A stretch of DNA of 64,000 nt from Synechococcus sp. HK01-R. GTDB taxonomy: Bacteria; Cyanobacteriota; Cyanobacteriia; PCC-6307; Cyanobiaceae. The position numbers and the translations under genes are program-made. Below, piece by piece: positions 1 through 64,000 of this stretch. The stretch spans positions 2,108,001-2,172,000 of the forward strand of contig NZ_CP059059.1 in assembly GCF_014217855.1 (NCBI RefSeq). The letters run 5' to 3'. Under the pieces are notes generated by a model. The model did not search any database and was not told the DNA's origin. It saw only the letters and a program-made list of their open reading frames with translations. Positions within the stretch are counted from its first letter, which is position 1. Each line of letters begins with the position of its first letter.

Positions 1-2930
1 TGATCAGAGAGATAGAAGCCCACGAGTTCCTTCTCAAGCCGAAGCTTCACGGAGGGGTGGTAGTCAGGCACCGGTGACGCCTTGGGAGCCAGGCTGAGAT
101 CAGCTCCGCCCTGGCCGTCATCATCAGAGGAGGCCGCCATGAGATCAAACAGATTCCCCTGACCGCGTTCCCGATCCTTGGCTCGGGATGAGGCCCAATC
201 AAGCAGCAGATCAAGGTCGGCCATCAGCTGGGCACGATTCGCCTGCGGCTCAAGGGCATCCATCGCTCCGCAGTGAATCAACGATTCCAAGCTGCGGCGA
301 TTCAGCACTGACGAGGGCAGGCGATCACAGAGATCGGCAAGCGACTGGAACGGTCCATCAGCCTCACGGCTGGCGATGAGCTGGCGGATGGCGCCATCGC
401 CCAAATTACGCACAGCGGAAAGGCCAAACAGGATGCGCTCACCTGTAGGGGTGAAGTCTGTGCCAGAGGCATTCACATCCGGCGGCATCACCTCAATGCC
501 CATGGCATTGCAATTGGAGATGTAGCGCTGCACCTTGTCGCTGGCACCAGCATTAACGGTGAGCAGCGCCGCCATGTAAGCGACCGGATAGTGCGCCTTG
601 AGATAAGCGGTCTGATATGTCACCGCGCCATAGGCGGTGGAATGACTTTTGTTGAAGCAATATTCGGCGAAGAGAACCATCTGGTCAAAGAGCTCATCGG
701 CGACTTTTTCGTCAACCCCACGCTCACAGGCACCCTTCACGAAAATGCCACGATGCTTTTGCATTTCCGACACTTTTTTCTTGCCCATCGCCCGTCGAAG
801 CAGATCAGCTTCCCCCAGGGAATAGCCGGCCAGATCCTGCGCAATTCGCATGATCTGCTCCTGATACACCATGATCCCGTAGGTTTCTTGAAGAATCGGC
901 TCCAGAGACTGATGGGCAAAGTCGATCGCTTCGCGACCGTGCTTACGGTTGATGAATTTTGGAATCAGACCTGCGTCCAAAGGCCCCGGACGATAAAGCG
1001 CGAGAATGGATGAAATATCTTCTAACGATGATGGCTTGAGATCACGGACGATCTGGCGCATGCCAGTGGATTCAAGCTGAAAAATACCTTCCAGATCTCC
1101 CCGTGCCAACAAAGCAAAAGTTGCATCATCCTGCGGCGGTAATTGATCGGGATCAATTCGTTGCCCCAGGCTGGACTCCACCAGCTCGAGGGTCTTATCA
1201 ATCATGGTGAGATTCTTGAGGCCAAGGAAATCCATCTTCAGGAGCCCCATCGACTCCACATCCTCCATGAAATATTGGGTGATCACCTGGCCATCGTTGT
1301 TGCGCTGCAACGGCACAAGCTCATCAAGGGGATCAGCGGCAATCACTACACCTGCAGCGTGCACCCCGAAGGTTTTGTTCGTACCCTCGATCCGCATGGC
1401 CATATCAACCCAGCGCTTCACGACTGGGTCACTTTCATATTTCTGACGGAATTCAGGATTGGGAGATTCGTCGCCAATCATTGCGGCTAGCTTGGCTGGC
1501 TTACCCCGCACCACAGGGATTAATTTCGCCAGCCGATCAGCATCGCCATAGGGAATATCCAACACGCGCGCCACATCCTTCAGGACGGCCTTTGATGTCA
1601 TCCGGTTGAACGTAATGATCTGAGCCACCTTGTCGTCGCCATAGCGCTGGGTGACGTAATCAATCACCTCACTACGACGCTCGATGCAGAAATCCGTATC
1701 GATATCAGGCATCGACTTACGTTCCGGATTGAGGAATCGCTCAAACAGCAAGCCATTACTCACCGGGTCGATATTGGTGATCCCTAGGGCATAGGCCACG
1801 AGGGACCCTGCCGCAGAACCACGGCCCGGGCCAACAGGAATGCCCTGTTCTCGAGCAAAGCGGATGTAATCCCAGACCACCAAGAAGTAGGTGGGGAACC
1901 CCATCTGCTCCATGATCCCAAGCTCATAGGTGAGCCTCTTGCCATAGAGAGGATCAATGGCAGCGGAATCATCGAGACCAAGACGATGCCGGAGCCCCTG
2001 CTCAGACACCTGCTGGAGATAACTCACGGGGGTATGCCCATCCGGTATCGGGAAGCGGGGCATCTGATAACGGCCGAGGATGTCATAGTCCTCGACCTTT
2101 TCGGCCACCCGTGCTGTGGTGGCAATCGCCTCCTGCACGACATCGGGCTCGAGGTGGTCAGCGAACAGGCGCCCCATCTCCTCCTCGCTACGGATGTACT
2201 CGGTGCCGGTGTATCGCAGTCGCTTCTCGTCGCTGATCAGCTTGCCTGTGAGCACACAGAGAAGCGCGTCATGGGCCTCCACATCGTTGCGGGTGAGGTA
2301 GTGAGCATCGTTGGTGGCAATCAGGCCGATGCCCAATTCGCGAGCGATCCGCACAATCTCCACATTGACGATCCGATCCTCGAGCGATCCATGGTCTTGA
2401 ATCTCGAGGTAAAAGTCTTCGCCGAAGACCTCTTGGTACCAGCGAGCTACATCCCGCGCCACCTCAGGACGCCCCCGCAGAATCGCCTGGGGAATCTCCC
2501 CGCCGAGACAGGCCGTGGCCACGATCAGGCCTTCGCTGTGCTCCTTCAGCAACTGCTTATCGATGCAGGCACGCGAAAAGATTCCTTTGCCCCGCATCCC
2601 CCGTAGATGGCTGATGCTGGTGAGCTTGACCAGATTGCGATAACCAGTGGCGTTCTTGGCAAGCACCACCAGGTGATAACGACGCTCCTTCTTCTGCTGC
2701 GGATCTTCAATCGAGCCGTTGATCACATACATCTCGTTGCCGATGATCGGCTTGATCCCAGCGGCCTTGCATAACTTCAGGAGCTCGATCGCCCCATACA
2801 TCACACCGTGATCAGTGAGTGCGAGCGCAGGCATCCCCAGCTCCTTGACCCGCTCCACCATCTGGGGAAGCTGGGAGGCGCCATCGAGAAGGCTGTAATC
2901 GCTGTGGTTATGGAGAGGGACGAATGCCAT
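1..2930 (-). CDS. dnaE: DNA polymerase III alpha subunit, C-terminus beyond window
   Basis: Replicative polymerase catalytic subunit. The visible 976 codons start at an ATG at 2930 with a PHP domain ([11 protein letters not shown] at about residues 8-18), followed by the palm motif PDIDTDF and the fingers region; the little-finger/OB C-terminus, about 200 residues, lies outside the window. The reading frame is open throughout. At the [11 protein letters not shown] site (codons around 657-665), where many cyanobacteria carry the split DnaE intein, the extein sequence is continuous, so the gene is neither split nor intein-bearing. It is separated by 89 bp from gatA, which lies upstream on the same strand. 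Confidence 0.97.
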
Positions 2931-3019
2931 GCACCCAGCCTAGGCGGCTGCGCAAGATAGAGGGTGGACTCACCTCAGCAACCACCACCTGTGGGGTCAA
3001 CGATCGGCCTTGGTGCTGA

Positions 3020-4483
3020 TCAGGATGGGATCAGCACACCCTCGGGGCGTCGCTGCATGACAGCCGCCGACTGCTCGTACTGATGGGCCACCTGGAGCAG
3101 GCGCTGCTCCTGAAGCACGTTGCCGATCAACTGAACACCGATCGGCAGGCCGGCTGTGTCGAAACCGCAGGGAACGCTGATGGCCGGCAGACCCGCCAGG
3201 TTGGCCGGAATCGTGAGCAGATCGGCGAGATACATCGCCAGAGGATCATCCGCATGGGCTCCCTTCCGGAATGAGGTGGTCGGCGCCGTGGGGGTGAGGA
3301 GCACATCCACGGAGCGGTAAGCAGCGTCAAAGTCCTGACGGATCAAGGTGCGCACCTGCTGAGCCTTGCGGTAATAGGCATCGACGTAACCAGCGGAGAG
3401 CGCGTAGGTGCCGATGAGAATCCTGCGCTGCACTTCAGGCCCGAACCCTTCGGCCCTTGAGCGTGCCGTCATGCTGATCAGGCTGTCAGCAGCCTCTGCC
3501 CGGAAGCCGTATTTGACGCCGTCATAACGGGCGAGATTGGCGGAAGCCTCCGATGGGGCGATGACGTAATACGTGGCGATGCCGTCGTTGAATCGCGGGC
3601 AGCTCACATCAACCAATTCAGCCCCGAGGTTCTGAAGTTGGTCAGCGGCAGCGAGCACTGCAGCCTTCACCTGGGGGTCGAGACCCTCCTGTTCAAAACA
3701 CTCCCGCACCAGGCCCACCCGCAATCCATCGATCGGATCGGACAGGGTGGCGCTGTAATCGGGCACAGGCACCTTCAGGCAGGTGGAGTCACGGGGATCC
3801 TCACCAGCCATGACCTGGAGCAGAGCAGCGGCATCAGCAACCGTGCTGGTGAAGGGACCCACCTGGTCTAAAGAGCTGGCGAAAGCCACCAAGCCATAAC
3901 GACTGATGCGGCCATAGGTGGGCTTCAGACCGACCACACCACAAAAGGAAGCGGGCTGACGAATCGACCCGCCGGTATCCGAACCGAGGGCCGCCATGCA
4001 TTCCCCGGCGGCGAGAGCAGCGGCGCTGCCACCCGAGCTACCGCCTGGAACATGATCGAGGTTCCAGGGATTGCCTGTGGGACCGAAGGCTGAAGTTTCC
4101 GTCGATCCGCCCATGGCGAATTCATCGAGATTGGTCTTCCCGAGCAGCACGGCACCAGCCTTCCAAAGGCGATCGGTGACGGTGGATTCGTAGGGCGGAA
4201 CGAATTGTTCCAGCATCCTGCTGGCGCAGGTCGTGCGGACTCCGCGCGTGCAGAGGTTGTCCTTGATGGCCAGCGGCACACCAGCGAGCGGTGGGAGGGT
4301 CTCACCGGCCTGCCTAGCGGCATCAATGCGATCGGCATCGGCCCTGGCGCGATCGGCAGTCACCTCCAGGTAAGCGTGGAGGCTCGGATCAACGGCGGCG
4401 ATGCGGGCCAGATGGTGGTCCGTGAGCTCACGGGCCGAAACCTCACCCCGTTCAAGTTGCTGACGCCACTCGGCGATCGCCAT
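3020..4483 (-). CDS. gatA: Asp-tRNA(Asn)/Glu-tRNA(Gln) amidotransferase subunit A
   Basis: Amidase subunit of GatCAB, which converts misacylated Glu-tRNA(Gln) and Asp-tRNA(Asn) using ammonia from glutamine. The 487-residue protein has the full amidase signature: catalytic Lys74 (VPLAIKDN), cis-Ser149 in GGSSGGS, and nucleophile Ser173 in GSDTGGS. Length is typical of the family. GatB and GatC are not in the window, so the complex is encoded at dispersed loci, as is usual in cyanobacteria. Confidence 0.97.
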
Positions 4484-4514
4484 CGGCTTGAGCTGCTATT
4501 CAGCTGCGACGCTA

Positions 4515-4763
4515 TCAGCCGTCGCTTGCCGGGATGGTGAAGGGCTCGCCACGGCGGCAGCGCAGGCAGCTGTGGTCGATCGAGACCGGCGCCTCAGATG
4601 CCACATCCTCAAGAAACGAGGGCAGTTCCCGCTCGAGGCTTCCACGCGTCACAAAAGGGCCGAACCAATAGGTCACATCGGGGCCATGGGTCTGAACCCT
4701 TGCCCACCAGGCCAGTCCAAGACCGTTGGCGAAGCTGCGCAGCGGCCGGATCAGGGGGCCCAT
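4515..4763 (-). CDS. DUF1816 small protein
   Basis: An 82-residue protein of the cyanobacterial DUF1816 family, recognised from GLAWWARVQT, a central TYWFGPF and a C-terminal CLRCRRGEPFTI. Its function is unknown; the family is largely restricted to cyanobacteria. The frame stays open further upstream (to 5027), but that stretch lies inside the oppositely framed rlmB tail and looks like shadow, so the ATG at 4763, giving the usual family length, is preferred. It sits between gatA and rlmB on the same strand and could be cotranscribed with them. Confidence 0.8.
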   Translation of the reverse strand: MGPLIRPLRSFANGLGLAWWARVQTHGPDVTYWFGPFVTRGSLERELPSFLEDVASEAPVSIDHSCLRCRRGEPFTIPASDG

Positions 4764-4851
4764 GTCGAGGGAGGCATGTCTCCGACATTGTGCCCTGATT
4801 CCGGCTGTTTGGCGGATCTCAATCGAGCGAAAACAGCAGATTGGATCCGAA

Positions 4852-6519
4852 TCAGAGCTCGACGCTGCTCTGGAAATCGCTGTTGTCCGACTCCGGGTCG
4901 CAGCCCGTGGGGCGTTCGAGATCGAGCTGCAACCCAGGCGCCTCCGTTGCGGCAGCCACCAAGGCAGGCTCTTCAGGTCGCTCTTCAGCTCCCTGTTCAT
5001 CGAGCTGTTCGGGTTGAGCCTGCTCATGATTCAGGCGAGGCCTGGTGATCGGTGGGGAGGGTGCCTGGCCTCTCAGATCCTTCATCCACCCCCGTCGCGC
5101 CACCTCGTAGAGGCACATCGCTGTGGCCACGGAAGCATTCAGGCTTGGGGTCACCCCGCGAAGTGGAATCCGGATCAGTTGATCGCAATGACGGCGGGTC
5201 AACAGAGACAGTCCATCCCCTTCCGAACCGGTGACCACCACCAGAGGGCCATCCAGATCGGCCTCCGCCAACGTCACCCCGCCCTCCTCAGCCAGGCCGA
5301 TCACCCGATAGCCGGCATCCTTCAGGGTTTCAAGGGAGCGGTTGAGGTTGACCACCCGCGCGACGGGCAGATGCTCCAGAGCACCAGCGGCAACCTTGGC
5401 CACGGATCCGGTCAGACCGGCGCTGCGGCGCTGCGGCAAGACAACGCCGTGGGCACCCAGAGCCTCAGCGGAGCGCACGATCGCGCCGAGGTTATGGGGG
5501 TCGGTGAGGCCATCGAGGGCGAGCAGTAGGGGTGCCTCGCCAAGGGTTGCGCAGCCCTCGATCAATGAAGGCAGATCAAACGTTTCCGCTGACGCGGTTT
5601 GTAGAGCAATGCCCTGATGCACGGCACCACCGGTGAGTTGGCCAAGGCGGGCCCAGGTGACCTCCTCCACGAGCACACCCGAGGCCTTGGCCTCGCGCAG
5701 CAGCTGCAAGAAGCGGGGCGCACTCCTCAGCTCCGATGTGCACCAAATGCGATGGATCGGACGCCCAGCCTCCAGCACCGCTTGGGTGGCATGGCGTCCC
5801 CAGAGCAGATCGTCGGCGGGCGCCTCTGGGGCATGACTGCTGGCCTCCCCCTCGGGAAGAGGGGGCCGCTCATCCTTCAACCAGGCGCGCTGGGGAGCCC
5901 TGCGCTGATCAGGACGACTGCGCTCAGGCCGAGAGGAAAAGCGCTTCATCCCATCACGGCTGCCCCTGTTGGCGGCGAACCTGTCGGAGCCCCCCCTCCA
6001 CGGGCGCTCGCGATCCTGATCAGGACGCGAGCGCTCGCTGACATCCCGACCGCCATCGAAGCGATCAACACTCTTGCGATCCCCATCCCGACGGCCAAAG
6101 GGCTGACGGTCAGCAGCAAAACGATTAGGGCGGTCAGACCGAAAGCGATCATCCCGGCGACGATCGCCGTAGGGACGAGCCCCCGTTGGACGGCCACCCG
6201 TTGGACGGCTGCCTGGGAAACGGCCCGAGCTCGGCCGATCTTCCCCCTGACCGCCGCGGAAGGGACGGCGCCCTTGGAAGCCCCCCTCGCCTGAGGCTGA
6301 ACCTTCGTCTCGTGAAAAACGATCATCCCTGGGAAAACGGCCTTCCCTGGGGAAACGGCCTTCTCTCGGGAAACGGCCTTCTCTCGGGAAACGGCCTTCT
6401 CTCGGGAAACGGCCTTCGCGGGAGGGGCGTGCTCCTCCCGAGGGGCGTCCCCCGGAGGAAGGGCGCCCGCCACCGGAGCGGCCACCCCCGGAGGAACGGC
6501 GATCAGATCGGAAGCTCAT
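4852..6519 (-). CDS. rlmB: TrmH/SpoU family 23S rRNA 2'-O-methyltransferase with long repetitive N-terminus
   Basis: SPOUT-class RNA 2'-O-ribose methyltransferase, probably acting on 23S rRNA Gm2251. The catalytic core covers roughly residues 235-480: substrate-binding domain starting LLWGRHATQAVLEAG, then the knotted domain with LTDPHNLGAIVRSAEALG, VTGSEGDGLS and IPLRGVTPSLNASVATAM. The first 230 residues or so are a low-complexity Arg/Gly/Ser/Phe/Asp-rich tract including tandem REGRFP hexapeptides, and there is an acidic Gln/Glu-rich C-terminal tail, so the 555-residue protein is about twice the size of Escherichia coli RlmB. It heads a probable operon orientation with mrnC, 15 bp upstream. 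Confidence 0.88.
   Translation of the reverse strand: MSFRSDRRSSGGGRSGGGRPSSGGRPSGGARPSREGRFPREGRFPREGRFPREGRFPREGRFPRDDRFSRDEGSASGEGGFQGRRPFRGGQGEDRPSSGRFPGSRPTGGRPTGARPYGDRRRDDRFRSDRPNRFAADRQPFGRRDGDRKSVDRFDGGRDVSERSRPDQDRERPWRGGSDRFAANRGSRDGMKRFSSRPERSRPDQRRAPQRAWLKDERPPLPEGEASSHAPEAPADDLLWGRHATQAVLEAGRPIHRIWCTSELRSAPRFLQLLREAKASGVLVEEVTWARLGQLTGGAVHQGIALQTASAETFDLPSLIEGCATLGEAPLLLALDGLTDPHNLGAIVRSAEALGAHGVVLPQRRSAGLTGSVAKVAAGALEHLPVARVVNLNRSLETLKDAGYRVIGLAEEGGVTLAEADLDGPLVVVTGSEGDGLSLLTRRHCDQLIRIPLRGVTPSLNASVATAMCLYEVARRGWMKDLRGQAPSPPITRPRLNHEQAQPEQLDEQGAEERPEEPALVAAATEAPGLQLDLERPTGCDPESDNSDFQSSVEL
6327..6416 (-). repeat. Five tandem 18-bp coding repeats in rlmB
   Basis: Five consecutive 18-bp units, the last three (6363-6380, 6381-6398, 6399-6416) identical and the first two differing by one to three bases. 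Each unit encodes REGRFP on the minus strand. Being a multiple of three, copy-number change would keep the frame, so this is a candidate length-variable microsatellite-like array within the basic N-terminal tail. Confidence 0.9.
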
Positions 6520-6534
6520 GGGCAGAAACTGGGG

Positions 6535-6945
6535 CTATGACGGGTCGTTTTCGGTCTCCTCGAGTCGATCCAAAAGCTCGGCAAGCCGCGCCGGATTCTG
6601 CAAAAAGAGCCAGCCCACCATTGTCTCAAATCCCGTGGCCCGCCCATAGACGGATGCCTCCCCCCGCCGGGGTCCCCGACCGGCCCGATTGCGTCCGCGA
6701 CGCACCAGATCCAGCTCCTGCTCAGTGAGGTGTCGCTCCAGGCGATCGAGAACAGCGGCCTGGGCAGCGGCCTTGACCTCCGAGACCACGGCACGATGCA
6801 GATCGTCAGAGCGACCTGGGCTGCCGCAATGCCGCAGCCGCTGGTGGAGCTCCCAAACGGCATCTCCCAGCCAGGCGAGCTGAAGGGGACCAAGGGTCTC
6901 GACCGGGACGCTGCTGGCCTCCAGGTCTCGGATCCAGTTCCTCAA
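6535..6945 (-). CDS. mrnC: Mini-ribonuclease III
   Basis: A 136-residue protein with only the RNase III catalytic domain and no double-stranded RNA-binding domain, matching the Mini-III family that matures 23S rRNA termini. Visible motifs are LGDAVWELHQR near residue 27 and the GRNRAGR ... VYGRATGFETMVGWLF segment. Its position directly upstream of an rRNA methyltransferase supports a role in large-subunit rRNA maturation. The start at 6945 overlaps the stop of the upstream STAS gene by 4 bp, indicating translational coupling. Confidence 0.88.
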   Translation of the reverse strand: MRNWIRDLEASSVPVETLGPLQLAWLGDAVWELHQRLRHCGSPGRSDDLHRAVVSEVKAAAQAAVLDRLERHLTEQELDLVRRGRNRAGRGPRRGEASVYGRATGFETMVGWLFLQNPARLAELLDRLEETENDPS

Positions 6946-7289
6946 GCCGCCAGCTGACTCATGGCACTGTCCAGATCAGGCACGAGATGAAGAAACTCTT
7001 CGAGGCGAACCAGCTTCACGGTCTGCATCACCCTCGCGTTACCCACCACCAGGAAACTGCGCTTGGCGTCGTTGCATTGCTTGGCGAGCTGAACCATCGC
7101 GCCGAGCCCAGAGGAATCGATGAAATCGATCTTGCTGAGATCGATCACCGCTGAGGACTTGTTGGCCTGAAGCACATCGCCCACATAGGCGAGGAACTGC
7201 TTCTCGGAGTAGGCATCCAGCTGACCAGTGAAGTGGAACACCAGACACTGATCCCTTTGCTCGAAGCCGCCGCGCAGAGAAACGGTCAA
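6942..7289 (-). CDS. STAS-domain anti-sigma factor antagonist-like protein
   Basis: A 115-residue single STAS domain of the SpoIIAA/RsbV type. The conserved DSSGLG motif places the putative phospho-acceptor at Ser59, so the regulatory residue is kept. Such proteins act in partner-switching with a HPK-like kinase and PP2C phosphatase, neither of which is nearby. The gene overlaps mrnC by 4 bp, so it is probably cotranscribed with RNA-maturation genes; whether this is functional or coincidental cannot be judged from sequence. Confidence 0.85.
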   Translation of the reverse strand: MTVSLRGGFEQRDQCLVFHFTGQLDAYSEKQFLAYVGDVLQANKSSAVIDLSKIDFIDSSGLGAMVQLAKQCNDAKRSFLVVGNARVMQTVKLVRLEEFLHLVPDLDSAMSQLAA

Positions 7290-7369
7290 TCGCTGCAGTT
7301 CAGTGATGGGACCAACCCCCCGAAGTGATGTGCCGAAGTGTAGGGAGAGTCACCGCAGTTCACCACGGT

Positions 7370-8515
7370 TCAACGCCGTTCCGCCATGAGTGCAACGAAA
7401 CGGGCGAAGTGGTGATCGGCATCATGGGGGCCAGGACTGGCTTCTGGGTGGTACTGCACTCCAAAGACGGGCTGGTGACGATGGGCCATCGCCGCCACCG
7501 TTCGGTCGTTGAGATTGAGGTGAGTGACCACAATCTGCTCGCCGTCTAGGGAGGCTGCGTCTAGCGCGAAGCCATGGTTTTGGCTCGTGATCTCAACCTG
7601 GCCACTGGTGCCGCAGGGGTGGTTGAGCCCCCGATGGCCGTAGGCCAGCTTGAACGTGGAACCACCCAGCGCGAGACCAAGAATCTGATGTCCGAGACAG
7701 ATCCCGAACAGAGGGAGGTTGGGCTGCTCAAGGAGCTGCCGGGCGAGGGCGATTCCACCGCTGACAGCGGCCGGGTCTCCAGGTCCATTGGAGAGAAACA
7801 CCCCTTCAGGGTGATGGGCCATCACCGAGGCCAGATCGGTGGAGGCAGGCAGAACCGTCACATCACAGCCGTGGCCGACGAGGCGGTCGAGGATCGCCCG
7901 TTTGATTCCGAAGTCGATCGCCACCACCCGGTAACGGCGGTCTGGAGCTGACTGCAGCCGTTGGTCGAATCCCGCGGAACAGGGCGTGGTCCAGGTGTAA
8001 GGCTCGGAGGTGGAGACCTGGTCCGCCAAGTTCAGCCCCTCCATGGAAGGGGCCGCCTGCACGGCTTTCAGCAGATCCTGAGGCGTGCGGCCGTCGGAGC
8101 TGATCACACCGTTCATGGCGCCGGTCTCGCGCAAATGACGGACCAAGGCCCTGGTGTCGATGCCCTCGATGCCCACCACACCGTGCTGATCCAACCAAGC
8201 GGGAAGGGTCTGGCGGGAACGCCAACTGCTGGGTAGCGGCGCAAGCTGACGGGCGATCAGTCCCCGGGCATGGGGAACCTCCGCCTCCTGATCATCAGGA
8301 TTCACGCCCGTGTTGCCAAGCTCCGGGTAGGTGAACGTCACCAACTGCCCGGAATAGCTCGGATCCGTGAGGACCTCCTGGTAGCCGGTCATTCCCGTGT
8401 TGAAGACCACCTCCCCGATGACACTGCCGCGGGCGCCGCAGGCCACCCCCTCAAACACCGTGCCATCAGCCAAGACCAGTAGAGCCGACTCCCGGGAAGC
8501 AGCAGCAGTCATCAA
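7370..8515 (-). CDS. carA: Carbamoyl-phosphate synthase small subunit
   Basis: Glutamine amidotransferase subunit supplying ammonia for carbamoyl phosphate in pyrimidine and arginine synthesis. The 381-residue protein has the N-terminal CPSase domain ([15 protein letters not shown]) and a class I glutaminase domain with the Cys nucleophile in [15 protein letters not shown] and the His/Glu pair in [12 protein letters not shown]. Length is normal. It lies 31 bp downstream of trpD on the same strand. Confidence 0.97.
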
Positions 8516-8546
8516 CAGAGGGACCCCATCAGCAACAGTCGTGCTC

Positions 8547-9593
8547 TCATTCTTCCTCGGCGTGGGTCAGGGACTGTCGCAGTCGCTCCAACCGAGCCCA
8601 TGGCTGGCCCTGGGCCAGGGCATTCAGAGCTCGCTGAGCCCCCAGTTTCAGGTCAGGCTCCACCCCGGCAACCCAGAGAACGAGTGCGGTATTGAAGGCA
8701 ACCACATGCCCCTGAGCCTCGCTGCCGCGGCCCTGCAGCAGATCGCGAAGAATCGTCTGATTGAGCTGAAGATCGCCGCCCTTGATGGCCGATAGAGGTG
8801 CTTCGCAAAGACCGAGATCCGCTGGGGCGATCGCTTCAGAGCGAATCACACCATTGTCCAGAATGCGCAGCGTGTTGGTTCCCGCGAGGGAGGCTTCATC
8901 GAGACCGCCCGCTCCATGCACCACCACAGCCCGCTGCTGGCCGAGACGCTGCAGGGCCTCCGCCATCGGATCGAGCAGATCTGCACGAGCCACGCCAAGC
9001 ACCTGACCATTGGGCAGGAGCGGATTCACCAACGGGCCCAGAAGATTGAACACGGTGCGCACCCCCAGACTGCGGCGTAAGGGCGCCAGGTTGATCAGAG
9101 CTGGATGCCAGGCGGGAGCGAACAGAAACGTCACGCCTGCATCAGGCAAGGCACCCACCACGTGGCGGAGGGGCGCCTGAAGCTGCACACCCAGCCCCTC
9201 GAGCACATCAGCAGATCCCACCTTTCCACTGGCACTGCGATTGCCATGTTTTGCCACCACGGCTCCACAGGCAGCGGCAGTGAAAGCCACCGCCGTGGAG
9301 ATATTGAAGGTATCCGCCCCATCCCCCCCGGTACCGCAGGTATCCACCAAAAGCAGATCAGGACGCGCACATGGCAGGGGGCAGGCCCGACGCAACACAT
9401 CGGCCATGGCCGCCAGACCGGGGCCATCAGCGCCACACGCGCGCAGTGCGGCCAGAAAGGCACCCGTCTGCACGGGAGTGAGCTCCTCGGCGAGCCAGGC
9501 CTGCATCAATGCCGCCGCATCCGATGCCTGCAGCGCATCCCCTTCCAACAATTGCTCCAGCAGTTGAGGCCAGGGGGCAGATGCAGATGCCAT
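8547..9593 (-). CDS. trpD: Anthranilate phosphoribosyltransferase
   Basis: Second step of tryptophan synthesis, joining anthranilate to PRPP. The phosphate-binding loop [17 protein letters not shown] and the [18 protein letters not shown] segment are intact; 348 residues is the normal length. A longer frame opens at 9626, but its first residues are encoded by a terminator-like hairpin and T-tract, and the ATG at 9593 fits family N-termini, so the shorter form is chosen. It probably forms a short unit with carA. Confidence 0.95.
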
Positions 9594-9603
9594 GAGCAGA
9601 CAG

Positions 9604-9632
9604 AAAAAAACCCGGGTGCTGAGCACGCCGGG
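9604..9632 (-). terminator. Terminator or attenuator hairpin just ahead of trpD
   Basis: On the minus strand a GC-rich stem (CCCGG and GTGC arms around a TCA loop, one bulged C) at 9611-9632 is followed directly by seven T residues at 9604-9610, only 10 bp before the trpD start. It could end transcription from upstream or act as a leader attenuator; no Trp-rich leader peptide was seen. Confidence 0.65.
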
Positions 9633-9663
9633 CCGGGTGATGGGGACTTTTCCAATATCCCTT

Positions 9664-9696
9664 AAAAAGCGACTTCTGGCCAGAACGTCTGGTCAG
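9664..9696 (-). terminator. Intrinsic terminator of the 9715-10041 gene
   Basis: A nine-pair stem with one mismatch and a three-base loop (9676-9696) is followed on the minus strand by a T-rich run at 9664-9668. It lies just past the stop codon of the hypothetical gene upstream of trpD, separating it from trpD. Confidence 0.65.
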
Positions 9697-9714
9697 GTTC
9701 TCGAAATCAGTCGA

Positions 9715-10041
9715 TCAGTTGGCCTCGGACTGATCCGTATCAAAGCCAGATCCAACCGCCACCTCACGGTCTTGGCCGGGCCGGAAACCGGAGCTCCAGA
9801 GCTCACGGGCCCGGCTGTTCAGAGATTCTCTGTTCAGCCCCCAAAGCCCCATGGCCCTCGTGAGGTCATCGCGCAGGCCATCGGCCCCAGGGAACTCCTC
9901 GTAGCGGAGCAGCAAACGCGCCAGATCAACGATGTCCTGATCCGCTGGCTGCTCCCGGGAGAGAAGGCGATCCACCACGTCCCGATCAATCGCCTCGAGA
10001 GGATGGGTTTGTCCCCCGTTGGATGCATTGGACTCGGCCAT
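9715..10041 (-). CDS. Hypothetical protein, 108 aa
   Basis: An acidic, helix-rich small protein beginning MAESNASNGGQ, without signal peptide, membrane segment or recognised motif. The frame continues upstream to 10131, but the ATG at 10041 avoids running into the divergent ABC transporter promoter region. A terminator follows it. I do not recognise the family; it is probably a conserved picocyanobacterial protein. Confidence 0.6.
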   Translation of the reverse strand: MAESNASNGGQTHPLEAIDRDVVDRLLSREQPADQDIVDLARLLLRYEEFPGADGLRDDLTRAMGLWGLNRESLNSRARELWSSGFRPGQDREVAVGSGFDTDQSEAN

Positions 10042-10162
10042 GGCCTGAACTCCCGGAAGTGCCCTGGAGATGAAAAAGGTATGGGGTGAGGATGACGCAA
10101 GCGAGGAGTCAGCCCAGCACCAGCACACCACTTCCTAAGTTGATTCCTGCACCGGCGAGTGA

Positions 10163-11914
10163 ATGGCAGCCTTTCGTCTTGATCTGATCGGTCGCTACCT
10201 TCGCCCCCACCGCCGCACAGTGCTGCTGGGTGCCGTGGCTTTGGTGATCGTCAACGTCCTCAGCGTCACGATCCCTCTGGAAGTGCGCCGGATCATCGAT
10301 GAACTGCAGGACGGCTTCGCTGTGGGTGACGTGCTGCGTCAGGCCGGCTGGATTGTGCTGCTGGCCAGCGTGATGGGGGCGGTGCGTCTGATCTCGCGCC
10401 AGCTGGTGTTCGGGGTTGGCCGGCAGGTGGAGGTCGAACTGCGCCAAAAACTGTTTGATCAGATGCTGCTTCAGGAGCCGGGCTGGGTGCAGACCACCGG
10501 CAGCGGCGAGGTGATCAGCCGGGCCACCAGTGATGTTGAAAACGTGCGCCGACTGCTTGGTTTTGCAGTCCTCAGCCTCACCAACACCGCCCTGGCCTAT
10601 GCCTTCACCCTTCCGGCCATGCTGACGATCGACCCCGGCCTCACGGTGGCGGCGATCGCCCTTTATCCCCTGATGCTGGGGTCAGTTCGCCTCTTCGGCG
10701 GACGCATGATGCGCCAACAACGCCGCCAGCAAGAAGAGCTCGCCGGCCTGAGCGATCTGATTCAGGAAGATCTCTCAGGAATCGCAGCCATCAAGATCTA
10801 CGGCCAGGAGCCCCAGGAGCAGGCTGCTTTCCAGGAGCGCAACCGTCACTATCGCGATGCAGCGATTCGGCTTGCCCGCACCCGCAGCACCCTGTTCCCC
10901 CTGCTGGAGGGGATCTCTTCCATCTCTCTCCTGCTTCTGCTGGCACTCGGTAGCGGTCAGCTCGAGAAAGGAACGCTCTCAATCGGTGGTCTGGTGGCCC
11001 TGATTCTCTACGTGGAGCGGCTGGTGTTCCCCACGGCGCTCCTGGGTTTCACCCTCAACACCTTCCAGACCGGTCAGGTGAGCCTCGAGCGAGTGGAGGA
11101 ACTCCTGACGCGTCGTCCGCGGATTCAAAACCCTGCTGATCCCCAGACACCAACCCAACCAGGCCAAGGCCGAATCGAGGCCCGCAATCTGCACATCCGC
11201 TACGACGGCAGTGAGCGCGACACGCTCTGCGGTCTCTCCTTTGTGATTGAACCCGGGGAGCTGGTCGCGGTCGTGGGTCCTGTTGGCTGCGGCAAAACCA
11301 CGCTGGCACGAGCTCTGGGCCGGATGGTGGAGGTGGGCTCTGGTGCGTTGTATCTCGATCGCTGCGATGTCACGGCCATGCGCCTCGACGACCTACGCCG
11401 ACGGATAGCCCTGGTGCCCCAGGAGGGCTATCTGTTCACGAGCTCCCTGGCTGACAACTTGCGATACGGCGAACCAGATGCCTCGATCGAAGCCGTCGAA
11501 GCTGCCGCAGAACAGGCGCGCTTGCTGGACGACGTGAAAGGTTTCCCCGACGGTTTCGAGACCCTGGTGGGCGAGCGGGGCATCACCCTGAGTGGTGGCC
11601 AGCGTCAGCGCACTGCGCTGGGACGCGCCCTCTTGATGACCGCGCCAGTGCTGGTGCTAGACGATGCCCTCGCCAGCGTTGACAACAACACCGCTGCAGC
11701 GATCCTGGCCTCAATCCGTCAGCAACGGCAGCGCACGATCCTGATGATCAGTCATCAGCTCTCCGCCGCCGCTGCCTGCGATCGGATCCTGGTCATCGAA
11801 GAGGGACGCCTGGTCCAGCAGGGTCACCACAGCGAACTGGTGGAACGGGAGGGAACCTATCGACGGCTTTGGGAGAGGGAACAAGCTGCGGAACGTCTCG
11901 AAGCGGTGGCCTGA
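10163..11914 (+). CDS. ABC exporter, fused permease and ATPase
   Basis: A 583-residue half-transporter of the MdlB/MsbA type: six-helix transmembrane domain over roughly residues 1-320 and a nucleotide-binding domain with Walker A GPVGCGKTT (about 371-379), signature LSGGQ (about 475) and Walker B VLVLDDALASVD (about 496). Such proteins work as homo- or heterodimers to export lipids, drugs or peptides; the substrate cannot be told from sequence. The Walker A begins GPVG rather than the usual GxSG. A small membrane protein gene follows. Confidence 0.93.
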   Translation: MAAFRLDLIGRYLRPHRRTVLLGAVALVIVNVLSVTIPLEVRRIIDELQDGFAVGDVLRQAGWIVLLASVMGAVRLISRQLVFGVGRQVEVELRQKLFDQMLLQEPGWVQTTGSGEVISRATSDVENVRRLLGFAVLSLTNTALAYAFTLPAMLTIDPGLTVAAIALYPLMLGSVRLFGGRMMRQQRRQQEELAGLSDLIQEDLSGIAAIKIYGQEPQEQAAFQERNRHYRDAAIRLARTRSTLFPLLEGISSISLLLLLALGSGQLEKGTLSIGGLVALILYVERLVFPTALLGFTLNTFQTGQVSLERVEELLTRRPRIQNPADPQTPTQPGQGRIEARNLHIRYDGSERDTLCGLSFVIEPGELVAVVGPVGCGKTTLARALGRMVEVGSGALYLDRCDVTAMRLDDLRRRIALVPQEGYLFTSSLADNLRYGEPDASIEAVEAAAEQARLLDDVKGFPDGFETLVGERGITLSGGQRQRTALGRALLMTAPVLVLDDALASVDNNTAAAILASIRQQRQRTILMISHQLSAAAACDRILVIEEGRLVQQGHHSELVEREGTYRRLWEREQAAERLEAVA

Positions 11915-11961
11915 AGCGCGAACCGCGGCTTAGCTGGAGATGCTCCCCTGGCCTGCAGCCC

Positions 11962-12213
11962 ATGACCACCGGCACCCCCTTTGCGGTGCGCTGCACCCTC
12001 ACGTTTGGTGATATCTACCTCCAGGTGCTGGCCTGGATGGCCGTGATCTTCGTCAGCCTGGCGGCAGGCCTCGGACTGATGGGGGCTAGCCGTCCACTGT
12101 TTGCGCTCGTCGGCGTTGGCCTGATCCTGGTGTTGAGCCTGCCGTTCCTTCTGTTCGCCTTCGTGACAACCCTGCTCAACCACATTCAGCTGGACCCCCT
12201 GCAAGGTTCCTAG
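11962..12213 (+). CDS. Small two-helix membrane protein, 83 aa
   Basis: Two hydrophobic segments (about residues 17-42 and 45-70) separated by a short turn, with no recognised domain. The frame opens upstream at 11869, overlapping the ABC transporter gene, but the ATG at 11962, 47 bp past that gene, is the natural start. Cotranscription with the exporter is likely from spacing and strand. Function is unknown. Confidence 0.6.
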   Translation: MTTGTPFAVRCTLTFGDIYLQVLAWMAVIFVSLAAGLGLMGASRPLFALVGVGLILVLSLPFLLFAFVTTLLNHIQLDPLQGS

Positions 12214-12238
12214 GGTTCAGCCAAGACGTTTCAGCCTG

Positions 12239-12958
12239 ATGCTTCCCTCTTGGTTGACCGGTGCCTCCGCGAACGACGCGGCAGCTGCGCCTGAGCGCCA
12301 TGCCGTGCTCGGCACCCCGCTGCACGCCCCCCTGATGGATGACCAGGAGGAAGCGATGTTCGGCTGCGGCTGCTTCTGGGGAGCGGAGAAAGGCTTCTGG
12401 CGCCTTCCAGGTGTGGTGACGACCAGTGTTGGCTATGCCGGTGGGCGCACTCCCTCCCCGACTTATCAGCAGGTTTGCAGCGGTCGCACGGGCCATGCCG
12501 AAATCGTCCGCGTGGTCTGGAGCACCCCAGCGATTGCATTCAGTGATCTGTTGAAGCTGTTCTGGGAGTGCCATGACCCGACCCAAGGGGACCGTCAGGG
12601 CAATGACCAGGGCAGCCAGTACCGATCAGCGATCTACACCACCACCCCAGAGCAGCTGCAGCTGGCTGAAACCAGTCGTGACGCGTACCAACAAGGGCTC
12701 ATCAGCAGAGGCATGGGACCGATCACCACCGAGATCAGTGCGAATCAGACCTATTTCCCAGCCGAGACATACCACCAGCAGTATCTGGCCAAACCCGGAA
12801 GCCGTCCGTACTGCTCCGCCATGCCGACAGGAGTCCCCCTGGAGGCGTTTCCAGGCGCCGACTACAAGCTGCCTGCCAACGTTTGGAGTCACTACGACTG
12901 GAGCATCAGTCACTGCGTCCTGCGCGGTGATAACGCTCCCATCACCCTTGAACGATGA
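12239..12958 (+). CDS. msrA: Peptide methionine sulfoxide reductase A
   Basis: Reduces Met-S-sulfoxide in oxidised proteins. The catalytic motif GCFWG is present (Cys45), with the family segments GYAGG, EIVRVVW and the YF.AE.YHQQYL block near residue 180. C-terminal Cys residues (PYCS and HCVL) are candidate recycling cysteines. The 239 residues include about 40 extra N-terminal residues compared with minimal MsrA. The stop overlaps the start of a 55-residue membrane protein by four bases. Confidence 0.95.
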   Translation: MLPSWLTGASANDAAAAPERHAVLGTPLHAPLMDDQEEAMFGCGCFWGAEKGFWRLPGVVTTSVGYAGGRTPSPTYQQVCSGRTGHAEIVRVVWSTPAIAFSDLLKLFWECHDPTQGDRQGNDQGSQYRSAIYTTTPEQLQLAETSRDAYQQGLISRGMGPITTEISANQTYFPAETYHQQYLAKPGSRPYCSAMPTGVPLEAFPGADYKLPANVWSHYDWSISHCVLRGDNAPITLER

Positions 12959-13122
12959 AACCCTCGTGGCCTGACTGGGGTGTGTTGCTGGCGCTGGCCT
13001 GCACGCTGCTGCTGGTTTTTGCTCTCGTGTTCTCTCAGCGCCCACAGTCAGGCGGAAGCGAACCTCCGCTGCTCTGGCGAACCGCTCCAGATCAAAAGCC
13101 GGCAGGATCCCTTCAGATCTGA
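12955..13122 (+). CDS. Small single-helix membrane protein, 55 aa
   Basis: The ATG at 12955 overlaps the msrA stop (ATGA). It encodes MKPSWPDWGV followed by one strongly hydrophobic segment (about residues 9-27) and a short polar tail ending at a TGA at 13120-13122. The translational overlap and the clean single transmembrane helix argue for a real gene. I do not recognise a family. Confidence 0.55.
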   Translation: MKPSWPDWGVLLALACTLLLVFALVFSQRPQSGGSEPPLLWRTAPDQKPAGSLQI

Positions 13123-13171
13123 CCACCCCAGTGCCCAGCACGGCCGAATCCTGGCAAGGTGATGGTCGGCA

Positions 13172-13537
13172 GTGCATCGATCGCTGGTCGTGACGTCTCC
13201 CTCCGATCCCCATCAGCGACGTCAGCTCCACCCGTTGCCACGGGGATTGGTGGAGCTTTATGGGTTGATCGCCGTGCTCGTGGTGCTGATCCCGGAATGG
13301 CTGGCCGATGGCACCATCACCCTGGGGGGACGCCCTGGTGGCGCCCCGCTTCCCATGCGCTCCCGAGCGTGGCGCGCCGTGCCTGAGCTGCACCTGGCGT
13401 CGATGAATCTGGCGGAACTGCGTCAGCTGGCCAGAGATCTGCGTCTGCGGGGCTACAGCGAAGACACCCGTCAGGCACTCACAAACCGACTCCTGAAGCG
13501 AATCCGACGACGCTCAGGGGCGGGCAATGCCTTGTGA
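13172..13537 (+). CDS. Small membrane protein with SAP-like C-terminus
   Basis: A 121-residue protein with one hydrophobic segment (about residues 28-45) and a C-terminal helix-turn segment MNLAELRQLARDLRLRGYS followed by LTNRLLKRI, which resembles SAP/Rho-N type helix-extension-helix nucleic-acid-binding modules. A GTG at 13190 is an alternative start. The combination of one membrane helix and a SAP-like tail is unusual; function is unknown. tRNA-Pro lies immediately downstream. Confidence 0.6.
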   Translation: MHRSLVVTSPSDPHQRRQLHPLPRGLVELYGLIAVLVVLIPEWLADGTITLGGRPGGAPLPMRSRAWRAVPELHLASMNLAELRQLARDLRLRGYSEDTRQALTNRLLKRIRRRSGAGNAL

Positions 13538-13551
13538 TAACTTGCATCTGC

Positions 13552-13625
13552 CGGGGCGTAGCGCAGCTTGGTAGCGCACCACTTTGGGGTAGTGGGGGTC
13601 GTGGGTTCAAATCCCGCCGCTCCGA
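13552..13625 (+). tRNA. tRNA-Pro (GGG)
   Basis: A 74-nt cloverleaf: acceptor CGGGGCG paired with CGCTCCG plus discriminator A, D arm GCGC/GCGC, anticodon stem CCACT/AGTGG with loop TTGGGGT giving anticodon GGG at 13586-13588, and T arm GTGGG/CCCGC around TTCAAAT. CCA is not encoded. A terminator follows at 13651. Confidence 0.96.
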
Positions 13626-13650
13626 TTCTTCTTTGTTCCGTCACCCCATG

Positions 13651-13679
13651 AAAAAGCCCCTCATCGAGGGGCTTTTTTT
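13651..13679. terminator. Bidirectional terminator between tRNA-Pro and the CRP-family gene
   Basis: Perfect stem AGCCCCTC/GAGGGGCT (13655-13673) with a short loop, flanked by A-tract on the left and seven T residues on the right, so it can end both the tRNA transcript and the convergent regulator transcript. Confidence 0.85.
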
Positions 13680-13697
13680 GTCTCGTTCTTTGTGAGC

Positions 13698-14333
13698 TCA
13701 ACGCTTGGGCAGGTGCGTGATCACCAAGTGACGCTGCTCATCGATCTTCAGCCATCCTTCGTCGCGAAGCAGACCGATCACCCGTGTCACCGTCACGCGA
13801 GTGGTGCTGAGCGCACTGGCCATTTCCTGATGGGTGAGGCGCAGATTGAGGCGCAGCCCATCCTCACAGGCCTGTCCATAATCCTGGGCCAGCAGCTCCA
13901 GGAAGCCCCTGACCCGCTCCTCCACACGGCGAAGGCCAAGGAGGGAAAGAAGATATTCAGCCTGGCGGTAGCGCATGGAGACGGCCTCGAGCATGGCCAC
14001 CGCAAGCTGCGGTGATTGCTCCACCTCGGCCATGGTCAGACAAAGAAGATCACAGTCACTCAGGGTGACGGCTTCATAGGCCTCAACCGTGCTCAGGGGC
14101 TCACCAAAGGGTTCATTGGGGCCAGCCAGACCCAGCAGCAACTCATCGCCATGCACAGACACGGCACCGAGCTTCACCATGCCACGCACTACCAACCAAA
14201 GGTTGTTCTTGAGTAGTGGAACAACGCTGCCTGCACTGAGATGCACCAGGTTGCGTTTCTGATAATTCGCCTCCAAAAGATCGCGAAATCCTTCGCGACG
14301 AGGTGCACGATCGCGGGAGGGAACAGCAACCAT
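13698..14333 (-). CDS. ptrA: CRP/FNR-family regulator, PtrA-like
   Basis: A 211-residue transcription factor with an N-terminal cyclic-nucleotide-binding-like beta barrel (about residues 25-140) and a C-terminal winged helix with LTHQEMASALSTTRVTVTR as helix-turn-helix. The HTH resembles NtcA/PtrA proteins. In marine Synechococcus the phosphate-stress regulator PtrA is encoded next to pstS, exactly as here, so PtrA is the most likely identity; NtcA or another CRP paralogue cannot be excluded without alignment. It is separated from pstS by a terminator, so it has its own promoter; a weak CTTAACGC element lies upstream at 14408-14415. Confidence 0.75.
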   Translation of the reverse strand: MVAVPSRDRAPRREGFRDLLEANYQKRNLVHLSAGSVVPLLKNNLWLVVRGMVKLGAVSVHGDELLLGLAGPNEPFGEPLSTVEAYEAVTLSDCDLLCLTMAEVEQSPQLAVAMLEAVSMRYRQAEYLLSLLGLRRVEERVRGFLELLAQDYGQACEDGLRLNLRLTHQEMASALSTTRVTVTRVIGLLRDEGWLKIDEQRHLVITHLPKR

Positions 14334-14450
14334 TGGAATGCGTGTCTGGGATACACCCGACTGTATGGAGCGCGACAGACCTCTCAGGCAAAGACTCGGT
14401 AGGCGAAGCGTTAAGACTCACCTAAAAGTTTCCTAAAACACAATGCAACC

Positions 14451-14474
14451 AAAAAAGGGGGCCATACGGCCCCC
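14451..14474 (-). terminator. pstS terminator
   Basis: Stem GGGGGCC/GGCCCCC around a four-base loop (14457-14474) followed on the minus strand by six T residues (14451-14456), 36 bp after the pstS stop. Confidence 0.9.
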
Positions 14475-14509
14475 CTTGAGTCGGCAATGAGCGGTCACTC
14501 AATGAGCGA

Positions 14510-15490
14510 TCACTTACCGATCTTGTTCACAGCAGCGCGGGCCTTGCTGAGGATGCCGCCCTTGAGAGGAACAAAACCCATATTATCGGCCTGATCCTGA
14601 GCCTTGTCGCTCAGCATGAAGTTGAAGGTCTTCTTGATGGTATCGGTGTTTTTGCCGTTGCCAGTCTTGTAAGCCAGCACCCAGGTGAGGGTGGCGATGG
14701 GATAGGCACCCTTGGCGGTGGGGTTGGGGTTAGAACCGGCCAGATCAGCATCGAGGGTGATGCCGTTCAGGGCCTTGGCACCGGAAGTGAAGCTAGGCAG
14801 CACATACTCACCAGACTTGTTCTGGAGGGCGGCAGCCTTGACGTTGCCCTTGATGTAGGACTGGTTCACATAGCCGATGGCGCCGACTTTGCTCTGGATC
14901 ACGCCGGCAACGCCGGAGTTGCCCTTAGCACCGACAGCATTGGCTCCAGGCCACTTGACGGACTTACCAGCACCCAGGGTCCACTCGGGGGAGAAGGCAG
15001 CCAGGGAAGCGGTGAAGGCCTTGGTGGTACCGGAACCATCAGAACGGTGCACCCAGGTGATGTTGCCGGGGGCGCAGCCAAGCTCTTGCCACTTGGTGAT
15101 TTTGCCCATGGCGATCTTGACAGCCTGAGCCTGAGTCAGCTTCAGGTTGCAGCCGGGCTTGTTGTAACCGAAGGCGATGGTGCCTCCCACCATGGGGATC
15201 TGCACAACACCACGCTTCACCTTGTCCATGTCCTTCTTCTTCATCGGGTCATCAGACGCACCGAAGTTGACGGTCTGATCGATGAAAGCCTTACGGCCGG
15301 AACCGGAACCAACGGCCTGGTAGTTGACCTGAGGGCCGCCGGATTTGGCGAGCTCAGCGAACCAGCGCTGGTAAATCTTGGCGGGGAAAGTAGCACCGGC
15401 ACCGTTGAGACGATCGGCGGCGGAAGCAGACACACCGGCTCCGAGAGCGAGCACGGAGGAGAAAAGAAGAGCCTTCTTAGCGAAGCTCAT
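14510..15490 (-). CDS. pstS: Phosphate ABC transporter substrate-binding protein
   Basis: Periplasmic phosphate-binding protein of the PstSCAB uptake system. The start at 15490 gives a classical signal peptide (KKALLFSSVLALGAGVSASA, cleavage near residue 24) and the mature part begins with NGAGATFPAKIYQRWF; ligand-binding segments GSGSGRKAF and HRSDGSGTTKAF are intact. The 326 residues match the family. PstC, PstA and PstB are not in the window, so this is a stand-alone copy, a common arrangement in marine Synechococcus. Regulation by PhoB and PtrA is likely. Confidence 0.96.
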   Translation of the reverse strand: MSFAKKALLFSSVLALGAGVSASAADRLNGAGATFPAKIYQRWFAELAKSGGPQVNYQAVGSGSGRKAFIDQTVNFGASDDPMKKKDMDKVKRGVVQIPMVGGTIAFGYNKPGCNLKLTQAQAVKIAMGKITKWQELGCAPGNITWVHRSDGSGTTKAFTASLAAFSPEWTLGAGKSVKWPGANAVGAKGNSGVAGVIQSKVGAIGYVNQSYIKGNVKAAALQNKSGEYVLPSFTSGAKALNGITLDADLAGSNPNPTAKGAYPIATLTWVLAYKTGNGKNTDTIKKTFNFMLSDKAQDQADNMGFVPLKGGILSKARAAVNKIGK

Positions 15491-15544
15491 GGCAAGCCTT
15501 AGGGAAATCGGCGCCCTAGGAGTAGCCAAGAAACAGCGATTCAG

Positions 15545-15563
15545 TCGTTAGCGCAAGGTTAAG
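15545..15563 (-). promoter_or_regulatory. Candidate Pho box upstream of pstS
   Basis: On the minus strand CTTAACCT (15556-15563) matches the cyanobacterial PhoB half-site PyTTAAPyPy(T/A) at all eight positions; three bases further a second, weaker copy GCTAACGA (15545-15552) matches five of eight. It lies 55-73 bp upstream of the pstS start. Confidence 0.55.
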
Positions 15564-15604
15564 AATCCGAGCAAAAGTCTCTACAGGGCTGATTTTTGTC
15601 TGTT

Positions 15605-15934
15605 TTAGTGAGCAGAGCCGGGGCGATCGGTTCGCTTCGCTACCGAATCGTGATCCTGCAACCGAGTGGCGACGGCATAACGTCGCAACCAGCGATTGAC
15701 CCGCTGGCGCTGCGCCGGTGGCACCTCCTCAAGCAACTGAGACAGTTCCAATGCACCAAGCCGTTTCAGCTCGCGCACATCCACATGCCAAAGGGCTTCT
15801 GCCTCCCGGATGAGACGAGCCCAGGTGCGCACCTGCTGCCAGTGGCGCAAACGCAGCCTTAATGGATCCCAGGAGGCTGCCTGGGAACGAAGCAGCCGTC
15901 GCCGATAGCGATCCTTGCGGGGGAATGCAGCCAT
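15605..15934 (-). CDS. Hypothetical Arg-rich protein, 109 aa
   Basis: A basic, helical protein beginning MAAFPRKDRYRRRLL with many Trp/Arg/Leu residues and the segment RELKRLGALELSQLLEEV. No domain is recognised. The frame opens at 16003, but the ATG at 15934 is a more natural start. It lies between the DEDDh exonuclease (upstream, same strand) and pstS. Confidence 0.55.
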   Translation of the reverse strand: MAAFPRKDRYRRRLLRSQAASWDPLRLRLRHWQQVRTWARLIREAEALWHVDVRELKRLGALELSQLLEEVPPAQRQRVNRWLRRYAVATRLQDHDSVAKRTDRPGSAH

Positions 15935-16027
15935 GACTCCAGGCTGATGCCGGTGCCTGCAAGCGAGGCAAACCGTCCGGGTCCTTTCGGACTGCTGAAG
16001 CAAATCCTTGGTCGATGCGCACCCCGA

Positions 16028-16810
16028 TCACGAGGCGAGCGGTTCGTCCCGATCAAGAGCGATGACAGGGAACTCGAGATCCTGAGCCTCACGGGCACTG
16101 AGGCGACGGGTCCAGGCGCCTTGCACGGGATCATTCCAACGGAAACCCGCTGAGCGAGCGAGATGGCGCTCGTCGTAAGAGACCTGAGCGCGCATCAACA
16201 CCCGCGGTTCCATCCCCCACTCAAGCAACTGCTCGAGATCCTCCCGTCGTCGGAACACCTCCGCGATGTATACGCAATCAGCAAGAGCCCGATGCACCGC
16301 CCACACCGGAACCCCATGGGCCAAGGCCAGATCTCGAACAGAGGGTCTTGAGCGCAGTTGCAGTTCAGCTGGCCAACGAATGTCTTCCATGGTGCACAAC
16401 CAGGGAGCTCGTGCCTCTGGCAGGCGCCCCTGCCCAAACCATTGCCGATCGAAAGCCGCATGGTGGGCCACCAGCAGATCCGCCGCATCCATCAAGGCCT
16501 GCAGATAACGAAGCCCCTCCTTCCAGGGCTGGTGCCGGCGGGTGGCACTGGCAGGAATGTGGTTGATCGCTTCTGCAGAGTTGCTCTCCACGGGCAGCAG
16601 AAACGACTGCTGCACCAGCACCTCACGCTCCGGGACAGAAAACAGAATCGCTCCCACCTCAAGGCACTGATGCTCCTGAGGATCCAGCCCCGAGGTCTCC
16701 GTGTCGAGAATCAGCAGGGTCTCCGGTGCACTGGTCTTGGTGGTGACAATCGAAGGCTCCACAGGTGTGGAGAGCAGGTTCAACTGAGCTGATGAGGCCT
16801 CATCTGCCAT
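16028..16810 (-). CDS. DEDDh-type 3'-5' exonuclease
   Basis: A 260-residue protein with the DnaQ-like exonuclease fold: Exo I motif LLILDTETSGL (Asp36, Glu38), Exo II around VAHHAAFDRQW and Exo III HRALADCVY. A further 45 residues at the C-terminus are family-specific. The frame stays open to 17140 but would overlap the divergent bcp gene; the ATG at 16810 is chosen. Possible roles are proofreading or RNA/DNA trimming; sequence does not decide. Confidence 0.85.
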   Translation of the reverse strand: MADEASSAQLNLLSTPVEPSIVTTKTSAPETLLILDTETSGLDPQEHQCLEVGAILFSVPEREVLVQQSFLLPVESNSAEAINHIPASATRRHQPWKEGLRYLQALMDAADLLVAHHAAFDRQWFGQGRLPEARAPWLCTMEDIRWPAELQLRSRPSVRDLALAHGVPVWAVHRALADCVYIAEVFRRREDLEQLLEWGMEPRVLMRAQVSYDERHLARSAGFRWNDPVQGAWTRRLSAREAQDLEFPVIALDRDEPLAS

Positions 16811-16888
16811 GGATTCCGTCGAGCTACCGCCATTCTCCAGCGACTGAGCCAGTGCCACTAGGGTGCAGCTCGCCTCGATGTGGGATTC

Positions 16889-17350
16889 ATGGCCCTGGCT
16901 GTCGGTGATCAAGCCCCAGAGATCCGCCTGGACGATCAGAACGGCGTCTCGCGCAGCAACAGCGAGCTTGGCGGCCGCATCCTGGTGCTCTTTTTTTATC
17001 CCAAGGACGACACACCGGGCTGCACAGCCGAGGCCTGCGGATTTCGTGACAGCTTCGAAGAATTGCAAGCTCTCGGCGCCGAGATCTGGGGCGTGAGTGG
17101 CGATGACGCCGTCAGTCACCGACGCTTCAGTGAACGCCATGGGCTTCCGTTTCCCCTGCTGAGCGACAGCGATCAGCGGCTACGACGGGCCTTCGGGGTT
17201 CCCAAAACCCTTGGGCTGCTACCCGCCCGCGTGACCTATGTGATCGATGCGTCCGGAACGATCCGCCACATCTTCAACAACCTGCTGGATGGTCCTGCCC
17301 ACGTGCGCGAGGCCAGCCGCATCGTGAAGGAGCTGCAGAACGCTGCATGA
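16889..17350 (+). CDS. bcp: Peroxiredoxin, Bcp/PrxQ type
   Basis: Thiol peroxidase of 153 residues. The peroxidatic Cys45 and resolving Cys50 sit in TPGCTAEACGF, the CxxxxC spacing of the PrxQ subclass. GDQAPEIRL and the RVTYVIDASGTIRHIF strand complete the thioredoxin-like fold. An in-frame ATG at 16880 is an alternative start. Its stop overlaps the start of the DUF1350 gene by four bases. Confidence 0.95.
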   Translation: MALAVGDQAPEIRLDDQNGVSRSNSELGGRILVLFFYPKDDTPGCTAEACGFRDSFEELQALGAEIWGVSGDDAVSHRRFSERHGLPFPLLSDSDQRLRRAFGVPKTLGLLPARVTYVIDASGTIRHIFNNLLDGPAHVREASRIVKELQNAA

Positions 17351-18081
17351 GCCGCTGGCGAAGGCTGGGCGACAGCTGGTGTCTCTGGCCAGCGCAACCG
17401 AAGGCCCTGGTTGAGTTCATCGGCGGGAGCTACCTAGCTGCCACTCCCCAACTGAGCTATCGACGCCTCCTTGAAGGGTTGGCAGCTCAGGGGTTGGCAG
17501 TGCACGCCTGGAGTTATGTGCCCGGATTCGACCATCAGCTTCAGGCCAGGCAGGCCTGGGATGGATTCCGCAGCAGCCGTGCCTTATTGCGTCAGCGGAT
17601 TGAAGACCTTCCGCCCAGCCTGCGCCTTGGACACAGTCTCGGTAGCAAGTTGCACCTTCTGGCTCCGGACGGAGGGCGCAATAGCGCGGGCCTGATCTCC
17701 CTGAGCTTCAACAACTTTTCAGCCGACCGCTCGATTCCCCTGCTCTCCACCCTGGCCCCCAGTCTTGGGGTGACCACGGAATTCAGTCCAGGCCCCGAGG
17801 AAACGCTGCGACTCGTGGAGCGCTATTACCACTGCCCCAGGAACCTGGTGGTGCGCTTTGGCGAGGACAGCCTCGATCAAAGCCACGCGCTCTTCGACAG
17901 CCTGTGCAGCCGCAGCGGCGACCAAAGCGAATGGCTGCAGCTGGCCGGAGATCACCTCACGCCAGCTAGCGCCGGACTGCGCCAGGGACTGCTGGGTGAC
18001 TGGGCTGATGACCCTGGCCGCAGCCGCCGGATCCAGACCTTGATCGACGCGATCATTCGATGGCAAAGCGGGCTGGGCTGA
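17347..18081 (+). CDS. DUF1350 alpha/beta-hydrolase-like protein
   Basis: A 244-residue protein of the cyanobacteria/plant DUF1350 family, with the nucleophile-elbow-like GHSLGSKLH and a C-terminal GDHLTP, suggesting an alpha/beta hydrolase fold. Substrate and role are unknown. ATGA overlap with bcp indicates translational coupling. It ends at a strong hairpin shared with the convergent acs gene. Confidence 0.85.
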   Translation: MSRWRRLGDSWCLWPAQPKALVEFIGGSYLAATPQLSYRRLLEGLAAQGLAVHAWSYVPGFDHQLQARQAWDGFRSSRALLRQRIEDLPPSLRLGHSLGSKLHLLAPDGGRNSAGLISLSFNNFSADRSIPLLSTLAPSLGVTTEFSPGPEETLRLVERYYHCPRNLVVRFGEDSLDQSHALFDSLCSRSGDQSEWLQLAGDHLTPASAGLRQGLLGDWADDPGRSRRIQTLIDAIIRWQSGLG

Positions 18082-18099
18082 TCCCAGCCCGCTTTGCCA
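18061..18099. terminator. Bidirectional hairpin between DUF1350 gene and acs
   Basis: A near-perfect long inverted repeat (TGGCAAAGCGGGCTGGG paired with its complement, 18061-18099) lies between two convergent genes and includes the 3' end of the DUF1350 gene. There is no long T-tract, but the stem is about 17 bp. Confidence 0.75.
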
Positions 18100-20076
<1,977 letters not shown>

Positions 20077-20176
20077 CAGTGAAGGTGGACCAGTCAATGG
20101 CCGCATTCAAGCCAGTCACGGCCACCCGTCAGGGCAGGGTGACACGCTTGTTCAAACGCCTACGCCCTCACCGGCC

Positions 20177-20842
20177 ATGTCCGCTCCTGCAGCCTGCCTG
20201 TTTGACCTGGATGGACTGCTCCTTGACACCGAGCCTTTGCATGGGAAGGCCTGGGCCGCCGCGGCCAAGCATTTCGGCTCAGAGCTGAGTGAAACACAGC
20301 TCAAGCAGCTCCGGGGCCGTCGGCGCCAGGACTGTGCCGAACAGGTGATCCGCTGGTTGGAGAGATCGATCACTCCTGAGGACCTCCTGGCAGTGCAACA
20401 ACCGTTCGCCCGTCGATTGCTGGCCGGAGCGCCAGCCATGCCTGGGGCAGAAGCGTTGCTACGCACCTGCTGGCGCCTGGACATTGCCATGGCTCTCGTC
20501 ACCAGCAGCGCCGAGGAAGCTGTGCGGCGCAAATGCGAACCCCATCCCTGGCTCACCCTGATCGAAACCAGGGTGCTGGGCGATGACCCAGATCTTCGTC
20601 AGGGAAAACCGGCTGCAGATCCCTTTCTGCTGGCAGCCGACAGGTTGGGAGTGGACGTCCGTGCCTGCTGGGCCCTGGAGGACTCCTTGGCGGGATCAAG
20701 GGCTGCGCTAGCAGCCGGGTGCCGACTCTGGCTACTGGATGCCGATAACAGCGGTATTGATTCGGCTCAGCTACCCCAAGGAACCTGGCAAACAATCCTC
20801 CACCTCAACGAGGTTGAGCACGCTCTCATCGGCGCGACCTGA
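20177..20842 (+). CDS. HAD-superfamily hydrolase, beta-phosphoglucomutase-like
   Basis: A 221-residue HAD subfamily IA enzyme with nucleophile Asp10 and acid Asp12 in FDLDGLLLDTEP, motif II Ser in LVTSSAEE, motif III Lys in QGKPAADPF and motif IV in LEDSLAGSRAA. A helical cap sits between motifs I and II. Likely a sugar-phosphate phosphatase or mutase; the exact substrate is not predictable. The start is the ATG at 20177, clear of the divergent acs. Confidence 0.9.
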   Translation: MSAPAACLFDLDGLLLDTEPLHGKAWAAAAKHFGSELSETQLKQLRGRRRQDCAEQVIRWLERSITPEDLLAVQQPFARRLLAGAPAMPGAEALLRTCWRLDIAMALVTSSAEEAVRRKCEPHPWLTLIETRVLGDDPDLRQGKPAADPFLLAADRLGVDVRACWALEDSLAGSRAALAAGCRLWLLDADNSGIDSAQLPQGTWQTILHLNEVEHALIGAT

Positions 20843-20846
20843 CGCG

Positions 20847-21818
20847 TCAATACAAACGGCCGAGCACAAACTCAGGGAGTTCAATCAGAGCCCGCCTGGA
20901 TGGAGACTCGGGCAGCCAGGCCAGGGCTTCCCTCGCCTCGCGGGCAAAGGTTTCAGCGAGTTCACGGCTGCGGGGAATCGCCCGGGAAGCGCGCACAAGC
21001 TCGAGAGCCTGAGCGAGATCCCCATCACCGCTGAATTCCCGTTCAATGAGTCCAGCCAGCTTCGGTTGCTCCTCAAGGGCATAGAGCGCTGGAGCGGTGA
21101 GGTACCCACTGGCGAGATCACTGGCAGCTGGCTTACCCAGTTGTTGGTCGCTACCCGTGAAATCAAGGATGTCGTCGACCACTTGGAAGGCGAGTCCGAG
21201 CTGGCGCCCGTAGTGATAAAGAGAATCCAGATGCTCACTGCTTTCGTTACTGAGCACCCCAGCGGCCTTGGCGCTGTTGGCAATCAGGGACGCGGTCTTG
21301 CAGTAGCTCTTCTCGAGATACGTTGCAAAGGTCTGACCGGTGTCGTAACGGAACAGGCCCTGCTTCACCTCACCATCCGCGAGATCCATGATCACGCGGC
21401 TCAGCAGCTTCACCACCTCCAGATCATCGAGGTTGGCCAAGTGCCAACTGGCTTGGGCAAAAAGGAAATCACCGGCGAGCACAGCCACCCGATGGTTGAA
21501 ACGGCTATGGACTGTGGCCACTCCGCGACGGGTCGAAGCCTCATCCACGACATCGTCGTGGACAAGCGAGGCCGTATGGATCATTTCAGTGATCTCTGCC
21601 AGCCTGCGGTGTCGCGCCGTTAATTCACCGTTGGCAGAGAGTGCCCTTGAGATCAGGAGCACGATCCCCGGGCGTAAACGTTTTCCACCAGCGCTGAACA
21701 GATGTTCGGCTGCTGCCTGAAGGATCGGATGGCCAGCCCCGATCAGGCTGCGCAGATCGCTCAGGAGTGTCTCCAAATCCTGTTCAACCGGCTGCAGCAG
21801 CTCTGTGACGGTGGCCAT
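20847..21818 (-). CDS. sds: Polyprenyl (solanesyl-type) diphosphate synthase
   Basis: Trans-isoprenyl diphosphate synthase of 323 residues with the first Asp-rich motif in LVHDDVVDEAS and the second in VVDDILDFTGSD. Small residues upstream of the first motif and similarity to cyanobacterial solanesyl diphosphate synthases suggest the C45 side chain of plastoquinone. Start chosen at the ATG at 21818 (MATVTELLQPVE) rather than the longer frame running into murI. It is 22 bp downstream of murI. Confidence 0.9.
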   Translation of the reverse strand: MATVTELLQPVEQDLETLLSDLRSLIGAGHPILQAAAEHLFSAGGKRLRPGIVLLISRALSANGELTARHRRLAEITEMIHTASLVHDDVVDEASTRRGVATVHSRFNHRVAVLAGDFLFAQASWHLANLDDLEVVKLLSRVIMDLADGEVKQGLFRYDTGQTFATYLEKSYCKTASLIANSAKAAGVLSNESSEHLDSLYHYGRQLGLAFQVVDDILDFTGSDQQLGKPAASDLASGYLTAPALYALEEQPKLAGLIEREFSGDGDLAQALELVRASRAIPRSRELAETFAREAREALAWLPESPSRRALIELPEFVLGRLY

Positions 21819-21840
21819 GGATCCCCTCGGTGCGGCGATC

Positions 21841-22647
21841 CTAGGGGGAGCAGGCCTGGGGTCGCAGGTCCACCAGTTCCACCAGCGGGCGTTCTCCCAA
21901 CCAGGGGGTGGCGCGGGTTGCAAAACCCTCCGGATCCGCCGTCACACACAGACGGGTGGTGGCGAGCGAGAGCGGAGGGGCATGGCCGTCCTCCACGGGG
22001 CTACCCAACAGTGCATCGAGCTGACGGGCCACCCCTTCAGCGGGATCAATCAGGCGGATCCCATCAGGCAGCAGGCTGCGCAGCAATGGTTCAAGGAGTG
22101 GGTAATGGGTGCAGCCCAGGATCACCGATTCAACCGATGCCTCCAGCAAAGGACTGAGATAACCCATCGCCAGCTCACGCAGCTCCGGACTACTGAGATC
22201 ACCCGCCTCGATCCTCGGCACGAAATCGGGGCAGGCCTGCTGCACAACCAGGGAACCTGGATGGAGCGCTTCGATGCTCTCGCGATAGGCGCCTGAAGCC
22301 ACCGTCGCCGGGGTTGCGAGCACTCCAACCCGACTTTCCCGAACGAGGGCGGCAGCAGCACCGATCAAGCCCACCACCGGGACCCCGGCCTGGCCCTCAG
22401 TAACGTCGCGGGCTAGGGCATTGGTGGTGTTACAGGCCATCACCACCGTGGAGACGTCCTGATCCTTCAGCCAGGCGACCACCTCGGCCGCAATGGCCCT
22501 GATCTCAGAGGGGGCACGACTGCCGTAGGGCACCCGGGCCGTATCTCCGAGATACACAACGGGCACCGAACCATGACGGCGCAGCACGCTCCGAAGCACG
22601 GTGAGCCCACCGACGCCGCTGTCAAACAGGCCAAGGCAGATGCTCAC
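21841..22647 (-). CDS. murI: Glutamate racemase
   Basis: Makes D-glutamate for peptidoglycan. The 268-residue protein has both catalytic cysteines in ACNTTNA and GCTHYP, and the N-terminal GLFDSGVGGLTVL. It overlaps the upstream amidase gene by four bases and precedes the prenyl synthase, so cell-wall genes are clustered here. Confidence 0.96.
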   Translation of the reverse strand: MSICLGLFDSGVGGLTVLRSVLRRHGSVPVVYLGDTARVPYGSRAPSEIRAIAAEVVAWLKDQDVSTVVMACNTTNALARDVTEGQAGVPVVGLIGAAAALVRESRVGVLATPATVASGAYRESIEALHPGSLVVQQACPDFVPRIEAGDLSSPELRELAMGYLSPLLEASVESVILGCTHYPLLEPLLRSLLPDGIRLIDPAEGVARQLDALLGSPVEDGHAPPLSLATTRLCVTADPEGFATRATPWLGERPLVELVDLRPQACSP

Positions 22648-23735
22648 CGGGCCTCCTGGAGATACTCGAGGATGCCGGTGGCAATGGCGAGGGCAAGGCG
22701 GCGGCGATGATCTGCCATCGCCAAGCGGGGGGCATCGAGCCTGCCGGTGACAAACCCGGTCTCCACCAGCACCGAGGGCATGGTGGTGCGTCGGATCACA
22801 AAGAAGCGCCCCTGCCGCACTCCCCGATCGGGACTGCCGGGGGAGACGTTGAGCACCTGACGTTGAATGCGCGCTGCCAGCCGGGCTGAACGGGGATCCG
22901 AAAAGTAAAAGGTCTCGATGCCATTGACCTCCGGGCGAGACATGCTGATCGCATTGGCATGGATGCTGACGAACGCCGTGGCACCGACGCGGTTGGCGCG
23001 TGCCACCCGGGGGGGGAGGTCCACGTCAACGTCCGCCGTGCGCGTCATGGTCACCTGCACACCTTTGGCCTCCAGCAGCTGGGCGACCTGGAACGAGATG
23101 TCGAGCACCACATCGGTCTCGCGCAAACCAGCAATGCCGACCGCTCCTGGATCAGGCCCGCCATGCCCGGGATCAATCACCACGTGGTAACGACCACGGG
23201 GAACATCCGGCAGACCCGCGGCATTGATCGGTGTCCGGGTCGGTGTGATCTGCACCCCCGACGACCAACCACCGGAACGAGCCGTGAGGTCGCCCTCACC
23301 GATGGCACGCAAGCCCCTGGTCGGCATCCCCTCAAAGACAAGCTTCCAGCGGTCGGCGGCCGTGCCCACCAGCTTGAGGCGAGCAGGGTCAAGCTCTACA
23401 CCAGGCTGAAACTCCAGCACCAAGCGCGTGCTGCCGGGCGTGGGCTTGCCGAGGCGGATCTCCCGAAGCGCCCCACTGCCACGAACGCTCCTTGAACGGC
23501 TCAGCTCCCCAGGAAAATCAATCCAGACCCGCGGTCCCTGACGACGGTCACCAGCCTCAAAGAAGGCTTCAAGCCTTGCACCGGTGGCCGTGCGCAGCTC
23601 AAGCACTCCATTGTCAGTGAACGACCAGGCCGCCAGGGCGCTGGCAGCTCTGGCCGGCAACGAGGCCAAAGCGGCAGGGAGCTGCAGCAGCGCCAGCGCC
23701 AGCAGGGCCAGGGGACGGGAACGGGCCGGGCGCAT
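22644..23735 (-). CDS. N-acetylmuramoyl-L-alanine amidase with AMIN domain
   Basis: Exported peptidoglycan hydrolase of 363 residues. An N-terminal hydrophobic signal (about residues 8-30) is followed by an AMIN-type beta domain (about 35-135) and an Amidase_3 domain with zinc ligands in VVIDPGHGGPDPGA, SIHANA and the catalytic Glu in VLVETGFVTG. Probably acts in cell separation. The stop overlaps the murI start. Confidence 0.94.
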   Translation of the reverse strand: MRPARSRPLALLALALLQLPAALASLPARAASALAAWSFTDNGVLELRTATGARLEAFFEAGDRRQGPRVWIDFPGELSRSRSVRGSGALREIRLGKPTPGSTRLVLEFQPGVELDPARLKLVGTAADRWKLVFEGMPTRGLRAIGEGDLTARSGGWSSGVQITPTRTPINAAGLPDVPRGRYHVVIDPGHGGPDPGAVGIAGLRETDVVLDISFQVAQLLEAKGVQVTMTRTADVDVDLPPRVARANRVGATAFVSIHANAISMSRPEVNGIETFYFSDPRSARLAARIQRQVLNVSPGSPDRGVRQGRFFVIRRTTMPSVLVETGFVTGRLDAPRLAMADHRRRLALAIATGILEYLQEAR

Positions 23736-23739
23736 GGAA

Positions 23740-24561
23740 TCAGAACAGGGCGGGCCGGCGATGCCGAAGGCTCGGCATTTGACCGCGAATGCGCTTCAGA
23801 TGATCGGGATCGATGGGCGCGACCGCGGCACCGGGGAGCACACCCGCGTCAGCCAGCACCGTGCCCCAAGGATCAATCACCATGGCGTGGCCATGGGTCT
23901 GACGACGGCCTCCGTGCTGTCCGGTCTGGGCAGGTGCCAGCACGTAGGCGGTGTTCTCGATCGCCCGGGCCTGCAGCAGCACCTGCCAGTGATCCTTGCC
24001 GGTGAAGGCGGTGAAGGCAGCAGGGATCATCAACACCTCGGCTCCGTCGCCGACGAGATGGCGGTAGAGCTCAGGGAACCGCACGTCGTAGCAAATGGAC
24101 ACCCCCACCCGGCAGAGGCCGGGAATGCTGACCACTGGTGGATGGGTGCTTCCGGGACTGAAACTCGCCGATTCCCGATAGGTGCTGCCGTCAGGCAGAT
24201 CCACATCAAACAAGTGGATCTTGTCGTAACTCGACAGCAGCTGACCGTCACGGCCCACTAACTGAGCGCGCTGGTAGGTGTGCTGGCCATCGCCCACCGG
24301 CACGGGGAATCCACCCCCGAGGATCGCAACCTGGTAACGGCAGGCCATCGTGACCAGAAAGCGTTGGCATTGCTCAGCCAAGGCCGGCGCCAACTCGAGC
24401 CGACGGGCGTCGTCCCCCATGTAGGCGAAATTTTCAGGCAGGCCCACCAGCTCCGCCCCACGGCGGGCCGCCAGTTCGATCTGCTCCTCGGCGGCACTGA
24501 AGTTGCTCTCCGGATCAGAGCCGCTGGTCAGTTGCACAGCCGCCGCCAGAAAGTCGCTCAC
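23740..24561 (-). CDS. Nitrilase-superfamily amidohydrolase (Nit1/Nit2 type)
   Basis: A 273-residue carbon-nitrogen hydrolase with the full catalytic triad: Glu43 (LPENFAYMGD), Lys114 (SYDKIHLFDVD) and Cys157 (SICYDVRFPE). The sequence around the triad resembles the branch that includes deaminated-glutathione amidase and omega-amidase. It lies 4 bp upstream of the amidase gene and may be cotranscribed with it. Confidence 0.92.
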   Translation of the reverse strand: MSDFLAAAVQLTSGSDPESNFSAAEEQIELAARRGAELVGLPENFAYMGDDARRLELAPALAEQCQRFLVTMACRYQVAILGGGFPVPVGDGQHTYQRAQLVGRDGQLLSSYDKIHLFDVDLPDGSTYRESASFSPGSTHPPVVSIPGLCRVGVSICYDVRFPELYRHLVGDGAEVLMIPAAFTAFTGKDHWQVLLQARAIENTAYVLAPAQTGQHGGRRQTHGHAMVIDPWGTVLADAGVLPGAAVAPIDPDHLKRIRGQMPSLRHRRPALF

Positions 24562-24628
24562 AGCAATCCCTGAAAGGGTCCGACTGTAAAGGGATCTGCC
24601 GCATCAGCAAGCCCGCAGAGAGTGCCGC

Positions 24629-25360
24629 TCAGACAGCTCGCAACAGCCCTGGCTCCACCTGGGTCGGCACCACTCGGAGCTCATCGAGCCCTGCACAGCA
24701 GCGGAAATCGGCGTCATGGTTCCCCAGACCGATCAGACGCTGGCCATGGGTGGCCTTGCGAAGACAGGCCTCGGGATCCTGCTGCCATTGGTTCCAGAGA
24801 GCGAGCGCCGCCGCCATCTCATCGTTGGCGCTGGATCCACCTTGAGCAATCAGCAGGGACGCCAGCGCACCAGCGGCGAGGGAATCCTCCAGGGAATAAG
24901 ACCCCTCCCAGCCGCTACCGACAATCCACACGGTCTCCAGGGGTTCCGCCAGCAGGCGATCCGCCACCGCTTGACGATTGGGAAGCGCTGCAGTGAACAC
25001 GCGAGCGACTTCGCGGACCCGCTGCAGGGAGCGGGTCCCATTCGTGGTGCTCATAAAAAGACGCTTGCCCTGCACCAGCTCGGGCACCACGGCTACCGGG
25101 GAGTTACCGAGATCAAAGCCCTCCAGTTTCTGGCCGCCCCGCTCACCCACCAGCAGACGTTCTCCCGCGGGCCAGGCTGCCGCTGCCGTGCGCAGCTCAT
25201 CGAGATCGCTGAAGGTCTGCACCGCTTCAGCCCCGTTATGGAGCGCCCAGGCGATGGTGGTGGTGGCACGCAGCACATCGATCACGACAGCGGCATCAAC
25301 CCTCGAGCTGTCCGGCCCCTCCGGCACATCGGCCGCAACGTGGAAGTAAGCGATCTGCAT
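24629..25360 (-). CDS. comB: 2-phosphosulfolactate phosphatase family protein
   Basis: A 243-residue ComB-family phosphatase, recognised from [37 protein letters not shown] and [11 protein letters not shown]. In archaea ComB acts in coenzyme M synthesis; in cyanobacteria, which do not make coenzyme M, the likely product is sulfolactate or a related compound. No ComA-like gene is nearby. GTG at 25366 is an alternative start. Confidence 0.92.
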
Positions 25361-25424
25361 GGCCACGGAGATGGAGCGGGTGCGTCACAGTACCGGGATC
25401 GCCCGTTCCGTCACTGTCAGTTCC

Positions 25425-27005
25425 ATGGCCCTGTTTCGCTCCGGACCGGCGACCCGTGATCTCAGGGGCTTTCTCGAGCTGCTGGAAAGCAAAGGACAAC
25501 TGCGCCGGATCACGGCACCGGTGGATCCGGATCTGGAGCTCGCAGCGGTCGCCGATCGGGTGCTGGCCGCAGGGGGCCCCGCCCTGCTGTTCGAGAACGT
25601 GATCGGCAGCTCGATGCCGGTCGCGGTGAACCTGCTCGGAACCGTCGAGCGCGTGGTCTGGAGCATGGGTCTGGAACGGGCCGAACAGCTGGAAGACCTC
25701 GGGAGTCGCCTGGCTTTGCTCCAACAACCCCGCCCGCCCAAGGGACTGACGGAAACGAAGGCTTTTGCTCGGGTGTTTTGGGATCTGCTGAAGGCGGTGC
25801 CGGATCGAGACCTGACGCCGCCCTGCCATCAACAGGTCTTCGAAGGGGAGGCGATGACACTCGATGCGCTTCCCCTGATCCGGCCATGGCCCAGTGATGC
25901 CGGAGGGGTGATCACCCTGGGGCTGGTGATCACGAAGGATCCCGAGACCGGTGTTCCCAATGTCGGGGTCTACCGCCTTCAGAAGCAGTCCTTCAACACC
26001 ATGACGGTGCACTGGCTGAGCGTGCGTGGGGGAGCCAGACACCTGCGCAAAGCAGCGGCCATGGGCAAGAAGCTTGAAGTCGCGGTGGCGATCGGCGTTC
26101 ACCCCCTGCTGGTGATGGCAGCCGCAACTCCGATCCCGGTGCAGTTGAGCGAATGGTTGTTCGCCGGGCTCTATGCCGGCGAGGGGGTGCGTCTAACCCG
26201 CTGCAAAACCCTCGACCTCAACGTACCCAGCCACAGCGAAATCGTTCTCGAGGGCACGATCACGCCTGGGGAAGTACTCCCCGATGGTCCCTTCGGAGAT
26301 CATATGGGCTTCTACGGCGGAGTGGAGGATTCGCCGCTCGTGCGCTTCCACTGCATGACGCAACGGCGGAAGCCGATCATGCTGACCACCTTCAGCGGTA
26401 GGCCTCCGAAGGAAGAAGCGATGCTCGCGATCGCCCTCAATCGGATCTACACACCGATCCTCCGTCAGCAGATTCCGGAGATCAAAGACTTCTTCCTTCC
26501 GATGGAGGCCCTCAGCTACAAGCTGGCTGTGATCTCCATCGACAAGGCCTATCCGGGTCAAGCCAAGCGCGCGGCCATGGCCTTCTGGAGCGCCTTGCCC
26601 CAGTTCACTTACACCAAATTCGTGGTGGTGGTGGACAGCCACATCAATGTGCGCGATCCCCGCCAGGTGGTCTGGGCGATTGCAGCCCAGGTGGATCCGC
26701 AGCGGGACCTGTTCGTTCTCGAGAACACTCCGTTCGACAGCCTCGATTTCGCCAGTGAGCAGCTAGGGCTTGGGGGACGACTGGCCATCGACGCCACCAC
26801 CAAGATCGGTCCGGAGAAGAACCATCCCTGGGGCGAACCCCTCAGCCGGCCCGCCGACCTAGAGGCACGGGTGAGCAGCCGCATGGAGGAGCTGGGCTTG
26901 GGGGATCTCGACGATCAGAGCCCCGATCCGGCACTGTTCGGCTACGTCCTGGATGCATTGCTGCAGAACCGACCCATAGGATCGGCTGCATCCAAAGGCA
27001 GCTGA
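25425..27005 (+). CDS. ubiD: UbiD-family decarboxylase
   Basis: A 526-residue prenylated-FMN-dependent decarboxylase with the family block DGPFGDHMGFYGGVEDSP (active-site Glu/Arg network), VVVVDSHINVRDPRQVVWA and ATTKIGPEKN. In cyanobacteria UbiD homologues decarboxylate a plastoquinone precursor derived from 4-hydroxybenzoate. ATG at 25425 chosen over longer in-frame starts that would overlap the divergent comB. It precedes aroA by 6 bp. Confidence 0.92.
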   Translation: MALFRSGPATRDLRGFLELLESKGQLRRITAPVDPDLELAAVADRVLAAGGPALLFENVIGSSMPVAVNLLGTVERVVWSMGLERAEQLEDLGSRLALLQQPRPPKGLTETKAFARVFWDLLKAVPDRDLTPPCHQQVFEGEAMTLDALPLIRPWPSDAGGVITLGLVITKDPETGVPNVGVYRLQKQSFNTMTVHWLSVRGGARHLRKAAAMGKKLEVAVAIGVHPLLVMAAATPIPVQLSEWLFAGLYAGEGVRLTRCKTLDLNVPSHSEIVLEGTITPGEVLPDGPFGDHMGFYGGVEDSPLVRFHCMTQRRKPIMLTTFSGRPPKEEAMLAIALNRIYTPILRQQIPEIKDFFLPMEALSYKLAVISIDKAYPGQAKRAAMAFWSALPQFTYTKFVVVVDSHINVRDPRQVVWAIAAQVDPQRDLFVLENTPFDSLDFASEQLGLGGRLAIDATTKIGPEKNHPWGEPLSRPADLEARVSSRMEELGLGDLDDQSPDPALFGYVLDALLQNRPIGSAASKGS

Positions 27006-27011
27006 CCGAAC

Positions 27012-28331
27012 GTGTCCGGAACGACTGGCTCTCCCCGTGACCTGAAGGCGGGCGGACGTCTGAGCGGACGGGTCACTGTGCCTGGAGACAAGTCGATTTC
27101 CCATCGGGCGTTGCTGTTCGGCGCCATCGCGGAGGGCACGACCACCATTGAGGGGTTGCTGCCGGCAGAAGATCCGATCAGCACGGCCGCCTGCCTGCGG
27201 GCAATGGGTGCGGAGATCAGCCCGATTGAGTCTGGGGCGGTGATCCAAGTGAAGGGCGTGGGCCTCGATGGGCTGGAGGAGCCCTCTGAAGTGCTCGACT
27301 GCGGCAACTCCGGCACCACCATGCGTCTCATGCTCGGCCTTCTGGCCGGACGCGAAGGGCGTCATTTCGTGCTGAGTGGAGATGCCTCTCTGAGACGACG
27401 GCCGATGCAACGGGTCGGACAGCCCCTCGCCCTGATGGGCGCCGAAGTGCGCGGACGGGACGGCGGCAACTATGCACCACTGGCGGTGCAGGGCCGCAAG
27501 CTCCACGGAGCAGTGGTGGGCACACCTGTGGCCAGCGCCCAAGTGAAGTCGGCACTGCTGCTGGCGGCCCTCACCGCTTCAGGGCCAAGCACTGTGATCG
27601 AGCCAGCCCATTCCCGAGACCACAGTGAACGGATGCTGCGGGCTTTTGGGGCCGACCTTGCAGTGGGTGGCGAGATGGGACGGCACATCAGCGTCAGGCC
27701 CGGCGCCACTCTCACCGGTCAGCACGTTGTCGTGCCCGGTGACATCAGCTCAGCGGCGTTCTGGCTGGTGGCCGGAGCACTGATCCCAGGAGCTGAGATC
27801 ACCATCGAAAACGTGGGTCTGAACCCCACCCGCACCGGTGTGCTCGACATTCTCGAGCAGATGGAGGCACGAATCGAAGTGCTGAACCAGCGGGATGTGG
27901 CCGGCGAGCCGGTGGGCGATCTGCGCGTGCATCACGGCCCCCTCAAAGCCTTCCAGTTCGGGGAAGAGATCATGCCCAGATTGGTGGATGAGGTGCCGAT
28001 CCTTGCCGTGGCCGCCTGCTTCTGCGATGGCATCAGTCGCATCAGCGGCGCCTCCGAACTCCGCGTCAAAGAAACCGACCGACTGGCGGTGATGGCCCGT
28101 CAGCTCAAGGCGATGGGCGCCTCGATCGAAGAGCAGCCCGATGGCCTGATCATCCACGGAGGCCAGTCGCTGCGGGGGGCTGCCCTCGACAGCGAAACCG
28201 ACCACAGGGTGGCCATGAGCCTGGCGGTGGCAGCGATGCTGGCGGATGGAGATTCCACGCTCGAACGGAGCGATGCAGCTGCCGTGAGCTATCCCACGTT
28301 CTGGAGCGATCTTGAGCGACTGCGCTGCTGA
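27012..28331 (+). CDS. aroA: 3-phosphoshikimate 1-carboxyvinyltransferase (EPSP synthase)
   Basis: Sixth shikimate-pathway enzyme. Starts with GTG at 27012, six bases after ubiD. Motifs: [43 protein letters not shown] and [11 protein letters not shown]. 439 residues. The order ubiD-aroA links quinone ring and aromatic supply. The 3' end overlaps the next gene by 20 bp. Confidence 0.97.
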
Positions 28332-29274
28332 GGACTGCCCCCTCGGCCATCTGACAGCCCTGGAAACAGCGGATGGAAGCCTGAGTCTCCACAGTGATCA
28401 TTTCCAGGAGGCCTTCCACAGCTCTGTGGGAGCTCTCGAGGAGGCGCGGGCAAAATTTGCCCAACCAGCTGAACTACAGCGCTTCCTTGCAGGATCGACG
28501 CTGCGGGTGCTGGATGTCTGCGTTGGCCTCGGCTACAACAGCGCCGCCCTGATGTCGGAGCTGGAAGAGCGACAAGGGCCCATGGCGCCGGAAGAAGCAC
28601 CTCGATTGGATTGGTGGGGGCTGGAGCTGGATCGTCGCCCCCTCGCCATGGCGTTGGCCCACGCACCATTCCTCAAGCTCTGGCCAGAACCTGTACGCCA
28701 TCGTCTTGAGGCCCTGCAGAGGAACGGTGGCTGGCAAGACCGCACCAGTGCCGGAACAGTCCTCTGGGGCGATGCGCGCCAGACCCTCAAGCAGTTGCCG
28801 TCGGGATCCGGCTTTGATCTGATCCTGCACGATGCCTTCTCCCCCAGCCGCTGCCCCGAGCTCTGGAGTGAGGAATTTCTCCGGGGTCTGGCGGAGCGCT
28901 TAGCTCCCGGAGGACGCCTGCTCACCTATTCGAGAGCAGCGGCTGTGCGAGGGAGCCTGGGCAGGGCAGGACTGGAGTTGCGCTCGCTGCTGCCGGCTCC
29001 AGGCCAACGCAAGGAGTGGAGCTCGGGCACCCTGGCCAGCCGCCCCAACCCCAGAGATCCGTTGCCGGACTACGGGCCCGGCTGGCAACCCCTCACCACC
29101 ATGGAGCAAGAGCATCTACAAACCCGTGCGGCCATCCCCTATCGGGACCCATGGGGGGCGGATAGGGCCGCATCGATTCAGCAACGTCGACAGGATGAGC
29201 AGGGCCGCTGCACGCTGGAGAGCACGAGCCGTTGGCAGCGACGCTGGATCCATCGTGTTGCATCCATGGGCTGA
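28312..29274 (+). CDS. MnmC-like (DUF752) SAM-dependent methyltransferase
   Basis: A 320-residue protein with a Rossmann SAM-binding motif [15 protein letters not shown] and the MnmC N-domain hallmark [20 protein letters not shown], typical of tRNA 5-methylaminomethyl-2-thiouridine methyltransferases that lack the oxidase domain. The start appears to be TTG at 28312, inside the aroA 3' end in another frame; no better start follows before conserved sequence. Confidence 0.82.
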
Positions 29275-29336
29275 TCGGCCCTCGAGTCCCAAGCGACGGA
29301 GATCCCGGTAGATTCCGCCCGACTCGACCGCTGCGC

Positions 29337-30680
29337 ATGCTCGCCGTTGCCGTTCTGGCCGCTGGAAAAGGCACCCGCATGAAAAGTGCCCTGCCCAAGG
29401 TGCTGCAGCCCCTGGCTGGGGCCACCCTGGTGGAGCGGGTCTTGGCCAGCGCTGGCAACCTGCAGCCGGAGCGCCGTCTGCTGATCGTTGGCCACCAAGC
29501 CGAGCGGGTCGAGCAGCAGCTCAGTCATCTCCATGGTCTGGAGTTTGTGCTGCAGCAACCCCAGAACGGCACAGGCCATGCCGTGCAGCAGCTGATGCCG
29601 GCCCTGGATGGATTCAGCGGAGAGCTGCTCGTGCTGAATGGAGATGTGCCTCTGCTGCGAGCGGAGACGATCGACCAGCTGGTGAGCCAGCACCGCCGCA
29701 GCGGCGCCGATGTCACGCTCCTCACGGCCCGGCTTGCCGATCCCACCGGCTATGGAAGGGTGTTTGCCGATCCAGAAGGCCGAGTGAGCGAAATCATTGA
29801 GCATCGCGACTGCAGCGAGGAACAGCGACAGAACGACTTAACCAACGCAGGCATCTACTGCTTCAACTGGAAGGCGTTGATGACGGTGCTGCCGCAGCTG
29901 AGCACCGACAACGACCAGGGGGAGCTCTATCTGACCGACACCGTGGCGATGCTCGATACAGCCATGCACCTCGAGGTGTCAGACCCCGACGAGGTGAACG
30001 GCATCAACAACCGCCAACAGCTGGCGCAATGTGAAGCGTTGCTGCAACAGCGCCTCCGCGACCATTGGATGGCGGAAGGGGTGACCTTCATCGATCCGGC
30101 CAGCTGCACCCTGAGCGAAGCCTGCAGCTTCGGCCAGGATGTGGTGATCGAACCCCAGACTCACCTGCGCGGCCGCTGCCAGATCGGGGACAACTGTCGG
30201 ATCGGTCCCGGAAGCCTGCTCGAGGATGCCGAACTGGGCTGCGATGTGACCGTGCTCCAGTCCGTGGTTCGAGAGGCCAAGGTCGGCAATGGCGTCGCCA
30301 TTGGCCCCTTCGCGCACCTACGACCATCTGCGGTCATCGGTGATCAGTGCAGGATCGGCAACTTTGTGGAGGTCAAGAAAAGCGAGCTGGGCTACGGCAC
30401 CAAGGTGAATCACCTCAGCTACATCGGCGATTCCCAGCTAGGAACCAACGTCAATGTGGGCGCCGGCACCATCACCGCCAACTACGACGGTGTGAATAAA
30501 CACCGCACCATCATTGGTGACGAAAGCAAGACAGGGGCCAATTCGGTGCTGGTGGCACCGGTCTCAATCGGCGCCAAGGTCACCATCGGTGCCGGCTCAA
30601 CGATCACCAAGGATGTTCCCGATGGCGCCCTGGCCCTGGGGCGGGCCAAACAGCTCGTGAAGGAGAACTGGGCTGGTTAA
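29337..30680 (+). CDS. glmU: Bifunctional N-acetylglucosamine-1-phosphate uridyltransferase/glucosamine-1-phosphate acetyltransferase
   Basis: Makes UDP-GlcNAc. N-terminal pyrophosphorylase domain with [11 protein letters not shown] and a C-terminal left-handed beta-helix of hexapeptide repeats with [20 protein letters not shown] and [10 protein letters not shown]. 447 residues, normal length. ATG at 29337 fits the pyrophosphorylase loop; upstream in-frame sequence overlaps the MnmC-like gene. Confidence 0.97.
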
Positions 30681-30759
30681 ACAGCAGAAACTCTTCAGCA
30701 CTGACCCGATGGCGAAAAAGCCGTGACGTGTGAGCGTAAGGGCGCCCCGCGCTGCGGCA

Positions 30760-30954
30760 ATGCCTCCCCAACAGCGATACACCGTGCGGTATCGGGACCG
30801 CAATAGCGCGTCAATCGAACGTTGCTACTACGCCCGTGATGTGCATGAAGCCAGGGTGTTGGCCATGGAGTCGATTCCTTACATCCGCAACCACCCAATG
30901 GCGATCGATCTGATTCGCCGAGAGACCAGCCATCCCTTCAATCGCGCGGCTTGA
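30760..30954 (+). CDS. Hypothetical basic protein, 64 aa
   Basis: A short basic protein beginning MPPQQRYTVRYRDRN with a conserved-looking ARDVHEARVLAMESIPYI helix; no known domain. An in-frame GTG at 30730 would add 10 residues. It lies between glmU and convergent murF; the sequence reads like a small conserved picocyanobacterial protein, but no family is recognised. Confidence 0.6.
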   Translation: MPPQQRYTVRYRDRNSASIERCYYARDVHEARVLAMESIPYIRNHPMAIDLIRRETSHPFNRAA

Positions 30955-30960
30955 ATCGAC

Positions 30961-32337
30961 CTAGCCAGTCGGCAGCGTATCGAGGAGAGGCAGCAGTCGC
31001 TCCAAAGCCACCCCGCGGCTGGCCTTGAGCAGCAGCGTGTCACCGGGACGGAGCCAGTCCCGTAGGGGATTCATGGCGTCTTCCGGTGTGCTGACCCGAG
31101 CAAAGGCTGGCAAGGACAGTGCGATGGGTTCCATCGCCTCCGCTTCCACCCCATCGACCACCAGCACAAGACCATCAAGACCGAGTGCCACGGCTCGTTC
31201 AGCCACCTGACGGTGAAGCTCCACACTGCGCTCACCCAGCTCGAGCATGGTGCCGAGCACCGCGAAGCGACGCCCGTTACTGCTCGCGAGTAGGTCGAGA
31301 GCAGCGAGAACGGCCTCAGGGGAGGCGTTATAGGTCTCATCAAGCACGGTGATGCCACCCAGATGCAGACGACGATTGCGTCCACCAGGCATGTCCACCT
31401 CCAAACGCTCCAGCTGCTGCAGATCCACCCCAAGCTCCTCAGCCACTGCCAGGGCGAGCAGAAGGTTACGGGCGTTGTGGCGACCCTCGAGTGGCAGCTG
31501 AACCCTGCGTCCGTTGCAAACCAGCAGACCGGCCGCCTCGTCGATTCGCCCCAGGCAATCGGGAGGATGGGCCTTCAGGTCCGGATCCCCCTCGAGTGCG
31601 ACACGACGAACCCGGCCGCTCCAGCGGCTGGAAAGCGTCTGTTCCAGCAGCGGATCCCCGGCCGGGATCACCACCAGTCCATCGGCGACCAGGGCCTCGG
31701 TGATCTCACATTTGGCCGCCGCAATCGCCTCCCGACTGCCCAAACGACCGATATGGGCGGTGCCGATGTTGGTGATCACCGCGACCTGCGGCTCCGCGCA
31801 GCGGGAGAGCCGGGCGATTTCCCCAGGGCCACGCATGCCCATTTCAATCACTGCAGCACGGTGCTCCGGCCCAAGCCCCAAGAGCGTGAGGGGAACGCCG
31901 ATGTCGTTGTTGTTGTTGCCAATACTGGCCTGGACAGCTCCCAGCGGTGCGAGCGCAGCACGAATCAGTTCGCGCGTGGTGGTTTTACCCGCAGAGCCCG
32001 TCACCGCCACCACAGGACAGGCCAGCTGGCGACGATGGAGGCACGCCAGCTGCTGATAGGCATCCTGGGTATCGGCAACGGTCCAGTGGAGTAAGCCCTC
32101 CGGTATGGGGTGACGGGTGTCTTGGTTGACCACAGCCGCCTGGGCAGGGCAAACAGCTGCCTGAGAGAGGAAGCTGTGGCCATCAAAACGATCGCCGACC
32201 AGGGGCACGAAGAAGGCACCGGCCTGGAGCAGGCGACTGTCGGAGCACACAGGCCCCAGGGGTTGCGCCAACTGCGCCGGGTCGACCAGACCTTGGGGAG
32301 CCCCCCAGATCTCCATCAATTGCCTGAGCTGCAGCAC
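30961..32337 (-). CDS. murF: UDP-N-acetylmuramoyl-tripeptide--D-alanyl-D-alanine ligase
   Basis: Mur ligase of 458 residues that adds D-Ala-D-Ala to the cell-wall precursor. ATP loop TGSAGKTTTRELI, ALLRSGGLGPEH-type central region with EMGMRGPGEIA, and C-terminal LDETYNASPEAVLAAL. It lies 3 bp downstream of a membrane protein gene and with it forms a probable unit with glgA. Confidence 0.96.
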   Translation of the reverse strand: MLQLRQLMEIWGAPQGLVDPAQLAQPLGPVCSDSRLLQAGAFFVPLVGDRFDGHSFLSQAAVCPAQAAVVNQDTRHPIPEGLLHWTVADTQDAYQQLACLHRRQLACPVVAVTGSAGKTTTRELIRAALAPLGAVQASIGNNNNDIGVPLTLLGLGPEHRAAVIEMGMRGPGEIARLSRCAEPQVAVITNIGTAHIGRLGSREAIAAAKCEITEALVADGLVVIPAGDPLLEQTLSSRWSGRVRRVALEGDPDLKAHPPDCLGRIDEAAGLLVCNGRRVQLPLEGRHNARNLLLALAVAEELGVDLQQLERLEVDMPGGRNRRLHLGGITVLDETYNASPEAVLAALDLLASSNGRRFAVLGTMLELGERSVELHRQVAERAVALGLDGLVLVVDGVEAEAMEPIALSLPAFARVSTPEDAMNPLRDWLRPGDTLLLKASRGVALERLLPLLDTLPTG

Positions 32338-32339
32338 GG

Positions 32340-33116
32340 TCAGCGTCCCGATGACTCGAACAGGATCATGCCGCTGCCAACACGAGCTGTCCTGGCCAGA
32401 AGCCGCTGATCGGCCGCTTCGATGCGCAGCTCACTGAACCCCTCTGCTTCCAGTCGCTCCCACCAGTGATCAACGCACTGCTGACGTCTGTCTTCTGGGA
32501 GCACAGCCCACCCTTCAGACACCACCAACAGCACGCCATTGATCGAGGGCTGGGGGGTGGCGGCGGTGATCCATTCATCGTCATCACTCAGAAAGCGCAG
32601 CAGTGGGTCGATCGGAGGCGCAGAGGTCTGGAAAGGGGAAGCCTGATCCACGGCCTGTTGCTCTGCCTGATCCACGAAGGGCTCGGGTGATGGCTCCGAA
32701 GATGCCCCCGGGAATGGCGGCACGACTAAATCGCCCAGGGCCGATGCGTCAGAGGCAGGTTCCGAGATCGCCGGACCGGTTCTTCCATCAGCGGACAGCG
32801 GGCTGGTGGTGAGATGCATCACCTCCTGGGAGGGTTCTGGTGACGGATCCCGCCTGAACTGCAGCACGATGCCACCGATCAGCAAGAGAAACAGCAGCAG
32901 ACAGAGGGGCCAAAACAGGGGAGCAAGATCACGGGGCCAGAACCCTGGGGTGGAGAGAGTCCCTTCACCGTTACGACGCCACAGCTCCTGAAGCCGCAGC
33001 CGCAGGTCGGCCACAACGGCTCGCAGATTCTCCAGCAATGTCGACCAGGGATTGGCATAGGGCGCCGGCAGCGGCCCGGTCGAGGGCTGATCGCGACTGG
33101 AGGGATCCACCATCAA
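32340..33116 (-). CDS. Hypothetical membrane-anchored protein, 258 aa
   Basis: One strong transmembrane helix at about residues 68-86 (FWPLCLLLFLLLIGGIVLQF), a Pro/Ser/Glu-rich linker of some 80 residues, and a folded C-terminal part from LLRFLSDDDEWITAA containing a VLLVVSEGWAVLP strand. The likely topology is a bitopic protein with an exposed C-terminal domain. No family recognised; it sits 3 bp from both murF and glgA, suggesting an operon. Confidence 0.65.
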   Translation of the reverse strand: MMVDPSSRDQPSTGPLPAPYANPWSTLLENLRAVVADLRLRLQELWRRNGEGTLSTPGFWPRDLAPLFWPLCLLLFLLLIGGIVLQFRRDPSPEPSQEVMHLTTSPLSADGRTGPAISEPASDASALGDLVVPPFPGASSEPSPEPFVDQAEQQAVDQASPFQTSAPPIDPLLRFLSDDDEWITAATPQPSINGVLLVVSEGWAVLPEDRRQQCVDHWWERLEAEGFSELRIEAADQRLLARTARVGSGMILFESSGR

Positions 33117-33119
33117 CCG

Positions 33120-34670
33120 TCAGGAACGCTTCCTCCCAAGCAGTCTGGACAGGGGATTGCGGCGAGGACCATCGAGCGGAACCCGACCGACTCCTGGGGC
33201 GGGAACGAACGAGTCTTGATCGGCATGGCTGCGGTTGGGATCGGCTTCCTGGCCAAGGGAGAAGCTCTCGACGGCCGCCGCATCCGGGCTGGGCTCCTTG
33301 AGACCGCAAACGTCGCGATACATCTGGTCGTAAGCGAGGGCGGAGCGATCCCAGCTGTAATCCTGGCGCATGCCGCGCAGCTGCAGCTCCCGCCAGCTGT
33401 CCCGATGGCGATAAGCCTCCCAGGCCCTCACCAGGGCGGTGTAGAAGTCAACCGGCTCGAAACGGTCGAAGCAGAAGCCAGTGCCGCTGTGATTGGCGGG
33501 ATCGTGGGGCGGCACCGTGTCCACGAGACCACCAACCTTGCGCACCACTGGGACGCATCCGTAGCGCATGGCCATCAGCTGACTGATGCCACAGGGCTCA
33601 AAGCGACTTGGCATCAGGAAGGCATCGCTGCCTGCATAGATGAGACGGGAGAGGGCGTCGTCGTAGGTGAGGAACACGGCAACCCGTCCGGGATGGCGTG
33701 AGGCAAGCTGCCAGAGACCGGACTCCAGGCCGCGATCACCGGTGCCCAGAACCACGATTTGAGTGTCGGTGTATGCCAACAGACGATCGGCCACCTGAAG
33801 CAGCAGATCAACCCCCTTCTGATCGACCAAGCGGCTCACCATTCCGAGGAGGAAGGTGTCGGGATTCACAGTGAGTCCCATGCGCTCCTGCAGCACCCGC
33901 TTGTTCACGGGACGACCGGACAGGTCGTCGGCGCTGAAGTGGGAGGGAAGCGCAGGATCCGTGGCGGGGTCCCAGGCCTCTAGATCGAGCCCATTCAGAA
34001 TGCCGCGAAGCTTTCCGGAGATGTAATTGAGCAATCCGTCGAGCTTTTCGCCGTATTCGGCCGTACGGATTTCACAGGCGTAGGTGGGAGAGACGGCATT
34101 GACACGATCGGCATACAGCAGGGCTGCAGCCATGGTGTGGTCTCCCTGCATGTACCAGGGGCACCAGGTCATGCGATCGAGCTTCCAGCGCCAGGGGCCC
34201 TGGTACTTGAGGTTGTGGATGGTGAAGACCGTGCTGATCTCGGGGTCTTGATGCATCCAGACCGGAATCATGCCGGTATGCCAGTCATGGCAATGCAGCA
34301 CCTGAGGCTTCCAGACGTTCCAAGCGAACTCTGAGGCGGCACTGGCAAAGAACGTGAAGCGCCAGTCTTCATCCTCTCCGCCATAGATCCGCTCAGGATC
34401 GAACACGGGATGGCCGACCAGGTAGATCGTCATCCCATTGCTGGGGTGTCGCGTCTCGTAGACCGCAAATTCTGTGCCCATGGTCTGGGCGCGCCAGATG
34501 GGCTCATCGCTTATGGCCAAGCGGCTCCAGAGCTTGCTGTAGCCAGGCATGATCAGGCGCACATCGTGGCCGAGCTTGGCCAGGGCAGGTGGCAGAGAGC
34601 CGACCACGTCGCCCATGCCACCCACCTTCACCATCGGGGCGCACTCGGCAGCGGCAAAAAGAATGCGCAT
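33120..34670 (-). CDS. glgA: Glycogen synthase (ADP-glucose)
   Basis: GT5 glycosyltransferase, 516 residues, elongating glycogen from ADP-glucose. The N-terminal ADP-glucose motif appears as [13 protein letters not shown] (usual KxGGL), and the C-terminal nucleotide-binding block is [19 protein letters not shown] 40-residue low-complexity tail (from about residue 470) extends beyond the core. No other glycogen genes are adjacent. Confidence 0.96.
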
Positions 34671-34744
34671 GGTCGGTGAAACCCCAGGAAGGCGCCGCGA
34701 CTTTAAGGGGAATCACGCCGGAGAAACCGCACGTGGCCAGAGTT

Positions 34745-35377
34745 TCAGGGAATCACGGTGACTGGCGTTCCCAGACGAACCAGCTTGAAGAGCTCCTGCA
34801 CATTCTCCTCGTAAAGGCGAACACAACCGTGAGAGACGGCTCGGCCCACCGTCCAGCGGTAGGGGGTGCCATGGAAACCGGCCACCGTGCAGCCATCGAT
34901 GTCGAGATACTGCTCACCATCCCAGCCCGAACGCCCTTTGCAATCGCGATAGAAACCGATCCAGCGGGATCCGAGGGGATTGCGTTTCCCCTGGCCGATG
35001 TTCTCGCCGGTGACCGGATGGGTCCAGACCGGCTCATGGATCTTCTGCAAGACCCGATGGCGACCGGCCGGTGTCTCCCAGCCTTCGGTGCCCACGGCGG
35101 CTGGGAAGCGATGGGTGAGCACTCCATCGCGCAGCACCATCAGTTGACGGTGGGTGCGATCCAGCACCAACTGGAGTCCCTTCGCATCGAGAAGATCAGG
35201 GGGGATGCGCTGCAGGGAAGCTTGCTCGGAGATCGGCTCGGCAAGCGGCGGAATCGGGTCAGCCGGACGTGCTGTCTCTCCTCCCTGGACCTGGGCACGG
35301 GCCAAGCAGGGAATGGTGCTGACCAAGGTCAGCGTCAGCGTGGCGTTGAGCAGCAGACGCGGGCGAAGACGCAACAT
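34745..35377 (-). CDS. L,D-transpeptidase (YkuD)
   Basis: Exported peptidoglycan cross-linking enzyme of 210 residues. Signal peptide in the first 28 residues, then a YkuD domain with the catalytic HGTPYRWTVGRAVSHGCVR block (nucleophile Cys in SHGC). The preceding DGCTVAGF segment and a CKGRSG insertion are family-like. It lies alone between glgA and menB. Confidence 0.92.
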   Translation of the reverse strand: MLRLRPRLLLNATLTLTLVSTIPCLARAQVQGGETARPADPIPPLAEPISEQASLQRIPPDLLDAKGLQLVLDRTHRQLMVLRDGVLTHRFPAAVGTEGWETPAGRHRVLQKIHEPVWTHPVTGENIGQGKRNPLGSRWIGFYRDCKGRSGWDGEQYLDIDGCTVAGFHGTPYRWTVGRAVSHGCVRLYEENVQELFKLVRLGTPVTVIP

Positions 35378-35386
35378 GGTCGGAGC

Positions 35387-35416
35387 AAAACGGTGGCAGC
35401 GAAAACGGTGGCAGCG
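35387..35416. repeat. Two tandem copies of a 15-bp unit
   Basis: The unit AAAACGGTGGCAGCG occurs twice in direct succession (35387-35401, 35402-35416) just upstream of the L,D-transpeptidase start. A small recent duplication in the 5' region; it could change promoter spacing. Confidence 0.8.
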
Positions 35417-35430
35417 CTGACCTTGTTTAG

Positions 35431-36306
35431 CTAAGGGAGCCAGGGGGAGGCAGAAAAGTCGGGGGATCGCTTGTCCAGGAAGGCATTACGGCCCTCCTGG
35501 CCCTCAGCCGTTCGATAGAAGAGATGGGTGGCCTGACCCGCCAGCTCCTGAATCCCAGCCATGCCGTCCGTCTCGGCATTGAAGGCCGCCTTGAGGCAAC
35601 GGATGGCCGTCGGGCTGTGCTGCATCACCTCCTGGGCCCAGCGCAGGCCCTCGGCCTCCAGTTGCTCCAGCGGCACCACAGCGTTCACCAGACCCATCGC
35701 CAGAGCCTGCTCAGCCCCGTACTGGCGGCACAGGAACCAGATCTCACGCGCCTTGCGCTGCCCCACCACCCGGGCCAGGAAGCCGGCACCGAAGCCGCCG
35801 TCAAAGCTGCCAACCCTTGGGCCTGTCTGGCCAAACACAGCATTATCAGCGGCCAAACTGAGGTCGCAGAGCAGGTGAAGCACCTGACCACCGCCGATGG
35901 CATAGCCAGCCACCAGGGCAATCACCACCTTGGGCAGGCTGCGGATGATGCGCTGCAGGTCGAGCACGTTGAGGCGAGGCAGCCCCTCCTCATCCAGATA
36001 ACCGCCATCCCCGCGAACGCTCTGATCTCCTCCGGCGCAGAAGGCATAGCCACCGTCTTCAGCGGGGCCAACTCCCGTGAACAACACCACGCCGATGTCA
36101 CTGGCATCGCGGATCCGCGTGAAGGCATCACAGAGCTCCACCACCGTGCGGGGCCGGAAGGCGTTACGCCGACGTGGACGATTGATCGCCACCCGGGCGA
36201 TACCACCGGGACAGCGATCCAAAAGAATGTCTTGGTAGTCCCCCCAGGGCTCCCAGACCACGGTGGACTCCCCGGGGAGCACGCGGCGGTGTTGGTGATC
36301 GGTCAT
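35431..36306 (-). CDS. menB: 1,4-dihydroxy-2-naphthoyl-CoA synthase
   Basis: Crotonase-fold enzyme of phylloquinone/menaquinone synthesis, 291 residues. Oxyanion-hole region [15 protein letters not shown] and [19 protein letters not shown] match MenB rather than generic enoyl-CoA hydratases. It is 30 bp downstream of menD on the same strand, consistent with a men operon supplying the photosystem I quinone. Confidence 0.96.
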
Positions 36307-36336
36307 GGCCTCGCCCCATCGGCAGCGCCATTGTGA

Positions 36337-38115
36337 TCACCCACCCGGATCTTCCGTCTGAAGAGTTCTGCGCAACTCCTGCCGCAGGCGCGCATCCCCG
36401 TCCCTGTCGGTACAGACCCGCAACAGGGCAGGACGGGCCTGGGCCCAGCCCCAAGCCAATGCCTCGGGGAGATCCTCCAGGCAAGCCAGCTGCCGCACCG
36501 GATGGCCATGGGCGGCGGCAAGGGCCAGCGGATCAACGGCCTGGGGCATGGCGAAGAGCTGCTCCAAGGCCTCCTGGGGGGCCGTCGGCACAGGCAGTTG
36601 CTGAAAGATGCCACCACCGCCGTTATCGATCAGCAGCACCAGCAAGGGAGGCCCATCGGCATCGGCTAGTAACCAGCCATTGCTGTCGTGTAACAGGGCG
36701 ATGTCGCCGGTCAGCAAGAGGGTGCGCCCGCGGGCCCGGGCCAGGCCGAGCGCTAACGAGAGGGTGCCGTCAATCCCTGAGGCACCACGAAAACTGAAGC
36801 AGCGGATGCCGGGGCCGGCCGCGGGGGCGAAAGCCTGCCAGTCGCGCACGGGGCTGCTGGCGGCGAGCATCACCGTGCAGGGAGTCGGCAGCAACGGGGG
36901 GAGCGCTTGCATCAAAGCGGGCTCCGTGATCGCTCCCTGCTGCGGCAACAGGCGCTCCAGGGAGCGGCGAGCCTGCTGATCGCGTTGCTGCCACAGGCGA
37001 CACAGACCGAGGCCGGCCGGTTCCGCGCCCGCAGGGACGGATGCGCACTGATCCTGTTGCTGCTTCCACCAGGTGGCCAGACCTGTCGACCACTGGGAGG
37101 CCTTGCGGAGGGGATCCAAACCGCGCTGATCGCCTTCACTGACGAGCACCTGAGCACCATTGCGTGCCTGCAACCAACGCTCAAGCCGGCGGCTGGCCGG
37201 CATCGGCCCCAGACGCAGCACCTGCAGATCGGCCGCGGAGAGCTCCTCTGGCCAAGGCAGACCGTCGGGGAGCAAGACATCCCAGGCACGAATCTGCCCG
37301 GGCAGCTCGGGGGGAACGGCGGCTAGGGGGTCCACCAGCACCGGCCAGCCACTGCGCTCCTGCCAGGCGAGTAAGGCCTGTTCATGGGCAGCCCGCAGAA
37401 GCGGACGACCTCGCCAGGGGCCGGCGATCACCAGGCCAGGACGGTCGGGATCGAGGGCGAAACGCGCCTCCCAGGGGGCTGCCTCCATGGGCTCCTGCAG
37501 GCAGCCTGCCTCGCCATCGCTCGTCGGGGCAGACCATCCGCTCCAGAAGTGCTCCTGCTCTTCCACAGAGGGATGGAGGGGTTCCTCAAAGGGGAGATTG
37601 AGGTGCACCGGGCCAGGCCAGTGGTGGGCCTCACGCCAGGCCTGAGCAGCTAGATCATGGATGGCGACTGGGAGCATGCGATCAAGACCGGCCAGATCAG
37701 CACTGCCACTCCAGCGACACACTGGAACCAGAAACGCCTCTTGATTCACCGTCTGGTTGGCACCGCAGTGCTTGAGACGCAGGGGCCGATCGGCGCTGAG
37801 CAGCAGCAGAGGCAGGCAGGAGCGATCAGCCTCCACGGCCGCCGGCAGCAGGTTGGCCACGGCGGTACCCGAGGTGGTGATCACGGCGCTGGCCCGGCCA
37901 CTCGAGGCCGCGAGTCCGAGCGCATGAAAGGCGGCGGAGCGCTCATCGATCGCGGTGATGAGTCGGAGCAGACCTGCCCGCTGGAGCCCCCCAGCGGCAT
38001 GGGCCAGCGGGCCACTGCGACTCCCGGGGCAGAGCACCACATCGGAGAGCCCATGGCCGATCAGGCCCTCGAGAAGCGCCACAGCGGCCTGCAGGTTGGC
38101 GAGTGGGCGCGTCAA
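36337..38115 (-). CDS. menD: 2-succinyl-5-enolpyruvyl-6-hydroxy-3-cyclohexene-1-carboxylate synthase
   Basis: ThDP-dependent enzyme. Conserved N-terminal block LCPGSRSGPLAHAAGG and catalytic Glu in AIDERSAAF, ThDP-Mg binding GDIALLHDSNGW and LLIDNGGGGIFQQLP. No ATG precedes the conserved N-terminus; TTG at 38113-38115 gives 592 residues, the usual size, and leaves 51 bp to divergent lepB. The frame further upstream lies inside lepB and is shadow. Confidence 0.9.
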   Translation of the reverse strand: MTRPLANLQAAVALLEGLIGHGLSDVVLCPGSRSGPLAHAAGGLQRAGLLRLITAIDERSAAFHALGLAASSGRASAVITTSGTAVANLLPAAVEADRSCLPLLLLSADRPLRLKHCGANQTVNQEAFLVPVCRWSGSADLAGLDRMLPVAIHDLAAQAWREAHHWPGPVHLNLPFEEPLHPSVEEQEHFWSGWSAPTSDGEAGCLQEPMEAAPWEARFALDPDRPGLVIAGPWRGRPLLRAAHEQALLAWQERSGWPVLVDPLAAVPPELPGQIRAWDVLLPDGLPWPEELSAADLQVLRLGPMPASRRLERWLQARNGAQVLVSEGDQRGLDPLRKASQWSTGLATWWKQQQDQCASVPAGAEPAGLGLCRLWQQRDQQARRSLERLLPQQGAITEPALMQALPPLLPTPCTVMLAASSPVRDWQAFAPAAGPGIRCFSFRGASGIDGTLSLALGLARARGRTLLLTGDIALLHDSNGWLLADADGPPLLVLLIDNGGGGIFQQLPVPTAPQEALEQLFAMPQAVDPLALAAAHGHPVRQLACLEDLPEALAWGWAQARPALLRVCTDRDGDARLRQELRRTLQTEDPGG

Positions 38116-38166
38116 AGGGAACCCCAGGGCTGATGCGATCCTCGTTGAATACGGATCCGGCCGGCC

Positions 38167-38781
38167 ATGGACAGCCCACAAACAACGAGCCGTTCCGGCG
38201 GCAGCTGGCGCAGCCTCCTGGTTTGGGTGCTGGTGGCTCTGCTGCTGCGTTGGCTCGTGCTCGAGCCCCGCTGGATCCCGTCGGGCTCGATGCTGCCCAC
38301 CCTGCAACTGCAGGACCGGATCCTGGTGGAGAAGCTGCGCCCCAGGCTGGCGGCAAGCCGGCATCAACCCCTGCCCCTGGGCAGCGTGGTGGTGTTTGCG
38401 GCACCGCCCCAACTGGTGATGGCGGGATACGACGCGAATGCGGCCTTGATCAAGCGGGTGGTGGGACGTCCTGGAGATGTCCTCGAAGTGCGCGATGGCG
38501 TGTTGCTGCGGAACGGACAACCGGTGAGCGAAGCCTGGCTGGAGGAGCCGATTGACTACACCCAGGGCGCGATCACAGTTCCACCGGATCAGCTCTGGGT
38601 GTTAGGCGACAACCGCAATGCCAGCCTCGATTCCCACCTCTGGGGCCCTCTACCCCAGGAACGAGTAATCGGCACAGCGGTCTGGCGCTACTGGCCGCTG
38701 AGCCGGTTCGGTCCGATACGGTTCCCCCACCCAACCGCTGCGGGCGTGATTCAGGCAGCTGCGGTAGGGTCAACGTCGTGA
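38167..38781 (+). CDS. lepB: Signal peptidase I
   Basis: Membrane protease removing signal peptides. One N-terminal transmembrane helix (about residues 16-31), catalytic Ser41 in PSGSMLPTL and Lys96 in ALIKRVVGRPGD, and box E GDNRNASLDSH. 204 residues, normal for cyanobacteria. Divergent from menD. Confidence 0.96.
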   Translation: MDSPQTTSRSGGSWRSLLVWVLVALLLRWLVLEPRWIPSGSMLPTLQLQDRILVEKLRPRLAASRHQPLPLGSVVVFAAPPQLVMAGYDANAALIKRVVGRPGDVLEVRDGVLLRNGQPVSEAWLEEPIDYTQGAITVPPDQLWVLGDNRNASLDSHLWGPLPQERVIGTAVWRYWPLSRFGPIRFPHPTAAGVIQAAAVGSTS

Positions 38782-38796
38782 CGGAGAGCACACGGG

Positions 38797-39150
38797 ATGT
38801 TCAACCCGGAGTTCCTGACCACCGACAGCCAAGACGGCCAACCCGTCAACGGTCTGATTCAGTACCTGCAGGACCAGTCGCCTGACGTGCTGCAACGGGT
38901 GGCCAAATCCGCCAGCACCGATATTCAGGACATCATTCGCCACAACGTGCAGGGTCTGCTGGGCATGCTCCCCGGCGAGCACTTCGACGTGAAGGTGACC
39001 GCCAGCCGCGACAACCTCGCCAATCTGCTTGCCTCGGCCATGATGACTGGCTATTTCCTGCGCCAGATGGAACAGCGCAAGGAGCTGGAGGAAACGCTGT
39101 TCGGAGACGACGCCATGGCGGTCAATCCCGACGACGATCTCAAGCTCTGA
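38797..39150 (+). CDS. DUF760 protein
   Basis: A 117-residue member of the cyanobacteria/plastid DUF760 family, recognised from GLIQYLQDQSPDVLQRVAKS, IIRHNVQGLLGMLP and ASAMMTGYFLRQMEQR. Soluble and helical; function unknown. It is 15 bp downstream of lepB and probably cotranscribed. Confidence 0.85.
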   Translation: MFNPEFLTTDSQDGQPVNGLIQYLQDQSPDVLQRVAKSASTDIQDIIRHNVQGLLGMLPGEHFDVKVTASRDNLANLLASAMMTGYFLRQMEQRKELEETLFGDDAMAVNPDDDLKL

Positions 39151-39153
39151 ATC

Positions 39154-40320
39154 TCAGCCAATGCTGGGATCTTCCGGCACCAGGCCGAGCTGAAGCAGCT
39201 GACGGTCAAGGTCTCCGAGAAACTGCCAGTTGCCATCGCTGGGGGCCCAGGGCCGTTTCAGAAGTTCGGCCCTGAGCTGCCCGACCTGGGCAAGGCCAAA
39301 CGGGAGCGGAGCGCTGTAGTGAGCTGGCACCAGCCAGCGCAGTTCTGGCAGCCGCTCGAGTTGCTCCAACCACTGGATCAGAGCGGTGCGAGCCCTGGGC
39401 AAAACCAGCCGCTCGAGGACAGGTGCCACCTGCAGCCTTGGGCTCTGCTGCCCCATCAGAGCGGAAGCGGCCTGCTGCCAGCCCTCCTGCCAGGCAAAGG
39501 GATAAACCCCGAAATGGGCGCGGGCCGAACGAAGGCCAGGCTGAAAGGCATGGCGCAGCAAGACCCGAAAGCCTGGAATCTCCAGCCGCTCCGGCCTGAG
39601 ATAAGAGGCAAACAACACCAGGCGTGCCCAACCGCGTCGACGGTTGACCAGGCTGTCTTCGAGGGGTTCGTCGCCACGATCTCGGGCGTGGAACAACAAC
39701 GGGGTGGGATCGGTTTCGAACACCGCAGGAGGGTCAGCCCCAATCCCGACCAAGGCATCCGTCACGAGCAAGGCTCCGGACGGGCGATGCAGACAGCTGA
39801 TCTCCTGGAAACGTCCAACGCCCAAATCCAGGGGGCCAAGGGAGATCCACTGGCACACATCACCATGGGGAACCCCGTCATCGAGCAAAACCTTGGTGCG
39901 ATGGGCCGGCACCCCTAACAAGCTGAGGGGCAACGGCAAGGGGAAACTCCACTGGCCAGGGCACACCCACAAAGTGGCGTCAGGGAAAGCACGAGCCAGG
40001 GGAGCGAGAGGAAGTTTGTGCTCCAAGCCCGAGGCGGTGGGCAACACAATGGTGAGCACGGGGCCATGGTGCGCCTCCAAAGCCCGGATCCCGGCGCAAA
40101 GCTCGGCGGTGGGCGGAAGCGGGTTGATCAGCATCAGTCCCCCCGGCACCTTCACAACGGTGAGGCGAATCGGAACGGCCACGTAATAGATGCCCTGGAG
40201 CTGCTCAAAACTCCAGACCTGACCGGGGATCAGCTCCTCGACATAGGTGGCGCGCCGGCCGTAGGGATACAGAGGCAGCAGCGGCCAGAACCCCCAGTAC
40301 TGGTCGGCACGACTATTCAT
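39154..40320 (-). CDS. DUF4336 protein, metallo-beta-lactamase-like
   Basis: A 388-residue member of the DUF4336 family found in cyanobacteria and plastids. It has a beta-lactamase-fold-like N-terminal half (VVKVPGGLMLINPLPPT) without the usual HxHxDH zinc signature, so hydrolase activity is doubtful. The start is the ATG at 40320 (MNSRADQYWGFWP). Convergent with the DUF760 gene, with only 3 bp between stops. Confidence 0.8.
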   Translation of the reverse strand: MNSRADQYWGFWPLLPLYPYGRRATYVEELIPGQVWSFEQLQGIYYVAVPIRLTVVKVPGGLMLINPLPPTAELCAGIRALEAHHGPVLTIVLPTASGLEHKLPLAPLARAFPDATLWVCPGQWSFPLPLPLSLLGVPAHRTKVLLDDGVPHGDVCQWISLGPLDLGVGRFQEISCLHRPSGALLVTDALVGIGADPPAVFETDPTPLLFHARDRGDEPLEDSLVNRRRGWARLVLFASYLRPERLEIPGFRVLLRHAFQPGLRSARAHFGVYPFAWQEGWQQAASALMGQQSPRLQVAPVLERLVLPRARTALIQWLEQLERLPELRWLVPAHYSAPLPFGLAQVGQLRAELLKRPWAPSDGNWQFLGDLDRQLLQLGLVPEDPSIG

Positions 40321-40494
40321 TGCCAAGCCTCTCGCGCACCCTGGATTCGATAGCTCCAGACCCATGATCACAGGTCTTGATCACCGATCGAGCACCCGCA
40401 GCGCCAGCTCAGTTTCAGACGAGCCCAGAACCAAGAATCAAGGTGCAAACCAGGATCGAAATTTCTAGAGTCACCAAACTGATTCTTCCCAAGA

Positions 40495-41217
40495 GTGCGA
40501 CGTCTTGCCCTAGCCCTGACTGCGATCTCGGCACTGACCCCTCAAGTCGCATTGGCCCAAATGGACCATCACCATGGACATCACGGCCATGGGATGCATC
40601 ACGCAGAACCTGCAAACACGAAAGAGGCAGCACCCACCCATTCCGGCAACCATCAGCACCATGCCCATGGCATGGGACCAGCAGGCAGCACCTACGACCT
40701 GCGCTTTATCGATGGCATGGTCGAGCATCACACCGGGGCGTTGCGGATGAGTGAGTACGTCTTCAACATCGGCGCCCCTGGGGTGGGGGCGTTGGCAAAC
40801 AGCATCTGGAACGAGCAGGCCCGTGAGATCAAGGCGATGCGCCAATGGCGCAAAGCCTGGTATCCGGATGCACCGGTTTATCCCGTGGCATTGCGCCCTA
40901 ACGGGGACCCCAACTCCATGGCAGATCTGGTGCGCATGAGTCCTGATGTGATTGCCGCGATGCGCATGTCGGGAACGAAGCCAACGCGCGACAACAGGGT
41001 GCAGTGGTTCTTAGAGGGAATGATTGAGCACCATGGAGGCGCACTTCAGATGGCCCATGAGGCTCGGCAAAACTCCACCAACCCCACCGTCCTTCGCCTG
41101 GCGCGCGAGATCATCGTCGCCCAGCGCAAAGAGATCATCGAACTCCGCAAGATGCTGCAAAGCGGAGGACTGAATAAGCCGGACTACTACAAATTTGATG
41201 GCCTTTTCGCGCTGTGA
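40495..41217 (+). CDS. DUF305 exported His/Met-rich protein
   Basis: A 240-residue DUF305 (ferritin-like four-helix) protein starting with GTG at 40495, with a signal peptide (cleavage near LAQ at residue 22) and a mature N-terminus full of His and Met (MDHHHGHHGHGMHH). The DUF305 motifs IDGMVEHHTGALRMSEYV and EGMIEHHGGALQMAHEA occur twice as expected. Such proteins often sit with copper or silver resistance genes. First gene of a three-gene overlap chain. Confidence 0.9.
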   Translation: MRRLALALTAISALTPQVALAQMDHHHGHHGHGMHHAEPANTKEAAPTHSGNHQHHAHGMGPAGSTYDLRFIDGMVEHHTGALRMSEYVFNIGAPGVGALANSIWNEQAREIKAMRQWRKAWYPDAPVYPVALRPNGDPNSMADLVRMSPDVIAAMRMSGTKPTRDNRVQWFLEGMIEHHGGALQMAHEARQNSTNPTVLRLAREIIVAQRKEIIELRKMLQSGGLNKPDYYKFDGLFAL

Positions 41218-41465
41218 AAGCAATCACTTTTAATGCCTTCACCACAACGATGATGGGATGGATCTCCATCTCATTCGCCCTCGTCGCTGCTTTCGTTGTC
41301 CATCCCATGGCCAGCCATGCTCACAGCAAAGGCATCTACCAATCCAAAGCTGACGCGCAACAACGTGCCAGTGAGATTGGTTGCAATACGCTGCATCAGA
41401 ACAACGGAAAGTGGATGCCCTGCGCAGATGAGCGTAAACTCCACCGCCAACTTCGCAAGCAATGA
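41214..41465 (+). CDS. DUF3721 small exported protein
   Basis: An 83-residue DUF3721 protein with N-terminal signal/anchor (to about residue 36) and the hallmark GIYQSKADAQQRASEIGC ... NGKWMPC, with two Cys and several His. It begins with GTG overlapping the DUF305 stop by four bases. DUF3721 is often described as a metal-related family; the actual function is unknown. Confidence 0.85.
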   Translation: MKAITFNAFTTTMMGWISISFALVAAFVVHPMASHAHSKGIYQSKADAQQRASEIGCNTLHQNNGKWMPCADERKLHRQLRKQ

Positions 41466-41731
41466 ACCAACGACCGCTTTCACGGCGAGCACGCAAAGTT
41501 CACCGTTGGCTGGTTCCAATCGCCGCTGTTCCGTTGCTGATCACCGCAGGCACGGGATCTCTCTACAGCTTGCTCTTGGAGCAAGACATTGATGCCTTCT
41601 GGCTGCTGAAGATCCACACCGGGAATTTCGGTGTTCTGAATCTTCAGCCCGTCTACCCAATGCTCTTGGGTGGGCTCACCGTCATCGTCACAGTTTCGGG
41701 TGCAGCGATGCTGTTAAAACCATCGCGATGA
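41462..41731 (+). CDS. PepSY-associated membrane protein, 89 aa
   Basis: An 89-residue protein with two transmembrane helices (about residues 16-37 and 65-84) and the segment RKVHRWLVPIAAVPLL ... TGSLYSLL, typical of the start of PepSY-TM proteins, here minimal. ATGA overlap with the DUF3721 gene. Probably part of the metal cluster. Confidence 0.75.
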   Translation: MNQRPLSRRARKVHRWLVPIAAVPLLITAGTGSLYSLLLEQDIDAFWLLKIHTGNFGVLNLQPVYPMLLGGLTVIVTVSGAAMLLKPSR

Positions 41732-41744
41732 CCCCCGTTCCCCG

Positions 41745-41767
41745 AAGCGGTCTCCCTGAAACCGCTT
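41745..41767. terminator. Weak hairpin between the PepSY and DUF411 genes
   Basis: Seven-pair stem AAGCGGT/ACCGCTT with a nine-base loop spans the stop region of the convergent DUF411 gene. No clear T-tract, so termination strength is doubtful. Confidence 0.4.
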
Positions 41768-42299
41768 AATAACGCGCGAAGACGGAGGTTGTTCCGTCAT
41801 GGGCAATGGCAAGCACCTCGAAACGTTCAGCCTCGACGCCAGCCACCTCCATCCCGGGAGAACCCATTGGCATCCCTGGAACTGCCAGACCTCGGATATT
41901 GGGCCGTTCTGTCAAAAGACGCTGAATCGCAGAAGCGGGCACATGCCCTTCGATCACATACCCCTCCACAACCGCGGTATGGCAAGAAGCTTGTTGTGGG
42001 CTGATGCCACGCGCTTTCTTCACGGCATCCATGTCCTCGGTGACATGGTCCTCAATGCGGTATCCCGCTGAAACGATGTGGGATCCCCATGACGTACAGC
42101 AACCGCAACTCGCCGATCGATACACCGTCATCTGAGGCCCGGTCGCCCCACTGTTGACGGGCATCGCAGCATCCCCTTTCACATCACCATGCGCCTCAAG
42201 CGGTTGACTCGCTGAAAGCAGCGAGACGACTACAAAGGCTCCAACCAAGCTCTGTCGCACGGCAGCTGAACACAGATGCGCAAAACGCGAAGCGTTCAT
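41766..42299 (-). CDS. DUF411 exported metal-binding protein
   Basis: A 177-residue protein of the DUF411 family, recognised from YRSASCGCCTSWGSHI and SCHTAVVEGYVIEGHVPA. An N-terminal signal peptide (about residues 12-36) places it in the periplasm. DUF411 genes typically sit in copper/silver resistance loci and carry thiol-type metal ligands. The ATG at 42299 is chosen over a longer frame. It is convergent with the DUF305-DUF3721-PepSY chain, supporting one functional cluster. Confidence 0.88.
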   Translation of the reverse strand: MNASRFAHLCSAAVRQSLVGAFVVVSLLSASQPLEAHGDVKGDAAMPVNSGATGPQMTVYRSASCGCCTSWGSHIVSAGYRIEDHVTEDMDAVKKARGISPQQASCHTAVVEGYVIEGHVPASAIQRLLTERPNIRGLAVPGMPMGSPGMEVAGVEAERFEVLAIAHDGTTSVFARY

Positions 42300-42650
42300 G
42301 GATTCCTCAATGCAGCGAATTGAATCGACTCTCCGCATTATCGCGAGTTGCTCATAAACACACCCAGTTGCACAAAATTCCAGGGACAACTCGGGGACCA
42401 GCCCTTCAGACCTGTTCCAACAACTGGAAGCCAAGTGGCAGCAGCGGCCACCAGGGCCAGCGTTGATCGGCGCTAGTGACGGAACCAGATGGACTCACGG
42501 AAACGCCTACGGCCCTAACCACTCTTGCTTCGAGGCACAAATTACCTGGCGCGACTGGCCCACGGTGACCACGTCAAAGCCAAAGGGGCACCAGCCACCG
42601 CGGCCCAGTAGAGCGGCACGATTTCGTAACGCTATTAACACGAAAACGTG
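42300..42650. other. Intergenic region upstream of the DUF411 gene
   Basis: No convincing gene. A 63-codon open frame on the plus strand has no recognisable features and runs over the rsmE 3' end. The left part should contain the DUF411 promoter. A perfect seven-pair hairpin (42636-42653) with an AAAA loop spans the rsmE stop codon and may help end that transcript. Confidence 0.5.
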
Positions 42651-43367
42651 TTAGAAAGGCAGCGCTTGGGCAAGCGCCGCCGGCAGTGCCGTATCGACGC
42701 TGAGCGTTCGAACCCCGAGATGGACGCGCCTGGCGATCACCGTTTCCGCCAGATCTAGCTCGAAGGGCACAAACCCGCCTTCCGGACCAATCATCACCAC
42801 CGCAGGGTCAGAAGCCACCTGCGCCAGGGACTGAGGGGCCTCCTGATGGGCAATCCAGCAGGGCCTACCAGCGCAGAGATCCGCCAGTTGATCCTCCACG
42901 AAGGGGCGAAAGCGTTGATGCAAATGCACCGTTGGCGCCAGCGTGTCTTGGGATCGTTCCAGCCCCGCCTCGAGGGCCTCCTGGAGCTTGCCTGGATGCA
43001 GAAGCGGGGTCTGCCAGTAGCTCTTCTCCACCCTGGCGCTATTGATCAGGTGCAGGTTCGACACACCGAACTCCGCCACCGTGCGCAGGATGCGACGCAA
43101 CATCTTCGGGCGCGGCAATGCCAACACGACGTCGAAGCGATGGCGCGGTGGCGGTGGATCCGTCAGAGAGACATTCAGGCAGACCGACTGCCCATCCATC
43201 GACGTGATCCGGGCCTTCCCGCGCCATCCACCCAGCAAACCCACACGCACCTGATCGCCAACAGCGCCTTTGAGTTGCACCGACAGATGGTGAGCCCGGC
43301 GCCCCTCCAACCGCACCGTGGAAGGATCGATCCAGGGGTCGGAGGATCGCAGCAGGATGATGTTCAC
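42651..43367 (-). CDS. rsmE: 16S rRNA (uracil1498-N3)-methyltransferase
   Basis: SPOUT methyltransferase of 238 residues with the PUA-like N-terminus (HHLSVQLKGAVGDQVRV) and knotted domain motif IGPEGGFVPFELDLAE, then LGVRTLSVDTALPAALA (usual LRTETA is here LSVDTA). GTG at 43367 gives the standard N-terminus NIILLRSSD; the frame extends to 43421. It is divergent from the P-type ATPase gene. Confidence 0.88.
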   Translation of the reverse strand: MNIILLRSSDPWIDPSTVRLEGRRAHHLSVQLKGAVGDQVRVGLLGGWRGKARITSMDGQSVCLNVSLTDPPPPRHRFDVVLALPRPKMLRRILRTVAEFGVSNLHLINSARVEKSYWQTPLLHPGKLQEALEAGLERSQDTLAPTVHLHQRFRPFVEDQLADLCAGRPCWIAHQEAPQSLAQVASDPAVVMIGPEGGFVPFELDLAETVIARRVHLGVRTLSVDTALPAALAQALPF

Positions 43368-43466
43368 AGCGACATCGCCCGTTCTCGCCCTTGCCGTGAA
43401 CGACTGGGATCTCAATAGCATGGTGAAGTGCCATGCAGCCTTGGAAGGGCCCCGTGGAGCTCAGCG

Positions 43467-46136
43467 ATGCACCAGGCCCAAGCCCATGCCTTATCGAGCG
43501 AGGCGCTGATTCGCTCCTTAGGCAGTGATCAAGACTGTGGACTCTCGGAACTCGAAGCACGAGCCCGGCTGCTCTCCCACGGGGCCAACACCCTGCAGGT
43601 CCAATCAAGAACGCCAGCCTGGCGCCATTTCCTGCAGCAGTTCAACAGTCCACTGCTGATCACACTGCTGGCGGTGGCCCTCATGAAAATGCTCCTGGGG
43701 GAGGCAACCGATGCCCTGGTGATCAGCAGCGTCACCCTGATCAATGCCGTGATCGGCTTTGTGCAGGAAAGGAGGGCGGAGTCGGCGATCGCAGCCCTCG
43801 CGCAGGTGCTCCGCTCCGATGTGGAGGTCGTCCGCGACGGGTCCCTGCAGAACCTGCCGTCCGATCAGCTGGTGCCCGGTGATGTGATTCAGCTGGAGGC
43901 TGGACAACGGGTTCCTGCCGATCTGCGCTTGCTCACGCAGCGCAATCTCGAGGTGGATGAATCGATGCTCACCGGTGAATCGCTTCCGGTGCGTAAAGGC
44001 ACCGCAGCGGTGGCACCGGACACTCCCCTGGCCGAGCGTCGTCCAATCGCCTACGCAGGAACGCACGTGACGGCAGGGGAAGCCTGTGCCCTTGTGATTG
44101 CGACCGGTAATGACACGGAAGTGGGTCAGATCTCGAGCTCCCTGCAACAGCGCAGCCAGCTCACCACGCCGCTGACGCGGCAGTTCGTTCGCTTCAGCCA
44201 CACCCTGCTGAAGGCCGTGCTGGTGCTTGCCGCACTCACATTGATGGTGGGCCTTGGCCGGGGCAAGGGACTTGAAGAGATGGTCGACGGTGCCATCGCC
44301 CTGGCGGTGGGGGCGATCCCTGAGGAACTCCCCGCAATCGTAACGATCACCTTGGCGATTGGCGTGAAACGGATGGCGCGGCGACGGGCGATCATCCGCA
44401 AACTGCCGGCGGTGGAAACCCTGGGCAGCACCACCGTGATCTGCTCAGACAAAACAGGAACGCTCACCCAAAACCGCATGACGGTGAAGCACCTCTACGC
44501 CGGCGGAACACTGGTGGCACTCGAGGATCTCTGGCCCGGCAACGAACGCGGGAGCGCGGACCTGCACAACATGGCCCTGGAGGAGACGCTTGTGGCTGGA
44601 TTGCTGTGCAGCAATGCTCGGGTGGATGACGGCAACACCCTGGTCGGCGATCCCACAGAAACGGCTCTGCTGGCAGCCGCCCATTCCCTCGGCATGGATC
44701 AGGGCGCAGCAAGGACTCGCTATCCCCGCCGCGATGCAATCCCGTTTGAATCGGAACAACAATTCATGGCCACACTCCATGGCCGGGAGCGCATCCTTCT
44801 CAAAGGGTCGGTGGAGGCTGTGCTCGCCCGCTGCAGCCGACAGCTCAATACGGAAGGGCAGCCAGAAGCGCTGAATAGGGCCGCCATCGATCGGGCTGTG
44901 TCAACGATGGCGATGGCTGGTGAACGGGTGCTCGCCTTCGCCATCGGCAAAGCCGATCGATCGCAGCGGCAGCTCCGGCATCAGGACGTGATGGCCAACC
45001 TCGACTTCATTGGACTGCAGGGGATGCAAGATCCCCCACGCCCCGAGGCAATTCAGGCAGTGGCCACCTGCCGGGCGGCCGGCATCCGCGTGAAGCTGAT
45101 CACCGGCGACCACCGCGAAACCGCCGCCGCCATCGCCAGACAGATCGGCATCGGAAGCGGCGGTGACACCATCGACGGCAGGCAGTTAGCCGCCATGGAC
45201 GAGGCGACCATCGCGCGGGTGGTGCAGCGCGTCGATGTGTTCGCCCGGATCGCTCCAGCCCAGAAGCTGGCCCTGGTGGAAGCGCTGCAGAGCCATGGGG
45301 AGGTGGTGGCGATGACCGGTGATGGTGTGAACGATGCGCCAGCGCTCCGCCAGGCCGACATTGGAATCGCCATGGGAGCCGGAGGCACTGAAGTGGCCCG
45401 GGATGCCGCCGACATGCTGCTGACGGACGACAACTTCGCCACGATCGAGGCTGCCGTTGAGGAAGGTCGCACAGTCGCGCTGAATCTGCACAAGACCCTG
45501 GCCTTCGTGCTGCCGGTCAGTGGAGGGGCCTCGATGACCATCCTGTTGGGCGCGGCCCTTGGGACGGCGCTGCCCGTCACAGCGCTGCAGGTGCTCTGGT
45601 TGAACATGGTCTGCTCTCTGACCATGTCGATCGCCCTGGCCTTTGAACCCAGCTGTGCGGCGCTCATGAAGCAGCCCCCGCGTCCCCCAGGTCAGCCGTT
45701 ACTGAGCCAAGGGCTGATCCAACGGGTGTTGGTGGTCTCAGCGTTCAACTGGACGGTGGTGTTCGGACTGTTTCTGTGGAGCGAGCAACACCTCGGGGAT
45801 CTAGCGCTGGCGCGCACGATGGCGGTGCAGGGTCTGGTGCTCGCCCACCTGGTGTATCTGGTCTGCATTAGCCACTGGCGAGGCAGCCTTGGCCAGTGGC
45901 GAGGAAGCCTTGGCCGCTGGCGCCAGATCGCGATGGCGCCAGCGGTGCCCCTCGGGATCCTGGCCACCGTGGCCGTGCAAACCCTCTTCAGCCAGAGCTC
46001 CTGGATGAATCGATTCCTCGGCACCAGCCCGTTGTCGTTTGGGTCACTGATGATCTGCGCTCTACCGATGGTGCTGATGGTGCCGGTGGCATCACTGGCA
46101 GAACGTCTCGATCCCAGCGACGGCACGGCGTTTTGA
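43467..46136 (+). CDS. P2-type cation-transporting ATPase
   Basis: An 889-residue P-type ATPase. Phosphorylation site CSDKTGTLTQN (Asp about residue 329), actuator loop LTGESLPV, hinge TGDGVNDAPALRQADIG, and M4 motif IPEELPA. The overall pattern fits the PacL/Ca2+-type P2 subclass, though PEEL instead of PEGL leaves the ion uncertain. The start at 43467 puts the cation ATPase N-domain (ALSSEALIRSLG) at the N-terminus. A short tandem repeat codes for WRGSLGQWRGSLGRWR in the last third. Confidence 0.93.
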   Translation: MHQAQAHALSSEALIRSLGSDQDCGLSELEARARLLSHGANTLQVQSRTPAWRHFLQQFNSPLLITLLAVALMKMLLGEATDALVISSVTLINAVIGFVQERRAESAIAALAQVLRSDVEVVRDGSLQNLPSDQLVPGDVIQLEAGQRVPADLRLLTQRNLEVDESMLTGESLPVRKGTAAVAPDTPLAERRPIAYAGTHVTAGEACALVIATGNDTEVGQISSSLQQRSQLTTPLTRQFVRFSHTLLKAVLVLAALTLMVGLGRGKGLEEMVDGAIALAVGAIPEELPAIVTITLAIGVKRMARRRAIIRKLPAVETLGSTTVICSDKTGTLTQNRMTVKHLYAGGTLVALEDLWPGNERGSADLHNMALEETLVAGLLCSNARVDDGNTLVGDPTETALLAAAHSLGMDQGAARTRYPRRDAIPFESEQQFMATLHGRERILLKGSVEAVLARCSRQLNTEGQPEALNRAAIDRAVSTMAMAGERVLAFAIGKADRSQRQLRHQDVMANLDFIGLQGMQDPPRPEAIQAVATCRAAGIRVKLITGDHRETAAAIARQIGIGSGGDTIDGRQLAAMDEATIARVVQRVDVFARIAPAQKLALVEALQSHGEVVAMTGDGVNDAPALRQADIGIAMGAGGTEVARDAADMLLTDDNFATIEAAVEEGRTVALNLHKTLAFVLPVSGGASMTILLGAALGTALPVTALQVLWLNMVCSLTMSIALAFEPSCAALMKQPPRPPGQPLLSQGLIQRVLVVSAFNWTVVFGLFLWSEQHLGDLALARTMAVQGLVLAHLVYLVCISHWRGSLGQWRGSLGRWRQIAMAPAVPLGILATVAVQTLFSQSSWMNRFLGTSPLSFGSLMICALPMVLMVPVASLAERLDPSDGTAF
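45876..45920 (+). repeat. Short coding tandem repeat in the ATPase gene
   Basis: Two and a half copies of a degenerate unit give the protein segment WRGSLGQWRGSLGRWRQ in a loop between transmembrane helices. Likely a local duplication. Confidence 0.6.
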
Positions 46137-46234
46137 GTCGCCTCACCGTCGGATCTGCCGCAAGCCTGCACACCCCCTGAATCAAGCCGAACGGATCCCT
46201 AGGTTCCGCCTGACCCATGCCGCAGGTTGACCGC

Positions 46235-46969
46235 ATGTTCCGATCAGTGATCAGCACCTTGACGCTCAGCTTGAGCTTGGGCCTGAGCCTGCCTCTGGCC
46301 GCAGACGCCGGCGGATTTCGCACCGGCACCTATCAGACCAAGGATCACTCCAGCAGCAACCGCAGCATCACCTCCGGCATGGAGGAGATTCGCAGTGAGC
46401 GCAGCTACAGCAACAGCCTCAGCGGCAGCAGCCAAGTGGAGCATCTGGGAATGACCATCGCGGGGGATGGCTTCCAGTTGAGCCGACAGGGACAACAGTT
46501 GATCGAAAGCAGCGGAAGCAATGAACTGAGCCAGGGACTTTCGGCGGCTGGCCTCAGCCAGTCGGAGCTGATGAACTGGAGCAGCTCGGCTACCGCCTCC
46601 AGCAGCAGCAGCGTTGACCATGACCTGAAGCTGAAACTTCCCGGCATCGGCCTGCAGAGCCTGATCAGTGATCAGGGTCTACAGGCCATCGACAGCACAG
46701 CGGCTGGGCGCCAAAGCCTCTCTGGTGACGCGATCAGCCTGCAGTCCTCCGATATCGGATCAAGCTCATCGCTGGAGAGCCTGAACGATGGCCTGCAACT
46801 CAACCTCAACGGCAGCCTCGACATTCGAATGGAACGGGGCGGCCAAAACGGCGCTTACACCATGGAGGAATCGGGCCGGCAGCACTTGCATTCGCTGGAG
46901 CGCTTCACCGGTAGCAGCGTGTTCAGCTCGGAGCGCACGGGCCGCGGTGACCTCTTCGCATTCGACTGA
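46235..46969 (+). CDS. Exported Ser-rich protein of unknown function
   Basis: A 244-residue protein with a signal peptide (about residues 1-25, ending PLAADA) and a mature part dominated by Ser, Gly, Gln, Asn and Leu, lacking Cys. Repeated short motifs such as GLQSLIS, SLQSSDIGSSSS and LNDGLQLNLNGSLD suggest a beta-rich or repetitive fold. No family recognised. Its TGA shares a base with the ATG of the next exported gene (TGATG), so the pair is probably cotranslated. Confidence 0.7.
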   Translation: MFRSVISTLTLSLSLGLSLPLAADAGGFRTGTYQTKDHSSSNRSITSGMEEIRSERSYSNSLSGSSQVEHLGMTIAGDGFQLSRQGQQLIESSGSNELSQGLSAAGLSQSELMNWSSSATASSSSSVDHDLKLKLPGIGLQSLISDQGLQAIDSTAAGRQSLSGDAISLQSSDIGSSSSLESLNDGLQLNLNGSLDIRMERGGQNGAYTMEESGRQHLHSLERFTGSSVFSSERTGRGDLFAFD

Positions 46970-47640
46970 TGCAGTGGAGTCGAGACAACAGCGGATGGAG
47001 CCAACCAAAGGGTCTCATCGCGGCAGGTGCCTTAATCGCAGGGCTGCTGGGAGGGCTGGGAATCCAGCCTGGCCGGGTCCTCGCCCAACAGAGCGCCATG
47101 GACGCCGAGCAAAGCAACAACAACCAGGCGATCGCTACCCCGAACAACAACCAAACCAACCAATCGAGCAGCTTCAGCACGGGTGGTGATCTCATTCAGC
47201 AAAACATCAACCCAGCCATCGGCAAGCTGGGGGTGATGACCGTGGGCAAAGGAGGGATCAGTTGCGAATCATCGAGCGTGTATCTGCAGCTGGGCATCTA
47301 CCCTTACGACAATCAGTACTACGCCGTCTTTGACGACAACGTGCGCGACAAGGACTGGATGCCCCAGGGGGCCTTCGGTGTCTCGATTCCCTTTGGTCCC
47401 CAGGTCTCCAGCTGCGTGGAGGCGATCCGCCACCAAACCCGCCAGGTGACGGTCGCCACCGAAGCGGGGGTGCTGCGCCATTGCCTCAGCCTGAGGCCTG
47501 CAGTGCAGGAACTGCAGCTCGCGAAGCAACGGATTGCCCGAGCCTTTCCGATCCTGGCCGATGGCTGCCGTGAGATCTGGGGCCTTCCTCCCGATCCGTG
47601 GGAGTCTGAGGATCAAGCATCGGCTGTAAGTGGGTCCTGA
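46969..47640 (+). CDS. Exported Asn/Gln-rich protein of unknown function
   Basis: A 223-residue protein with a signal/anchor at residues 15-40, an Asn/Gln/Ser-rich linker, and a conserved-looking domain from about residue 80 (GVMTVGKGGISCESSSVYLQ, FGVSIPFGP) with four Cys. No family recognised. The last 155 bp overlap the 3' end of the convergent sigma-factor gene. A stop at 47638-47640 closes it. Confidence 0.7.
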   Translation: MQWSRDNSGWSQPKGLIAAGALIAGLLGGLGIQPGRVLAQQSAMDAEQSNNNQAIATPNNNQTNQSSSFSTGGDLIQQNINPAIGKLGVMTVGKGGISCESSSVYLQLGIYPYDNQYYAVFDDNVRDKDWMPQGAFGVSIPFGPQVSSCVEAIRHQTRQVTVATEAGVLRHCLSLRPAVQELQLAKQRIARAFPILADGCREIWGLPPDPWESEDQASAVSGS

Positions 47641-48442
47641 GCTTGCGCAGGGCGAGCCGCTCCAGGCGCTGCACCTGATAGCGACTCAGGCCCATCCCAT
47701 CAGCAACCTGACTAAGGCTAACCATGTCGCCATCCCCATAACGCAGCGCCAGGATCTGCTGCTCCCGGGCACTCAAACGCCCAATCACCTGGTACAGCCA
47801 CCCATAGTCATCATCCGGCTCCTGAAGCCGGCCATCCCAGACCGTCTCAAGCAGCGAACTACTGGGCTCAGTGGCATCGAGCCGTTGATCCAGCGAAGCG
47901 AGGCGCGAGAGTTGGAGTGCACGCAACACGAAGCGGAGCCGTTCCGGCTTTTCCTCTAATTCCGCTGCGATCGCCTCGATTGAGCCAGAGCGATCGGGGC
48001 CGGAGAGCAACGTATTCACCTTGAAGGCGAGCTGAAGCACGTTGGCGGGAATATGAATGGAGCTGTGCTGCTCATGGAGAAAGCGATTCAACGCCTCCTT
48101 CACCCACCAGAAGGCATAGGTGGAAAAGCGATAGCCACGGGCGGGGTCAAATTTCTGAGCAGCGCGGATCAGCCCAAGATTGCCCGCCTGAACGGCATCC
48201 ATCGGATCGATGCCCAACTGTTGAAGTCGGGAATGGGAACGCTTCACCACCGCCACCACAAGCCGCAGGTTGGCTGTGACCACCCGGGAGAGAGCCCGCT
48301 GCCCACTGCGAATGCGTCGAGCATCAGGGGCAGCGTCACGGCGCCAGGACTGGATCAATGTGCCCAGATGAATCTCCTCCGCAGTCGTCAGCAAGGGGGA
48401 GCCGGCGATCTGGCGCAGGTAATCCGTGAATGCATCGGCCAT
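47486..48442 (-). CDS. Alternative sigma-70 family factor
   Basis: A 318-residue group 2/3-type sigma factor. Region 2 contains LRLVVAVVKR ... GNLGLIRAAQKFDPARG and YRFSTYAFWWVKEALNRFL; region 4.2 contains LSQVADGMGLSRYQVQRLERLALRKL. The WWVKEALNRFLHEQ stretch diverges from the RpoD consensus, as in the type II factors of marine picocyanobacteria. About 60 residues past region 4.2 form a basic low-complexity tail overlapping the convergent exported-protein gene. Start at ATG 48442. Confidence 0.9.
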   Translation of the reverse strand: MADAFTDYLRQIAGSPLLTTAEEIHLGTLIQSWRRDAAPDARRIRSGQRALSRVVTANLRLVVAVVKRSHSRLQQLGIDPMDAVQAGNLGLIRAAQKFDPARGYRFSTYAFWWVKEALNRFLHEQHSSIHIPANVLQLAFKVNTLLSGPDRSGSIEAIAAELEEKPERLRFVLRALQLSRLASLDQRLDATEPSSSLLETVWDGRLQEPDDDYGWLYQVIGRLSAREQQILALRYGDGDMVSLSQVADGMGLSRYQVQRLERLALRKLRTHLQPMLDPQTPTDREEGPRSHGSHRPGSERLGQSVASRAAVPALQASG

Positions 48443-48598
48443 CAGAGCCACCAGCAGGGACTGCAACAGGTTCTGATTGCGGGAGCGAGACGTCCATGCA
48501 CTTTCGCGACACCGGAGCGGTGATGCCTCAGATCACCAGCAGGCGGGGATTCCAACCAGGCCAGCAACACAGGATCAGGCGAGTGAACCAAGCCAGCC

Positions 48599-49123
48599 AT
48601 GAGAGAGCCTTCCAGCGGCCCTGATGTGCACACCAGCAGCCCAGGCCATCGCATCCGCCAGTCAGGCATGGGGCAGCGAGGGCGGCTGGACCCCTTTGTG
48701 GAGACCCGCAAACCCAAAGAACACAGCTGCTGCCCCCACTGCGGAGCCACCGTCCACCAGGGACGCTGGAGCTGGCATCAGGCCTTGGAGCGTGCAGCCG
48801 CCCTGACCTGTCCAGCCTGCCGACGCATTGCCGAACGCCTACCGGCCGGGGAACTCAAGCTCAGCGGCCCCTTCCTCGCCGAACACCATGACGAGGTGAT
48901 GCAGCTGCTGCTGCACAACGAGCAGCGCTATCGCTCGGAACACCCTCTCGAACGCCTGATGTGGATCGAGAGCAATGACCTCAGCGGAGCCACCGTGATT
49001 GCCTTCAGCGGCCACCACATCACCCGGGGTCTGGCTCAGCGGCTTCAGGATGCCTACGGCGGTTGCCTTAGCGGCGACAACGTCCCTCCCGGCAGCATGC
49101 TGCAGCTTCACTGGCACCGTTGA
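48599..49123 (+). CDS. BCAM0308-family zinc-ribbon-like protein
   Basis: A 174-residue protein with CPHCGATVHQGRWSWH and CPACRRIAERLPAGEL, two CxxC pairs that probably bind zinc, followed by DEVMQLLLHNEQRYRSEHPLERLMWI. The pattern fits the BCAM0308 family, of unknown function and often associated with stress genes. ATG at 48668 is an alternative start that omits a low-complexity leader. Confidence 0.8.
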   Translation: MREPSSGPDVHTSSPGHRIRQSGMGQRGRLDPFVETRKPKEHSCCPHCGATVHQGRWSWHQALERAAALTCPACRRIAERLPAGELKLSGPFLAEHHDEVMQLLLHNEQRYRSEHPLERLMWIESNDLSGATVIAFSGHHITRGLAQRLQDAYGGCLSGDNVPPGSMLQLHWHR

Positions 49124-49221
49124 GCAGGGCGCAGTGGCCTGCATGGCAGCGCGGCAAAGGCTGGGCAGATCCGTAGAACTGGCTGGAATCAGCAGAAGCT
49201 TTGGCTTGGCTGAGCGAGTGA

Positions 49222-49545
49222 ATGCATCCCGCCATGACCCACCCGCACTGCCAGACCTGCAGCTTCTGGGACCAGGCCCACGGGCTGGAGCGAACCAGCC
49301 TCGGCGCCATCGCCCCATGCACCCGTCACGCCCCCAGACACTTCCACCTGGAGACGATTGCGCTGACGGGCTCACCTCCCGACCTTCAGGCCTTTCTCAA
49401 TCACGACAACAGCATCGATGACCTGCAGATTCCGATGGCGATCTGGCCCTACACCAGTCGCAACCAGATGTGCGGTGACTACAAGCCCTGCGACCTGGAA
49501 GAAGGGGTGAGGCGACACCGCATGCAATCCGCCCCGCTGCTCTAA
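49222..49545 (+). CDS. Hypothetical Cys-rich protein, 107 aa
   Basis: Contains CQTCSFWDQ, CTRHAP and QMCGDYKPCD, that is five Cys in pairs, a pattern that suggests a metal- or cluster-binding protein. A short Arg-rich end follows. No family name recognised with confidence. It lies in a plus-strand run between the BCAM0308 and DUF3175 genes. Confidence 0.65.
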   Translation: MHPAMTHPHCQTCSFWDQAHGLERTSLGAIAPCTRHAPRHFHLETIALTGSPPDLQAFLNHDNSIDDLQIPMAIWPYTSRNQMCGDYKPCDLEEGVRRHRMQSAPLL

Positions 49546-49552
49546 AACAAGC

Positions 49553-49861
49553 GTGCAACACGACACAAGACACGACTGGGCCGCGGAGGTGAACCGCCGC
49601 CCACCAGTGCTAGATCTCGAACCAGGCCTCTTTACCTGGAAGCAGCCGGAGCGGATCGCCGCCTCGCTACTGCGCTCGGCCCAACAAAGTCGCGCGCGGA
49701 AGCGCAGTGTGTATGGCAGTGCCATGGCCATGCTCTGCCTCTACATCAACCGAGCGGGCCGCAAGCTCCCGTCCGGTCAACGCCTGGTGCTCAACCAGGC
49801 GAAGCACTGCCTAAGGGAGCAGTCCGGTCGCCTGGCGCACCTTGACTTCGTAGAAGGTTGA
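49553..49861 (+). CDS. DUF3175 protein, 102 aa
   Basis: Matches the DUF3175 family: LDLEPGLFTWKQPERIAASL, RSVYGSAMAMLCLYINRAGR and LVLNQAKHCLREQ. Small, basic, of unknown function and widespread in soil and marine bacteria. The start is GTG at 49553, 7 bp after the previous gene. Its last 71 bp overlap the convergent phosphoribosyltransferase gene. Confidence 0.8.
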   Translation: MQHDTRHDWAAEVNRRPPVLDLEPGLFTWKQPERIAASLLRSAQQSRARKRSVYGSAMAMLCLYINRAGRKLPSGQRLVLNQAKHCLREQSGRLAHLDFVEG

Positions 49862-50486
49862 GAACGTCACGATCGCTGAGCTGTTCAAAGCGCTCATACC
49901 AGAGGCCGACTGCAGACAGGTGATCCACCAGACGCAAGACCTCCAGACGGTCGACATGCAGACGCATGGTCTCCTCTAAGGAGCGATCCATCACCGGAAC
50001 GGCCAGGGTGAGCAGCGATGGCCGGGCCAGGCGCAAGGACTGAAGCGCCGCTAGCACCGTCATGCCGGTGGCAATCCCGTCATCAACCACGATCAGATGG
50101 TGATTGAACAGGCGACCGAGGTCGGGGCCATCGAACAAACAATGGCGACGCTCCAGCTCCTCCTGGGCGTTGAGTAGCCAATCCTGGGCCTGGGGAAGCA
50201 TGGACCAGGCTGGATCACCGGGCTCATGGCGCCAGAGCACCACGCCCTCTCCAGCCACAGCACCAAGGGCAAGTTCTGGCCTGGAGGGCTCGACAATTTT
50301 GCGCACCGACCAGGTGAGCAGTGGCAGATCTAAGCGCTGCGCCATTGCAGCCGCCACAGCGACACCACCACGGGGAAGGGCTACCAAACAGGTATCAGCA
50401 CGGGCTCCAGCACAGTCCTGCAGGCATTCGGCAAGCGCCAGACCAGCCTGATGGCGATCGACCCAAACGGGAGCTTGATGATCCAT
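49791..50486 (-). CDS. Phosphoribosyltransferase
   Basis: A type I PRTase-fold protein of 231 residues with the PRPP-binding loop LIVVDDGIATGMTVLAAL and VALPRGGVAVAAAMAQ near the N-terminus, as in predicted PRTases of stress clusters. Substrate is not evident. MDHQAPVW at 50486 is the chosen start (frame opens at 50498). Convergent, overlapping the DUF3175 gene by 71 bp. Confidence 0.85.
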   Translation of the reverse strand: MDHQAPVWVDRHQAGLALAECLQDCAGARADTCLVALPRGGVAVAAAMAQRLDLPLLTWSVRKIVEPSRPELALGAVAGEGVVLWRHEPGDPAWSMLPQAQDWLLNAQEELERRHCLFDGPDLGRLFNHHLIVVDDGIATGMTVLAALQSLRLARPSLLTLAVPVMDRSLEETMRLHVDRLEVLRLVDHLSAVGLWYERFEQLSDRDVLNLLRSQGAPGDRTAPLGSASPG

Positions 50487-50568
50487 GACGACAAACAATT
50501 GAGAGGTCTGGATCTGACCTAGGTCTGGCAGGAAGACAGCAGGAGAGGCGGCCCGGGAATGCTGCGGA

Positions 50569-51756
50569 TCAGGTGGAGGCCAGCAGCCGCAGCTTGCGCA
50601 ACAACAGCCCCATCACCGTGCCCCTCCGAATCACGAGATCGGCATCAAGCTCCATCCCGGGGCGCAGAACACAGCGACGCTGCCCGCGCACCAAATGATC
50701 CGCGACAGGGCTGATCGTGACGGCATAGCGACCGTCAACGGCATCAGCAGCGATGGCCTGGATGCGCCCGTCCAGCACCCCAAAATCCGTGTGTGGGCAA
50801 CTGCCCACGCGCAAATAAGCCCGCTGGCCAGACTTGAGCGGCGCCACATCTCGAGAGGGAAGCTGAACCTTGATGGCCAGGGGCTGGCCCTTTGGAGCCA
50901 GGGTGGCCACCACCTCCCCGGGTTGGAGCACCTGGCCCGGGTAACGCAGCTTGGTCTCCACAACCGTGCCATCCACTGGCGCTAGAAGGCGGGACTGCTG
51001 TCGAGCCAGGGCGGTCTCTCGGAGCCGACCATCCACAGCCGCCAGTTGACGCTCCAACTCAGCACGGGCACTGATCGTGGCACTGAGGGACTGGCGCAAA
51101 CGCGCCTGCTCGGCCTGCAGTCGGGCCCGCTGCTCACCGACCCCAAGGCGTGCTTGATCGAGTTGGCTTTTAGCGACTGCGACGCCGGCCTCCTTCTCCT
51201 CAAGAAGCAGCTGGGGGATGGCCCCCTCCGCGGCCAAGCCGCGGAGTCGCTGAAGCTCCCGATCCTGGAAACGGGAACCAGCAAGCGCCTGGGCGACCCC
51301 ACCGCGGGCCGTCGCGATCTGAGTTGTCATCAACCGATGGATGGATCGGGATTGGGCCTGCAGATCGGTGAACTGTTGAGCAGCCTGGTGAAGCTGCTCC
51401 TGTAGCTGCGCGCGCTCACGCTGCAGTTGGCGCTGTTGAGAGTTAATCGCCTCGAGATCCAACTGGGCGAGCAGTTGACCGGCCCGCACCTGTTGATTGG
51501 GGGACACGAGCACCCGCTGAAGGCGACCACCACCAAGGGCCTGCACGGGAGAGTTTTCGCCCCGCGGCCGCACACTGCCAGGAGCTCTGACCGACTCATC
51601 AAAGGGCCAGACGCAAGCCAGCAACAGCAGCGCCGCTCCAGCGGCGGCTGTTCGCACACCCAACTGGTGAGCCCAAGCACCTGGAGGTGGCAAAAACTCA
51701 TCGGCTGCAGCAGGGGGCAGCTGATGGGGCACGTGATGGAGCGGGGTTGTCATCAA
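50569..51756 (-). CDS. HlyD-family membrane-fusion protein of a peptide exporter
   Basis: Periplasmic adaptor of 395 residues. One N-terminal helix (about residues 35-50), a lipoyl-like half beginning VRAPGSVRPRGENSPVQALG, a long coiled-coil hairpin (about 105-245, Gln/Arg/Leu-rich), the second lipoyl half LLAPVDGTVVETKLRYPG and a beta-barrel region. It links the inner-membrane ABC transporter to an outer-membrane channel; no TolC gene is in the window. The start overlaps the transporter stop by four bases, so the two are coupled. Confidence 0.93.
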   Translation of the reverse strand: MMTTPLHHVPHQLPPAAADEFLPPPGAWAHQLGVRTAAAGAALLLLACVWPFDESVRAPGSVRPRGENSPVQALGGGRLQRVLVSPNQQVRAGQLLAQLDLEAINSQQRQLQRERAQLQEQLHQAAQQFTDLQAQSRSIHRLMTTQIATARGGVAQALAGSRFQDRELQRLRGLAAEGAIPQLLLEEKEAGVAVAKSQLDQARLGVGEQRARLQAEQARLRQSLSATISARAELERQLAAVDGRLRETALARQQSRLLAPVDGTVVETKLRYPGQVLQPGEVVATLAPKGQPLAIKVQLPSRDVAPLKSGQRAYLRVGSCPHTDFGVLDGRIQAIAADAVDGRYAVTISPVADHLVRGQRRCVLRPGMELDADLVIRRGTVMGLLLRKLRLLAST

Positions 51757-53942
51757 GCCACCTGCAGGAAGGGAGACACAGGGGCGTGATCACGCAGCAG
51801 TCGAGGTGTGTTCTGCGCCAGCACCTTTCCCTGCTCCAGATAGATGATCCAGTCGGCCCGAATGATCACCGAAGGGCGATGACTAATGAGCACGGTGGTG
51901 CGCCCCTTGCGCTGCTCCAGCAACGTCTCCATCAAACGGCTCTCGAGCACAGGGTCGAGGGCGGAGGTGGCTTCATCGAGGATCAACACAGGCGGATTGC
52001 TAATCAGAGCCCGGGCAATCGCCAAGCGCTGACGCTGACCGCCGGAGAGATTGGCACCGAACTCGCCAAGCACAGTGCGATAACCATCGGGCAACTGGCG
52101 AATGAAATCATCAGCAAGGGACAGCTGACAGGCCTCCACCACTCGCTCAAAACTGACCCCAGGATGGGCAAAGGTGAAATTGTCGAAAATTGAACGATTG
52201 AAGATGATCGACTCCTGGGGAACCAATACAACCTGGGCACGAAGACAATCCAGCGAAAGATCCTGACTGTTGAAAGGCCCGTAATGAAGGGTTCCATGAT
52301 CTGGGGGATAGATCCCAGCAAGAATCTTGCTAAGGGTGCTCTTGCCACACCCGGATTCGCCCACGAGGGCCGAGGTCAAGCCACCGGGAATCATCAGGGA
52401 AAGATCCTGCAAGAGCGGGCGACGACCAGGGTGGTTGTAGGTGATGGCTTCACAACGAATGGATGCATCAGCCGGAATGGCAACATCACAACCGGAGCCA
52501 CTGCCAAAAGCCTCAGCTTTACGCTCAAGCACATCACTCATGCGCCGGATCACCACATCGGCGAGTAATAACTCCTGAGTGATGCCACTGAGGGAAGCCA
52601 GAAGCCCGAGCACATTGGCACCGAAGCCATTGAACGCCAGCAACTGACCAATCGAGAGCTCCCGCGCAATCACGAAGGAACTGCCATACCAGAGCAACGC
52701 CACAGTGATCACGCTGCCTAAAGCACCGGTCAGCGTGGATTCAGTCAGTTGTAAACGCAATTCACGCCAGGCGAGGTGAGACATGCGTCCAAAATTGCTC
52801 TGGTATTCCTGCCAGGCCTGAGCGAAGGCATCACTGGTTTTAAGCACACTCGCACCACGAAACAGTTCCACCAAAAAGCCTTGGTTATCAGCAGAGCGAA
52901 CAAGCAGTTCCTGGGAAGCGGCCTTCAAAGCAGGAAGAAAAACCAGACTGCAGGCAATCACCACTGAATAGCCGACCAAAGCCGCCAGGGTCAGTTGCGG
53001 GGAATAGGCCCACATGAACAGGAGCGAAATCAATGCGATACAGAACTGACTGGGTAGCCCCAGCACAACGGAACCGATCAGACTGTTCACGTGCTCGATA
53101 TCTCCGATTCGGCTCACCGCCTCACCGCTACGGTGCGTTTCGAAATAGCGGAGCGGAAGCAGCAACAACTGACGGCCGTAATGCATCACCATCTGGAGCT
53201 GCAGCTTCTGGCCGAAATAGCCCACCAAGTGCCCCTGGAGTTGCCCGATCAAGGAACGAAAACCGAAGAGCAGCATCAAGCCAAGGCAAAGACTCACGAG
53301 CATGCGCTGATCACCCCGAACCAAGACGTCATCGGTGAGCAATTGCATCAGCAGTGGCAACCCCAGAGACATCAAGCCCACCACGACATTGAGCAGAAGG
53401 GCCTGAAACAACAAGCGCCGAAAGGGAACGACGTAGCGCAGCAGGACGGCAAGGGCATGGCTCGGAGCCTCAGAAGTGTCCGGTCGGCGTGCAGGATCGG
53501 GCTCCAGAAGCAACACCACGCCATCATTCCAATGCTGAAGGAAACGCTCGCGACTTAGACGGCGCAGGCCAACAGCAGGGTCGGCGATCAAGACTTCGTC
53601 ATCCACAAGGCGATGGAGGACAACCCAGTGCTGACCATCCCAATGACAAATCAAAGGGAGAGGCACCTCCTGTAGTGCATCAAGAAATCGTTCAGGGGCC
53701 CTAGCGGCACGGGCCGTGAAACCAAGCTGCTCCGCACCCCGTCGTAGCCCAAGCAACGTTGTGCCGTTACTGGTCGTACCAACGGCATCGCGAATCAATC
53801 CCTGAGAAAGCGTGATCCCATGGGCTTTGGCCACCGTCGCCAGGCAGGCGGCACCGCAGTCCTCCTCATCGAATTGACGAACACAGGGATAGTTGTTCCA
53901 GTGATTGACAAACCACCGAAGCAAGAGTTTTGGGCTCCGCAC
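51753..53942 (-). CDS. C39-peptidase ABC transporter for double-glycine peptides
   Basis: A 729-residue peptidase-containing ABC transporter. The N-terminal C39 domain has Gln23 and catalytic Cys29 in QFDEEDCGAACL, catalytic His105 in GQHWVVLH and Asp121 in IADPAVG. A six-helix transmembrane domain (about 165-440) is followed by an ATPase with Walker A GESGCGKST near 528 and LSGGQRQRLAIARAL near 630. It should cleave a double-glycine leader and export the peptide. Two candidate substrate genes lie directly upstream; an adaptor gene lies downstream. The architecture matches PteB of Synechococcus elongatus and microcin exporters; direct orthology is inference. Confidence 0.94.
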   Translation of the reverse strand: MRSPKLLLRWFVNHWNNYPCVRQFDEEDCGAACLATVAKAHGITLSQGLIRDAVGTTSNGTTLLGLRRGAEQLGFTARAARAPERFLDALQEVPLPLICHWDGQHWVVLHRLVDDEVLIADPAVGLRRLSRERFLQHWNDGVVLLLEPDPARRPDTSEAPSHALAVLLRYVVPFRRLLFQALLLNVVVGLMSLGLPLLMQLLTDDVLVRGDQRMLVSLCLGLMLLFGFRSLIGQLQGHLVGYFGQKLQLQMVMHYGRQLLLLPLRYFETHRSGEAVSRIGDIEHVNSLIGSVVLGLPSQFCIALISLLFMWAYSPQLTLAALVGYSVVIACSLVFLPALKAASQELLVRSADNQGFLVELFRGASVLKTSDAFAQAWQEYQSNFGRMSHLAWRELRLQLTESTLTGALGSVITVALLWYGSSFVIARELSIGQLLAFNGFGANVLGLLASLSGITQELLLADVVIRRMSDVLERKAEAFGSGSGCDVAIPADASIRCEAITYNHPGRRPLLQDLSLMIPGGLTSALVGESGCGKSTLSKILAGIYPPDHGTLHYGPFNSQDLSLDCLRAQVVLVPQESIIFNRSIFDNFTFAHPGVSFERVVEACQLSLADDFIRQLPDGYRTVLGEFGANLSGGQRQRLAIARALISNPPVLILDEATSALDPVLESRLMETLLEQRKGRTTVLISHRPSVIIRADWIIYLEQGKVLAQNTPRLLRDHAPVSPFLQVA

Positions 53943-53965
53943 GATTCAGATCATCAGCAAAATAG

Positions 53966-53995
53966 AAAACCCAGCTGCGGAAAAATCCACAGCTG
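53966..53995 (-). terminator. Hairpin between peptide gene 1 and the transporter
   Basis: On the minus strand a nine-pair stem (53972-53995, one G-T wobble) around a T-rich loop is followed by GGGTTTT (53966-53971). Read-through would be needed for the peptide promoter to reach the transporter, which suggests peptide excess over exporter. Confidence 0.6.
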
Positions 53996-54003
53996 AGCAA
54001 GGT

Positions 54004-54285
54004 TCAGGAAAAACTACGAATCGAGGCACGATTACGCATGAGTCCGTTAAACGAAGTCGCCGATGAACCCAATGCAGCAAATGCGATCGAGTTGGCAAAA
54101 TTCGCCTGATTATTGAGAGCAACAGTGTTGTCTAGATCAATAGCAGGAGCAACGGTGGTAGCGATCCTGGGCGAGATGGTAGTCGTCGTACGAGGCGAAA
54201 TATTGGTTGTGATGCGCGGCGAGATGGTAATCAACGAGCCGCCACCACCAATCACTTCGGCCTGGCAATCAGTGAGAGTTTCCAT
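54004..54285 (-). CDS. Secreted peptide precursor 1 with double-glycine leader and ISPR repeats
   Basis: A 93-residue small protein. Residues 1-15 read METLTDCQAEVIGGG, a short leader that ends in Gly residues and carries hydrophobic residues at -12 (Leu4) and -4 (Ile12) if cut after Gly15. The proposed mature part (78 residues) contains three tandem octads beginning ISPR (residues 21-44), rich in Thr, then a small-residue and Asn/Ala-rich tail ending in Arg/Ser. No Cys remains after the leader. It lies 61 bp upstream of its presumed exporter, with a terminator in between. Function unknown; bacteriocin, microcin-like or biofilm signal are all possible. Confidence 0.75.
   Translation of the reverse strand: METLTDCQAEVIGGGGSLITISPRITTNISPRTTTTISPRIATTVAPAIDLDNTVALNNQANFANSIAFAALGSSATSFNGLMRNRASIRSFS
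54154..54225 (-). repeat. Three 24-bp coding repeats in peptide gene 1
   Basis: Three consecutive 24-bp units code for the octads ISPRITTN, ISPRTTTT and ISPRIATT. Codon positions vary less at the ISPR part than at the Thr-rich part. The array could change copy number without loss of frame. Confidence 0.75.
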
Positions 54286-54291
54286 GTTTAA

Positions 54292-54320
54292 AAGAATAAA
54301 AGGGCGGCACGAGGCCGCCC
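54292..54320 (-). terminator. Terminator between peptide genes 2 and 1
   Basis: On the minus strand the stem GGGCGGC/GCCGCCC with a five-base loop (54302-54320) is followed by TTTTATTCTTTT (54290-54301). It lies between the peptide 2 stop and the peptide 1 start, only 6-7 bp ahead of the latter. Confidence 0.8.
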
Positions 54321-54334
54321 AGTTGAACCAGAAA

Positions 54335-54577
54335 TCAGGCGTCCTGACCGAGAAGAATCAGGCCAATGTTGCCCTGGGAGTTACCACCGGACATAGCCGA
54401 AGAACGGTTACGTGCAACAGCGCGGTCAGAACTGTAGTTCTTGCCATAGTTGACAGCAAATGCAGCCTGACGGGTGGACCGAGAAGCACCACCCCAGCGA
54501 CGATCGCGACCATTGCCACCACGTTCACCACCCTGGAGGGTCTCAGCGTGGAGATCAGAAATCAGTTCAAAAGTCAT
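54335..54577 (-). CDS. Secreted peptide precursor 2 with double-glycine leader, Arg/Gly-rich
   Basis: An 80-residue precursor starting at the ATG at 54577. The leader MTFELISDLHAETLQGG ends in Gly16-Gly17, with Ile6 at -12 and Leu14 at -4, aligning with the leader of peptide 1. The mature 63 residues begin ERGGNGRDRRWGG and are basic, Gly/Ser/Asn/Arg-rich with a hydrophobic GLILL near the end; no Cys. First gene of the peptide pair on the minus strand. An upstream in-frame ATG at 54601 is possible but would lengthen the leader abnormally. Confidence 0.72.
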   Translation of the reverse strand: MTFELISDLHAETLQGGERGGNGRDRRWGGASRSTRQAAFAVNYGKNYSSDRAVARNRSSAMSGGNSQGNIGLILLGQDA

Positions 54578-54805
54578 TGAGAACGATCCAAAAAGGAACA
54601 AAGAAGAGGCGCGCGCCCCACACAGTCATAGGTAAAACAACCACAAGCAACTCACCCATCAACAGAAACGCAGCTAAACATCAGCAGATCAACGTCACAC
54701 CAAACTGAAGATCAGATCAGCAGCCGAAACGCTGCATCGTCGCAGCGACTTAAAACCACAATTGCAAATAAGATTCAGTTGTCGAGCAAACAGCTTCAAC
54801 GTTCC
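54578..54805. other. Divergent intergenic region of the peptide locus
   Basis: 228 bp, noticeably A/T-rich, separating the peptide gene on the minus strand from the ribbon-helix-helix gene on the plus strand. Promoters for both are expected here; a possible short inverted repeat CGCTGC...GCAGCG (around 54729-54746) could be an operator. No gene is evident. Confidence 0.4.
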
Positions 54806-55066
54806 ATGAACAACCGTATTCGCGTGCTGCAAAGACAACCAAAGAGGATCTCGATCACGCTCAGCCACAACGTTCATGATGCCCTGCTCACCCGTTCAGA
54901 AGAAGAGGGACGATCCGTTTCAAACCTCTGCGCATTTCTACTCGAAGAAGCGCTACGCGATCCGTTACGCAATGGCCAGGCCAACATGAGCTATGGCCAG
55001 GGCAATGGCCACCAACAAACCCTCGCCGGCAAACATCCACCCGGCAACAAACCCCGTTATTTCTAA
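54806..55066 (+). CDS. CopG-like ribbon-helix-helix protein
   Basis: An 86-residue protein with a ribbon-helix-helix fold at residues 14-50 (RISITLSHNVHDALLTRS, EGRSVSNLCAFLLEEAL) and a Gly/Asn/Gln-rich tail. Likely a DNA-binding regulator. It is transcribed away from the peptide genes. A related protein lies at 61592-61795. An upstream TTG at 54779 would add nine residues. A terminator follows. Confidence 0.75.
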   Translation: MNNRIRVLQRQPKRISITLSHNVHDALLTRSEEEGRSVSNLCAFLLEEALRDPLRNGQANMSYGQGNGHQQTLAGKHPPGNKPRYF

Positions 55067-55075
55067 ACAGGGAAA

Positions 55076-55105
55076 AGCCCCGACTCCATCTGTCGGGGCT
55101 TTTTT
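55076..55105 (+). terminator. Terminator of the ribbon-helix-helix gene
   Basis: Stem AGCCCCGAC/GTCGGGGCT (55076-55100) with a seven-base loop, then six T residues. Confidence 0.9.
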
Positions 55106-55123
55106 GTGGCCGCACGTGACAAC

Positions 55124-56227
55124 TTAGACCGTTGGACGCAGAACAAGCTGCCAGAGCTGACCATGACGGGAGCGAAAAAAACCAGCACATGCCAGCAGAT
55201 AGTATCGCCACATCCTGAAGAAATCCTCACTCAGCCATCCTCTAAGGTGCGGCCATTGTTCCTCAAAATTCATCCACCAAGCCAACAGTGTTTGCTCATA
55301 ATGCGGACCATAGTTCTCCCAACTTTGAAGATCAAACATACCTTCAAGACCCCTGGCAAGCTGCGAAGGGGAAGGGAGTCGTCCCCCAGGGAAAATATAA
55401 CGGTCAATCCAGGGGTCCGCTTGATTAGAAAAAACAAAGTGTCCGATGGTCTGAAGCATAAGCAAGCCTTCTGGGTCGAGCATCTGCTTAAGAACTCGAT
55501 GAAAATTACTGTGGTTAGATGGCCCCACATGCTCAAACATTCCAACCGATACAATCCGGTCGAAGCGATCAAGGCCGAGCGACGGAAGAGCTCGGTAATC
55601 AGCGAGAATCACCTCAATCGGAAGATCGGAATAATGATCACGGACATGGCAATACTGCCGCGATGAAATGGTGATTCCAGTTCCGATGACGCCGTAATGC
55701 TCGCAGGCAAACGCCAATAATCCACCCCATCCACAGCCCACATCTAACAAGCGCTGTCCCGGTTGAAGCTGCAACTTGCGGCAGATCAGATCAAGCTTGC
55801 GCTCCTGGGCCTGATCGAGATTGTCACCCTCTTGCCAGATTGCACAACTATAAATCCTGCGACGATCGAGCATTGCCGTGTAAACACGGGGATCGATATC
55901 GTAGTGAATCTGGCCAACGCGAAAGGCGCGATGAATCGCCTGGGGGTTCAATAACCATTCCTGAAAACGGATCCAGGCCTCACGTACCCCCATCAACGGA
56001 CTAGCTTCCAATTGCCGTCGAGCACGCAACAACCTGGAAATCAGCTCGGGCAGATCATCACAATCCCAATCACCGGATACATAGCGTTCCCCAAGTGCAA
56101 GCCCACCACGCTGAATCAGATCCGATAAAAAAGCCTGATCATGCACATGGATGTCATGGGATCTTGCACCATCAAAGCGAACATCTGCAAGCGAAGACAC
56201 CTGCTGAAGAAGAACTGGAAGTGTCAT
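55124..56227 (-). CDS. cfa: Cyclopropane-fatty-acyl-phospholipid synthase family
   Basis: A 367-residue CFA/mycolic-acid-methyltransferase family enzyme with SAM motif LLDVGCGWGGLLAFACEHYG, EHVG and QTIGHFVF, and an N-terminal region for lipid binding (ARSHDIHVHDQAFLSDLIQRGG). It adds a methylene bridge to unsaturated phospholipid chains or a related methyl transfer. More A/T-rich than neighbours. Ends 18 bp after the terminator of the regulator gene. Confidence 0.92.
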   Translation of the reverse strand: MTLPVLLQQVSSLADVRFDGARSHDIHVHDQAFLSDLIQRGGLALGERYVSGDWDCDDLPELISRLLRARRQLEASPLMGVREAWIRFQEWLLNPQAIHRAFRVGQIHYDIDPRVYTAMLDRRRIYSCAIWQEGDNLDQAQERKLDLICRKLQLQPGQRLLDVGCGWGGLLAFACEHYGVIGTGITISSRQYCHVRDHYSDLPIEVILADYRALPSLGLDRFDRIVSVGMFEHVGPSNHSNFHRVLKQMLDPEGLLMLQTIGHFVFSNQADPWIDRYIFPGGRLPSPSQLARGLEGMFDLQSWENYGPHYEQTLLAWWMNFEEQWPHLRGWLSEDFFRMWRYYLLACAGFFRSRHGQLWQLVLRPTV

Positions 56228-56341
56228 GCAGAGGACTGAAGAGCTTCATAAGAAAACCATATTTGAAAGCATTCATTCAGCCCTTGCATCGCTTTCGCAG
56301 CAGACCACCAGCAACGCTGAATCCCCATCAATTCATGGCGA

Positions 56342-56776
56342 CTATTCAATGGGAATCCTGACCGCATCGGTCTCGATGGCCCCCGCCTTTCTTGGAATCG
56401 TGATCGTGAGCTCACCATTCACACAATGGGCCTTGACTGCTTGCAGGTCGGCATCATCCGGCAGCGTAAAGCTACGACTAAAGCTCCCGTACTGACGCTC
56501 TACCCGATGAAAGCGGGGGTGTTTCTCCTCCTTCTCTTTCTTCCTCTCACCCTGAAGTGTGAGGCGGTCTCCGGAGACCATGACCGACACATCATCACGA
56601 CGCAGTCCGGGAAGATCAACCTTGAATTGATAGTTTCCATTGGCCTCATAAATGTCCACGCGTGGCCCCCATTCATTCCATGGCATGGTGGCCGTATAGG
56701 GAAACGACGGCATGGCAAGGGCTTTGTCCATGATCGCTTCGATGTCATTAAGCGGTTCCCACTTGATCAAGCTCAT
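56342..56776 (-). CDS. Small heat-shock protein, Hsp20 family
   Basis: A 144-residue alpha-crystallin-domain chaperone with PRVDIYEANGNYQFKVDLPG, VSGDRLTLQGER and the C-terminal block VKAHCVNGELTITIPRK followed by IRIPIE, an I-x-I anchoring motif. Together with the cfa and SpoIIAA-like genes it gives a stress-related context. Confidence 0.94.
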   Translation of the reverse strand: MSLIKWEPLNDIEAIMDKALAMPSFPYTATMPWNEWGPRVDIYEANGNYQFKVDLPGLRRDDVSVMVSGDRLTLQGERKKEKEEKHPRFHRVERQYGSFSRSFTLPDDADLQAVKAHCVNGELTITIPRKAGAIETDAVRIPIE

Positions 56777-56878
56777 GACGTCACCTCAAAGAGGATGCAG
56801 TAGACCTTTTCAAGTTATGGGTACACACGAGGTCTGGAGAACGCCGTCACCGATCTGCAGTAGCAGCACAGCATGGAA

Positions 56879-57604
56879 TCAGTCACGACAGATCCATTCC
56901 TGAGCCTCAAGCATTCGTCCCCCCGTGAAAAGATGCACCTTGGGTTCGGCGAACCCAGCGACGAGACGCTGCACCAGTTGCTGCCAAGCCTCAGCAGTGA
57001 CCACGGCAAGTCGGCTTGGTTGCTGCCGGTAAGAATGAATCAGCCGTAGGTGATCGCGCAGACCACTCAAGGCCAGCCAACCATCAAACTGCCGCAGATC
57101 CACCAGCACACGCGGTCGTTCACCAGCACTGAAGAGGCGAGAGAGATCATCCTCGATCCGAAGGTATGAGCCCCGGTCGAGTGAGCCAATCAAAGTAACC
57201 GTAATCACATCACCGGCACGCTCGAGATGAATCGTTCCAAGCGATTCACTCAACCAGCGACGTGCCTCCTCAAGAGCATGGAGGGGGAATACACGCACCG
57301 GACAGGGGAGGATGAGGCCCATGGCGTGCATGGCATGACGCAGCAAGGGAAGATCCGTAACAACAGCGAGACGCTCAAAGCCATCCCAATGCCGCAAGCC
57401 GAGAGTCGCGTCATCAAAGGCCGCAGCCGCACTGAAGCGCTGGAAATCTGAATCAAACACGATCAACGCTCGCACCCGATCGTTCTCCAACAGATTCGAT
57501 TCGATCGTGGGCACAACGACCGCTTGCATCTCGCTTTCACTCACCTGTCCGCTGCAACGAAAGCCCACGGTTGCTGAGGGCAGATCCTCGATCAGCTCAA
57601 TCAT
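56879..57604 (-). CDS. Double SpoIIAA-like (PF11964) protein
   Basis: A 241-residue protein that appears to be two tandem SpoIIAA-like (STAS-type) domains: residues 1-120 (VGFRCSGQVSESEMQAVVVP, FERLAVVTDLPLLRHAMH) and 125-241 (TVTLIGSLDRGSYLRIEDD, SRLAVVTAEAWQQLVQR). The repeated AVVT strand in both halves supports an internal duplication. Such proteins are of unknown function, possibly lipid-related. Divergent from the PEBP gene. Confidence 0.78.
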   Translation of the reverse strand: MIELIEDLPSATVGFRCSGQVSESEMQAVVVPTIESNLLENDRVRALIVFDSDFQRFSAAAAFDDATLGLRHWDGFERLAVVTDLPLLRHAMHAMGLILPCPVRVFPLHALEEARRWLSESLGTIHLERAGDVITVTLIGSLDRGSYLRIEDDLSRLFSAGERPRVLVDLRQFDGWLALSGLRDHLRLIHSYRQQPSRLAVVTAEAWQQLVQRLVAGFAEPKVHLFTGGRMLEAQEWICRD

Positions 57605-57768
57605 GGAATGGTGATGACGACCGCCGAACCGTATCGGTCAATCCTGTGAGCGAACTGGCCTGCACCACACGAGAGGCAGCAATGGAGTGAGGCGTCTGCG
57701 GATCTGCTGCAAGGCTTAGAAGCGAGCCACCCCGTTTGCAGAGTGCTTGTGCATTGACCCGACAGCGC

Positions 57769-58263
57769 ATGGCAAACAGCAACGGTAAGTTTCATCTCGA
57801 TTCACCGGCCTTTCACAATGGCGATCTCATCCCCGCCATCCACGCTGCCGACAGTCTCAATCTCTCTCCCCCCCTGCGCTGGGCAGGCGCTCCCACGGGG
57901 ACGAGTAGTTTCTCCTTGATCGTTGATGACCCGGATGTTCCTGCTGGGCCTTGGGTGCACTGGGTTCTCTTCAACATTCCTGCCGATCAACGCTCGCTGA
58001 CGGCCGCTCAGCCCCAATCGCTGCAACTGTCCAATGGCGCACGCCATGGCAGCTGCTGGGGAATCAACCGCTATCAGCGCATTGGTTATCAAGGTCCGTT
58101 CCCGCCCAATGGGGAGCTGCACCGTTATGTCTTTCAGATCGCTGCCCTCGATTCCCATCTGCCCTTGCCAGCAGGCAGCACGGTGTCGGCCCTGCGGACA
58201 GCCATGCAGCCCCATGTGCTCGCGGAAGCCAGCCTGACCGGTCTCTACGGCCGCAGCACCTAA
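57769..58263 (+). CDS. YbhB/YbcL-type PEBP protein
   Basis: A 164-residue phosphatidylethanolamine-binding-fold protein recognised from LSPPLRWAGAPTGTSSFSLI, DDPDVPAGPWVHWVLFNIP and GPFPPNGELHRYVFQIAALD. Bacterial members are soluble and of unclear ligand. The start is the ATG at 57769, downstream of a longer in-frame opening at 57736. No leader peptide. Confidence 0.93.
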   Translation: MANSNGKFHLDSPAFHNGDLIPAIHAADSLNLSPPLRWAGAPTGTSSFSLIVDDPDVPAGPWVHWVLFNIPADQRSLTAAQPQSLQLSNGARHGSCWGINRYQRIGYQGPFPPNGELHRYVFQIAALDSHLPLPAGSTVSALRTAMQPHVLAEASLTGLYGRST

Positions 58264-58352
58264 AGGACACCCCTTCTTTTCAGGAAGGCTGAAGCCGAGC
58301 CGCAGGAGGCGTTGATTGGATCATCACGGTCAAACAATCGTCATGACAGCCA

Positions 58353-58508
58353 GTGTTCTCGACATCCAACCATGACCCCGCTGCAGCCAACGTGGGCTGG
58401 TTTCTGCTCGGATTGCTCCTACTCCAATCGTTCAGTGCGTCGTCGTCATCAAAGGGGCTGAATCGCAGGCAGACGCGACGACGACGCGGTTGCGACGCGA
58501 AGCAGTAG
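58353..58508 (+). CDS. Candidate small membrane protein, 51 aa
   Basis: In the 300-bp gap before the radical SAM gene, a frame starting with GTG at 58353 and ending with TAG at 58506-58508 encodes MFSTSNHDPAAANVGWFLLG, a hydrophobic stretch continuing to about residue 27, a Ser-rich part and a basic Arg-rich tail. One transmembrane helix with a positive cytoplasmic tail is plausible. Not supported by any recognised family; the remaining gap holds nothing else convincing. Confidence 0.35.
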   Translation: MFSTSNHDPAAANVGWFLLGLLLLQSFSASSSSKGLNRRQTRRRRGCDAKQ

Positions 58509-58565
58509 CGCCCCCATCCATCGGCCCATGCAGAGACCAGCCTTCCCTGAGAAACCAAGGGATTC

Positions 58566-60125
58566 ATGCGCGTGTTGTTGCTCTATCCGCAGTTCCCGAT
58601 CACTTTCTGGAGCCTGCATGGAGCGCTGGAATTACTGGGGAGGAAGGTGCTTCTGCCACCTCTAGGTCTGATCACCGTGGCGGCATTACTGCCAGAGCGC
58701 TGGGAGTTGCGACTGGTGGACACCAACATCCGTCCGGTGAGCCTCCAGGACTGGGCCTGGGCGGATCTGGTGATCGCCTCCGCCATGCTCGTGCAACGCC
58801 ATCACCTGGCGCAGCTCATTCGCAGCGCCAAGGAACACCAGCTACCGGTGGCCGTGGGTGGTCCCTTTGCCACGTCGACGCCGGATGCAGCGGAGTTAAG
58901 AGAGGCGGATTATCTGATCCTCGATGAAGGGGAAATCACGATCCCGCTGTTCTTGAAGGCCCTCGAACGAGGTCAGAAACAAGGACTATTTAAAGCGAGC
59001 GGTGAACGACCGGATGTGCAGACATCACCGATCCCACGTTTCGATCTACTCGACCAGCAGCACTACAGCCTGATGGCTGTGCAGTTCTCGAGGGGCTGCC
59101 CGTATCAATGCGAATTCTGCGACATTATTGTTCTCTACGGTCGCAAGCCTCGCACCAAGGAACCATCGCAGCTCTTGGCTGAATTCGACTGTTTATACCG
59201 CTTGGGATGGCGTGGCGAAATCTTCCTTGTTGATGACAATTTCATCGGCAACAAACGCAATGTGAAGCGGCTGCTGCCAGTGCTTCAGCACTGGCAGCGC
59301 ATCCACAACTGGCCCTTCAGCTTCACCACCGAAGCCTCCCTGGATCTCGCACAAGATGAGGAGCTAATGATCGCCATGGCGATGGCAGGCTTCAAGCGTG
59401 TATTTCTCGGGATTGAAACTCCCGATCAAAACAGTCTCAAACTCACACACAAAGATCAGAACACACGCCACCCCCTAGACCAGGCTGTCGTTGCCATCAC
59501 CGCCTATGGCCTGGAGGTGATGGCCGGATTCATCCTGGGCTTTGATGGCGAAACAAGCGGAGCCGGAGATCGCATCGTGCAGTTCATTGAACGCACCGGG
59601 ATCCCCCTCGCCATGGTGGGCATCCTCATTGCGCTCCCGAACACCGCCCTGTGGGATCGACTGCAAAAGGAAGGACGGCTGCTGGAGAGCAGCGATGGAT
59701 TTGATCAGGGGGTGCAGACCCACCTGCTCAACTTCCGCACGCAGCGGCCGATGCCGGAGATTGCTGGGGAGTTTCTTGAGGCCTTCTCCGCTCTCTATGA
59801 CCCTCACGCCTATCTCGAGCGGGTGTATCGCTACTGTTGCGCCCTTGATGCGGGCCGACGACGCATCAGCAGCGATCAGCGTCAAGGCCGGAATTGGAAT
59901 CAAGGCTCGGTGCTACTGCGTGGGCTGACCATTCTCTGCTGGCGCCAAGGGCTCCGACGCAAGACGCGCTGGCTGTTCTGGAAACGCTTGATTCAAATCA
60001 GCACACAGCATTCTCTGGTGCTGGGGGAATATCTCTGGCTCTTGATGCTCAATGAACATTTCATCTCCTATCAAGCAAGCATGAAAGATCAGGTGCAACA
60101 GCAGCTCAAACTACTTGCCACCTGA
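58566..60125 (+). CDS. B12-binding-domain radical SAM protein
   Basis: A 519-residue protein with an N-terminal cobalamin-binding-like Rossmann domain (MRVLLLYPQF, LVDTNIRPVSL, VAVGGPFAT) and a radical SAM domain whose cluster motif CPYQCEFC gives Cys178, Cys182 and Cys185. A C-terminal helical region follows (DUF4070-like). Related proteins modify hopanoids, chlorophyll-like molecules or lipids; substrate unknown. No partner genes of a known pathway are adjacent. Confidence 0.88.
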   Translation: MRVLLLYPQFPITFWSLHGALELLGRKVLLPPLGLITVAALLPERWELRLVDTNIRPVSLQDWAWADLVIASAMLVQRHHLAQLIRSAKEHQLPVAVGGPFATSTPDAAELREADYLILDEGEITIPLFLKALERGQKQGLFKASGERPDVQTSPIPRFDLLDQQHYSLMAVQFSRGCPYQCEFCDIIVLYGRKPRTKEPSQLLAEFDCLYRLGWRGEIFLVDDNFIGNKRNVKRLLPVLQHWQRIHNWPFSFTTEASLDLAQDEELMIAMAMAGFKRVFLGIETPDQNSLKLTHKDQNTRHPLDQAVVAITAYGLEVMAGFILGFDGETSGAGDRIVQFIERTGIPLAMVGILIALPNTALWDRLQKEGRLLESSDGFDQGVQTHLLNFRTQRPMPEIAGEFLEAFSALYDPHAYLERVYRYCCALDAGRRRISSDQRQGRNWNQGSVLLRGLTILCWRQGLRRKTRWLFWKRLIQISTQHSLVLGEYLWLLMLNEHFISYQASMKDQVQQQLKLLAT

Positions 60126-60271
60126 CTACAGGCATCTCTGCACACAAAAAGAAGATGCCAAGGGGTGCACAGCGAATGTCCTGTCATGAAGCAACGATGA
60201 GGCAGTATCGCTTCACATGAATTTCTGAAAACAAATTACGCCGATTATCACGAGGCTCAGCCAATTCACCC

Positions 60272-60448
60272 ATGGCCCAACAGCATCACGACGATGAGCT
60301 CAGCAAGCTGATCGCCTGGTTTGATGACCGAGACCCGGAAGCGGAAGCCTGGCTGAAAGACATGGCCGATCGCATCTTCATCCGTGCCTCCTTGGATCGG
60401 CTTTGCCAGACCCTGGAACAGCCTTCTTACCAATGGCCTGCGGAGTGA
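60272..60448 (+). CDS. Small acidic hypothetical protein, 58 aa
   Basis: Starts at the ATG at 60272 (MAQQHHDDELSKLIAWFDDR) and runs to a TGA at 60446-60448. Acidic and helical with WF and ADRIF-type segments. It reads like a typical small conserved cyanobacterial protein; the last 22 bp overlap the convergent GGDEF gene. No family recognised. Confidence 0.6.
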   Translation: MAQQHHDDELSKLIAWFDDRDPEAEAWLKDMADRIFIRASLDRLCQTLEQPSYQWPAE

Positions 60449-61464
60449 GCCGCGGCCATTGAAGGAATGCCATCGCGCAATTCAACGATCGCTCCATTGC
60501 CTTGAAGCCGCGCCAGTTCCAGCGCTTGTTCCGAGCGATGCACCAGAGCATCAAACCCCTCATCATCAACATGATTCAGGGCGAGGCCAGCAACCGGCAA
60601 CATGCGATAGCCGGGGGGCGCAACTCCGAGGTCCAGGGTCGCCAACATCTGTTGAAACGTTCGAGCCAGCTCGAGACCTTCATCCGCATTGGCCAGTGGC
60701 AACAAAAGCGCAAAGCGATCGGCTTGAACGTGGGCGACAAAATCCTCGGGTCGGCAATGGCTGGCGATGGCACCGGCAACCTCCTGCAAAAAGCGATCTC
60801 CCTGTTCGTGGCCACAACATCGATTGATGGCGCGGAAGTTGTTGAGGTCGAGGAGTAACAGGGCAAGAGGACGCTCTGCGTTGAGCGCGCTCTGCCACTC
60901 CTTGCGTCCCACGCGAAGCAGCTGACCCAGGGTGGGAAGACCGGTCACCGGGCAGAGCAGGTGCTGTTCATGCCGCTCCAAAGCCAGGCTGACCAGGTCA
61001 GCAAGCCAGCGCAACTGTTGCAGCTGACGATCACTGGGCTGATGGGGTGCACGATGATCTAAGACACAGAGAGTGCCGAGACGTCCTCCGGAAGGCCCCT
61101 GAAGCACTGCTGCGGCATAGAAACGCACCCCCAGGGGATGACTCACCAGCGGGTTATCCCGAAAGCGGGGATCAATCGCGGCATCGGGCACCACGAAAAG
61201 ATCCGCATCAGCCTCAATCGCCATGGAACAAAAGGACAACTCGCGAGGAATGGCCTCCAAATCACAGCCGTGACCCAGCAGAGGTTTCTGCTGATCGGCC
61301 TCCACCATCGACACCATCGCAATCGGAGTCGCCATACAGCTACTGGCGAGTTTGACCAACAACGCCAAGGCTGGATCATGCTCCAAGCCCGCACGATCGA
61401 GCCGTCGCAGCTCTCGCAAACGGCGAGTTTCCCGCCCTGTTCGTACAACTGATGCACAAGCCAT
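60427..61464 (-). CDS. GAF-GGDEF protein with degenerate active site
   Basis: A 345-residue cytosolic signalling protein. GAF domain at about 30-160 (PIAMVSMVEADQQ, FCSMAI, FYAAAVLQ) followed by a GGDEF domain at about 170-335. The signature GGDEF is replaced by QADRF at residues 247-251, while Asp206 (LLLDLNNF) is kept. This suggests loss of diguanylate cyclase activity, leaving a GTP or partner-binding role. The CPVTGLPTLG start of the domain is intact. Confidence 0.9.
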   Translation of the reverse strand: MACASVVRTGRETRRLRELRRLDRAGLEHDPALALLVKLASSCMATPIAMVSMVEADQQKPLLGHGCDLEAIPRELSFCSMAIEADADLFVVPDAAIDPRFRDNPLVSHPLGVRFYAAAVLQGPSGGRLGTLCVLDHRAPHQPSDRQLQQLRWLADLVSLALERHEQHLLCPVTGLPTLGQLLRVGRKEWQSALNAERPLALLLLDLNNFRAINRCCGHEQGDRFLQEVAGAIASHCRPEDFVAHVQADRFALLLPLANADEGLELARTFQQMLATLDLGVAPPGYRMLPVAGLALNHVDDEGFDALVHRSEQALELARLQGNGAIVELRDGIPSMAAAHSAGHW

Positions 61465-61591
61465 GTCGCACCTCCCAATCGCCCCAAATCAAAACTAGGA
61501 GCAGAGTTTCGACCGCCGAAACGGGAGAGCCCCATGCGGGGACAAGCTTCACTGAGGCTTTGCTGAGTGAACGATGCCGGCGGGCCGAGAC

Positions 61592-61795
61592 CTAAGCCGA
61601 TCGGGACTGATCAAGGGACGATTCCAGCAAATACGCGGCAAGATTGCTCAGGGATCGACCTTCAAGTTGACTGCGCTCGATGAGGGCATTGAGGATTGAA
61701 AAGGGCAACGTCACCGTGAGCCGTTGACTCGAGCGAAAGGCAGCACGATCGGTCATCCGTCGATCGTCAAGGGAAGTGGCCATACAGAGCCTCAT
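61592..61795 (-). CDS. Second ribbon-helix-helix protein
   Basis: A 67-residue protein with RLTVTLPFSILNALIERS and EGRSLSNLAAYLLESSL (residues 25-61), clearly similar to the ribbon-helix-helix protein at 54806-55066. Likely a DNA-binding regulator; no partner toxin is adjacent. Alternative starts at residue 5 or 14 would make a protein of about 60 residues. Confidence 0.7.
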   Translation of the reverse strand: MRLCMATSLDDRRMTDRAAFRSSQRLTVTLPFSILNALIERSQLEGRSLSNLAAYLLESSLDQSRSA

Positions 61796-61944
61796 GCAGT
61801 TGATGGCCTGAGCTTGTAACTCCGAATAACCCGATCACAATCTCCCAAAACAGGGCATCCCATTAGTTGGATCGGTATAAACACTTAGGGGATCAAAAAT
61901 CCCCGATCTAACAAATTCATGTTTTGCATCGTAGCAGCAGGGTC

Positions 61945-61960
61945 GGCCCATCCATGGGCC
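61945..61960. promoter_or_regulatory. Inverted repeat upstream of the response-regulator gene
   Basis: Perfect seven-base arms GGCCCAT/ATGGGCC with a two-base spacer, 52 bp upstream of the response-regulator start. A candidate protein-binding site. A second hairpin-like repeat (GGGGAT ... ATCCCC, about 61889-61905) lies nearby. Both are only structural observations. Confidence 0.4.
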
Positions 61961-62012
61961 ATTGCTTTCAATGCCCCCAGTGACTAGACCGAAGAGATCG
62001 AAGGATCTGCCC

Positions 62013-62624
62013 ATGAAGGCACTTGTCCTTGATGACCACCGCATGGTGGGGCAAGCTCTTGCCGCTCTACTCAGGGAAGTGGCAGGGGTGCAGGTTCTCG
62101 GTGCCTGCAGCAGCGTGCAGGAATGCAGCTCGCTGATTGCTAAGCACAAACCCAACCTTCTGGTGGTGGATGTGAAGCTGAAAGGAGAAAATTATCGGGA
62201 TGCTGTCGACCTGCTGCACCAACACCAACCGAAGGCGCAGCTTTTGTTCGTAACAGCTCTCGGCAACAAGTTTCGCCCCCCGGTCGAACTCCAACCGTTC
62301 ACCGTTGCCGTGGTTGACAAAGCCTGCGCCTGGACGTCGTTATTGGATGCGGTCGAACAATGGCGCCGCCTTCATCAGCAACCCATCGATCAACCAACGA
62401 TCAAGCAAATGCGTTTAATTGAAACACTGGCCCCGCGCGAAAGAAAACTTGTTCTGAAGCTCGGTCGCGGCATGCTCAACAAAGAAATAGCCAAGGATTT
62501 ACAACTTAAAGAAGATACGATCAAAACCTATCGAAAGCAGGTTGCCTTGAAGCTAGGGGTTAGCGGTCCTCAATTGATTCGCCTGGCAACTCTCTATCGA
62601 AGCTGGTGCCTGAATGCAGGCTAA
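62013..62624 (+). CDS. Response regulator, NarL/LuxR family
   Basis: A 203-residue two-component regulator. Receiver domain with acidic pair Asp7-Asp8, phospho-acceptor Asp53 (LLVVDVKL), Thr81 and Lys103 (VVDKACAW), then a LuxR-type helix-turn-helix (about 141-185: LAPRERKLVLKLG, NKEIAKDLQLKEDTIKTYRK). The start at 62013 fits the receiver N-terminus. Its 3' 65 bp overlap the convergent kinase gene, the likely partner. Confidence 0.93.
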   Translation: MKALVLDDHRMVGQALAALLREVAGVQVLGACSSVQECSSLIAKHKPNLLVVDVKLKGENYRDAVDLLHQHQPKAQLLFVTALGNKFRPPVELQPFTVAVVDKACAWTSLLDAVEQWRRLHQQPIDQPTIKQMRLIETLAPRERKLVLKLGRGMLNKEIAKDLQLKEDTIKTYRKQVALKLGVSGPQLIRLATLYRSWCLNAG

Positions 62625-63693
62625 AACAAGGTAAATCGAGCAGAATTTCAGCTCCCCCGATGGTTGAAGAACAACCGAGAGCGACTCGGCCACCATTGGC
62701 TCGCGTAAAAGCCTGCACGGTTAACAAACCGAGTCCCATCCCATCGGGCTTCGAACTCATCAAAACCAGATCCTGAAGGTTTCGGGTCTTTAGTCCAGGA
62801 CCGCTATCGGCAACGCTCAGGTGCACCCTTCCCTGTCTCGAGCACAAGCGCACTTCCAAATAACGATGACCAGGATCACTCTTCAACAGTGCTTCGCGAG
62901 CATTGGTTAGAAGATTACGCAAAACCATGACCATTTGAGATCGGTCCAAGTTCACCAGCAGAGGCGAAGACGGCAGATCTACACTCAAACCAATGGACTC
63001 CGAGTCTCGGATCGTCTTCATCGCAGCCAAGCAATCGCGAACGCAAGCAATCAGATCCCAAGGAGCAGGGCTGATCGAGCGTCGATGCGACAAGCGCACC
63101 ATCGCCTGCACCGCCGTCTCGATCTCAACCCCAGCCTGAAACATGATCTGCAACCCAGAGCGCAGGGCATCCGGATCACTTTCGAGTGCCTCGGATTCCA
63201 GCTTGTGGAGCAGCAGACGAACTTGCAACTGCAACTGAGCGAGCGGCTGGCGCAGCTCATGGCTGAGCAGGCTCATCTGCAAACTCTGATTTAACTTGCT
63301 CTGAAGTTGATTCCGTTGAGCCTGGAGCTGGTTTTTCTGCCGCATGGTTCGTTTGCGCAGCTCCGCAATCCATACCAATCCAGTCAGCGCAAGCGGGCGC
63401 ATCAGCAGATCAAAGCCGGGATACAGAACAAGCACCCCAGCATCGAGAAGAATCGCTAGCCCCGAATAAACGTAGAAACTCAACCCCACAAGCAACACTT
63501 GCAAGGGGCCGAGCAGCATGGCCCCAAGCACGACGGGCAAAAAACACCAGTCGAGCCAGGTGTGTTCATGGGTTCCCCCGGACCAATAGGTGATGAAGAT
63601 GATCAAAGCCGTTGAGAGGCTCAGGGCCAGTGTCATGGCCCAGTCAGCCAGCCCATGCCCAGGACGCCAGCGGGCCATCCATATCTGAGACAT
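62560..63693 (-). CDS. Sensor histidine kinase
   Basis: A 377-residue kinase with an N-terminal membrane region of about five short helices (residues 20-110), a coiled-coil linker rich in Gln/Asn, dimerisation H-box LLSHELRQPLAQL with His145 and an ATPase with LLTNAREALLKS, VADSGPGL and GMGLGLLTV. No periplasmic domain, so it probably senses a membrane or cytoplasmic cue. Convergent with and overlapping the response-regulator gene by 65 bp. ATG at 63678 is an alternative start. Confidence 0.93.
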   Translation of the reverse strand: MSQIWMARWRPGHGLADWAMTLALSLSTALIIFITYWSGGTHEHTWLDWCFLPVVLGAMLLGPLQVLLVGLSFYVYSGLAILLDAGVLVLYPGFDLLMRPLALTGLVWIAELRKRTMRQKNQLQAQRNQLQSKLNQSLQMSLLSHELRQPLAQLQLQVRLLLHKLESEALESDPDALRSGLQIMFQAGVEIETAVQAMVRLSHRRSISPAPWDLIACVRDCLAAMKTIRDSESIGLSVDLPSSPLLVNLDRSQMVMVLRNLLTNAREALLKSDPGHRYLEVRLCSRQGRVHLSVADSGPGLKTRNLQDLVLMSSKPDGMGLGLLTVQAFTRANGGRVALGCSSTIGGAEILLDLPCFSLHSGTSFDRELPGESIEDR

Positions 63694-63823
63694 CAGCCCA
63701 CTCGAGGTTGCGCCACCTTGAGCACTAAACCATCAGAGTGCAATCCCAGCTTGATGGTTGAACACTTTCAGGATGAGCGCGTCCGCTGCAACCCATTGCT
63801 GGGGCAGCGTGATGCTGCCTGCT

Positions 63824-64000
63824 TCAAGCCAACCCCAGGGCCGCTTCAATCGTCGCCACCTTGAGTCGCATCCGCAGCACGGCGTCGGGATTCAGGCTGA
63901 GGGAATCAATGCCCTCCCCGACGAGGAACTCGGCGATCGAAGGGTGATCACTCGGCGCCTGCCCGCAGAGACCCACCGGCTTGCCATTGCGCTTGGCCGC
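63824..64000 (-). CDS. ppsA: Phosphoenolpyruvate synthase, C-terminal end
   Basis: Only the last 59 codons are in the window, ending at TGA 63824-63826. The visible sequence contains NGKPVGLCGQAPSDHP and FLVGEGIDSLSLNPDAVLRM, the conserved PEP-binding end of PpsA/PPDK-type enzymes. PpsA converts pyruvate to PEP in gluconeogenesis. The gene extends beyond the window. Confidence 0.88.
   Translation of the reverse strand, partial: AAKRNGKPVGLCGQAPSDHPSIAEFLVGEGIDSLSLNPDAVLRMRLKVATIEAALGLA

What the first reader, a model, noticed from the sequence alone, without database searches (positions are those of the whole stretch)
51753..54577. Double-glycine peptide export locus with two precursor genes and no modification enzyme
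A C39-peptidase ABC transporter (catalytic Cys29, His105, Asp121 seen) and a coupled HlyD-type adaptor gene sit directly downstream of two small genes, all on the same strand, whose N-termini end in Gly-Gly. The window contains no LanM, radical SAM peptide enzyme or other modifier near them. Synechococcus elongatus uses a similar C39 transporter (PteB) and adaptor (EbfE) to export EbfG proteins that control biofilm formation, so a secreted signal or microcin-like peptide is the natural hypothesis. The peptide sequences themselves look unlike any class I recognise.
Basis: partly seen in the sequence, partly recalled or inferred. Interest (0 to 1): 0.85.

Follow-up and report, generated by a model that had tools for sequence, protein, structure and literature searches.

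The report
Picocyanobacterial exporter with its own peptides
A marine-type cyanobacterium carries a small-peptide export machine together with two short secreted peptides of an unnamed family that travels with one branch of such exporters; they probably act outside the cell, but their role is untested.

Summary
On the minus strand lie precursor A (54335-54577), precursor B (54004-54285), a C39-peptidase ABC exporter (Cys29/His105/Asp121 align with PCAT1) and an overlapping HlyD gene. No modifying enzyme is adjacent. Neither precursor matches Pfam or NCBIfam credibly.

Relatives reveal a specific system. Tandem precursors with homologous leaders stand upstream of related exporters in other genera of the family. 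Their cores share a paired Q-x-N motif, mostly 18 or 21-22 residues apart: 26 of 36 non-redundant cores, 0.36 expected. The 19 exporters of cargo-bearing genomes in the tree form one clade. Terminator-like hairpins follow 25 of 53 precursor genes (4.3 expected). An alternative sigma gene lies within 22 kb in 12 of 12 genomes that have both on one contig; G127 lacks it.

The EbfG/PteB analogy holds only in general: PteB falls outside this clade, mature EbfG parts show no detectable homology, and EbfE is described as a processing peptidase. The window's cores are atypical (one Q-x-N each) and fast-changing: 32-39% identity to the sister genome, exporter 88%.

Most likely: unmodified secreted peptides, matrix or surface role first, bacteriocin second. 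Function is untested.

The parts
54335..54577 (-). Precursor A, 80 aa; leader of 17 aa ending GG, core of 63 aa with one Q-x-N (QGN); core net charge +6
   Evidence: ORF; leave-out family HMM E 0.0014; leader identical in 15 of 15 aligned codons to sister genome G193, core 32% identical; charge
54004..54285 (-). Precursor B, 93 aa; leader METLTDCQAEVIGGG, core of 78 aa with SPR repeats and one Q-x-N (QAN)
   Evidence: ORF; leave-out family HMM E 2.8e-10, core-only HMM E 0.0024
51753..53942 (-). C39-peptidase ABC exporter (PCAT type), 729 aa
   Evidence: Pfam; PCAT1 alignment; clade
50569..51753 (-). HlyD-type periplasmic adaptor, overlapping the exporter stop (TGATG)
   Evidence: Pfam HlyD_3 E 1.2e-15; sequence; a match in 31 of the 33 stretches L061-L093 fetched round relatives' exporters
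54302..54320 (-). Terminator-like hairpin between A and B (possible attenuator)
   Evidence: a stem at the same place in G193
53969..53998 (-). Terminator-like hairpin between B and the exporter (possible attenuator)
   Evidence: G193 has a stem of different sequence at the same place
47486..48466 (-). Alternative sigma-70 family factor, recurrent neighbour of the locus (possible regulator)
   Evidence: Pfam Sigma70_r1_2, r2 and r4; linkage
54779..55066 (+). Ribbon-helix-helix (RHH_5) protein, divergent neighbour (possible regulator)
   Evidence: Pfam E 4.9e-10; found in 6 of 11 neighbourhoods compared

Best explanation
The locus is a dedicated, modification-free type I export system with its own cargo. 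Precursors A and B are made in the cytoplasm. The C39 domain of the exporter cuts them after Gly-Gly while the ABC-HlyD complex, with a TolC-like outer-membrane channel encoded elsewhere, exports the cores. The hairpins after A and after B probably let many transcripts stop early, so that cargo is made in excess of exporter. The locus is probably switched on with neighbouring stress genes (alternative sigma factor, Hsp20, RHH protein). Outside the cell the Gly/Ala/Ser/Asn-rich, almost Cys-free cores most likely act as several related peptides together, in the manner of EbfG proteins, as surface or matrix (self-associating) material. Shown by computation: the gene set, the conserved C39 residues, the cargo family and its link to one exporter clade, the hairpins, the neighbourhood. 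Inferred: cleavage, export, attenuation, regulation, and above all the extracellular role.
For: Exporter and adaptor domains and C39 residues. Two OEP/TolC-type proteins over the cut-off in the genome. Cargo family: 53 GG ORFs upstream of exporters in the window's family of genomes, collected by leader and position only; paired Q-x-N in 26 of 36 non-redundant cores, shuffle mean 0.36, maximum 3 in 2,000; dN/dS 0.07-0.32 in 9 of 13 ortholog pairs, so they are real genes. Cargo and exporter go together: 20 of the 23 genomes with cargo hits, G045 removed, have the exporter; two of the three exceptions keep decayed exporter fragments beside the cargo; the 19 exporters of cargo-bearing genomes form one clade, SH-aLRT 100 in a quick tree without bootstrap. 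Hairpins after 25 of 53 precursors against 4.3 expected from shuffles and 4 of 68 stretches inside exporter genes. Sigma gene within 22 kb in 12 of the 12 genomes with both on one contig, 9 of them within 3.5 kb. Cys in 2 of 51 cores, which argues against lanthionines or disulfides. Precedent: EbfG1-3 form amyloids (PMC9981879, sections 7 and 8 read).
Against: The extracellular role is by analogy only: EbfG cores are not detectably homologous; the published EbfG amyloid hotspot A[FI]NI[GS] occurs in 0 of 36 cores and the looser A[FI]NI in 2 of 36 (43 of 2,000 shuffles reach that); curli-like QxGxxN in 0 of 36. AlphaFold gives no fold (mean pLDDT 53.4 and 50.6). In the window each core has only one Q-x-N, core A is not recovered by the core-only HMM, and core A has dN about 1.14 against dS 0.96, which fits relaxed or diversifying change better than a conserved structural protein. 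Two further pairs (G200/G227, precursors 1 and 2) have dN/dS 0.93 and 1.20. 28 of 53 precursors show no terminator-like hairpin by the test used. Regulation: G127 has the locus inside a 152-kb contig and no match to the sigma gene, and the gene also occurs in genomes without this cargo (53 of 241 have it), so linkage is not proof of control.
Confidence: 0.4

Rival explanations
1. Unmodified class II-like bacteriocin (microcin-like) pair: A and B are secreted to inhibit related picocyanobacteria, and their cores diversify in an arms race while the leader and exporter stay constant.
For: In the syntenic sister genome G193 the exporter is 88% identical (dN 0.08) and leader A 100%, but core A is 32% identical (dN 1.14) and core B 39% (dN 0.81). 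Small-residue repeats [GAS]xxx[GAS] are somewhat enriched (3 of 500 shuffles reach the count). Two of 51 members have a weak Lactococcin G-beta hit, best E 0.0072. Most non-redundant cores are net positive. Patchy: convincing precursor B matches in only 2 of 31 genomes of the genus, some of them incomplete.
Against: No immunity-type gene was seen beside the precursors; strict GxxxG is not clearly enriched (57 of 500 shuffles reach the count); in other genera orthologous cores are mostly constrained (dN/dS 0.07-0.32 in 9 of 13 pairs); up to four paralogs per locus, more than a two-peptide bacteriocin needs.
Confidence: 0.29
2. Secreted signalling peptides: the cores are pheromone-like cues sensed by neighbours, with the exporter as a ComA/PCAT-like processor.
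For: Exporter matches ComA and PCAT1; fast-changing cores with a constant leader would fit specificity groups; a LuxR-type response regulator (by my reading) recurs in 4 of 11 neighbourhoods.
Against: Cores of 40-80 residues are long for pheromones; no histidine kinase or receptor was seen among neighbours shared by four or more of the 11 neighbourhoods.
Confidence: 0.13
3. Cargo in decay: the exporter is kept for other substrates and A and B are degenerating in this lineage.
For: Each window core has one Q-x-N instead of two; core A dN about equals dS; precursor loci with broken exporters exist in G107 and G159.
Against: Both reading frames, leaders and hairpins are intact in two genomes; exporter dN/dS is about 0.04 (dN 0.08, dS 1.92); no other family member was found in the genome by the family HMM.
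Confidence: 0.13
4. Modified peptide (RiPP) system whose enzyme is encoded elsewhere, for example by the B12 radical SAM protein at 58566-60122.
For: A radical SAM/DUF4070 protein lies about 4 kb away.
Against: It is on the other strand beyond five genes; within the flanks read (up to about 6 kb) the only match near other exporters was 28% identical, in L080, a locus without this cargo, and none was found in the part of G193 in view; 2 of 51 cores have any Cys.
Confidence: 0.05

Closest known systems
EbfG1-4 / PteB of Synechococcus elongatus PCC 7942
   Same: Tandem GG (or GA) precursors of about 80-95 aa directly upstream of a C39 ABC exporter with a HlyD gene nearby; similar leaders (hhalign probability 95.7)
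   Different: Exporter 52% identical and in another part of the tree; mature parts not detectably homologous; HlyD about 0.5 kb beyond PteB and not overlapping; no match to the sigma gene at E 1e-40
Group III cyanobacterial 'bacteriocin' clusters of Wang, Fewer and Sivonen 2011 (PMC3140520)
   Same: Short-type C39 ABC exporter without CAP_ED, HlyD, several precursors, no second ABC protein
   Different: The paper (abstract and Results read) reports very little core conservation; here one exporter clade has one recognisable cargo family with a paired Q-x-N motif
PCAT1 / ComA peptidase-containing ABC exporters
   Same: Same domains; C39 residues aligned with PCAT1
   Different: Gram-positive systems, as recalled, lack the HlyD/TolC path; cargo not compared
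CTB family bacteriocin (NF038167) and Nif11/NHLP precursors
   Same: Double-glycine leaders in cyanobacteria
   Different: Window precursors do not hit these models; 3 of 51 family members hit NF038167, best E 0.0017
Curli and other functional amyloids
   Same: Q/N/G/S/A-rich cores with regularly spaced Q and N
   Different: No Curlin hit among the Pfam families listed, QxGxxN in 0 of 36 cores, different export route

Membership tests
Group III cyanobacterial double-glycine export cluster (Wang et al. 2011) | Short-type exporter: C39 + ABC membrane + ATPase, no CAP_ED | tested here: met
   729 aa; C39, ABC_membrane and ABC_tran over their cut-offs, no cyclic-nucleotide domain listed
Group III cyanobacterial double-glycine export cluster (Wang et al. 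2011) | HlyD present; no second, peptidase-less ABC gene; no SurA/rotamase in the cluster | tested here: met
   HlyD; the 12 neighbouring proteins scanned with Pfam show no ABC or rotamase domain
Group III cyanobacterial double-glycine export cluster (Wang et al. 2011) | Exporter falls in their clade III | tested here: inconclusive
   Their tree was not re-run; PteB, whose genome has one group III cluster in their Table 1, is in the tree but outside the window's clade
PCAT-type exporter | Cys, His and Asp of the C39 domain | tested here: met
   Cys29, His105, Asp121 aligned with PCAT1
EbfG family | Homologous mature region | tested here: not met
   28 of 200 permutations as good; core HMM best E 3.5
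EbfG family | Amyloid hotspot A-phi-N-I-pi | tested here: not met
   Strict form in 0 of 36 non-redundant cores
EbfG family | Secretion needed for biofilm; amyloid formation | not testable with these tools
   Needs wet work
CTB, Nif11 and NHLP precursor families | Model hit of the window precursors | tested here: not met
   No such hit for A or B
Two-peptide class IIb bacteriocin | GxxxG motifs in the cores | tested here: inconclusive
   37 observed against 30.8 expected, 57 of 500 shuffles reach it
Two-peptide class IIb bacteriocin | Adjacent immunity gene | tested here: inconclusive
   None seen between precursors, exporter and HlyD, nor among neighbours of 80 aa or more shared by four or more of 11 neighbourhoods; shorter ORFs were only looked over by eye
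Curli | Curlin repeat QxGxxN | tested here: not met
   0 of 36; no Curlin hit listed

The most novel reading that the evidence does not exclude
Paired Q-x-N peptides are a new family of self-associating extracellular peptides of planktonic picocyanobacteria, exported by their own exporter clade, usually in two to four versions at once, and produced under stress through the linked alternative sigma factor: an independent counterpart of EbfG in cells usually thought of as free-floating.
Probability: 0.28. Interest if true: 0.72.

Novelty: new variant of a known kind. Interest (0 to 1): 0.5.

Why it matters
Cyanobacterial double-glycine clusters have been filed as bacteriocins with hardly conserved cores. 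A cargo family that can be recognised by sequence and maps onto one exporter clade gives a handle on function: one can predict which exporters carry it, express several related cores, and ask whether picocyanobacteria use such peptides for sticking together, competing, or signalling under stress. It also shows that such loci need not be EbfG homologs.

Tried and rejected
EbfG homology of the mature parts: not supported. Curli-like repeat: not supported. Pfam and NCBIfam assignment of the precursors: nothing credible; I take the NCBIfam threonine ammonia-lyase hit of B (E 0.007, 15 bits against a cut-off of 421) as chance. Structure: AlphaFold models of B and of a typical member have low confidence, so no fold search was run. 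Search with precursor A alone: 12 of 300 genomes hit; G000 and G193 are the locus itself, the other ten (E 8e-4 to 0.007, open frames of 76 to 676 codons) were not followed. Search with precursor B alone in the genus: 8 of 31 genomes hit at E 1 or better, only G000 and G193 convincingly (the rest E 0.1 or worse). The genome-contig scan with the exporter gave nine loci: six cyanobacterial (46-56% identity), several with other GG ORFs upstream and none with the paired Q-x-N cargo in what was listed, and three distant proteobacterial ones. An empty-site comparison was dropped: the neighbouring cyclopropane synthase is found in only 2 of 31 genus genomes. G045 was removed from the cargo count because its hit lies in what I read as a Nif11-type protein. 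Three of the 54 collected GG ORFs (L014:5407-5772, L063:4484-4711, L065:2927-3172) were left out of alignment A1; one search repeats the motif test with the L063 and L065 rows included.
Full report
WHAT IS THERE. The window is part of a 2.48 Mb single-contig genome (G000:C1:2108001-2172000). On the minus strand, in transcription order, lie precursor A (54335-54577, 80 aa), precursor B (54004-54285, 93 aa), a 729-aa C39-peptidase ABC exporter (51753-53942) and a HlyD-type adaptor whose ATG overlaps the exporter stop. Pfam finds Peptidase_C39, ABC_membrane and ABC_tran in the exporter and HlyD_3 in the adaptor; nothing in A or B. NCBIfam gives no credible family for A or B. The best-scoring solved structure is PCAT1; Cys29, His105 and Asp121 align with identical residues there (their catalytic role is recalled). 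Two proteins elsewhere in the genome match the OEP/TolC family over its cut-off.

THE PRECURSORS ARE A FAMILY. I fetched the surroundings and collected small ORFs upstream that carry a GG leader, without asking for any core motif: 54 rows, 53 of them from loci of this family. One to four stand upstream of the exporter in each locus that has them. Of the 53, 51 were aligned (A1): GG is invariant and two Q-x-N motifs are nearly invariant. On 36 non-redundant cores the pair Q-x-N...Q-x-N occurs in 26, against a shuffle mean of 0.36 and a maximum of 3 in 2,000 shuffles. The spacing is mostly 18 or 21-22 residues. Two of 51 cores contain a cysteine.

LEAVE-OUT TEST. An HMM from the 47 members outside the window's genus ranks the four precursors of the window and of G193 first to fourth among 1,518 ORFs. 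The core alone recovers window B and both G193 precursors but not the core of window A. Each window core holds one Q-x-N, not two. The window's cargo is a diverged version of the family, which is a point against a strict structural role of the pair.

CARGO AND EXPORTER GO TOGETHER. The family HMM hits 24 of 300 genomes. One (G045) is a Nif11-type protein by my reading. Of the other 23, 20 have the exporter ortholog. The remaining three are G059, G107 and G159, all 80-89% complete: G107 and G159 keep short exporter-like stretches beside the cargo (51% identity over residues 5-84, and 74% over residues 19-45), G059 has none in the stretch read. Conversely 12 of the 32 exporter-bearing genomes show no family hit (G037, G062, G076, G099, G121, G158, G168, G195, G212, G262, G292, G293); in some the contig ends just upstream (G168, G293), in others no such ORF is seen (G099, G121). 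In a quick maximum-likelihood tree of 60 exporters, the 19 from cargo-bearing genomes form one clade (SH-aLRT 100, no bootstrap), apart from 10 exporters of the same family without this cargo and from all others. G074 was left out because its exporter is cut short, and G180 was labelled by precursors on other contigs. In a class-wide search (388 genomes) strong HMM hits fell only in G000, G193 and G064, all of this family; five further genomes had weak hits (E 0.0015-0.009). Of these G045 is the protein named above, and the four outside the family show other GG peptides, one of them (L135) with a single Q-x-N.

COMPARISON WITH S. ELONGATUS. Genome G335 contains, upstream of a 52%-identical exporter, four ORFs that include the three peptides which Parnasa and co-workers report as likely N-termini of secreted EbfG1, EbfG2 and EbfG4 (PMC4997328, passages and one section read; match). 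I take it as the ebfG-pteB locus. Its exporter groups with other cyanobacteria and not with the window's clade. The leaders resemble each other (hhalign probability 95.7) but the mature parts do not: 28 of 200 column permutations reach the observed score, and the core HMM gives at best E 3.5. That paper itself says mature EbfG proteins show no homology to proteins of other cyanobacteria.

EVOLUTION. G193 shares the neighbourhood (72-88% identity for the eleven genes tested). The exporter is 88% identical with dN 0.08 and dS 1.92. Leader A is identical in all 15 aligned codons; leader B is 53% identical. Core A is 32% identical with dN 1.14 and dS 0.96; core B is 39% identical with dN 0.81 and saturated dS. 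Elsewhere the cores are mostly constrained: of the 13 ortholog pairs, nine have dN/dS 0.07-0.32, two (G200/G227, precursors 1 and 2) 0.93 and 1.20, window/G193 A 0.87, and B is saturated. So these are real genes, but in the window's lineage the cargo changes far faster than the machine.

EXPRESSION SIGNALS. Hairpins followed by T-rich tails stand after A (54302-54320) and after B (53969-53998) (12 such sites in 50300-55200 against 6.7 in shuffles). The same is true after 25 of 53 precursors, against 4.3 expected from base shuffles and 4 of 68 stretches inside exporter genes; stems at the same place differ in sequence between genomes. This suggests repeated attenuation, giving more cargo than exporter. 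No sigma-70 consensus promoter was found in 50300-55200.

NEIGHBOURHOOD. The alternative sigma factor at 47486-48466 was sought in 24 genomes: 23 relatives, 22 with cargo plus G293 (exporter only), and S. elongatus. In 12 it is on the same contig as the locus (as the precursors in G180, as the exporter in G293), always within 22 kb and in 9 cases within 3.5 kb. In 8 it is on another contig of a fragmented assembly. Four have none: G107, G159, S. elongatus, and G127, whose locus lies inside a 152-kb contig, so there the link is broken. In G099 and G121, which have an exporter outside the clade, the best match (39-42% identity, perhaps another paralog) lies more than 1 Mb away. In 11 neighbourhoods of 14 to 36 kb an Hsp20 gene is found in 7, the RHH protein in 6, a P-type ATPase and a PEBP protein in 5 each. 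The sigma gene is not restricted to cargo-bearing genomes (53 of 241 have it). In the window's genus, cyclopropane synthase and precursor B are found only in G000 and G193 of 31 genomes, and so is the exporter ortholog among the genus members sampled, so this is a block shared by these two.

MECHANISM AND FUNCTION. Synthesis, cleavage after GG, and export through ABC-HlyD-TolC follow from the families involved. What the cores do is not settled. A matrix or surface role is favoured by the many tandem versions, the G/A/S/N-rich, nearly Cys-free composition, the lack of a visible immunity gene, the stress neighbourhood, and the EbfG precedent of amyloid formation (PMC9981879, sections 7 and 8 read). 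A bacteriocin is favoured by the rapid core change in the sister pair and by the patchy distribution. AlphaFold is uninformative.

NOVELTY. The kind of cluster is known (group III of Wang et al., PMC3140520: abstract and Results read). I saw no description of this cargo family in the listings of searches, which cover only open-licence PMC papers, or in what I read of four papers; supplementary tables could not be read, and individual precursors may be listed there. I therefore rate it a new variant of a known kind.

Noticed in passing
L079 and L081 (3.7 and 4.2 kb downstream of the exporter start), L088, L089, L153:3802-4050: Another group of GG peptides with an N[FYW]GQ[FY] motif near exporters of the same family that lack Q-x-N cargo, and in G107; possibly a second cargo family.
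   Followed up: no
window 46217-46966: Ser-rich 250-aa protein with a signal-peptide-like start (by eye) and no Pfam family, next to another family-less protein at 46969-47637.
   Followed up: no
window 47486-57604: Cluster of stress-type genes (sigma factor, phosphoribosyltransferase, RHH, cyclopropane fatty acid synthase, Hsp20, SpoIIAA-like); several recur in shuffled order round the locus in other genera.
   Followed up: partly
L158:4785-5054: Orphan GG peptide with a VSPSISVSPTI core recalling the SPR repeats of precursor B, close to what I read as a CsbD-like gene; no exporter match in that stretch of G218.
   Followed up: no
L151 and L152: Exporter genes reduced to short fragments while precursor genes remain readable beside them, in G107 and G159.
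   Followed up: partly
window 58566-60122: B12-binding radical SAM protein with DUF4070 on the plus strand, about 4 kb from the precursors; not seen near the other loci within the flanks read, apart from a 28% match in L080.
   Followed up: partly
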